From: Syntrophorhabdales bacterium
Lineage (GTDB): Bacteria; Desulfobacterota; Syntrophorhabdia; Syntrophorhabdales; Syntrophorhabdaceae
Direction of reading: 5' to 3'
Length of the DNA: 36,364 nucleotides
NCBI GenBank assembly: GCA_018052995.1
Contig: JAGPMK010000005.1
Span: 11,184-47,547 of the forward strand
The notes beneath the pieces were generated by a model that had not been told where the DNA came from, did no database searches, and saw nothing but the letters and a program-made list of their open reading frames with translations. Shown here piece by piece: positions 1 through 36,364 of this stretch (position 1 is its first letter; the number at the start of each line of letters is the position of its first letter). Made by a program: the position numbers and the translations under genes.

Positions 1-1011
1 ACGTGGTGGTTCGCTTATGGCATCAAGTGCAGCAACCTCCTCTGGATGAAGTTCCCATTCAACGGTTTTGAGATTATCCAATAGTTGCTCCGGTTTGGTG
101 GCACCGATGATTACGGAGCTGACCGCTTGTTTGCGTAACAGATAGTTGAGTGAGACCTGCGCAGCGCTTACGCCTCGGACAGCAGCAATGCGCTGAACTT
201 CATCAAGGATGGCATAGGCGCGGTCTTCATCGAACTGGAGGAAGTTCTGTTCCTCTTTGCTACGTCGGGCATCTTTAGGTCCCTTGCCGCCACGTGGATA
301 CTTGCCGGTAAGGAAACCGGCTGACAGAGGTGACCATGGTGTCACACCTAATCCTTGATCCTGACACACAGGCACCAGCTCAATTTCCACATCTCGTGCT
401 ATCAGTGAGTAGTATGCCTGAAGTGACACAAATTTTTCCCAGTTGTATTTTTCAGAGATGGAAAGTGCCTTCATGAGCTGCCAGGCAAAAAAGTTTGAGC
501 AGCCAAGGTATCGCACCTTGCCCTGGCGAACCAGATCATTAAGAGTTGAGAGTGTCTCTTCAAGGGGTGTCATGAAATCAAAACTGTGCACAATGTAAAG
601 GTCGATATAGTCGGTACCAAGTCGCTTCAAGCTGTTTTCACAGCTCTGGATGATGTGCCTTCTGCTAAGTCCCACGTCATTGATTTCCTGGCTCATACGG
701 CCACGCACTTTAGTGGCAAGCACCACCTTGTCTCGTTTGCCTTTTATAGCTTTCCCTAAGATTTCCTCTGACTGTCCGTAGGAATAGACATCAGCCGTAT
801 CGAAAAAGTTGACACCAGCATCAAAGGCAATGTCAACCAGCCGCTGTGCGGCGGTCTGGTCAAGTCCACCAATCTTTTCCCAATAACCTTGTCCACCAAA
901 GCTCATGGCCCCCAGACACAACTCAGATACCAGGAGACCTGATTTTCCCAATTGACGGTAGTGCATTCCAGAACTATTTGGTCCTGATTTGCCTGATTGT
1001 TTCTGTTCCAT
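1..1011 (-). CDS. Aldo/keto reductase, C-terminus cut by the window edge
   Basis: This is an NAD(P)H-dependent aldo/keto reductase of the AKR superfamily, cytosolic, substrate unknown. Translation from the ATG at 1011 gives 337 residues with no stop before the left edge, so only the last few residues are missing. The catalytic tetrad is visible: D71 and Y76 (FFDTADVYSYG), K101 (LATKV) and H142 (YIVHSFD). The strand-end motifs GVTPWSPLSAGFLTGKY and SSVIIGATKPEQL are typical of the voltage-gated-channel-beta-like/YajO branch. The start has a strong ribosome site (GGAGG) about 10 bases upstream. It lies 169 bases downstream of the SDR gene on the same strand and is probably cotranscribed. Codons are richer in CGN arginine and G/C third positions than the genes to the right, which may mark transfer. 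Confidence 0.9.
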   Translation of the reverse strand, partial: MEQKQSGKSGPNSSGMHYRQLGKSGLLVSELCLGAMSFGGQGYWEKIGGLDQTAAQRLVDIAFDAGVNFFDTADVYSYGQSEEILGKAIKGKRDKVVLATKVRGRMSQEINDVGLSRRHIIQSCENSLKRLGTDYIDLYIVHSFDFMTPLEETLSTLNDLVRQGKVRYLGCSNFFAWQLMKALSISEKYNWEKFVSLQAYYSLIARDVEIELVPVCQDQGLGVTPWSPLSAGFLTGKYPRGGKGPKDARRSKEEQNFLQFDEDRAYAILDEVQRIAAVRGVSAAQVSLNYLLRKQAVSSVIIGATKPEQLLDNLKTVEWELHPEEVAALDAISEPPR

Positions 1012-1180
1012 ATTAATATTACCTCCTCCCTTTTATTCAAAAGTGCCTAATCACTCTCTGTTTTGTTCCAATCAATTGCTATGATTCTTTGTCCATTCAC
1101 TTCTGCTGCTTCATCCGGAGCAAGATAAACAGTCCTCCAAAATGCAATCTACTTTAAAGACCAAATCTCTAATCCACTTA

Positions 1181-1927
1181 TCAAAACATACCGCCGTCTG
1201 CTGCAAGCACCTGACCTGTGACATAATCTGAATCAGAGCTTGCAAAGTAGACAAAAGTGCCGACAAGCCGGTCAGCTTTTGGCAGATTCTGAAGCTTTTT
1301 TCCCTCAGCAGCACCAAAACGGTCGGCATAAAAGTCTGAAAGTGCATCAGTCATGCGGGTTTCAGCTACAGGGACAATCGCATTAACCTGGATGTTATAC
1401 GGAACAAGTTCGTAGGCTACATTTTTTGTAAGTGCAACAATACCACCTTTGGCTGAGGCGTAATCGGCAACACCAAAGAATCCTCTAAATGCAGCAGGGG
1501 CAGCAAGATTGATAATCTTTCCACTGGATTTAGGTATCATAAAACGTTTGGTGGCTACCCAGATATGATAATATGTACCAAACAGATGGGTCCGGACCGT
1601 CCTTTCAAACTGCTCTGGGTTAAGTTCCCAAAAAGGTGTGGGTTTTATAATGCCGGCATTGTTGACAAGGATATCAAGCGTCCCATAGATTCGCTCGATG
1701 TCGTCCATCAATTTTTCTACATCCTTAAAATTCGCTGCATCATAAAGCCCGCCTTCCCCCCTTACCCCCAATGCGCGAACCTCCTTGAGTGCCGCTTCCA
1801 AACCATGCTGGTCCTCTTTGGCCGTTAGGAAGAGACTTGCCCCTTCTTTAGCATATCCAATAGCCACCGCACGACCAATACCTTTGCTTGAGCCTGTTAT
1901 TAATGCTATTTTTCCTTTAAGGCGCAT
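1181..1927 (-). CDS. Short-chain dehydrogenase/reductase (SDR) with altered catalytic tetrad
   Basis: A 248-residue classical-length SDR with a Rossmann fold. The cofactor motif TGSSKGIG is at residues 11-18, the structural NNAG at 89-92, and the catalytic pair Y156/K160 in YASAK. The C-terminal TGQVLAADGG is the family's usual ending. Two normally catalytic positions differ: the serine 13 residues before the tyrosine is alanine (A143, in NLAAPAA), and the assisting asparagine is histidine (H114, in RTHLFGT). The enzyme may therefore have altered or weak activity. The start at 1927 is supported by GGAGAAGGA just upstream. It is the first gene of a probable two-gene unit with the aldo/keto reductase. 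Substrate cannot be assigned; 3-oxoacyl or alcohol reduction are only family-level possibilities. Confidence 0.88.
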   Translation of the reverse strand: MRLKGKIALITGSSKGIGRAVAIGYAKEGASLFLTAKEDQHGLEAALKEVRALGVRGEGGLYDAANFKDVEKLMDDIERIYGTLDILVNNAGIIKPTPFWELNPEQFERTVRTHLFGTYYHIWVATKRFMIPKSSGKIINLAAPAAFRGFFGVADYASAKGGIVALTKNVAYELVPYNIQVNAIVPVAETRMTDALSDFYADRFGAAEGKKLQNLPKADRLVGTFVYFASSDSDYVTGQVLAADGGMF

Positions 1928-1969
1928 ATTCCTTCTCCATATTTGTAGATTTTATATATTTTTATACAT

Positions 1970-2000
1970 ATTATGCCATATGAGATGAATTTTATGTCAA
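1970..2000 (-). promoter_or_regulatory. Predicted promoter of the SDR/aldo-keto reductase unit
   Basis: On the minus strand there is a perfect -35 TTGACA (2000-1995), a 19-base spacer, and CATAAT (1975-1970) preceded by TGG, an extended -10 that could compensate for the long spacer. It sits about 43 bases upstream of the SDR start. It is divergent from the ferredoxin-oxidoreductase operon. Confidence 0.5.
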
Positions 2001-2042
2001 GCAGAAAAGAGCAATTTTTAATTTTCTTTTTCAAGTTTAAAT

Positions 2043-2082
2043 GACAAAAACCTGATAAAATGCTTGACAAAACCTGATAAAA
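2043..2082 (+). promoter_or_regulatory. Tandem direct repeat and -35 box upstream of the kor operon
   Basis: Two near-identical copies of GACAAAA(A)CCTGATAAAA lie at 2043-2060 and 2066-2082, with their CCTGATAAAA cores 22 bases apart, about two helical turns. The second copy overlaps a TTGACA -35 box at 2064-2069. No convincing -10 is seen at 17 bases, although AT-rich TTTTAG and TTTAAT follow. The placement, 37 to 76 bases before korD, fits a tandem operator for an unidentified regulator. It could also be a chance duplication in AT-rich DNA. Confidence 0.4.
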
Positions 2083-2118
2083 AATTTTAGTTTTTTTAAT
2101 AAAGATGTTTTAAAGGTA

Positions 2119-2409
2119 ATGTCATTGGATACAAAAAGAGATAAAAAGGCAACAAAGATAGGTATCTATAAGGCCTGGTGTAAGGGTTGCGGAATATGCG
2201 TGGCATTCTGCCCTGCTGATGTTCTTATTAGGGATGATGCAGGGTATCCGTATGTAAAATCACCTGAAAAATGTATAAATTGTGGGTGGTGTGAACTTAG
2301 GTGTCCTGATTTTGCTATCACTGTTTATAAAAAAGATAAGGGTTTAAAAGAGATAGATGAAGAAGGAGAAAAAGAGAGATTACAGGGAACTCCTGCTCCA
2401 GGGCAATGA
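2119..2409 (+). CDS. korD: 2-oxoglutarate:ferredoxin oxidoreductase, delta (ferredoxin) subunit
   Basis: A 96-residue two-cluster ferredoxin, the electron-accepting subunit of a 2-oxoacid:ferredoxin oxidoreductase. Two complete CxxCxxCxxxCP motifs are present (CKGCGICVAFCP and CINCGWCELRCP), each able to hold one [4Fe-4S] cluster. The charged C-terminal tail after the second motif is encoded in a 53-base overlap with the next gene. The ribosome site (AAAGG) is weak and close to the ATG. It is the first gene of the korDABC-sucCD unit; the order delta-alpha-beta-gamma is common for KorDABC. Specificity for 2-oxoglutarate rather than another 2-oxoacid is inferred mainly from the adjacent sucCD. 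Confidence 0.9.
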   Translation: MSLDTKRDKKATKIGIYKAWCKGCGICVAFCPADVLIRDDAGYPYVKSPEKCINCGWCELRCPDFAITVYKKDKGLKEIDEEGEKERLQGTPAPGQ

Positions 2410-3508
2410 GGCAATAGTAGAAGGTGCATTAAGGGCAGGGTGTCGTTTTTTTGCTGGTTATCCTATAACACCAGCAACAGAGATATCTGAGCAGTTATCA
2501 GTGAGGCTGCCGCAGGTTGGTGGAACATTCATCCAGATGGAAGATGAGATAGCCAGTATTGCTGCCATAATAGGCGCATCCCTTGCAGGTGCTAAGTCTA
2601 TGACAGCTACCAGTGGACCTGGTTTTTCCCTTATGCAGGAGAATATCGGATTTGCCATAATGGCTGAGGTTCCTTGCGTGATTGTAAATGCCATGAGGGG
2701 CGGTCCAAGTACAGGATTACCCACATCCCCGTCTCAGAGCGATGTTATGCAGGCACGTTGGGGAACACATGGCGACCATCCCATTATAGCGCTCTGTCCT
2801 TCTACTATAAGGGAGTGCTATGACCTTACTATAAAGGCATTCAATCTCTCAGAAAAATTTAGAAATCCTGTAATCCTTCTTGTGGATGAGGTGGTGGCGC
2901 ATATGAGGGAGAAGATCACCCTCTATGATGATGAGGATGTGGAGATCTTCAATAGGGTTAAGCCAAATATGCCACCAGAGTGGTATATACCATACGAGAA
3001 TACACCCAGTGGTATCCCTCCCATGGCGAATTTCGGAGAGGGTTATCGTTATCACGTGACAGGTCTTACCCATGATATAAGGGGGTTTCCCACATCCAGG
3101 CCTGATGAGATAGACCCTTTTATAAGGAGGTTATTTAGAAAGATCAGCCAGCATTTCTCTGAATTGCAATTTGGTGAATTTTTTGAGACAGATGATGCAG
3201 ACATTACAATAATTGCCTATGGATGTGTTGCCAGGTCCGCAAAGAGGGCAGCAATAGATGCACGGTCAAGGGGTATTAAGGTAGGGGTATTAAAACTGAA
3301 TACGCTCTGGCCCTTTATGAGGACTGCTGTTGAAAAGGTTCTTAATGTCTCTGGAACTGTTATTGTCCCGGAGATGAACATGGGTCAGATTTCAAGAGAG
3401 GTAAAACGTGTAAATAAGGGTCCAGCAAGGGTATTTACCATTAATAAGGTCGATGGGACTATCATTACCCCTGAAGAGATACTGGCAAGGATCAAGGAGG
3501 TAGGCTGA
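2357..3508 (+). CDS. korA: 2-oxoglutarate:ferredoxin oxidoreductase, alpha subunit
   Basis: The 383-residue alpha subunit of a four-subunit 2-oxoacid:ferredoxin oxidoreductase, which oxidatively decarboxylates the 2-oxoacid to its CoA ester while reducing ferredoxin. The family signature QGNEAIVEGALRAGCRFFAG followed by YPITPATEISE is near residue 15, and the SGPGFSLMQENIGFA and GLPTSPSQSD segments typical of Kor/Vor alpha chains follow. The C-terminal domain (VGVLKLNTLWPF, VPEMNMGQISREV) completes the chain. The start at 2357 overlaps korD by 53 bases. No later ATG leaves the conserved N-terminus intact, so this start is likely. It overlaps korB by one base (TGATG), with AAGGAGG before korB, pointing to translational coupling. 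Confidence 0.92.
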   Translation: MKKEKKRDYRELLLQGNEAIVEGALRAGCRFFAGYPITPATEISEQLSVRLPQVGGTFIQMEDEIASIAAIIGASLAGAKSMTATSGPGFSLMQENIGFAIMAEVPCVIVNAMRGGPSTGLPTSPSQSDVMQARWGTHGDHPIIALCPSTIRECYDLTIKAFNLSEKFRNPVILLVDEVVAHMREKITLYDDEDVEIFNRVKPNMPPEWYIPYENTPSGIPPMANFGEGYRYHVTGLTHDIRGFPTSRPDEIDPFIRRLFRKISQHFSELQFGEFFETDDADITIIAYGCVARSAKRAAIDARSRGIKVGVLKLNTLWPFMRTAVEKVLNVSGTVIVPEMNMGQISREVKRVNKGPARVFTINKVDGTIITPEEILARIKEVG

Positions 3509-4344
3509 TGACAGAGGTGACCAAACTGATCCATAAATATCTAAGACATGATAAGAAATTCCCTCATGTATGGTGTCCTGGGTGCGGTATTGGCATCATG
3601 CTCGGGGCGCTTATACGGGCAATAGATAAATGCGAATTTACAAAGGATGAGGTCGTCCTTGTCTCAGGCATTGGCTGCACAGGTAGGCTACCTGTTTATG
3701 TGGATTTTAATACCTTGCACACAACTCATGGACGGGCGCTTGCATTTGCAACAGGTGTAAAACTTGCAAATCCAGCCTTGAAGGTTATTGTAATTATGGG
3801 CGATGGAGATGCTGTTGCCATAGGGGGAAACCATTTTATCCATGCGGCAAGGAGAAATATAGACCTTACCGCCATAATAGTAAACAACAGCGTCTATGGT
3901 ATGACCGGTGGACAGTATTCACCTACAACCCCTTATGGTATGAGGACAACAACCTCTTCAATTTTTCATGTAGAACAGGCATTTAATATATCGGAACTGG
4001 CTGTTACAGCTGGTGCACCCTTTGTAGGAAGGGGCACAGTATATCACGCAAGGCTCCTTGACAGCCTTATGGAAAAGGCATTCCTCAAACAGGGTTTTGC
4101 AGTTGTTGAGGTTATATCACACTGTCATACACAGTTTGGGAAGCTAAACAAAATGGGAACTGCAGTGGAGATGATGCAGTGGCAGAGAGACCATGCTGTG
4201 ACAGTAGAGAAGGCTGCCCAGATGAACGAGGAGGATCTAAGGGATAAATTCAGGATAGGTATTCTTGTGGATAAGGAATTACCTGTCTATCAGGATGAAT
4301 ATGAAAAGGTAAGGCAGCGGGCAATGACAGGTGGGGGTAAATAA
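3508..4344 (+). CDS. korB: 2-oxoglutarate:ferredoxin oxidoreductase, beta (TPP-binding) subunit
   Basis: The 278-residue thiamine-diphosphate-binding subunit. The N-terminal WCPGCGIGIM (about residue 22) is the conserved substrate/TPP-side motif. GDGDAVAIGGNHFIHAARRN with VNNSVYGMTGGQ about 30 residues later forms the TPP/Mg2+ binding motif (GDG...NN). SGIGCTGRLPVYVDFN-THHGRALAFATG-like residues are typical of Kor beta chains. It contains no ferredoxin motif of its own, consistent with a separate delta subunit (korD). The AAGGAGG ribosome site is at 3494-3500. A gap of 80 bases separates it from korC. Confidence 0.92.
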   Translation: MTEVTKLIHKYLRHDKKFPHVWCPGCGIGIMLGALIRAIDKCEFTKDEVVLVSGIGCTGRLPVYVDFNTLHTTHGRALAFATGVKLANPALKVIVIMGDGDAVAIGGNHFIHAARRNIDLTAIIVNNSVYGMTGGQYSPTTPYGMRTTTSSIFHVEQAFNISELAVTAGAPFVGRGTVYHARLLDSLMEKAFLKQGFAVVEVISHCHTQFGKLNKMGTAVEMMQWQRDHAVTVEKAAQMNEEDLRDKFRIGILVDKELPVYQDEYEKVRQRAMTGGGK

Positions 4345-4424
4345 AATAGAAGAGGAAAAATATTGATTATAAAGTCTTTTGGATAGTCTTTTGTATCAAA
4401 ATATAGTCTTAAATAAGGGTAGAT

Positions 4425-5012
4425 ATGGGTTTTAGATATGATATAAGGTTAAGTGGTTCAGGGGGTCAGGGCATAATCCTCATGGGGATCATCCTTGCTG
4501 AGGCAGCAGGTATCTATGAAGGTAGATTTGTCTCTCAGACCCAGAGCTATGGCCCAGAGGCAAGAGGTGGGTCAAGCAAGGCAGAGGTAGTGATAAGCGA
4601 TACTGAGATTGATTACCCAAAGGCAATGAGGCTGGATATGCTTCTTGCCATGAATCAGAAGTCCTGTGATGACTACTATATGGATCTTAAGCCCGAAGGA
4701 ATATTGATCGTGGATTCTACTTTTGTAAAGCAGATACCAATACAAAGGGCATTTCAGATACCCTTTACAAAGATTGCCAGAGATAAGCTGGGTAAGGAAA
4801 TGGTATCCAATATAGTTGCCCTTGGCGCCATAACAAAATTAACAGACCTGGTATCTTCTAAGGCAATGGAGAAGGCTGTCCTTGCCAGGGTCCCAAAGGG
4901 GACTGAAAAACTAAATCGTGATGCATTGAACGCAGGGATGGCAGCCGCAATCAAGGCAAAAAAGAACATCTTACCGTTTGTGAGAAGTGAGCGGGAAGAT
5001 GAAGATACATGA
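4425..5012 (+). CDS. korC: 2-oxoglutarate:ferredoxin oxidoreductase, gamma subunit
   Basis: The 195-residue gamma subunit that completes KorDABC. The family signatures are GSGGQGIILMGIILAEAA near residue 11 and SQTQSYGPEARGGSSKAEV near residue 40, followed by DMLLAMNQ. Length is normal for the family (about 180-200). The ATG follows AAGGGTAG. The 80 bases upstream contain three short AGTCTT words and nothing else recognisable. The 3' end overlaps sucC by 14 bases when sucC starts at its ATG, tying the two enzymes together. Confidence 0.9.
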   Translation: MGFRYDIRLSGSGGQGIILMGIILAEAAGIYEGRFVSQTQSYGPEARGGSSKAEVVISDTEIDYPKAMRLDMLLAMNQKSCDDYYMDLKPEGILIVDSTFVKQIPIQRAFQIPFTKIARDKLGKEMVSNIVALGAITKLTDLVSSKAMEKAVLARVPKGTEKLNRDALNAGMAAAIKAKKNILPFVRSEREDEDT

Positions 5013-6165
5013 GTATCAGGCAAAGAATCTCCTAAAAGAATACAATATTGAGACCCCTAAAGGCAGAACAGCCACGGATTGCGAAGAAGCCCTTAGGGTA
5101 TGGGAAGATATGAGGGGCATCCCCCTTGTTGTAAAGGCTCAGGTCCACTCAGGGGGCAGGGGTAGGGCAGGGGGCATAAGGGTTGTTAAGTCAAAAGATG
5201 AGCTGAAAGACTATGTCTTAGGTCTCATTGGTTCTATGCTCTACACAGAGCAGTCAGGTGGTGAAGGGAGACCTGTCGATTGTGTGTTGATTGAAGAGAC
5301 AATCGATGTCAAAAAAGAGTTTTATCTGGGGTTTACCATAGATAGGTCAAATGCCTGTATATCCATGATTGTAAGTTCAGAGGGTGGCGTAGAGATAGAG
5401 AGGGTTGCTGCCGACTCACCAGAGAAGGTAGTCGTTCAGAATATAGAACCTTTACTTGGTTTGAGGGATTTTCAGGTCACTAGGGCCCTTTTGTCAGCAG
5501 GCATTGAATTAAATTATACGAGAAAAATTACCCCAATTGCCAGGGGATTATATAGGCTTTTTACAGATAAGGATTGCTCTCTTGCTGAGATAAATCCCCT
5601 TGTAGTAACAGAAGAGGATGAGATTATTGCCCTCGATGCCAAGATAAACTTTGATGACAATGCCCTCTTCAGGCATCCTGATATATTATTGCTCCGTGAT
5701 TACAGGCAGGAGAATCCCCTTGAGGTAGAGGCGTCAAAATATAACCTCAATTATATAAAACTAAAGGGAAGTGTAGGTTGTATGGTAAATGGTGCTGGTC
5801 TTGCTATGGCAACAATGGACCTTATTAAGCTCGTAGGGGCTGAACCTGCTAATTTTCTCGACGTAGGTGGTGGTGCTACGTCGAAGATGGTCGAGGAAGG
5901 GCTGAAGATATTGGCCTCTGACAGGGATGTGAAGGTAATATTTATAAATATATTTGGCGGTATCCTGCGTTGCGATACCCTTGCAAGAGGTGTTGTTGAT
6001 GCCACCAAACAGCTGAAGATAGCATTGCCTGTCATAATAAGGCTTGAGGGGACAAACGTAGATGAGGGGAGGAGGATACTTGCCGAATCCGGACTCTCCT
6101 TTACTGTTGCCAGGGATATGGGAGAGGCGGCGATTAAGGTCGCTGAGGTATTAGGGATTAATTGA
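4999..6165 (+). CDS. sucC: Succinyl-CoA synthetase (ADP/GDP-forming), beta subunit
   Basis: The ATP-grasp beta subunit of succinyl-CoA synthetase, which interconverts succinyl-CoA with succinate while making or using a nucleoside triphosphate. From the ATG at 4999 (MKIHEYQAKNLL) it is 388 residues, the same length as E. coli SucC. A GTG four codons earlier (4987) is possible but has no ribosome site and would add residues the family lacks. Visible landmarks are VKAQVHSGGRGRAGG near residue 45, LAEINPLVV near 197, GCMVNGAGLAMATMD and ANFLDVGGGA near 290, and NIFGGILRCD near 320. Being directly behind korDABC, it likely handles the succinyl-CoA those subunits make or consume. Nucleotide preference (ADP or GDP) cannot be told by eye. 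Confidence 0.93.
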   Translation: MKIHEYQAKNLLKEYNIETPKGRTATDCEEALRVWEDMRGIPLVVKAQVHSGGRGRAGGIRVVKSKDELKDYVLGLIGSMLYTEQSGGEGRPVDCVLIEETIDVKKEFYLGFTIDRSNACISMIVSSEGGVEIERVAADSPEKVVVQNIEPLLGLRDFQVTRALLSAGIELNYTRKITPIARGLYRLFTDKDCSLAEINPLVVTEEDEIIALDAKINFDDNALFRHPDILLLRDYRQENPLEVEASKYNLNYIKLKGSVGCMVNGAGLAMATMDLIKLVGAEPANFLDVGGGATSKMVEEGLKILASDRDVKVIFINIFGGILRCDTLARGVVDATKQLKIALPVIIRLEGTNVDEGRRILAESGLSFTVARDMGEAAIKVAEVLGIN

Positions 6166-6237
6166 TAATGCTGAAGACCTATTGCCTTTATCTATAGCTT
6201 TAGTCTATATCTATAGTCTGATTCTTAAGGAAGATAT

Positions 6238-7116
6238 ATGAGCATAATAGTTGACGAAAACACAAAGGTGCTTGTTCAGGGTATAACAGGCAATGAGGGT
6301 GCATTCCATACCCGTAAGATGATTGAATATGGCACAAAGGTGATAGCTGGTGTCACCCCCGGTAAGGGTGGCAAACTATTTGAGGGCATCCCTGTGTATA
6401 ATAGTGTCCATGATGCAGTAAAGAATAATGACATAGATGCAACAGCAATATTTGTCCCTCCTGCCTTTGCTGCAGACGCCGTAATAGAGGCTGCAGAGTC
6501 AGGGATTAAGGTGATTGTATGTTTTACAGAGGGTATTCCCACCCTGGATATGATTACAACATACCATTATGTTAGATCAAAGGGGGTATGGCTTATTGGA
6601 CCCAATACGCCGGGGATTATATCACCGGGAAGATGTAAGATTGGTGTCATGGCAGGTTATATCCACAGAAAGGGGTCGGTGGGTATAATCTCAAGAAGCG
6701 GAACCCTGACCTATGAGGTGGTATATCAGCTTTCCAAAAGAGGTCTTGGACAGTCAACATGTATAGGCATAGGTGGTGACCCTATAGTGGGATTAAAATA
6801 TATAGACCTACTTAGGATGTTTGAAGAGGATGCTGATACAGATGTGGTTGTGATGATAGGAGAGATAGGTGGCACAGCTGAGGAGGATGCAGTCCTATAT
6901 TACAGAGAAAACATGAAAAAACCCTTAGTAGCGTTCATAGCAGGTATTACTGCCCCTGAGGGAAGGCGCATGGGTCATGCAGGGGCCATTATCTCAGGGG
7001 GCAAGGGCGATGCAAAGACAAAGATAAAGGTTCTTGAAGAGGCAGGCGCATTTGTTGTAAAAAATCCCGCAGAGATAGGGCAGGCAGTATTGGATGCAAG
7101 GCAGAACAGGCTTTAA
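6238..7116 (+). CDS. sucD: Succinyl-CoA synthetase, alpha subunit
   Basis: The 292-residue CoA-binding alpha subunit. The N-terminal CoA-binding Rossmann domain has the [21 protein letters not shown] and GVTPGKGG motifs, and IGPNTPGII is near residue 120. The phosphorylated histidine is H247 in [18 protein letters not shown]. The ribosome site AAGGAAG lies just before the ATG. The 72-base gap from sucC carries repeated TCTATAG words but no hairpin worth calling. It is the last gene of the kor-suc unit. An AT-rich stretch with a gene remnant follows. Confidence 0.93.
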
Positions 7117-7117
7117 G

Positions 7118-7228
7118 GGCACCCTGTCTGTCATTGCCATGGGAATTATGCCCCATGAAGACAACATAAGGGCATTTCAACCTGCACTTGAGATGGATAT
7201 CCCCTTCTGACCTTAACTTCCCAGATTA
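7118..7228 (+). pseudogene. Remnant of a methionine-synthase/UroD-like gene N-terminus
   Basis: Right after sucD, in a different frame, bases 7118-7207 read GTLSVIAMGIMPHEDNIRAF followed by QPALEMDIPF. This matches the N-terminal pattern I know from cobalamin-independent-methionine-synthase/UroD-like proteins of anaerobes (IGSLPH-D---AL---L-IPFWPQLPR). The next codons are TGA CCT TAA CTT CCC AGA. Changing TGA to TGG and TAA to CAA restores WPQLPR exactly, so two point nonsense mutations are the simplest reading. Similarity ends soon after and the rest of the gene is absent. The family match is from memory and would need a search. Confidence 0.5.
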
Positions 7229-7408
7229 AATCCTTTGCATTATTAAAAGAGGTGTTAGTATATTTAAAGTCAAAATATAATTTAATATGACGGATAGTTA
7301 CCTGAAGATTATCAGTGTCATAGAGATGGCTAACGGACTAAAGGCATAAAATATGATGAGGCGTGAGAGGCATTTTAGTAATTCCCCGGAGATTGAGAGG
7401 TATTAAAG
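7229..7408. other. Intergenic region before nadK, little content
   Basis: AT-rich DNA with no gene. A perfect TATAAT at 7276-7281 could be a -10 box for the nadK unit, but there is no acceptable -35 at 16-18 bases, so it is not called as a promoter. GAGAGG about ten bases before 7409 is the ribosome site of nadK. Confidence 0.3.
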
Positions 7409-8272
7409 ATGAATAGGATGATACACAGGATACATATAGTATGTAAGAGAAAAAAGGACGATGCCATAAAAATAGCAGGCAACATCATAAATCTGTATGG
7501 TAAAGATATGGACATATATCTTGATGAAGAGTCAGCAAGGTTTTTGAACTTTGAAAAGGGCGTAGAGCTGGAACATGTAGGTGAAGGTGCAGACCTGATC
7601 ATAGTTCTTGGCGGGGACGGCACCATGCTTGCTGTGGCAAGACAACTAAAAGGCAGGGATGTCCCTATTCTGGGTGTAAACCTCGGCGGTCTCGGATTTC
7701 TTACTGAGATATCTGTGGAGGAGATGCCCATTATGCTCGAAAAGATTGTCTCAGGGCAGTATAAACTATCTACAAGAATGATGCTTGATGTGTGTGTAAT
7801 CAGGGAGGGAAACAGGGTATTTGAATTCTCTGTTCTCAATGATGCTGTTATAACAAAGGATGCCTTAGCAAGGATAATAGACATAGAGGTATATGTAAAC
7901 AGTGTCTATCTAACCACCTACAAGGCAGATGGTCTTATATTTTCCACACCCACAGGGTCAACCGGGTATTCTTTGTCTGCAGGGGGACCTATATTATATC
8001 CAACCCTCAGGAATATGATTGTAACGCCCATATGCCCCCACATGCTTACTAATAGGCCCCTTATCCTTCCTGAGGATGTATCCATGATGGCGGTTTTGAG
8101 GTCAGAAAATGAGAGGGTGGTCCTCACGATTGACGGTCAGATCGGATTCCCTCTTGAATATAGGGATGAGGTGGTTGTAAAAAAATCACCCGATACAGTA
8201 AGGCTTATAAAATCTTCTTTTAGGGGTTATTTTGAGATACTCAGGGAAAAGCTCAAATGGGGTGAGAGATAG
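7409..8272 (+). CDS. nadK: NAD kinase
   Basis: A 287-residue NAD+ kinase, which makes NADP+ from NAD+ with ATP or polyphosphate. The hallmark GGDGT is at residues 68-72 (VLGGDGTML), followed by GVNLGGLGFLTEI, the diacylglycerol-kinase-like fold signature. Further on are the substrate-side YKADGLIFSTPTGSTGYSLS motif and the C-terminal PICPHMLTNRPLILPE. Length is normal (about 280-300). The start may be 7409 or an ATG at 7418 (MIHRIHIV). GAGAGG upstream suits 7409. It is nine bases from recN, so the two are probably cotranscribed; nadK-recN adjacency is widespread in bacteria. Confidence 0.93.
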   Translation: MNRMIHRIHIVCKRKKDDAIKIAGNIINLYGKDMDIYLDEESARFLNFEKGVELEHVGEGADLIIVLGGDGTMLAVARQLKGRDVPILGVNLGGLGFLTEISVEEMPIMLEKIVSGQYKLSTRMMLDVCVIREGNRVFEFSVLNDAVITKDALARIIDIEVYVNSVYLTTYKADGLIFSTPTGSTGYSLSAGGPILYPTLRNMIVTPICPHMLTNRPLILPEDVSMMAVLRSENERVVLTIDGQIGFPLEYRDEVVVKKSPDTVRLIKSSFRGYFEILREKLKWGER

Positions 8273-8281
8273 GATATAGGG

Positions 8282-9901
8282 ATGCTTACATTCTTAAGGG
8301 TCAGGGGTTTTGCGATAATAGATGAAATAGAGGTTGACTTTGAGGATGGTTTTAATGTTATAACCGGTGAAACAGGCGCAGGCAAGTCAATAATTATTAA
8401 TGCATTATCCACCTTAATAAATCAGAGGATCTCTACAGATGTTTTAAAAACCTCGGCAAGACAGGCTGAGATAGTGGCTCATTTTTTATATGGGGAAAGG
8501 GAGTATATCCTTAGGAGGGTCATTCATGCCTCAGGGAGGTCAAGGGCCTATCTTAATGATGAGCCTATAACGTTGGGCAGGATGGAGGAACTGGGGAATA
8601 GCCTTTTGCATATATATGGACAGAATGAATACAGAGACCTTCTTGAAAAGGATAGGTATATCAATCTCATAGATAATATCGTCGGGCTGGAAGACAAAAG
8701 GATAACACTTGCTGGGATGGTAAGGCAGTTGAGGGAGCTGGAGACTGGGCTTAAGACTATGATGAAGGATGCCGAGCAGAGGTCAAAAGAGATTTATTTT
8801 CTTGAGTTTCAGATTGATGAGATTGACAGCGCAAACCTTAAGGAGAAAGAAGAGGAGGAACTAAGACAGAGGCTTAAGACTCTCAAGGATGCAGAGAGGA
8901 TTAGGATAGCCCTTCAGGAGATAGGAGAATTATTCTATGAAAGGGAGGAATCAATCCATGGCATGATTAGATCATCTGTGAATGCCATTAAAATGTTCAG
9001 CCATATAGATTTTCTGAAGAGGATACGAGAGAGGATAGAGTCTATATCCTATGACCTTGAGGATGTATTAAGAGAGATAAGGGATGGGGAGAAAAGCCTG
9101 GCGCATGATCCAGATGAATTGAATAAGATAGAAGAAAGGCTGTCAAGGTTATTTGCAATCAAAGAAAAATATGGAAAGACCCTTGAGGATGTAATGCAAT
9201 ACAGGGAGGATGCAAAAAAGAGGCTTTTATATCTTACAGGGTTGGAAGAGAATATAGAGATAATGGAGAAAAAGATTAATGCTCTGAGAAATGAGGTAGA
9301 GGATCTTGCCGAGTTATTGTCTAATATGAGAAAACAAAAGGCGCCTGAGATAGCAAGGCTTGTTATGGATGAACTCAAGCTTCTTGCTATGGAGAACACA
9401 GAGTTTGTAATAGATATAAAGGATAGGGGAACCATAGAGGAGGATGGTAGAGATGATGTGGACTTCCTTTTAAGCACTAATCCTGGCGAGGCATTAAAAC
9501 CCTTAAGAAGGGTTGCCTCAGGTGGTGAGCTTTCAAGGATAATGCTTGCCATCAAGAAGGTTATGGGTGGTGATGAGGAAAGGGCATTGATATTTGATGA
9601 GGTGGATACAGGCATTGGGGGTATGGTGGCTGATATGGTAGGACAGAGGCTTAAAAGTCTCTCCAGAACCCATCAGATTATCTGTATAACCCATCTTCCC
9701 CAGATAGCTGTCTATGGGGATTGTCATTTCCTTGTTGAAAAAAAGCAGATGAAGGATTATACAATAACAGATATAAAGAGGCTTACTGATTCTGAGAGGA
9801 TAAATGAGATAGCCAGGATGCTGGCCGGTCTGGGGATAACAGAGAAAACAATACGGATATCTGAGGAGATGTTGTCAAATGCTAAAAAAGGCGTCTATTG
9901 A
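8282..9901 (+). CDS. recN: DNA repair protein RecN
   Basis: An SMC-like ATPase of double-strand-break repair, 539 residues (E. coli RecN is 553). The head is split by a coiled coil: Walker A GETGAGKS is at residues 29-36, and the central part (about 150-370) is rich in E, K, L and R with heptad character. The distal half carries the signature VASGGELSRIMLAIK, Walker B ALIFDEVDTGIGG, and the H-loop ICITHLPQIA. All ATPase motifs are intact. Its last 23 bases overlap the following acetyltransferase gene. Confidence 0.95.
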   Translation: MLTFLRVRGFAIIDEIEVDFEDGFNVITGETGAGKSIIINALSTLINQRISTDVLKTSARQAEIVAHFLYGEREYILRRVIHASGRSRAYLNDEPITLGRMEELGNSLLHIYGQNEYRDLLEKDRYINLIDNIVGLEDKRITLAGMVRQLRELETGLKTMMKDAEQRSKEIYFLEFQIDEIDSANLKEKEEEELRQRLKTLKDAERIRIALQEIGELFYEREESIHGMIRSSVNAIKMFSHIDFLKRIRERIESISYDLEDVLREIRDGEKSLAHDPDELNKIEERLSRLFAIKEKYGKTLEDVMQYREDAKKRLLYLTGLEENIEIMEKKINALRNEVEDLAELLSNMRKQKAPEIARLVMDELKLLAMENTEFVIDIKDRGTIEEDGRDDVDFLLSTNPGEALKPLRRVASGGELSRIMLAIKKVMGGDEERALIFDEVDTGIGGMVADMVGQRLKSLSRTHQIICITHLPQIAVYGDCHFLVEKKQMKDYTITDIKRLTDSERINEIARMLAGLGITEKTIRISEEMLSNAKKGVY

Positions 9902-10331
9902 GGACATAAAGTATATTCACAATATTATTAATTCCGCTGCATCTAAAGGTGAGATGCTGCCGAGGTCACTGGGAGAGCTATATGACAATATGAGGGACTA
10001 TTTCGTCTATGTGGATAATGGAAGGATTGTAGGGACAGGCGCACTCCATATATGCTGGGAGGACCTGGCAGAGGTAAGATCCATCTGTGTTGTGGATTCC
10101 CACAGGATGAAGGGCATAGGAAAAAAGATTGTGGAGGCAACCCTTGAAGAAGCGAGAACCTATATGATCAAACAGGTCTTTCTTTTGACCTATCAGATAG
10201 AGTTTTTTAAAAAATGTGGTTTTCATATAACCGACAAAAAGGAACTACCCCAGAAGATATGGTCTGACTGCATAAAATGTCCTAAATTCCCCCAATGTGA
10301 TGAGACGGCAATGAAGATAGGGCTTGTTTGA
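9879..10331 (+). CDS. argA: Short-form N-acetylglutamate synthase (GNAT family)
   Basis: A 150-residue GNAT acetyltransferase resembling the short N-acetylglutamate synthases that lack the amino-acid-kinase domain and start arginine biosynthesis (acetyl-CoA + glutamate). The acetyl-CoA loop is EVRSICVVDSHRMKGIGKKIVEA (residues about 70-90; R/Q-x-x-G-x-G/A type). The C-terminal LPQKIWSDCIKCPKFPQCDE, with four cysteines, is the tail I associate with this subfamily. The ATG lies 23 bases inside recN with GAGGAG ten bases before it. The gene symbol follows subfamily resemblance and is less certain than the GNAT call. Confidence 0.78.
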   Translation: MLKKASIEDIKYIHNIINSAASKGEMLPRSLGELYDNMRDYFVYVDNGRIVGTGALHICWEDLAEVRSICVVDSHRMKGIGKKIVEATLEEARTYMIKQVFLLTYQIEFFKKCGFHITDKKELPQKIWSDCIKCPKFPQCDETAMKIGLV

Positions 10332-10397
10332 GTATGAGTATCAATGATTTCATAGCGTTAGGTTAAAAAAAACTTGAAGACAATAACAGGGGTCTAT

Positions 10398-11702
10398 ATG
10401 GATTATGAAAAGATAGTAGATGGTATAAAAGGTTTATTTGACAGCTATGAGTTATTCTTTATGAAAGAGAGAACTAGAAGGTATGAAAGCAGGGACCTTG
10501 ATATTTATAATGTCGAATTAAGAGAGGAAGAGGGTGTTGCCTTAAGGGGTATAAAGGAAAACAGGATGGTTTTTTCATACTCCTACGATAGAGGCGAAAA
10601 GGCATTAGAGTCATTGCTTGACAATAGCCGTCAGCTTCTTCCTTTTTTAGATGAGGACATGGACTATGGATTTCCAGAACCTGCCAGCAGTTATCCTGTT
10701 TTAGATACATATGATAGGGAGGGTATCGGACTCAGTGATTCAATAAAAAAAGACATGGTTATAAAACTGGAAGATATAATGAAATCCTTTGACAGAAGGA
10801 TCGTTGCCGTAAGGGGCTGCGAGCTTCAGGAGGCAGAGATAGAGGTAATGATTATAAATTCAAGGGGTGTATCCGTTGAGGCAAGAAAGACAACATATGT
10901 TATAACAGGGATGGGTATTGCAAAAGATGAAGATGAGGTCTCGTGGTATGATTGGAGGTGGTCAAATTTTTTAAGAGATATGGACCTCAAGGGATTTGGC
11001 AATGAGGTGGCAGAAAAGGCGGTCTCTTTTCTTGGGGGCACCCAAATCGAAACAGGGATATATAATGGGATTATTAAACCACAGGCAGCAAGTGATATAA
11101 TGAGTATACTCTCCGGGTCATTCCTTGCAGAGAATCTCTATAAAGGCAAGACCTGGCTGAAGGATAAGATCGGAAAGAGATGTCTCTCTCAATGTCTTAA
11201 TATAACAGATTCAGGAACGATGGGAATAGAGGCATTCCCCTTTGATGCCGAGGGTTTCCCTACCCAGGTTAACAATGTAATCATAGATGGTGTGTTTGAG
11301 ACATTTCTCTATGACACATATTATGGTAGAAAATATAGGAAGCCATCCACAGGGAACAGCATCAGGTCAGGGCTAAAAGATCCGCCTCGATGTGGTGCAA
11401 GGGGTATCTATATTGAAAAAGGTTTAATGGACATAACAAAGGATCTCCTTGATACCGGGATAGTTATAGAGGAGCTTATAGGGGCCCATACAGCAAACCC
11501 CATAACAGGGGAGTTTTCAGTGGGTGCCATTGGTTATCTTTATAAAAACAGGGCAATGTCTCCATTCAAAGAGGTAATATTTTCAGGCAACATCTTTGAG
11601 CTTTTAAATAATGTTACTGCAGTGGGTAATGACCTAAGGTTTTATGGAAATTGCGGTTCGCCATCATTATTTATAGAAGGGATGAAGATAAGCGGGAGAT
11701 GA
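10398..11702 (+). CDS. pmbA: TldD/PmbA family protein, PmbA branch
   Basis: A 434-residue member of the TldD/PmbA family. These form heterodimeric metalloproteases in which TldD carries the zinc-binding HExxxH and PmbA does not. No such motif is seen here, and the C-terminal half has the PmbA-type segments GTMGIEAFPFDAEGFPTQ and STGNSIRSG, so this is the PmbA-like partner. No tldD lies in the window. I prefer the ATG at 10398, preceded by ACAGGGG, over a TTG 24 bases earlier that has no ribosome site. In E. coli the pair matures microcin B17 and degrades the CcdA antitoxin. The substrate here is unknown. It overlaps the next gene by ATGA. Confidence 0.85.
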   Translation: MDYEKIVDGIKGLFDSYELFFMKERTRRYESRDLDIYNVELREEEGVALRGIKENRMVFSYSYDRGEKALESLLDNSRQLLPFLDEDMDYGFPEPASSYPVLDTYDREGIGLSDSIKKDMVIKLEDIMKSFDRRIVAVRGCELQEAEIEVMIINSRGVSVEARKTTYVITGMGIAKDEDEVSWYDWRWSNFLRDMDLKGFGNEVAEKAVSFLGGTQIETGIYNGIIKPQAASDIMSILSGSFLAENLYKGKTWLKDKIGKRCLSQCLNITDSGTMGIEAFPFDAEGFPTQVNNVIIDGVFETFLYDTYYGRKYRKPSTGNSIRSGLKDPPRCGARGIYIEKGLMDITKDLLDTGIVIEELIGAHTANPITGEFSVGAIGYLYKNRAMSPFKEVIFSGNIFELLNNVTAVGNDLRFYGNCGSPSLFIEGMKISGR

Positions 11703-12793
11703 GGATAGGTTATTTTGTGCGCAATATTGGTGTTTCAGGGGGCGTGAAATCCATGCTCCAACACGTGGGGATGCTCAGAGATATGGGCTATGACGCAATC
11801 CTAATAACAGAGCGGGTAAAAAAAGATTGGTGCCTTCAGGTTGAACCTTTTATAGTAAAAGACAAGAAACTTCTTGACCTTCCACTCTGTGATATATATG
11901 TAGGGACTGCCTATAATGATGTTAAGCGTCTCTATGAGGCAAAAAAGGGCAAGGTGGTTCATTACTGCCAGGGCTATGAGCCCACAGAATACAGGTCGAG
12001 GATTACAGGTGAATTCATCTCTGAAAAATATGAGAGAAAAGGGTTTTTTTCATCTATCGGTAGGCTTATAGACAATATGAAGTTCCGTAAAAGAATAAAA
12101 GAGATAGAATCAATATATACACTACCTACCATAAAGGCAGGTCTTTCACCCCATCTTGTACGTTTAATTAAAGAGAGATATGGCCAGGAGTGTTCTATAA
12201 TCCAGGGTGGCATTGACGATAGCGTATTTAATGCCAGAGGCAGAAAACCATGGAGATGGAGCAGAAAAATAAGAGTCCTCTGTATAGGCTCTATGTTTGT
12301 AGGCTTTAAAGGTATACCGGACACATATGACGCCATTGCGATCCTAAAAGATAAAGGGGTAAGTATAGAATTTATAAGGGTGTCCCCTGGACCGGCAACA
12401 AAGAAAGAGACAGAGGGTGGTATTGTGGATAGATATCTTATTGGCTTAAATGAGGGTGAGATGGCAGAGTTGTATAAGGAGACTGACATTTATATCTCCA
12501 CATCCCTTGCCGGAGAGGGCCTTGGTTATCCTGCTATTGAGGCACTTGCATGCGGTGTTCCATCCATCCTTACTGAGATACCAAGTTATATGGACCTTGA
12601 TGAACGAATGGATTTTGCCTATTTTGTCCCTGTCCATAGACCAGATATGGTCGCAGAGGGTATTATGAGAATAATAGAGGATGTTGAATTTCGTAATAGA
12701 TGCATACAAAGGGGGTTTGAGGTAGCAGCAGGATACACCCTTGAGAGGACAAAAAAAGACCTCAAGGATTTTTACGAAAAGATTAAACTATAA
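11699..12793 (+). CDS. Glycosyltransferase family 4 (GT-B fold)
   Basis: A 364-residue GT-B glycosyltransferase. The N-terminal domain begins MRIGYFVRNIGVSGGVKSML, a nucleotide-sugar-enzyme style start with a glycine-rich loop. The C-terminal domain has GSMFVGFKGIPDTYDAIAIL and the retaining-GT4 acidic E-x7-E region in GEGLGYPAIEALACGVPS. The start is the ATG at 11699, in a four-base overlap with pmbA (ATGA) and preceded by GGGAG. No membrane segment is apparent. The acceptor and sugar are unknown; cell-surface polysaccharide work is the usual role. It is the last gene of the nadK-to-glycosyltransferase run and converges with the ABC operon. Confidence 0.85.
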   Translation: MRIGYFVRNIGVSGGVKSMLQHVGMLRDMGYDAILITERVKKDWCLQVEPFIVKDKKLLDLPLCDIYVGTAYNDVKRLYEAKKGKVVHYCQGYEPTEYRSRITGEFISEKYERKGFFSSIGRLIDNMKFRKRIKEIESIYTLPTIKAGLSPHLVRLIKERYGQECSIIQGGIDDSVFNARGRKPWRWSRKIRVLCIGSMFVGFKGIPDTYDAIAILKDKGVSIEFIRVSPGPATKKETEGGIVDRYLIGLNEGEMAELYKETDIYISTSLAGEGLGYPAIEALACGVPSILTEIPSYMDLDERMDFAYFVPVHRPDMVAEGIMRIIEDVEFRNRCIQRGFEVAAGYTLERTKKDLKDFYEKIKL

Positions 12794-12872
12794 ACTACCA
12801 AAATTTTCATATCTAAATGCATAAAGATAGCCACGAGAAAGAAACTATCTGAGAGAAGAAAAAAATAAAGAT

Positions 12873-13148
12873 TTTAAACCGTAACTCCGCCGCGAATACG
12901 GAATGGGTTATATAAAAAGCTCAAATATTTCTTGAGATTATGGTTAGAGATGGCATGTAAACATATTATGTAAATACGTAAATATGTTTATGGGATATCA
13001 GACTGGGCATTAAAGCATAAGGAGAAGGGAGCTAAACTCAGATTGATAGAGGTGACAAGTAAATGGAATATATAAGCCACCAACACCCTAAAACTCATAG
13101 AGAAATTGAAATACCTATTACGTAAAAATGGCGGAGTTACGGTTTAAA
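12873..13148. mobile_element. 276-bp element with perfect 19-bp terminal inverted repeats (MITE-like)
   Basis: The left end TTTAAACCGTAACTCCGCC (12873-12891) is the exact reverse complement of the right end (13130-13148). If the flanking TTTAAA is a duplicated target, the inverted repeats proper are the 13-base CCGTAACTCCGCC and the duplication is six bases. The inside encodes no full gene. In one forward frame near the right end two short open stretches are in phase (KHKEKGAKLRLIEVTSKWNI, stop, ATNTLKLIEKLKYLLRKNGG and on to a stop in the repeat), which may be a decayed transposase C-terminus. A 9-bp inverted repeat (AAACATATT/AATATGTTT) sits near 12960-12990. It lies between two convergent genes, a typical harmless insertion place. 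Confidence 0.6.
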
Positions 13149-13335
13149 TAGTTACAGTACAAATCCTCTATGGAGGGCCGTAAAAGATCCGTTGTATACT
13201 GGTAAGCTACCCTGATAAGCATAACCGTATTTATTTCTAAGCAACTAGGCGATTATACATATAAATATTTTTCTGGGTATGAAGTTGGGTTATCTTTTTT
13301 ATAAGGAATCGTTCTGTTATTATGAAGACAATCTT
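13149..13335. other. Intergenic region between the inverted-repeat element and the ABC operon end
   Basis: No gene, RNA or strong hairpin is recognised. It contains the 3' flank of the ABC ATPase gene on the minus strand without a convincing U-tract terminator. Confidence 0.3.
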
Positions 13336-14382
13336 TTACTCTGTAAATCTCAGTCTTCTGAGCTTGATTATTATATATACCTCCTGACCAATAGTAAGAT
13401 TCATTTCATCAAATGCCTCCTTTGATATCTCTGCCATAAGGTTATTGCCATTTACGTTTACCTTTACGCGAACAATGGAACGGAGGGGCATTATATCTAT
13501 AATAGTTGCCTTATAACGATTCAACGCAGGTCCAGGTGGTTTTGAATCTGATATGTATATATCGTGAGGTGGAATCGCTATCTTTTTTATTTTACTGCCT
13601 TCGTAAGGGAGAATAATAGCCATATCACCTGATTTTACTTCAATCAAACCTGTTGAAAGGATACGGCAGTCATCGCAGTTTATTATATTTGGCATACCTA
13701 CAAATTCTAAAACCTTTTTAGTCTTTGGATGAAATAGAATATCCTCTGGCTTTGAGACCTGTTCTATTATGCCTTTGTGTATAATTGCAATTCTATCAGC
13801 CATCTCTTCTGCACCAAGTAAATCGTGTGTAACAATTACGGCAGTTATTTCCATTTTTTTTAGAAGGTTTTTGAGTTCAATTCTAAAATATTTTGCCGTC
13901 TGGCTATCGAGGCTTGATGTTGGCTCATCGAGAAGCAATATCTTCTGAAAGGGTGCAATGGCACGGGCAATAGCCACCCTCTGCTTTTCGCCACCACTTA
14001 AGTTTTGTGGATATCTTGTCTTCAGTCTCTCGATATGCAGAGCATCCAATAACTCGTTTACCCTCTTTTTTATTGTATTTTCAGGATATCGCTTCATCTT
14101 AAGACCATAGGATATATTTGATTCCACAGTGAGGTGAGGAAAGAGTGCCAGGTCCTGAAAGAGATAGCCAACACCCCGTTTGTGAGGAGGTATTTTATCC
14201 ATTTTTTCCCCATCAAAATAGACTTCACCCTGATAATCAATAAGACCCGCTATGACATTAAGTAATGTGGTTTTTCCTGAGCCATTTGGACCCACGAGGG
14301 CAAGGATCTCCCCATCTCTTATGGTAAGTTTGAGGTTTTTCAGGATATGTTTTGTTATATCTTTAAGTTCAATGTCTGGCAT
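13336..14382 (-). CDS. Molybdate/tungstate-type ABC transporter, ATP-binding protein
   Basis: A 348-residue ABC ATPase with a C-terminal TOBE domain. Walker A GPNGSGKTT starts at residue 31, the Q-loop is in YLFQDLALFP, the signature LSGGEKQRVAIARA is at about 128, Walker B ILLLDEPTSSLD ends near 159, and the switch histidine is in VIVTHDLL. Residues from about 235 on form the TOBE region (ATIIDIMPLRSIVRVKVNVN), which in ModC/WtpC-type proteins binds or senses oxyanions. It is the last gene of the operon, eight bases after the permease gene. Molybdate versus tungstate cannot be decided from sequence by eye. Confidence 0.87.
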   Translation of the reverse strand: MPDIELKDITKHILKNLKLTIRDGEILALVGPNGSGKTTLLNVIAGLIDYQGEVYFDGEKMDKIPPHKRGVGYLFQDLALFPHLTVESNISYGLKMKRYPENTIKKRVNELLDALHIERLKTRYPQNLSGGEKQRVAIARAIAPFQKILLLDEPTSSLDSQTAKYFRIELKNLLKKMEITAVIVTHDLLGAEEMADRIAIIHKGIIEQVSKPEDILFHPKTKKVLEFVGMPNIINCDDCRILSTGLIEVKSGDMAIILPYEGSKIKKIAIPPHDIYISDSKPPGPALNRYKATIIDIMPLRSIVRVKVNVNGNNLMAEISKEAFDEMNLTIGQEVYIIIKLRRLRFTE

Positions 14383-14390
14383 GCCGATCC

Positions 14391-15167
14391 CTAAAAGGAT
14401 ATACCCCTTCCTGTAAAAAGCCTTATTCCATATAATATGCCAAGTCCAATTGTAATAAGAATAAGCACAAGGACAACAGTCCCTTCTATATCTGCACTGG
14501 CAAGACGCATGAAGATTGCAACGGGGATTGTTTCTGTCTTCATAGCCATTGACCCTGCTATTGTAATTGTGGCACCAAACTCACCAAATGCCTTTGCCCA
14601 TGTAAGAATTGAAGAGGCAATAATCCCTCTTTTACAGAGAGGGAGGGTTACTGAGAAAAAAGCCTTAGAGGGTGATGCGCCTAGTGTCCTTGCTACCTCT
14701 TCGTATCTTGAAGGGATCTCGTCCATTGCCGCCTTTATAAGGCGTGTAGCAATCCCTGCAGTAGTAATAAACTGGGCAAGGAATATCCCGTATATAGTAA
14801 AAACGAATTTTATACCTTTATCCTGCATAAGAGAACCTAATGGGGTATTGAAGAAGATAAGAACAGTGGCACCTAAAGCAACAGGAGATACGATCATGGG
14901 CAGTTCAAGTATGGTATCAATTATCTGTCTTCCAGGAAAACGAAACCGCGATAATGCATAGGCTGATGGAATTGCAAGTAAAACAGAGAACAGGGTTGAA
15001 ATTGTGGCAGTGAAAAGACTCAAGCGTATGGAAAAAAGGGTTCTGTTTGAGATTAAAGCATCAAAGAAGACTTTTCCATTATAATAATAGAAGAGGGATA
15101 GAATAAGACCACCATAGATGATGAAGATAATAAAGCTTATAGATATGGAGAGTCTCTTAAATGTCAT
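14391..15167 (-). CDS. Molybdate/tungstate-type ABC transporter, permease
   Basis: A 258-residue integral membrane permease with about six hydrophobic segments, starting at residues 9-29. The cytoplasmic EAA loop is clear: EVARTLGASPSKAFFSVTLP, followed by GEFGATITIAGS, a segment characteristic of ModB/WtpB-type permeases. The ATG overlaps the stop of the binding-protein gene as ATGA, so translation is probably coupled. With the ATPase and binding protein it makes a complete importer. Confidence 0.87.
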   Translation of the reverse strand: MTFKRLSISISFIIFIIYGGLILSLFYYYNGKVFFDALISNRTLFSIRLSLFTATISTLFSVLLAIPSAYALSRFRFPGRQIIDTILELPMIVSPVALGATVLIFFNTPLGSLMQDKGIKFVFTIYGIFLAQFITTAGIATRLIKAAMDEIPSRYEEVARTLGASPSKAFFSVTLPLCKRGIIASSILTWAKAFGEFGATITIAGSMAMKTETIPVAIFMRLASADIEGTVVLVLILITIGLGILYGIRLFTGRGISF

Positions 15168-16012
15168 TTCTTCAACCGGTTTGTGATGACTTTAAATTCC
15201 CCTCCAATAGGTTTCTTCTCGCCTACAAACTGAAATGCCTCTTCAGCTGTTCCAAAATAATGATATTTTTTAAAGATTTCCTTTCCATCCATCAAGAGAA
15301 AATCTATAAAATTTTCGGCTTCTTTTCTTTTATTCGTATAGGCAATTATGCCTACCTGAATAGAACCGATACGTGCGATCTCGTTGGCTTTAAATTTTAC
15401 TGTAGAGACTTTATCAGGATACCACCTTTCAAGAAAGTGAAAGCCTATTATGGCATCTACGTGATTTAAAATAAGAAGGGTTGAGAGTTTATTGAAGTCT
15501 TCCGCGTATGTAACTATATTTTCTTGAATAGCCTTTTTTTCTTGAGGGGTAAGGGCATTTTCAATAATTTCTGTAGCAATGGCGCCAACATAAACTATCT
15601 CTGGGTTTGCCAGCCCCACCCTTATCCCTGGCCTTGCAAGGTCTTTTAATCCATGAATATTCTTTGGATTTCCTTTCTGGACATTGATGGCTGGCACAAC
15701 AAAACCGAAATTTTTGACCGATTCAGGGATAACAACACCTTTCTTGATCGCTTTTTCCATAATATCAGGCGAAGGTACTATGAAGACATCCCCCTGTTTA
15801 GTAAGAAGAGCCTGGCTTAAAAGAGTTGTCACACTTGCATAATGGATATCTACTTCCTTTTTTTTCTGTTTGTAAAGGCTTATAACATCTTTCATAGGGT
15901 GTTTGAAAGCAGCACCACAGAAGATAAATAGAGGTTCACTGCTGGCATTAGAAGTTGTAAAAAAAAGGGACATAAATAAAAAAAGTATAAAAAGGAATAT
16001 CTTTTTAAACAT
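15164..16012 (-). CDS. Molybdate/tungstate-type ABC transporter, substrate-binding protein
   Basis: A 282-residue periplasmic binding protein of the ModA/WtpA-like group. The N-terminus MFKKIFLFILFLFMSLFFTT is a signal peptide, with likely cleavage near SNAS/SEP (residues 23-27). The mature part opens LFIFCGAAFKHPMKDVISLY, where ModA proteins have the oxyanion-holding FxAAS-type loop. GDVFIVPSPDIMEKA and VGLANPEIVYVGAIA follow, as in ModA-fold proteins. The C-terminus FKKYHYFGTAEEAFQFVGEK is repeated in decayed form upstream (16793-16981). It follows the DUF364 gene by 12 bases. Confidence 0.85.
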   Translation of the reverse strand: MFKKIFLFILFLFMSLFFTTSNASSEPLFIFCGAAFKHPMKDVISLYKQKKKEVDIHYASVTTLLSQALLTKQGDVFIVPSPDIMEKAIKKGVVIPESVKNFGFVVPAINVQKGNPKNIHGLKDLARPGIRVGLANPEIVYVGAIATEIIENALTPQEKKAIQENIVTYAEDFNKLSTLLILNHVDAIIGFHFLERWYPDKVSTVKFKANEIARIGSIQVGIIAYTNKRKEAENFIDFLLMDGKEIFKKYHYFGTAEEAFQFVGEKKPIGGEFKVITNRLKK

Positions 16013-16024
16013 GACAAATCTCCT

Positions 16025-16756
16025 TCAATGACTGTATGGGCAATAACGATTAAGTTCTAATATCTTTGCAGCACCAGCCACAGAAACACCATAAAAAATA
16101 ACTGGTTTAGTCTTTATAAAATCAGTGATAGTGCTATTAACACAGGATGAGCCGGTAGCAAGAATAATATCGCACCAGGAAAGAACCCCATCTTGCCTTT
16201 CAGGGCCTTCTATGATGAGATTAAATTTTTCTTTACCAATATTTTCTTTATCAAGGTCAAGGACGCGGATTTGAAATGCCCTGGATAGTTCTTCTATCAT
16301 GGCAGGTTGAAAGCCAATAAAGGCTATTTTAGGAGCCCCAAATCGTTCTCTTATTACTTCTACAAATCTTTTTGCACAAAGGCCTGGCTCCTTATCTTTG
16401 CAGTGTATAGTGCCATCAATAAGTCCAAAGTATCTCATTACAGCGTTAAGACTTGCTATAAACAGGGCTTTTTGAAAATTGTTGGTTAAAGGAAATTCTG
16501 TAACATCACGGAGGATTCCATCAAACCCTCCTGGTGTATCTGTAAATGCCTGACCCTTAGCCCCTCTAAAGTTTGCCTCGATCATCACCTCTTTGCCTTT
16601 TAAAAGAGGATAGTCATTACGTTCAGGTCTACCTATCGCATCCTCTGCATTTAGCGTCCATGCAGAAACGACTTCCAGATGCTCATCCATTACACCTTTT
16701 TCCTCTAATATCTCCATAAATCTCCGTCTTAATAATCCATAAAAGTCTGGTCCCAT
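16025..16756 (-). CDS. DUF4213/DUF364 protein (putative metal-chelation family)
   Basis: A 243-residue protein with the two-part architecture of the DUF364 family: an N-terminal enolase-fold-like DUF4213 region (to about residue 120) and a C-terminal Rossmann-like DUF364 domain. The DUF364 part shows KIAFIGFQPAMIEELSRAF, then DIILATGSSCVNSTITDF and PVIFYGVSVAGAAKIL. Family members are annotated as putative heavy-metal chelation proteins and often lie beside metal or oxyanion transporters; their reaction is not established to my knowledge. Here it is the first intact gene of the molybdate/tungstate-type operon, with a good GGAGGA ribosome site. Several cysteines (CKDKEPGLC, SWCD, SSC, RYC) could bind metal, which is only a guess. 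Confidence 0.75.
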   Translation of the reverse strand: MGPDFYGLLRRRFMEILEEKGVMDEHLEVVSAWTLNAEDAIGRPERNDYPLLKGKEVMIEANFRGAKGQAFTDTPGGFDGILRDVTEFPLTNNFQKALFIASLNAVMRYFGLIDGTIHCKDKEPGLCAKRFVEVIRERFGAPKIAFIGFQPAMIEELSRAFQIRVLDLDKENIGKEKFNLIIEGPERQDGVLSWCDIILATGSSCVNSTITDFIKTKPVIFYGVSVAGAAKILELNRYCPYSH

Positions 16757-16792
16757 ATCTCCTCCTTAATTATAAGGATTATCCTGATCTCC

Positions 16793-16981
16793 AGTTTAGC
16801 TGGCAAGACAAATTCCTCTCCATCAGGTTTCTTTTCGCCAATCCATTTATATGTCTCCTCAGGTGTCATAAAATAATGATATTTTTTTAAAGATTACTCT
16901 GCCTTCATGGGAAAGAACAAAATCTATAAGCCTCTGGGTCTTTGTTATAAGAAGAACTTGAATAAACATGATGGCATTCCT
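16793..16981 (-). pseudogene. Decayed C-terminal remnant of a second substrate-binding protein gene
   Basis: On the minus strand this stretch reads RLIDFVLSHEGRVIFKK and, after a one-base shift in a run of seven A's, KYHYFMTPEETYKWIGEKKP. It parallels the C-terminus of the intact neighbour (NFIDFLLMDGKEIFKKYHYF, then EEAFQFVGEKKP). The N-terminal four-fifths are missing, so this is a duplicated and mostly deleted binding-protein gene. It occupies the 5' leader of the operon, and a promoter directly upstream survives. Confidence 0.78.
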
Positions 16982-17016
16982 AATATCGTTATATATTTAT
17001 AGTAATAGCGATGCTT

Positions 17017-17045
17017 ATTTTAATTTAAAAAACAAAGTCTGTCAA
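17017..17045 (-). promoter_or_regulatory. Predicted promoter of the ABC/DUF364 operon
   Basis: Minus strand: TTGACA (17045-17040), exactly 17 bases, TAAAAT (17022-17017). This is the best minus-strand promoter upstream of the transporter genes. It lies about 260 bases before the DUF364 start, immediately ahead of the binding-protein remnant, so it probably once served that gene and now drives the operon through the remnant. Confidence 0.6.
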
Positions 17046-17204
17046 GAAATATAATAAATCAGGTAGCAAATCTCGGTGAATATTGTTCATCCACCTTTTT
17101 CCCTTGATGATCATCTTATTTGGATATAATACAAAAGTGGTGTATCAATCTGATAGGATAAAAAGGGCTTTTTTAATGTCTTTTAAGGGGGTGTTGAATA
17201 GAGG

Positions 17205-17240
17205 ACGAAAAAAGATAGGGGAAGCAGATAGCCTCCCCTT
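17205..17240 (-). terminator. Intrinsic terminator downstream of the mazF fragment
   Basis: On the minus strand GGGGAGGC, a five-base loop, and GCTTCCCC form an 8-bp stem with one wobble pair (17238-17218), followed by TATCTTTTTTC. It reads in the same direction as mazEF and ends about 32 bases past the truncated mazF stop. Confidence 0.65.
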
Positions 17241-17271
17241 TGGCTTTAATTTTAGGCCTCTTCCAAATCCT

Positions 17272-17460
17272 TTATTCAAGGGTCAAGGGAAACCCGGCTC
17301 TCTGGGGCTTACTTGTGAGTGTCATAGCTATTACCGTCCCGGAGCGTTCGTTGAAGACGTCATGACTGAGTATCAGAACCGGGCGCAGGCCTGACTGCTC
17401 CCGGCCTTTAGTCGGATTAAGGTCAGCCCATCGGATTTCACCTCTCAGTATTCTGGCCAT
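17272..17460 (-). pseudogene. mazF: Truncated MazF/PemK-family endoribonuclease toxin
   Basis: 62 residues, about half the usual 105-120 of MazF toxins. The N-terminal half is clear: LRGEIRWADLNPTKGREQSG, then LRPVLILSHDVFN and VIAMTLTSKPQ. The arginine (RPV) and threonine (TLTS) used for RNA cleavage in MazF homologues are kept, but the frame ends at FPLTLE-stop, and the C-terminal strands and helix that complete the fold are gone. Downstream DNA shows no continuation in any frame I could read. It starts 16 bases inside the antitoxin gene, the usual coupling. Likely inactive; a short functional form is not excluded. Confidence 0.75.
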
Positions 17461-17687
17461 TGGCTCATATCCTCAGTCATTCCTTCTTCAGCCATGGCTT
17501 TCTCAAGGGCGGGTTGAAGTTTTGCGCATTCCTTAGCGAGCCGGCTGCGTTTCATACGGAGAAGTTTTTCACTTACTGTTTCTTGAATTGCCTGACTGCG
17601 GCTTTGGAAGACATGTTGGTTAACCAGCCTATCCAATTCACCAATAAATTGTTCGTCCAATGTAATGGCTATTTTCTCTTTGCCCAT
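17445..17687 (-). CDS. Ribbon-helix-helix antitoxin (MazE/CopG type)
   Basis: An 80-residue antitoxin-like protein. The N-terminus (KIAITLDEQFIGELDRLVNQ, then SRSQAIQETVSEKL) has the ribbon-helix-helix pattern: a short beta strand, then two helices for DNA binding. The acidic C-terminus (EEGMTEDMSQWPEY) is the type that wraps a MazF-like toxin. The ATG follows GGGGG about six bases upstream. It overlaps the mazF fragment by 16 bases. A 25-bp palindrome covering the -10 region lies just upstream and probably is its own operator. With the toxin truncated it may be an orphan repressor. Confidence 0.82.
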   Translation of the reverse strand: MGKEKIAITLDEQFIGELDRLVNQHVFQSRSQAIQETVSEKLLRMKRSRLAKECAKLQPALEKAMAEEGMTEDMSQWPEY

Positions 17688-17698
17688 GTTTATCCCCC

Positions 17699-17723
17699 TT
17701 GGTATTATAATATATCATACCAA
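17699..17723 (-). promoter_or_regulatory. Palindromic operator over the mazEF promoter
   Basis: TTGGTAT (17699-17705) and ATACCAA (17717-17723) are perfect 7-bp half sites around an AT core containing, on the minus strand, TATGAT and TATAAT -10-like hexamers. It lies 12 to 36 bases before the antitoxin ATG. This placement is typical of autorepression by a ribbon-helix-helix antitoxin. A matching -35 is weak. Confidence 0.6.
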
Positions 17724-17751
17724 ATAGTCATGTATGCAATTTATTTTCCAG

Positions 17752-17815
17752 GCAGAACGACGGCTTCAGCGGGCGGCCCGCTTTTTGGCCGATCCGCTGG
17801 ATTGACTCGTTAAAT
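17752..17815 (-). repeat. attC-like recombination site (64 bp) of the first cassette
   Basis: In cassette orientation (minus strand) it opens with the R'' box ATTTAAC, a match to RYYYAAC, and closes with GTTCTGC at the R' position. GTTCTGC keeps the cleaved GTT but not the RRR that follows it. In between is an imperfect palindrome: AACGA/TCGTT, a mismatched spacer, CAGCGG/CCGCTG, a two-versus-one base bulge, CGGCC/GGCCG, and an A-rich loop. The R box, unpaired spacer, L box with extrahelical bases and terminal loop are the features IntI recognises in the folded bottom strand. The DUF2442 stop codon lies inside it, as cassette genes often end in their attC. Confidence 0.7.
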
Positions 17816-18080
17816 GAGGTCTTGTTTTCCACTTCAGGGGATATTTTTCCGGATTTTCAAGATTATCAATCTCCAAATCTACGTCTAATTCCGGCCAGTA
17901 TAAGTGATAACCGTGAAGCAGTTGAACAGTCTGTATTGATTTTAGAGTTTGATCTCTAAAATAGGGATAATCTTTGTAGCTGAGAAAGTACTCCCTTCCT
18001 TTTACAAACAGCCAAATGCCAAAAGGTGTAATATTCTCAACGCTTACCAAAATGCTTTCGCCATTCTTGGATGATTTCAT
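17766..18080 (-). CDS. DUF2442 domain protein (putative toxin-antitoxin partner)
   Basis: 104 residues from the ATG at 18080, which has GAGGAG eight bases upstream; an ATG 33 bases earlier lacks such a site. ILVSVENITPFGIWLFVKGR and EYFLSYKDYPYFRDQTL, then LYWPELDVDLEIDNLENPEK, are typical of DUF2442 proteins, which often sit beside DUF4160 genes as here. The final residues (SSGSAKKRAAR) are encoded by the attC-like palindrome and are probably not conserved. It overlaps the DUF4160 gene by 44 bases. The biochemical role of the family is not established to my knowledge; a toxin-antitoxin pair is the usual proposal. Confidence 0.8.
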   Translation of the reverse strand: MKSSKNGESILVSVENITPFGIWLFVKGREYFLSYKDYPYFRDQTLKSIQTVQLLHGYHLYWPELDVDLEIDNLENPEKYPLKWKTRPHLTSQSSGSAKKRAAR

Positions 18081-18279
18081 CTTTATGCTCCTCAATGATA
18101 CCTTGGATTTCACCCAGTTTTCTCGGATTCAGCTTATGATATGTAGCCAATGACACGATGGGCTCCAGCCAGAATTTTGCCTCCCCGCTTTCAGATGTCA
18201 CGTGGATATGGATGCGATCTTCTTCATTTGACAGGAAATAAAACCTGTAACCTTTTTCTCTGAAAATTGTGGGGCTCAT
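18037..18279 (-). CDS. DUF4160 domain protein (putative toxin-antitoxin partner)
   Basis: 80 residues, the usual DUF4160 length. The family's core is visible: MSPTIFREKGYRFYFLSNEE, then DRIHIHVTSESGEAKFWLEP, with the conserved HIHV segment, and a helical C-terminus (LGEIQGIIEEHKDEIIQEWR). It is the first gene of the first integron cassette, about 50 bases inside the cassette start. No good ribosome site precedes the ATG, so translation may be weak. It would be transcribed from the cassette promoter at 18363-18391. Confidence 0.8.
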   Translation of the reverse strand: MSPTIFREKGYRFYFLSNEEDRIHIHVTSESGEAKFWLEPIVSLATYHKLNPRKLGEIQGIIEEHKDEIIQEWRKHFGKR

Positions 18280-18324
18280 ATTTTACGCGCTACCATATAT
18301 CTTGGATTCTTGCATTTCATTCAC

Positions 18325-18331
18325 ATTTAAC
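18325..18331 (-). other. Putative attI/cassette core site GTTAAAT
   Basis: On the minus strand GTTAAAT matches GTTRRRY. It lies between the cassette promoter and the first cassette gene, where attI should be. Its TTAAAT is the complement of the ATTTAA in the attC R'' box at 17815-17809, as expected if both come from one circular cassette. A 7-base match alone could be chance; its position and complementarity give it weight. Confidence 0.55.
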
Positions 18332-18362
18332 AACTAATATACCCCTTTCTTTTTTTTCTTAC

Positions 18363-18391
18363 ATTCTGCTACCCGTATTTTTAGATGTCAA
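18363..18391 (-). promoter_or_regulatory. Predicted cassette promoter (Pc-like)
   Basis: Minus strand: TTGACA (18391-18386), 17-base spacer, CAGAAT (18368-18363; four of six matches to TATAAT). It lies between the integrase pseudogene and the core site and faces the cassettes. The expected transcript start is near 18356, giving a leader of about 77 bases for the DUF4160 gene. Confidence 0.55.
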
Positions 18392-18476
18392 GAGAAAAAC
18401 CGAGATTCATTAGATTATTATTTGCTTTTATATCGTATTTGCATGCTAACACTATAAAAAAAGATGGAAGTTTTAT

Positions 18477-18941
18477 ATGGCTCTATCGTCAAGCAGGTTA
18501 AAAGATTTGTTGTCTGATTTCCAGAGGTTTCTTTTTGAAAGAGATTTAGTGCCTGAAAAGTATTACCATTCTATGTATTGAGGGTCCGTCAGTTCCTCTC
18601 ATTCGCAAATAAAGAGGCAGAAAAAGGCATAGAGATACTGACCCAGAGATTCCTTGATCACTTAAGGCAAAAGGAACATTTAAGTGATGGGCTTATACAA
18701 CAGGCCGATGATGCCTTGAGGCTCTATCTTCATTATGAGGAAGGCATAAAATCTAAGGAAGGCGCTTGCGCAAGAGATTCAGAAACATGCCTTTTCGTCG
18801 GTTACCGGCATATTAAACGAGATGAAACGCCTCATAAGACTTAAACACTATTCATACAGTACAGAACAGACATATCTTGACAGGACAAGATGTTTTTTGC
18901 TTACGTCTAATCTCAAAAAGGCAGCAGTTTTTGTGGAATAG
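18477..18941 (+). pseudogene. Integron-type tyrosine recombinase (IntI-like) pseudogene, N-terminal part only
   Basis: Three frames must be joined. From the ATG at 18477, FQRFLFERDLVPEKYYHSMY ends in a stop at 18579-18581. The second frame continues VRQFLSFANKEAEKGIEILT, then LDHLRQKEHLSDG and ADDALRLYLHYEE. After another shift near 18798, GILNEMKRLIRLKHYSYSTE and QTYLDRTRCFLLTSNLKKAA run to a stop at 18941. The segment RLKHYSYSTEQTYLDxxRxF is the N-terminal SAM-like core-binding motif of integron integrases (compare YLHYSLRTEQAYVNWVRAF of IntI1). The preceding FL-LVPEKY-VRQFL domain is an N-terminal extension I associate with environmental IntI-like enzymes. The catalytic domain (R...HxxR...Y) is absent. 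A GGAAG ribosome site remains. Confidence 0.75.
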
Positions 18942-19217
18942 GGGGAAAGGAATAGAAAAATAAGCAAGAGAGGGTAAAAAAGAGAACCACATGGATATAA
19001 AATAACACATAATCAGGCTTACTGCCTATGATACAAAGGGTATAAAATGCCTATGTAGAGGGAAATACAGAAAGTTGGGGTTATGCAGAGGTCTTAAAAC
19101 ATCTAAAGAATGTTTTATAAGCCAAAAATGTGGTCCGATTGATTTATCCCTTTAGATAACTTTTCTACCACAATTTTTTTGCAAGGCTTTTTTTGATATG
19201 TTTTAATATTTATATTA
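18942..19217. other. Intergenic region right of the integrase pseudogene, no gene seen
   Basis: I see no coding remnant of the missing integrase catalytic domain in any frame. An 8-bp hairpin with a 7-base loop (AAAACAT/ATGTTTT) lies near 19097-19119, and a small AGGC/GCCT inverted pair lies near 19016. Neither has a U-tract. Confidence 0.3.
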
Positions 19218-19247
19218 TTGCCTCAAATCACGATAATATCTTATAAT
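19218..19247 (+). promoter_or_regulatory. Predicted promoter of the diguanylate cyclase gene
   Basis: TTGCCT (19218-19223), 18-base spacer, perfect TATAAT (19242-19247). It lies 37 bases before the TTG start at 19284. Confidence 0.5.
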
Positions 19248-19283
19248 AATAAAGAAATATTGACTGCTATGCGGTAGGATATA

Positions 19284-21971
19284 TTGAACGATAGTGATAA
19301 AACAAAAAAGCAGCTTATTAAAGAACTTGAGGAGATGCGTCTTCATATATCATCCCTAAAATCAAGCCCTAAAGATATGGACCATGAAAACCCAGAAAAT
19401 CATTATGATGTGGGCGATAATTATAGTAACGAACATAATGAACTTTTAAAACTTGTATTAACCCTCTCCACAAACTTTATCATCTTATCACCCGAAGATA
19501 TTGACGAAGGCATCAACGATGTCCTTAAGGCAATCGGAAACTATGCTGGGGTTGACAGAAGTTATGTATTTCAATTTAGTGAAGATGGCAGGGTAATGAG
19601 CAATACCCATGAGTGGTGTGCAGAAGGAATCCTATCACTGAAGGAATCATCGCAGGGAATACTGTCAGATACTATCCCGTGGTTCAGCAATAGGATTAAA
19701 AATTTTGAGATAGTCTACTTACCTGATACAGATGATACCCCTCTTGAGGCAATAGAGGAAAGGAGGGGTTTTCTTGCAAAAGGGATAAAGTCATTTATAG
19801 CAGTGCCTATAGTGACCGGTTATACAATAATAGGTTTTTTGGGGTTTGAAAGTGTAAGACAAAAGAGGATATGGTCTGATAATATTATATCCCTTATTAG
19901 GATTGTGGGTGAGATATTTGCCAATGCCATAGTGCGGAAGCGTATGGCAATAGCCCTTAATGAGAGCGAATCAAGATACAGAAATATCTTTGAAAATACT
20001 ATCGAGGGTATCTTTCAGATTACCCTTGATGGAAAACTATTAAGCGTTAACCCATCATTTGTGGCTATGTATGGCTATGATTCAGCAGAGGCCATGACTG
20101 AACAGATAAAGGATGTGGAGAAACAGCTCTTTATAGATCCTTTAGAATATTCGAGGTTAAAATGGACACTTGAAGAAAAGGGGTTTATAAGGGGTTATGA
20201 GCTTCAAAGCAGACACAGAGATGGGTCTGCCTTCTGGACATCTATGAATGTCCGTGTAGTGCGCAATGGAAAAAATCAGATTTTATATTTTGAGGGGACC
20301 ATTGAAAACATAAATGAAAAAAAGAAGGCCGAGCAGATGCTCACTAAAGAGAGGGAAATCTTTTCCTCTATTCTTCACAAGGCACCATACGGCGTTATAT
20401 TATCCGATAAGGAGGGGCATTATCTCTATGTAAATCCTGAATTCGTCAATATTACAGGATATACCCTGGAGGATGTGCCTACAGGGAGAGAATGGTTTAG
20501 GAGGGTATTTCCTGATGACCTTACAAGGCAGGAGGCAATAAGGTCCTGGAAGGAGAATATCGGAAAAAAGAATATCGAAAGGGTATATAAGATTGTATGT
20601 AAGAATAATGAGATAAAAGAGATTGAATTCAGGGTTACAGCCACTGACACTGGGGAGACCATTACAATGCTATCTGATGTTACTGAAAGACGTCAGGCAG
20701 AGGAACTCTTCAGGACATTGGCAAATAGCTCACCAGTAGGCGTATATATTATGCAGAAGGGTAAAATAAAGTTTACAAACCTTCATTTTAGGGAGATAAC
20801 CGGTTTTAATGAAAAGGAGCTTATTGATAAGGAACCGCTTGGTGTTGTTTATCCTGACGATGTCCCTAAGGCCATAGAGAATACCCGCAGGATGCTCAGT
20901 GGCGAGAGGACAGCACCCTATGAATTGCGTATTATAACAAAGCAGGGGTCAATAAAATGGATACTCCAGAGTATTACAGCAATTCAGTTTAAGGGCAGAA
21001 ACGCAGCCCTGGCAAGCTTTCTTGATATCTCTGATACAAAACATATAGAATTAAGGCTTAAGGAATCAGAAGAGCGATACAGGATCCTTACCGAACAATC
21101 ACCTGTGGGCATCTATCTTATACAGAATAGACTATTCAGGTATGTAAATAAAACATTTGCAGATATCCATGGCTATATGCCAGATGAGATAATAAACAGG
21201 CTTTCTCCAAAAGACCTCACCGTTGATACAGAAGGCAAAACAATCGAACAGATTGTAAAAAATATCTGGAATGATAAGGGGGGAATGAGAGCTGATATCT
21301 TAATTCGCAGAAAGGATGGCACTGTGAGAAACGGTGAGATATACGGCTCTAAGGTGATATATGATGGCAGGCCTGCTGTTCTGGGGACATTACTTGATGT
21401 AACAGAGAAAAAGCAGATGGAGGATAAGCTTAAAACACTTTCTGTTACCGATGAACTGACAGGGCTATATAACAGAAGAGGCTTCTTTACCTTGTCTGAG
21501 CAACAGTTTAAGATGTCAAAACGTCTTGGAAAAAACATGATTCTTTTCTTTACAGATATGGATGGCTTAAAATGGGTAAATGATAATATAGGACATAAAG
21601 AGGGGGATAAGGCACTGGTTGTCTTTGCCAGGATATTAAAGAATACATTCAGGGAATCGGATATTATAGGCCGTCTTGGCGGGGATGAGTTTGCGGTCCT
21701 TGCCTTATCTACAGGTTTCACAAACCCTGAGCTACTTATTAAACGGTTAAATAGTGCTGTTGATAGTTATAATGCCAGGGAAAAACTACCCTACAGGATA
21801 TGCTTCAGCATAGGTTTTGTTGAATATGATCCTATGAGTCACAATTCTCTGGAAGAGCTTGTATCAATTGCAGACGATCTCATGTATTCTGAAAAGAAAA
21901 GAAAGAAGGAGAGAGGTCTCTATTCTATAAAAACCATGACAGAAAAGGAAGTCTCGGACATATCCGCTTAG
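19284..21971 (+). CDS. GAF-PAS(x4)-GGDEF diguanylate cyclase
   Basis: An 895-residue cytosolic sensor that should make cyclic di-GMP from two GTP. A short coiled N-terminus (KTKKQLIKELEEMRLHISSL) leads to a GAF domain at about 50-220, with hydrophobic SFIAVPI and IIGFLGFES strands. Four PAS domains with PAC tails follow (about 228-350, 355-475, 478-597, 600-718), each opening with an SESRYRNIFENTIEGIF-like helix. The GGDEF domain is at about 722-885. The active site GGDEF is intact at 799-803. RESD at 790-793, five residues before it, is an RxxD inhibitory site, so product feedback is expected. No EAL domain or membrane segment is seen. The start is TTG with GTAGGA upstream; the N-terminal coil supports it. 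Its ligand is unknown. Confidence 0.9.
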   Translation: MNDSDKTKKQLIKELEEMRLHISSLKSSPKDMDHENPENHYDVGDNYSNEHNELLKLVLTLSTNFIILSPEDIDEGINDVLKAIGNYAGVDRSYVFQFSEDGRVMSNTHEWCAEGILSLKESSQGILSDTIPWFSNRIKNFEIVYLPDTDDTPLEAIEERRGFLAKGIKSFIAVPIVTGYTIIGFLGFESVRQKRIWSDNIISLIRIVGEIFANAIVRKRMAIALNESESRYRNIFENTIEGIFQITLDGKLLSVNPSFVAMYGYDSAEAMTEQIKDVEKQLFIDPLEYSRLKWTLEEKGFIRGYELQSRHRDGSAFWTSMNVRVVRNGKNQILYFEGTIENINEKKKAEQMLTKEREIFSSILHKAPYGVILSDKEGHYLYVNPEFVNITGYTLEDVPTGREWFRRVFPDDLTRQEAIRSWKENIGKKNIERVYKIVCKNNEIKEIEFRVTATDTGETITMLSDVTERRQAEELFRTLANSSPVGVYIMQKGKIKFTNLHFREITGFNEKELIDKEPLGVVYPDDVPKAIENTRRMLSGERTAPYELRIITKQGSIKWILQSITAIQFKGRNAALASFLDISDTKHIELRLKESEERYRILTEQSPVGIYLIQNRLFRYVNKTFADIHGYMPDEIINRLSPKDLTVDTEGKTIEQIVKNIWNDKGGMRADILIRRKDGTVRNGEIYGSKVIYDGRPAVLGTLLDVTEKKQMEDKLKTLSVTDELTGLYNRRGFFTLSEQQFKMSKRLGKNMILFFTDMDGLKWVNDNIGHKEGDKALVVFARILKNTFRESDIIGRLGGDEFAVLALSTGFTNPELLIKRLNSAVDSYNAREKLPYRICFSIGFVEYDPMSHNSLEELVSIADDLMYSEKKRKKERGLYSIKTMTEKEVSDISA

Positions 21972-22077
21972 TGATCTCTTCATAGAGAGGTTTAATTTAT
22001 TTTGTTCTGTTTTTCACAAAATTATGGAAAAACAAACATATCTTATGATATACAAAGAAAGACAAAATTAAAAAAAT

Positions 22078-22956
22078 ATGTATTTACAAGACCTCATAAT
22101 GGCATTGCAAAAATTTTGGGCAGACAGGGGATGTATTGTCCAGCAGCCCTACGATATGGAGGTTGGGGCAGGAACCTTTCACCCTGCCACATTTTTAAGG
22201 TCCCTTGGGCCTGAATCCTGGAACACAGCATATGTTCAGCCTTCAAGAAGACCAGCAGATGGAAGATATGGTGAGAATCCCAATAGACTCCAGCATTATT
22301 ACCAGTTTCAGGTGATAATGAAACCCTCCCCAAAGGATATTCAGGATATTTATATTGAGAGCCTGAAGGGTTTCGGCATTGATATGGCATCCCATGATAT
22401 CAGGTTTGTGGAGGACGACTGGGAGTCCCCCACCCTTGGCGCATGGGGACTTGGCTGGGAGGTATGGCTTGATGGAATGGAGATAACACAATTCACATAT
22501 TTCCAGCAGTGTGGTGGTATTGACCTATCACCCATAACAGTAGAGATCACCTATGGTATCGAGAGGATAGCTATGTATCTCCAGGATGTGGATAATGTCT
22601 TTCATATCAGATGGAACAGGGATATTACCTATGGGGATGTCTTCCTTGAATCTGAACGAGAGTTTTCCATCTATAACTTTGAGGAATCAGACCCGTCCAT
22701 GCTGAGGAGCCTCTTCGATGTATTTGAAAGAGAGGGTGAGAGGCTTGCAAAGGGTAGAGGCATTGTATTTCCTGCCTATGATTACTGCCTCAAGTGTTCC
22801 CATATCTTCAATCTTCTCGATGCAAGGGGTGCAGTCAGTGTTACAGAGAGGGCAAATTATATAGGCAGGGTAAGAAATCTTGCCAAGATATGCGCTGAGT
22901 TATATGTAAAAAAACGGGAAGAGATGGGTTTTCCTCTTCTTAAAACAACCACATAA
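22078..22956 (+). CDS. glyQ: Glycyl-tRNA synthetase, alpha subunit
   Basis: The 292-residue catalytic alpha subunit of the heterotetrameric bacterial glycyl-tRNA synthetase. The class II landmarks are strong: [20 protein letters not shown] at residue 22 on, [35 protein letters not shown], then [20 protein letters not shown] and [11 protein letters not shown]. The start is the ATG at 22078; an in-frame TAA lies just upstream. The ribosome site is weak (AAAG). It is 20 bases from glyS. This two-subunit type is common in bacteria but absent from most Gram-positive actinobacteria and from archaea. Confidence 0.96.
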
Positions 22957-22976
22957 CAGACAAAAAAGGTATTTCA

Positions 22977-25049
22977 ATGGGAGACTTTCTACTTGAAATA
23001 GGGACAGAGGAGATTCCGGCAAGGTTTATAGAGCCTGCAAAGGATGGAGCGATAAGATTTCTGAAGGAAGGTATGAGCCAGGCAAGGATAGGCTACGGTA
23101 ATATTTATATCCAGGGCACGCCCAGGAGGCTTGTTGTTATTGTCGAAGACATGGCAGACAAACAGGAAGAGACAAAGATAGTAAAGTTCGGTCCCCCTGC
23201 GAGCAGGGCGTATGATGAATCAGGAAACCCCACAAAGGCAGCTATAGGCTTTGCAAAATCGCAGGGTGTGTCTGTTAGTGAACTTAAGAGGGCTATAAAG
23301 GATGGTGTTGAGTTTATAACCGTTGAAAAGACAGAGAAAGGCATGCCATCAGCAGGGGTTCTGCCTGACTTATTAAAGGATGTAATATCTAAGATACCCT
23401 TTCAGAAGAAGATGAGATGGGGCAATGAATCCTTTGAATATGCCAGACCTATACAGTGGCTTCTTGTGCTTTTTAATGGTATGCCAGTAGGTGTTGAGAT
23501 AGCGGATGTAAAAAGCAGTAGTTTTACATATGGTCACAGATTTCTTTCAAGGGGTCCTATAGAGATCACAAACCCAAAAGAATACAGGGATAAGCTCAGG
23601 GAGCATTACATCATTGTTGACGAGTCAGAGCGTATGGATATAATCCTTAGGGGCATCAGGGATATAGAGAAAAAGGTTGGGGGAACTGCAGTCCGTGACC
23701 CTGAGCTTCTAAAGGAGATATTATATATCACAGAGTACCCCTATCCCCTAGCCGGGGGCTTTGATAGATCATTTCTCAACATACCAAAAGAGGTCCTTAT
23801 AAATGTAATGAAGAGCCATCAGAAATATATCCCCATCGAGGATACAGAGAAAAATCTAATGCCGTATTTTATATTCTTTGCCAATACGCTCCCTGCCAGT
23901 GATTTAAATGTTATAAAAGGCAACGAGAAGGTGTTGAAGGCAAGACTTGCAGACGCTAGTTTCTTCTTTGAAGAGGACAAAAAGGTCATCCTCGATGATC
24001 TCTATGAAAGATTATCATCTATTGTGTTTCATGTAAAGATTGGCACACTCAGGGAAAAGGTTGATAGGGTTTTAATTATAGGAAGACATCTTGCCCATGT
24101 TCTCAATTATGCTGATATTGAAAGATTAGATAAGGCTGTCCGCATTATAAAGGTAGACCTGCTAACCCATATGGTAGGAGAGTTTCCTGAACTGCAGGGC
24201 ACCATAGGCAGGATTTATGCCTATATCCAGGGCTACGATGAGGAGATTGCAAGGGCAATCGAGGAACATTATCTGCCGTCAGGCATAAACAGCAGTCTTC
24301 CTGAGACTATGTTGGGGTCTATTATAGCCATAGCAGATAAGATAGACTCCCTTGTTTCATTCTTTTCAGTGGGGATTGTGCCCTCAGGCAATCTTGACCC
24401 ATATGCATTAAGAAGGCAGGCGCTGGGTATAATAAAGATAATAATAGATAAAGGTTTCAATATAAAATTAGGTAGCCTCATAGAGCATGCCTATAATGCC
24501 GGTGCGGAAATCCCACACAGGCTTTCAATGAAAGAGACAGGGCAGTCCCTTATAGAGTTCATGCAAACGAGATTTAAATTCTCCATGATTGAGGAGGGCA
24601 AGAGACAGGATTTTGTTGAAAGTGTCCTCGATATAGCAGGTGATAATATATATGATGGCTACAGGCGGTTATTGGCATTAGAGAATCAGAAATCCATAGA
24701 GGATTTTGAAAAACTCATGGTAGGCTTTAAAAGGGTCTTCAATATAACAAGACAGATAGTAGAGCCCATGATTATAGACCCTACCATCTTTACCCAGAAT
24801 GAAGAGAAAACGCTTTTTGATATGTATGAATCAAAGAGAGGGGAATTTTTTGAGCTGATAGAGAGGGGTTTTTATCCAGAGGCACTCTCTCTTCTCATAG
24901 GCTTTAAGGAAAAGATAGACAACTTTTTTGACAAGGTCTTTGTAATGGATAAGGATGAAAGGATAAAGAATAACAGGCTTGCCCTGTTGAAAAACATAAA
25001 GGATATGTTTTTAAGATACAGTGATTTATCAAAAATTCGCATAGAATAA
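22977..25049 (+). CDS. glyS: Glycyl-tRNA synthetase, beta subunit
   Basis: The 690-residue tRNA-binding beta subunit (E. coli GlyS is 689). It begins [20 protein letters not shown], the family signature. It contains [19 protein letters not shown] near residue 140, and [20 protein letters not shown] near residue 281, with an HD-like region around residue 400 ([14 protein letters not shown]) and a C-terminal anticodon-binding helical domain ending near 690 ([20 protein letters not shown]). AAAGG precedes the start. It is followed after 13 bases by ppdK. Confidence 0.96.
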
Positions 25050-25062
25050 ACAGGAGGGGTCC

Positions 25063-27819
25063 ATGGCAAAGTATGTATACTATTTTGGTGGTAAAAAGGC
25101 AGAGGGTAGTTCAAAATTAAAGAATCTGCTTGGCGGAAAGGGTGCTGGCCTTGCTGACATGATAAATCTCGGCATACCTGTTCCACCTGGTTTCACGATC
25201 ACTACCGAGGTGTGTATACTTTATTACAATTCAGGCATGAGATTTCCTGAGGGGCTAAAAGAAGAGGTTATAGAGAACGTAAAGAAAGTGGAAAAAGAGA
25301 TGGGTTCTGTATTTGGAGACAGCAATAATCCACTCCTTTTTTCTGTCCGCTCGGGGGCAAGGGTAAGCATGCCAGGTATGATGGATACGGTTCTTAATCT
25401 TGGTCTCAATGAAGAGACTGTCCAGGGGCTTGCAAAAAAGACAAAGAATGAAAGATTTGCATATGACTGTTATAGAAGATTTGTTCAAATGTATGGTGAT
25501 GTTGTCCTTGGTTTAAAGCCTGAGTCAAAAGAGGAGGCAGACCCCTTCGAGGAGATAATAGAGGCAAAGAAAAAAGAGAGAAATATAAGGCTTGATATGG
25601 AGATGACTGTAGATGACCTCAAAGACCTTGTCAAGAAATTTAAAGAGATCATTAAAAAGAGGGTAGGTGTTGATTTTCCTGAAGACCCATATGAACAGCT
25701 CTGGGGTGCTATCGGTGCGGTATTTAAATCATGGAATAATGATAGGGCTAAGGCATACAGGGAGCTTAACAATATCCCTGATGACTGGGGAACCGCTGTA
25801 AATGTTCAGTGTATGGTATTCGGTAATATGGGTAATGACTGTGGGACAGGGGTTGCATTTACAAGAGACCCTGCAACTGGAGAGAACCATTTTTACGGTG
25901 AATATCTCCTTAATGCACAGGGTGAGGATGTTGTTGCAGGCATCAGAACCCCACTTCCAATCAATATAAAACAGAAAGGTGATAAGGATGTGCCGTCCCT
26001 GGAGGAGGTCATGCCTGACATCTATAAACAGCTTCTGAGGATAAGGGATATCCTCGAGAAGCACTACAGGGATATGCAGGATATAGAGTTTACAATTCAG
26101 AACGGAAAACTCTGGATGCTTCAGACAAGGACAGGGAAGAGAACCGCATTTTCTGCCTTTAAGATAGCCGTGGATATGGTGAAAGAGGGACTAATCAAGA
26201 AAGAAGAGGCGCTTATGAGGGTAGAGCCTGAGATGCTCAATCAGCTTTTAAGACCCATATTTGACCCAAAGGAAAAGGAAAGGGCATTAAAAGCAGGTAA
26301 TATGATTACCAAAGGGCTCAATGCTGGTCCGGGTGCCGCAACAGGCAAGGTGGTATTTAATGCAGAGGATGCTGAGGCATGGGCAGCAAGAGGAGAAAAG
26401 GTGATCCTTGTGCGCATAGAGACATCACCAGAGGATATAAGAGGCATGAATGCAGCGCAGGGTATACTTACCTCAAGGGGTGGTATGACAAGCCATGCAG
26501 CCCTTGTGGCAAGACAGATGGGAAAGGTATGTGTGGCTGGCTGCGGTGAGCTGGATATAGATTACAGAAAGAAATCTATTTTTGTTAAGGGAAAGACAAT
26601 CAAGGAAGGTGAATATATCTCCATTGACGGGACAACAGGGGAGGTTTTTATTGGCGAGATCAACACCATCCCCTCTGAAATATTGAGGGTCCTTGTAGAT
26701 AAGACGCTTAAACCTGAAGAATCACAGGTTTATCAGGATTTTGCCCTCCTTATGTCATGGGCGGATGAGGTGAGAAAGCTCGGGATAAGGACCAATGCCG
26801 ATGAGCCAGGACAGGCAGCAGTGGCGGTTGCCTTTGGCGCTGAAGGAATAGGGCTCTGTAGAACAGAACATATGTTTTTTGAAGGTAACAGAATTGATGC
26901 TGTCCGTGAGATGATCCTTGCCGATGATTTAGAGGGTAGGAAAAAGGCACTTAAAAAGCTCCTTCCTATGCAGAAAAAGGATTTTATCGGTATATTCGAG
27001 GTAATGAAGGGTCTTCCCGTAACCATCAGAACCCTTGACCCCCCATTGCATGAATTCCTGCCTCATACAGAAAAGGATATAAAGGCACTCGCTGAGGCAA
27101 CAAATATACCATATGAAAGGCTCTCCGCAAAGATAAATAGCCTCCATGAGGCAAACCCTATGCTTGGCCACAGGGGATGTAGACTCGGTATAGTATTCCC
27201 TGAGATAACAGAGATGCAGGCACAGGCAATCTTTGAGGCCGCATGCGAGGTAAAGAAAAAAGGCATAGATGTTAAGCCAGAGATAATGATACCCCTCGTA
27301 GGTATTGTAAGAGAGCTCTCGAGGCAGAAGGATGTAGTAGTGGCTGTGGCTGATAATGTAATAAAGAAATATGGGGTTGAGATAGATTACAAGATAGGGA
27401 CCATGATAGAGATACCGAGGGCAGTAATTACGGCTGATGAGATTGCAAGCGAGGCTGAATTTTTCTCCTTCGGGACCAATGACCTGACACAGACAACCCT
27501 AGGCATGAGCAGGGATGATGCAGGGAAATTCCTGAGGTTTTATGTGGAAAACGGGATATATGCCTATGACCCTTTTCAGAGGATAGATGAGGAAGGTGTA
27601 GGAAAGCTCATGAAGATAGGCGTTGATCTTGGGAGAAAGACAAGAAAGGACCTAAAGATAGGTATCTGCGGTGAGCATGGTGGTGAACCTAATTCCGTTG
27701 AATTTTGTCACAGGATAGGGCTCAATTATGTGAGCTGCTCACCATACAGGGTTACTCTTGCAAAGCTTGCTGCAGCCAGGGCAGCCATAAAAGAGAAGAA
27801 GGAAAAAAAGAGAAAATAG
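25063..27819 (+). CDS. ppdK: Pyruvate, phosphate dikinase
   Basis: A 918-residue PpdK, which interconverts pyruvate + ATP + Pi with PEP + AMP + PPi. The order of parts is standard: an N-terminal ATP-grasp region ([20 protein letters not shown]; then [20 protein letters not shown] near residue 90), the swivelling phosphohistidine domain with [20 protein letters not shown] (H478), and the C-terminal PEP/pyruvate barrel with [29 protein letters not shown] and [10 protein letters not shown]. It is slightly longer than the roughly 880 residues usual in bacteria, with a lysine-rich end. The ribosome site AGGAGGGG is strong. Its position right behind glyQS suggests cotranscription. In an anaerobe it can feed gluconeogenesis from pyruvate or save ATP equivalents in glycolysis. 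Confidence 0.96.
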
Positions 27820-27985
27820 TTCAGGGTTAGGTTTATAATAGTGAAAAAAAATTCAAGCTAAAAGGCATAGCAGTAGGTCTGTATAATATGCTGCATTTCT
27901 AATTATTGTAACATATTGAAAAAACAAAATTTTTGTAGATATGCGGTCTGTTCACTATAGAAAACTAAAAATATTGAGAAAAATA

Positions 27986-28015
27986 TTGACAATGATTTTG
28001 AAATCGTGTTAAAGA
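27986..28015 (+). promoter_or_regulatory. Predicted promoter of the hdr-flx operon
   Basis: Perfect TTGACA (27986-27991), 18-base spacer, TAAAGA (28010-28015) preceded by TGT, an extended -10. It lies 36 bases before the hdrC ATG. The remaining 27820-27985 intergenic DNA is AT-rich with no gene or clear terminator for ppdK. Confidence 0.5.
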
Positions 28016-28050
28016 TTTCACAAATAAAAAAATGGATGGTTTAGTTGAAT

Positions 28051-28617
28051 ATGGATGCCATCAATCTAACAGAAAGTATTGATTGGAATTTTATCGAAGA
28101 GGTAAAAAAGGAGAGCGGTCAGGATCCATCTCTTTGTTATCAGTGTGGTAACTGCACTGCCGGATGTCCCTACTCCCACTATTTTGATTATCCGGTAAGT
28201 CAGGTAATGAGGCTTCTCCAGGTGGGCCAGAAGGATACAATCCTTAAATCAAAGGCAATATGGCTATGTGCTACATGTGAGACCTGCACCACAAGGTGTC
28301 CGTGCGAGATAGATGTAGCGCATATCATGGATGTCCTCAGGATTATTGCCCGCAGGGAAAACAAGGTATCTGAAAAGGACATCAAGATATTCTACGACGC
28401 CTTTCTTGATTCAGTTAAAAAATTTGGAAGATTATATGAGGTGGGCACACTGATCTCGTATAATCTCAAATCAGGACACCTTTTTGCAGATTCGGATTTA
28501 GGCCCCAAGGTTCTGGCGCATAATAAGATACATTTTTTGCCTAAAAAGATTAAGGGAAGCGATAAAGTGGCAAAGATATACGAAAGATATCAGGAAAGCT
28601 TAAAGAAACATGGCTGA
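28051..28617 (+). CDS. hdrC: Heterodisulfide reductase-like subunit C (two [4Fe-4S])
   Basis: A 188-residue iron-sulfur subunit that passes electrons from HdrA to HdrB. Two cluster motifs are complete: CYQCGNCTAGCP (C29-C39) and CATCETCTTRCP (C73-C83), with the HdrC-type spacing between them. The ATG at 28051 is chosen; a TTG six bases earlier is closer to the GGATGG ribosome site and is equally possible. It is the first gene of a seven-gene run with zero or overlapping spacing. It overlaps hdrB by eight bases. In this context it belongs to an HdrABC-Flx complex, not a methanogen CoM-S-S-CoB reductase. Confidence 0.92.
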   Translation: MDAINLTESIDWNFIEEVKKESGQDPSLCYQCGNCTAGCPYSHYFDYPVSQVMRLLQVGQKDTILKSKAIWLCATCETCTTRCPCEIDVAHIMDVLRIIARRENKVSEKDIKIFYDAFLDSVKKFGRLYEVGTLISYNLKSGHLFADSDLGPKVLAHNKIHFLPKKIKGSDKVAKIYERYQESLKKHG

Positions 28618-29575
28618 TAAGAGATACGCATATTATTCAGGTTGTTCCCTTGAAGGGACCGCAATGGAGTATGACAAGTCCGTGAGGCTGATTTTTGATG
28701 CCCTGGGTGTGAACTATGTTGAGCCTGATGACTGGAGTTGCTGTGGTTCTACCCCTGCCCATACTATAGACCATGTCTTTGCGGCAGCCCTAGCTGCAAG
28801 GAATCTGTCTATAATTGAGAGGATGGGGCTGGATACAGTGACTGCCCCCTGTCCTGCATGCCTTATGGCCTTTAAGAAGGCGCAATATTTCATGGAGCAG
28901 GATGAAGGGTTCAAGGAAAGAGTCAATGCGCTTCTTGATGAAGGATATGATTGCGGTGTCTATGCAAAATCAACACTTCAGGTCCTTTATGAGGATGTTG
29001 GTTTAGATGAGATCGCAAAAAGGGTAACCCATATCATCCCTGATATGAAGGTTGCCCCATATTATGGTTGTATCACCAACAGACCCCCTAAGATAGCCCA
29101 GTTTGATGACCCTGAAAACCCCATATCAATGGATAGGATAATATCTGTACTGGGAATCGAGGTCTGCGACTTTGCCTTTAAGGTGGAGTGTTGTGGGGCT
29201 GCATTTGGTGTGCCAAAAAAAGAGATGGTAAATAAACTATCGAGCAAGGTTATTGCCATGGCAATTGATGCAGGGGCAAACTGCATAGCTGTTGCATGCC
29301 CTCTGTGCCAGCAGAACCTTGATCTGAGACAGGAACAGATAAACCAGACAGCCGGGACTAACTACAACATCCCTGTCTTATATTTCTCCCAGATAATGGG
29401 CCTTGCCTTTGGTTATTCACCAAAAGAGGTTGGATTGGATAAGCTGATTGTAAACGCCGATCGCTTTGCCCGTTCCCGTATCACAAAGGAACAACACGAA
29501 CAGATGAAACAGCAGCAGAGTGCAAAAAAGAAAGAAGTTAAAAAACAAGAGACAGCAGAAGAGGAGAACCCATAG
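28610..29575 (+). CDS. hdrB: Heterodisulfide reductase-like subunit B (CCG domains)
   Basis: A 321-residue catalytic-type subunit with two cysteine-rich CCG domains, which in HdrB hold the noncubane [4Fe-4S] clusters that reduce disulfides. The first set is C12, C44-C45-G46 and C81xxC84. The second is C154, C194-C195-G196 and C230xxC233. Spacing within each is within the family range (C45 to C81 is 36). The C-terminal tail (about 290-321) is lysine/glutamine-rich and low in complexity (EQMKQQQSAKKKEVKKQETA), probably disordered. The disulfide substrate is unknown; in sulfate reducers a DsrC-like protein has been proposed, which is inference here. Confidence 0.92.
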   Translation: MADKRYAYYSGCSLEGTAMEYDKSVRLIFDALGVNYVEPDDWSCCGSTPAHTIDHVFAAALAARNLSIIERMGLDTVTAPCPACLMAFKKAQYFMEQDEGFKERVNALLDEGYDCGVYAKSTLQVLYEDVGLDEIAKRVTHIIPDMKVAPYYGCITNRPPKIAQFDDPENPISMDRIISVLGIEVCDFAFKVECCGAAFGVPKKEMVNKLSSKVIAMAIDAGANCIAVACPLCQQNLDLRQEQINQTAGTNYNIPVLYFSQIMGLAFGYSPKEVGLDKLIVNADRFARSRITKEQHEQMKQQQSAKKKEVKKQETAEEENP

Positions 29576-31537
29576 ATGAGGGTTGGTGTCTTTATTTGCC
29601 ATTGTGGTAACAACATAGCAGGAACTGTAGATGTAAAGACAGTTGCCGAAGAGATAAGGAAAATCCCTGGGGTGGCACATGCAACAACATATATGTATAC
29701 CTGTTCAGAGCCAGGACAGGACGAGATCAAACAGGCAATCAAACAGTATAATCTCAACAGGATTGTAGTGGCTGCCTGTTCGCCCAGGATGCATGAACTT
29801 ACATTCAGAAGGACAATCGAAAAAGCAGGGCTAAACAAATACTATTTTGAGATGGCTAATATCCGCGAGCACATATCATGGGTTGGCGAAAACAAAGAGG
29901 CAAACACAAAAAAGGCAATAGATGTAGTAACTATGGCAGTTGCCAAGGTTATGCAGGATAGGCCTCTTTTTTCATCATCCTTTAAGATAAATAAAAGGGT
30001 TCTTGTTATTGGCGGTGGCGTAGCCGGCATGCAGGCAGCCCTCGACTGTGGAGATGGTGGTCTTGAGATTATCCTTGTTGAGAAGAGCCCAAGTGTGGGC
30101 GGTATGATGGCAAGGCTTGACAAGACATTCCCCACCATAGATTGTTCTATATGTATCCTTGGACCCAAGATGGTGGATGTGGCACAGCATGATAAGATAA
30201 AACTTTATGCCTACTCAGAGATAGAGGACATAAAGGGATATGTAGGTAATTATCAGGTAAAGATAAGGAAAAAGGCTACCTATGTGGACTGGACAAAATG
30301 CACAGGTTGCGGTGCATGTATGGAGAAGTGTCCATCAAAGAATGCCTATGATTACTTTAATTTTGGTGTAGCACCTACAAAGGCAATAAATATTCCATTT
30401 CCCCAGGCAATCCCTAAGAAGGCAAAGATAGACCCTAACTATTGCAGACATTTTACAAAGGGAAAGTGCGGTGTCTGTGCAAAGATATGCCCAACCAAGG
30501 CAATAAATTATGAGATGGAGGATGAGATAGTTACAGAAGAGGTTGGGGCAATTATAGCTGCATCTGGGTATAGCCTTCTCGACCTTGAAAGACTTCCTGA
30601 ATACGGTGGTGGACGTTATCCTGATGTCATATCAGGTATTCAATATGAAAGACTTTTGAACGCCTCTGGTCCCACTGCAGGGCATATCCTCAGACCATCA
30701 GACCACACAGAGCCAAAAACAGTAGTCTTTGTGGCCTGTGCTGGGTCAAGGGATAAATCAATAGGGATTCCATACTGCTCTAATTTCTGCTGTATGTATA
30801 TTGCAAAACAGGCAATTTTAACCAAAGACCATATACCAGATTCACAGTCGTATGTCTTTTATATGGATATCAGGTCCCCTGGTAAAGGCTACGATGAATT
30901 TACCCGAAGGGCTCAGGAGGACTATGGCGTTAAATACGTAAGAGGCCGTGTATCAAGGATATATCCTAAAGGCAATAAGATGGTGGTAAGAGGCGCTGAT
31001 ACACTATTGGGGACCCAGGTTGAGATAGAGGCAGATCTGGTAGTCCTTGGGACAGCGGTCCTCTCAAACCCTGATGCATCGAGGCTCGCAGAAAAGCTCC
31101 ATATATCCTATGATACATTTGGATTCTATGTGGAGAGCCATCCTAAGTTAAGGCCTGTGGAGACGAATACATCCGGTGTATTTCTTGCCGGTGCATGTCA
31201 GGGACCAAAGGACATCCCTGCATCAGTTAGTCAGGGTAGCGCAGCAGCAAGCAAGGTTTTGGCATTATTCTCAAAGGATATGCTTGAATCAGACCCAGCA
31301 GTTGCAAGGGTTGATATTAATAAGTGTGTAGGATGCCTAAAATGCGTCCGAACATGTCCTTTCCAGGCAATCAAGGAGAAGGAATTAAGAGACGGCAGGA
31401 TAGTTGCTGATGTTATAGAGACAGTCTGTGCTGGCTGTGGTGTATGCACATCTACCTGCCCATGTGGTGCCATACAATTACAGCATTTTACAGATAACCA
31501 GATATTGGCGGAGGTTAATGCAGTATGTCTGGGGTAG
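29576..31537 (+). CDS. hdrA: Heterodisulfide reductase-like subunit A (FAD, multiple [4Fe-4S])
   Basis: A 653-residue flavoprotein, the electron-bifurcating core in characterised Hdr complexes. The N-terminal segment has conserved cysteines (C8, C10, C43, C68). The FAD-binding VLVIGGGVAGMQAAL begins near 142 and is followed by the HdrA-specific CSICILGPKM (190-199). Ferredoxin motifs are CTGCGACMEKCP (242-253) and the irregular C290...C298xxC301xxxC305P. Near the C-terminus lie CVGCLKCVRTCP and CAGCGVCTSTCP. Its ATG directly abuts the hdrB stop codon, with GAGGAG upstream. Length matches the 650-residue class. All residues are standard; there is no selenocysteine TGA. Confidence 0.94.
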   Translation: MRVGVFICHCGNNIAGTVDVKTVAEEIRKIPGVAHATTYMYTCSEPGQDEIKQAIKQYNLNRIVVAACSPRMHELTFRRTIEKAGLNKYYFEMANIREHISWVGENKEANTKKAIDVVTMAVAKVMQDRPLFSSSFKINKRVLVIGGGVAGMQAALDCGDGGLEIILVEKSPSVGGMMARLDKTFPTIDCSICILGPKMVDVAQHDKIKLYAYSEIEDIKGYVGNYQVKIRKKATYVDWTKCTGCGACMEKCPSKNAYDYFNFGVAPTKAINIPFPQAIPKKAKIDPNYCRHFTKGKCGVCAKICPTKAINYEMEDEIVTEEVGAIIAASGYSLLDLERLPEYGGGRYPDVISGIQYERLLNASGPTAGHILRPSDHTEPKTVVFVACAGSRDKSIGIPYCSNFCCMYIAKQAILTKDHIPDSQSYVFYMDIRSPGKGYDEFTRRAQEDYGVKYVRGRVSRIYPKGNKMVVRGADTLLGTQVEIEADLVVLGTAVLSNPDASRLAEKLHISYDTFGFYVESHPKLRPVETNTSGVFLAGACQGPKDIPASVSQGSAAASKVLALFSKDMLESDPAVARVDINKCVGCLKCVRTCPFQAIKEKELRDGRIVADVIETVCAGCGVCTSTCPCGAIQLQHFTDNQILAEVNAVCLG

Positions 31538-31953
31538 ACCCTAAGGGAGAATTAAGGATAGTAGGATTTCTTTGTAACTGGTGTTCATATGGCGGTGCTG
31601 ATACTGCCGGTGTCAGTCGTTTTAAACAGCCAACTGACCTCCGCATCATCAGGGTTCCATGTTCAGGAAGGGTGAACCCTCTTTTTGTGGTAAAGGCACT
31701 TTTAAATGGTGCAGATGGTGTTTTAGTGTCAGGTTGTCATCCCAGGGATTGTCATTATTCAGATGGTAATTTCTATGCAAGAAGAAGGCTTGAGATGCTA
31801 AAGAGGCTCCTTTCCTTTTTGGGTATAGACAACAGGCGATTCCATTATACATGGATATCTGCATCTGAGGGTGCAAGGTGGCAGCAAACAGTTCGAGATT
31901 TTACAGAGGTAATCCATAGGCTAGGCCCGTTGAATCTTAAAAGGGAGGCTTAA
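31525..31953 (+). CDS. MvhD/FlxD-like iron-sulfur protein ([2Fe-2S])
   Basis: 142 residues of the MvhD/FlpD family (hydrogenase iron-sulfur subunit, delta type), which links HdrA to its electron-input module. The conserved cysteines are C17 and C20 (FLCNWCSYGGADTAG), C46 (RVPCSGRV), and C71 and C76 (VSGCHPRDCHY). It overlaps hdrA by 13 bases and precedes the next gene by three bases. There is no hydrogenase gene nearby. With the downstream flavoprotein this is best read as FlxD of an HdrABC-FlxABCD complex fed by NAD(P)H. Confidence 0.88.
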   Translation: MSGVDPKGELRIVGFLCNWCSYGGADTAGVSRFKQPTDLRIIRVPCSGRVNPLFVVKALLNGADGVLVSGCHPRDCHYSDGNFYARRRLEMLKRLLSFLGIDNRRFHYTWISASEGARWQQTVRDFTEVIHRLGPLNLKREA

Positions 31954-31956
31954 AGC

Positions 31957-32913
31957 GTGTCAATAGAGATGCTGAGAGATGTTGTAAAAAAAGTATTAGA
32001 AGAGGTGGATGTTGTAATAGGATATACAGAGGGCTTTGATAAGATCCATGCAACACCCTTTTTCATAGATACACCAGAGCAGGTAGATGAACTGATTTGG
32101 AATCCTACCTGTGTCCATAATTTGGCAACGTATCTTCCATCGCTTAAGAAAAAAGTCGGTGTAGTTGTAAAGGGATGTGACAGTAGGACTATTGTCCAGT
32201 ATATGCAGGAAGGTCTTATAAACAGAGATAATATAAAGATTATTGGCATTCCATGCAAGGCCATCATAAGTGTAAAAAGATTATCAAGGGCTATAGACTA
32301 CGCAAATATAGAGGATGTTGTTTTCGAGAATGAAGGGAAAATAACTGTTAAGACTGACAAAGGCGACAAAACCGTTGCAATGGCAGATATAATGCCTGAT
32401 AAATGCAAGACATGTCAGTATCCTACGCCGGTTATCTATGACTATCTTATTGGAGATCCCATAAAATCAGACAAACCACAGGAAAGTGTCTATGCGGATA
32501 TTGTAGAATTTGATAAGAAAACACCTGAAGAAAAACTTCAATATTGGTTGAAAGAGTTTGACCGATGCATACGCTGTTATGCCTGTAGAAATGCATGTCC
32601 CATGTGCATATGTCAAGACAGTTGTATAGCTGAGACCCGTGAACCACACTGGATAAGCCAAAAACTCACCACACAGGAGAAATTTATGTTCCATCTTATC
32701 CATGCTGTGCATCTTGCAGGCAGGTGTGTGGAATGCGGTGAATGTGAAAGGGTCTGCCCAATGGGCATACCGGTAAACAAGCTGAAGAGAAAGATAAACC
32801 TCGATATGAAGGAATTGTTTGATTACGTCCCCGGTATAAATCCTGATGATAAGCCTCCAATGTATACATTTAATGTAGATGAGTTGAAAATCAAGGAGCA
32901 TAAGATCGGATGA
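31957..32913 (+). CDS. Flx-type iron-sulfur subunit with F420-hydrogenase/dehydrogenase beta-like domain
   Basis: A 318-residue protein starting at GTG, with GGGAGG eight bases upstream. The N-terminal part resembles the FrhB/FdhB beta family (KKKVGVVVKGCDSRTIVQYM, then IKIIGIPCKAI). The C-terminal part is rich in clusters: CKTCQYP near 148, the dense RCIRCYACRNACPMCICQDS near 202, and RCVECGECERVCPMGIPVNK near 257. Such a chain accompanies Hdr-Flx or formate-dehydrogenase modules and probably carries electrons between the flavoprotein and HdrA. It overlaps the next gene by ATGA. I tentatively equate it with FlxC; exact subunit naming needs alignment. Confidence 0.78.
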   Translation: MSIEMLRDVVKKVLEEVDVVIGYTEGFDKIHATPFFIDTPEQVDELIWNPTCVHNLATYLPSLKKKVGVVVKGCDSRTIVQYMQEGLINRDNIKIIGIPCKAIISVKRLSRAIDYANIEDVVFENEGKITVKTDKGDKTVAMADIMPDKCKTCQYPTPVIYDYLIGDPIKSDKPQESVYADIVEFDKKTPEEKLQYWLKEFDRCIRCYACRNACPMCICQDSCIAETREPHWISQKLTTQEKFMFHLIHAVHLAGRCVECGECERVCPMGIPVNKLKRKINLDMKELFDYVPGINPDDKPPMYTFNVDELKIKEHKIG

Positions 32914-33992
32914 TAGAGATAGGTTTTCTCAAAAAAGAGAATTTACAGGCATTTTTAAAGGAACTTTCAGGGAGATATTCTGTATATGCACCTGTTGTAG
33001 AGGATGATATAGTCTCCTTTAAACCATTTACAGAGGGCAGAGAGATATGCCTCGACCGACCCGCTAATCTTTCACCAAAATCAGTGATATTTCCCCAGTG
33101 TGAAACACTTTTTAGCTATTCTTTTTTAAAGAAAGCGGAAAATCCTGATAAGGTTGATGTAAAACTTGAAGAAAAAATGGATTTCAGAGATACCGTGATC
33201 TTTGGTGCAAGACCCTGTGATGCAAAGGGTTTTAATATCCTTGACCGAGTCTATAAGGATTCTGATATACCTGATCCCTATTATACAGGAAGACGGGAAA
33301 AGACATTGATAATAGGTCTTGCATGTTCGGCACCATCCCCTGGATGTTTTTGTGTAGCCGTCGGCGGAGGGCCTGCTGATAAGGAAGGTTCAGACATATT
33401 AATTACAGAATTGGCAAATGGCTATGTCCTAGAGCCTGTAACAGAAAAAGGAAAGGCAATGTTGCAGTCCAGCCTCATAGAAAGCGGTCAGGGATACCTC
33501 CAGGAGGCACAAAAAAAACAGGAAGATACAAAACAGAAGGTCAAAAATCCCTTTACAAAAACAGGTAAGCCTCAGATATCACAAAAGATTTTTAATGATG
33601 ACGGGTTCTGGGAACGATCACTGAGTAAATGTGTAAGTTGTGCAGCATGCACCTTCCTATGCCCCACCTGTTATTGTTTTAATATAACTGATGAGGCAAG
33701 ACTAAAAGAGGGTGAGAGGATAAGAACCTGGGATGCATGTATGTTCTTTCACTTTACCCTTGAGGCAAGTGGTCATAACCCAAGACCTACAAAATTTAAC
33801 AGGTTTAAAAACAGGGTTGGCCATAAATTTGTCTATTATCCTGAAAAATATAACGGTGTAATTGCATGCTGTGGATGTGGCAGATGTATAAGATACTGCC
33901 CTGTATCAGTAGATATAAGTAAGATCGTTGATGACCTAAGCGAAACAAATCCAGAAGAGTCAAATTTAACATCTAATGGGGGAAAGGCATGA
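32910..33992 (+). CDS. Flx-type 4Fe-4S subunit (sulfhydrogenase beta/AsrA-like)
   Basis: A 360-residue iron-sulfur protein related to the beta subunit of sulfhydrogenase and to AsrA. The N-terminal domain has VIFGARPCDAKGFNILDRVY near residue 92, and LACSAPSPGCFCVAVGGGP. Two C-terminal cluster motifs follow: CVSCAACTFLCPTCYCF near 239 and CCGCGRCIRYCPVSVDI near 319. This domain order is shared by AsrA, HydB and FlxB proteins. It overlaps its neighbours by four bases on each side. It should pass electrons from the NAD(P)H-oxidising subunit towards HdrA; the FlxB label is an inference. Confidence 0.8.
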   Translation: MIEIGFLKKENLQAFLKELSGRYSVYAPVVEDDIVSFKPFTEGREICLDRPANLSPKSVIFPQCETLFSYSFLKKAENPDKVDVKLEEKMDFRDTVIFGARPCDAKGFNILDRVYKDSDIPDPYYTGRREKTLIIGLACSAPSPGCFCVAVGGGPADKEGSDILITELANGYVLEPVTEKGKAMLQSSLIESGQGYLQEAQKKQEDTKQKVKNPFTKTGKPQISQKIFNDDGFWERSLSKCVSCAACTFLCPTCYCFNITDEARLKEGERIRTWDACMFFHFTLEASGHNPRPTKFNRFKNRVGHKFVYYPEKYNGVIACCGCGRCIRYCPVSVDISKIVDDLSETNPEESNLTSNGGKA

Positions 33993-34816
33993 AGAATCCT
34001 TACCTGCCTGAATTAGCCACTATAACAAACATTATCGAAGAGACACCAAATATTAAATCTTTTCATGTAGTCTTCAACGACCCCGAAAAGATGAAGGGCT
34101 TTAGATTTGAACCAGGACAGGTTGGTCAGCTATCAGTCTTTGGTGTTGGTGAATCAACCTTTGTTATAAATTCTCCGCCTACAAGGATGGAGTATCTTCA
34201 GTTTAGTGTTATGAAGGCAGGTGAGGTTACATCTGCAATTCATGAACTCTATGTAGGTGACCAGATAGGCGTCCGTGCCCCATTAGGAAACTGGTTCCCC
34301 TATGAAAAGATGAAGGGAAAGAGGATACTATTTATAGGTGGTGGCATAGGACTTGCCCCACTGAGAACCCTTATACTCTTTATGCTTGATAATCGTAAGG
34401 ACTATGATGATATAACTATCTTATATGGTGCGAGGACCCCACCAGATCTCTGTTATAAAGACGACCTAAAGGATTGGGAATCAAGATCAGATGTGAATCT
34501 TATACTGACTGTAGATACAGAATACCCAGGATGGGACAGAAGAACAGGCTTTGTCCCTACAGTGCTTAATGAGATAGCGCCATCCCCTAAAGATACCATT
34601 GCTATTACATGCGGTCCACCAATCATGATAAAATTTGTCCTACAGAATCTTGTAAAGCTGAACTTCAAGGATGAACAGATTATAACAACCCTTGAAAAGA
34701 GGATGAAGTGCGGTATAGGTATCTGTGGTAGATGTAATATTGGCTCTAAATATGTATGCAAGGATGGGCCGGTATTCTCCCTTGATCAGTTAAAATCATT
34801 ACCACCTGAACTGTAG
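33989..34816 (+). CDS. Flx-type FAD/NAD(P)-binding oxidoreductase (sulfhydrogenase gamma/AsrB-like)
   Basis: A 275-residue ferredoxin-NADP-reductase-fold protein. The FAD domain has FRFEPGQVGQLSVFGVGEST followed by FVINSPPT. The NAD(P) domain has FIGGGIGLAPLRTLILFM near residue 117 and ITCGPPIMIKF near 210. The C-terminal CGIGICGRCNIG...C (about 240-255) holds a [2Fe-2S] cluster, as in dihydroorotate dehydrogenase B, sulfhydrogenase gamma and AsrB. In HdrABC-FlxABCD this type (FlxA) oxidises NAD(P)H and supplies the complex. It is the last gene of the seven-gene unit. Confidence 0.85.
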   Translation: MKNPYLPELATITNIIEETPNIKSFHVVFNDPEKMKGFRFEPGQVGQLSVFGVGESTFVINSPPTRMEYLQFSVMKAGEVTSAIHELYVGDQIGVRAPLGNWFPYEKMKGKRILFIGGGIGLAPLRTLILFMLDNRKDYDDITILYGARTPPDLCYKDDLKDWESRSDVNLILTVDTEYPGWDRRTGFVPTVLNEIAPSPKDTIAITCGPPIMIKFVLQNLVKLNFKDEQIITTLEKRMKCGIGICGRCNIGSKYVCKDGPVFSLDQLKSLPPEL

Positions 34817-34880
34817 TTTAGCCATAAACAAACACTATCCATATGTTTTAAAACAAAGAAAATAACCTTTTTAAGATTGT

Positions 34881-34910
34881 ATAGCCTTTTGCAGAACAGC
34901 AAAGGGCTAT
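34881..34910 (+). terminator. Hairpin after the hdr-flx operon
   Basis: A 12-bp stem with one wobble pair (ATAGCCTTTTGC, loop AGAACA, GCAAAGGGCTAT) begins 65 bases after the last flx stop. Only CTCAGTTAATTT follows, so there is no real U-tract. It may act as a factor-dependent end, an mRNA 3' stabiliser or a weak terminator. Confidence 0.45.
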
Positions 34911-34946
34911 CTCAGTTAATTTAACCGTCATTCAAACAGGAAATTA

Positions 34947-34975
34947 TTGAATAATATAGTTTTGTGTTTTATAAT
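34947..34975 (+). promoter_or_regulatory. Predicted promoter of tig-clpP
   Basis: TTGAAT (34947-34952), exactly 17 bases, perfect TATAAT (34970-34975). A transcript would start near 34982 and have a leader of about 25 bases before the trigger-factor ATG, which carries CGGAGGA. Confidence 0.65.
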
Positions 34976-35007
34976 ACACTTGATTTTTTAATCTATCGGA
35001 GGATTTA

Positions 35008-36285
35008 ATGAAGGTTGATGTCCAGGTCATTGATACTGTTACAAAAAAAATTGAGGTCACGTTTTCTGGGGATGATATAAGAAAAATAGAGGAAAAGATA
35101 TACGATGAACTAAAAAGGCAGGCGAAGATTAAAGGATTTAGACCTGGCAAGGTTCCGAGAAATATAATCACAGCATATTACAAGGATTACATTGAGGATG
35201 AGCTTAAAAAAAGACTGGTCAATAGCACCATGCTTGACGCCCTTGAAGAGTCAAAGGTTAGACCCTTAGGCGAACCCATATTGAGTTTCATTGAGGAAAA
35301 TGAACTAAGTGGTTATGTCCTTGAGTGTGAGGTCGTCCCTGATATTGATCTTCCTGATTATAAGGGCATAGAGGTTGAGGCTGAGCCTATAACTGTAAGT
35401 GATGACGAGGTCAATGCAAGATTAGAAAATATAAGGCTACTTCATGCCGAGATGAGGATGCGAGGTAATGATGAGGGTGCACAGAAGGGTGATTTTGTTG
35501 TCATAAGCTATCAGGGGTTTTTAGATGGTAAACCCATAAAAGAGGTTAAGGCAGACTCATATCCTATTGAGCTCGGCTCTTCATCTGTTTTACCGGAGTT
35601 TGAGAACGAGATATATGGATTGAAGATAGGCGAGGATAAAGAGTTTTTCATAGATTTTCCTGATGATTACCCTGATAAGGATATATGCGGTAAAAAAGTC
35701 AAATTTCAGCTCCATGTAAAAGAGGTGAGATATAAGATCTTACCTGAACTGGACGATGATTTTGCAAGGGACATGGATTTTGACAATCTAGATAAGATGA
35801 AGGAAAACATTAGGGAGGAGCTAATAAAAGAAAAAGAGAGGTCAAGGAACAGGGTTATATATCAGAAGATTGTAGATAAGATCCTTGAGGGCATTGATAT
35901 ACCCATCCCGAAGAGGTATCTCGAAAGTAAGGTGGAATCCATGCTAGAGGATGCAAAGACAAGATATCCCTCAGAGGGTGTTACAGAGGATATAAAGTTG
36001 AATATCGAAAGCACCCTTAGGAAAGATTTTGAGGAAAAGGCTAAGACAAAGATAAAAACAGATATATTGCTTGCCAGGATTGCTGAGAGAGAAGGGATTA
36101 AGGTGGAGGATATGGATGTAGAGGAAAGAATCAAGAGAATTGCCCAGGACTCAAGGAGACCGTATACAGATATAATGGGTTTCTACGAGAGAAATAATCT
36201 CATTGATAACCTAAAAGGTGTTATACTAGAAGAAAAGACTCTTAACTTTTTAAAGGACCAGGCTATTATAAAGGAGACAGCATGA
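35008..36285 (+). CDS. tig: Trigger factor (ribosome-associated chaperone/peptidyl-prolyl isomerase)
   Basis: A 425-residue trigger factor, slightly shorter than E. coli Tig (432). The N-terminal ribosome-binding domain has the signature GFRPGKVP at 43-50. The middle FKBP-like isomerase domain covers about 150-245 ([37 protein letters not shown]). The C-terminal helical arms continue to about 420 with high E, K and R content. The start has CGGAGGA seven bases upstream. The stop overlaps the clpP ATG (ATGA), the common tig-clpP order. Confidence 0.95.
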
Positions 36286-36364
36286 CCCTTATTCCAATAG
36301 TAATAGAAAAGGATGGAAGAGGAGAAAGGGCCTATGATATATATTCAAGACTTTTAAAGGAGCG
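36282..36364 (+). CDS. clpP: ATP-dependent Clp protease proteolytic subunit, N-terminus only
   Basis: The window ends after 27 codons: [20 protein letters not shown] then YSRLLKE. This is the ClpP N-terminal signature ([26 protein letters not shown]). AAGGAG precedes the ATG, which lies in the tig stop overlap. The catalytic serine, histidine and aspartate are beyond the edge. The position after tig strongly supports the call. Confidence 0.9.

Follow-up and report, generated by a model that had tools for sequence, protein, structure and literature searches.

The site at positions 17752 to 17815 of the window, i.e., the whole 36,364-nt stretch of DNA that was analysed, is very probably the attC of a dhiTA cassette that comes first in a decayed chromosomal integron, with a mazEF cassette next. 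The attC itself is an ordinary site of a known kind, and the interest lies in the coding tail that it provides for an antitoxin. Read on the minus strand, it is composed of R'' (ATTTAAC, 17815-17809), a spacer (GAGTCAA, 17808-17802), L'' (TCCAGCGG, 17801-17794), a loop stem (ATCGGCCAAAAAGCGGGCCGC, 17793-17773), L' (CCGCTGA, 17772-17766), a second spacer (AGCCGTC, 17765-17759), and R' (GTTCTGC, 17758-17752), with the predicted G|TT crossover between 17758 and 17757. L'' and L' form seven pairs and leave one extrahelical base, a C on the minus strand and a G on the bottom strand; such a base is a known strand-choice feature of attC sites, and the length of 64 nt lies within their range of 57 to 142 nt (PMC2727003). 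Folding of the single-stranded DNA gave a hairpin on both strands, at -14.5 kcal/mol (z = -2.7) for the minus strand and -14.6 kcal/mol (z = -2.1) for the plus strand, and the extrahelical base that the original prediction had proposed to look for was found. The R''/L''/L'/R' layout, the AAC/GTT cores, the single extrahelical base in L'', and the position at a cassette end are all shared with the attC sites of sedentary chromosomal integrons, whereas two features set the site apart, namely that R' reads GTTCTGC rather than GTTRRRY and that the site is predicted to be read as protein up to L'. As had been stated, R'' fits its consensus (RYYYAAC) and R' is non-canonical, conforming to GTTRRRY only in its GTT core and in part of the remaining bases. 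Among 20 R' boxes from homologous sites, about 3 fit the full consensus, which is therefore no strict requirement in this set; the GTT core lies 7 nt past L', within the 5 to 8 nt used as a criterion for attC.

The assignment was based on covariance models, folds, and the recurrence of this site family downstream of unrelated ORFs. A de novo structural attC scan ranked 17752 to 17815 first in the window; its score was exceeded in 1 of 20 Markov-simulated 36-kb windows, a borderline result, and sequence alone was therefore regarded as suggestive rather than as proof. Covariance model R1, seeded with 17 attC sites of other cassettes in related loci, matched the site with 56 bits (E = 5.5e-12). 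Six of these seeds had been noticed through their similarity to the site itself. Model R2, with 10 seeds and those six excluded, returned 17752 to 17815 as its sole match in the window, with identical boundaries (29.7 bits, E = 7.3e-5). The same palindrome family was also found as non-coding attC after unrelated ORFs in G091, G083, G221, and other genomes. The comparative evidence is decisive, and what had been called an attC-like site is, on this basis, a genuine, canonically structured attC, predicted to be a substrate of IntI, in an integron that is inactive.

Of the integron context, the original prediction had recognised the attC and overlooked the remnants of the platform. A match to the integron-integrase model TIGR02249, containing five stops, marked an intI remnant at about 18480 to 18908 (plus strand). 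In tblastn searches with intact IntI proteins of two genomes from the same family as the source genome, G014 gave 59% identity over 66 aa followed by frameshifts, and G021 also matched. In several shifting frames with stops, the remnant spans approximately residues 6-149 of 435, corresponding to the N-terminal third, and the catalytic part is lost. With intI present only as this frameshifted remnant, the platform is inactive, and since a search of the genome with the integron-integrase model found no intact integrase, activity cannot be claimed. A Pc-like promoter, TTGACA-N17-CAGAAT, was detected by a promoter scan at 18363 to 18391 (minus strand) and is predicted to face the cassettes; in G014 it is kept as CTTGACAT...TAGCATAAT and CTTGACAT...TAGCAAAAT. 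DNA homology to the G014 integron regions spans this promoter and ends exactly at the GTT of ...TTAGTTGTT (18331), beyond which the sequence differs genome by genome; the equivalent place in G021 reads TATATTAAGTTGTT. This end was therefore taken as attI (...TATATTAGTTGTT|AAAT, 18325 to 18365, minus strand), with the crossover between 18331 and 18330 and the first cassette starting with TTAAAT at 18330. The intI remnant, Pc, and attI are on the correct side of the cassettes and in divergent orientation. The locus resembles CALIN-type remnants in having attC sites without a working integrase and differs from them in that attI and part of intI are still recognisable. A G014 contig with an intact integron integrase (L040, contig C101) ends exactly at the attI crossover GTT, at base 1, which is probably an assembly break within an array that varies.

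The first cassette (17758 to 18330, minus strand), delimited from the sequence and from homologous cassettes elsewhere, begins with TTAAAT and closes with the G of the attC. The GTTAAAT at this start reverse-complements the cassette's R'' (ATTTAAC) without a mismatch, and the start at 18330 is thus as expected of a cassette. It carries a DUF4160 gene (18037 to 18279, minus strand; Pfam, 1.2e-17), whose protein matched the NCBIfam model toxin_DhiT with an E value of 1.9e-4, below the curated cut-off, and a DUF2442 gene (17766 to 18080, minus strand; Pfam, 2.7e-14), encoding 104 aa from an ATG at 18080, with a GTG start at 18113 also open. Together they are predicted to form a toxin-antitoxin pair of the dhiTA type, with a DhiT-type toxin and a DhiA-type antitoxin. 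DUF4160/DUF2442 was proven to be a toxin-antitoxin system, dhiTA, in Dickeya dadantii (PMC8198452) and was proposed in Thermus plasmids, where the DUF2442 protein has 92 aa (PMC12724237). The domain pair, the toxin-first order, and the overlapping genes are common to those systems and the pair described here, which differs from them in being an integron cassette and in the attC-encoded tail of its antitoxin. The nearest dhiTA cassettes in other genomes showed 81 to 86% DNA identity from 17766 upwards, i.e., to the end of L', and in L083 several further attC sites around the dhiTA cassette constitute a cassette array. Complementarity of cassette start and R'' was considered as general evidence and dropped; among the other dhiTA loci, L062 was the only perfect case and many were without it. 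An attI-like cassette start was also not found for many DUF2442 homologues elsewhere that have the C-terminal tail.

The claim that the DUF2442 stop codon lies in the stem, making the last residues of the protein attC-derived, was upheld: the TGA is at 17768-17766, inside L', and the attC and its flank supply the last 16 codons (HLTSQSSGSAKKRAAR; CAT TTA ACG AGT CAA TCC AGC GGA TCG GCC AAA AAG CGG GCC GCC CGC TGA). In relatives, the tail reads HLTSHSTGRR(V/I)AAR, and the stop is likewise in L'. Across a comparison set of 80 DUF2442 loci from many phyla, the same tail residues recurred, in several cases with R' lost. Tailless versions ending in ..YPLKSK also exist, two of which (L111 and L114) have an attC after the stop. 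For the commonest tail type, 13 of 22 distinct loci had a GTT exactly 7 nt downstream of the stop, against 0.3 expected, and the sequence beyond GTT in those 13 loci was unrelated. The pN/pS of the tail, from counts that ignore relatedness between loci, was 0.55 in frame (codon bootstrap, 0.35 to 0.90), compared with out-of-frame values of 0.92 and 1.09 and with 0.11 for the DUF2442 core, which is weak evidence suggestive of some constraint at the protein level. Downstream of DUF2442 in L177, L179, and L052, an R' core of GATAGGC or GATAAGC instead of GTT was seen at the right distance, as a repeated variant.

A GC-rich hairpin at a gene end, with relatives after other genes, could also be a REP-like element or the hairpin of a transcription terminator. 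This is extremely improbable, as the palindrome is without a T-run, is absent from the predicted terminators, and had no match in an Rfam search, while its AAC/GTT core boxes at fixed spacing, the cassette-start rule, and the adjoining attI are those of an integron. The possibility that the palindrome is no recombination site and nothing more than conserved coding sequence at the 3' end of DUF2442 draws on the tail residues common to homologues in many phyla, some of which have lost R', and on the lower pN/pS in frame than in the other frames. DUF2442 homologues with the same C-termini in non-integron loci had been put forward as grounds for rejecting an attC, and shared C-termini do occur in many phyla, but the same palindrome family is also non-coding attC after unrelated ORFs, which refutes coding as the sole explanation. 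Moreover, some tailless genes have an attC just past the stop, conservation continues beyond the stop as far as GTT and no further, and remnants of attI, Pc, and intI adjoin. Coding alone is therefore very improbable, and a coding role alongside that of attC is accepted. Since unrelated ORFs carry the same palindrome family and tailless DUF2442 exists, the palindrome is an attC first and coding sequence second. It is further possible, although doubtful, that the attC was taken into the dhiTA antitoxin gene as a lasting C-terminal tail that recombines as attC, is kept in frame in its length, and is partly selected as protein even where R' is lost. In ACID, an attC/ORF overlap of at most 15 bp is allowed (PMC2674596); with so little overlap permitted by annotation rules, tailed cassettes of this kind would be missed.

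On the far side of the attC, an antitoxin gene of a mazEF pair (17445 to 17687, minus strand) was assigned from a weak ribbon-helix-helix match and from homologous antitoxins, 75 to 84% identical, that are found in the mazEF cassettes of related genomes. This antitoxin is of the ribbon-helix-helix type and not of the SpoVT/AbrB type of classical MazE. It is followed by a truncated mazF (17272 to 17460, minus strand), matching PemK_toxin positions 2-55 of 109. Comparison with G016, G018, and L058 bore out the truncation that had been noticed before, with a 7-bp deletion leading to a stop after FPLTLE, the last half gone, and foreign sequence beyond. The cassette's own attC was lost together with the end of mazF and, for the same reason, cannot be read here. 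The identity of the second cassette as mazEF is thus inferred from relatives, in which mazEF is bounded by attC sites in G016, of the same family, and in G162, from elsewhere. In both, the TAA stop of mazF lies inside R'' (GCGTAAC in G016 and GCATAAC in G162), and the cassette starts, GTTACGC and GTTATGC, respectively, are the complements of their own R''.

The simplest reading of GTTCTGC is a single substitution in GTTATGC, in which case there is no call for a missing GCAGAAC site. The original prediction had instead expected a missing mazEF attC beginning with GCAGAAC, i.e., a cassette that truly began with TTCTGC, in line with the rule that a cassette start mirrors its own R''. This appears quite unlikely, given that GCAGAAC was present in none of about 20 mazEF loci inspected, that R'' in the relatives is GC[A/G]TAAC with starts of GTTA[T/C]GC, and that mazF ends in ..TAAC where an attC is present, so that GCAGAAC would remove the stop. 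It is also unlikely that the attC is real with a right-hand junction to chromosomal DNA, the dhiTA array having joined a non-canonical, attG-like GTT target and mazEF never having been a cassette here. R' indeed keeps only GTT, and integron integrases are known to act on secondary sites as well, with attG sites mentioned in PMC12901181. However, mazEF of the same type is attC-bounded in G016 and G162 with a leader of similar length, and its starts there are one or two bases from GTTCTGC.

The integron remnant is flanked in direct orientation by two ends of an IS5-type element, recognised as repeats in the same genome and in G014. The 3' end (18909 to 19096, plus strand) abuts the intI remnant, and a 5' end belonging to this IS family (17065 to 17177, plus strand) lies beyond the truncated mazF; the IS5 transposase match came from the G014 copy of the element. 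In contig C80 of the same genome, both ends are fused into one short unit of about 133 bp. The ends flanking the integron remnant might belong to a single mobile unit that carries it; no target duplication could be established for them. The PAS-GGDEF and glyQ genes are syntenic in related genomes; the DUF364 flank was not found beside them there, and hence no empty site was shown. A 99-nt direct repeat (15194-15292 and 16810-16908, 74%) looks as if the end of the substrate-binding protein gene (15164-16012) had left a copy of itself beyond the DUF364 gene.

In the proposed course of events, IntI of the intact platform would have recombined the folded bottom strand of the dhiTA attC with attI by a cut at G|TT, so that the dhiTA cassette came to lie behind Pc, with the mazEF cassette next. 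Later, the catalytic part of intI and the second half of mazF would have disappeared, each beside IS5-type sequences, after which the array would be frozen. R' would have drifted by one base, from GTTATGC to GTTCTGC, and the DUF2442 frame, passing through R'' and L'' to its stop in L', would yield an antitoxin with a 16-residue tail written by the attC.

Further attC sites were located in the same genome beside hicBA-like pairs (G000:C41:1597-1660 and G000:C68:527-584), together with a probable, weaker one (G000:C3:457-516; the three loci are L202-L204), and the family is rich in attC sites, with up to tens in some members. Superintegrons, e.g., that of Vibrio cholerae, carry toxin-antitoxin cassettes. 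The locus resembles them in its toxin-antitoxin pairs as cassettes and in a mazEF that keeps its own promoter-like sequence, and differs in that the array is small, decayed, of an unrelated lineage, and flanked by IS5-type remnants. Among the open-access papers searched, none mentions both DUF2442 and integrons; the new element would be the wide occurrence of dhiTA as a cassette whose antitoxin has an attC-encoded tail, a proposal that needs experiment. The findings add a decayed chromosomal integron to an attC-rich lineage and show that dhiTA, only recently validated as a family of toxin-antitoxin systems, is carried across phyla as an integron cassette. The attC-encoded antitoxin tail offers a testable case of a recombination site that doubles as protein-coding sequence.
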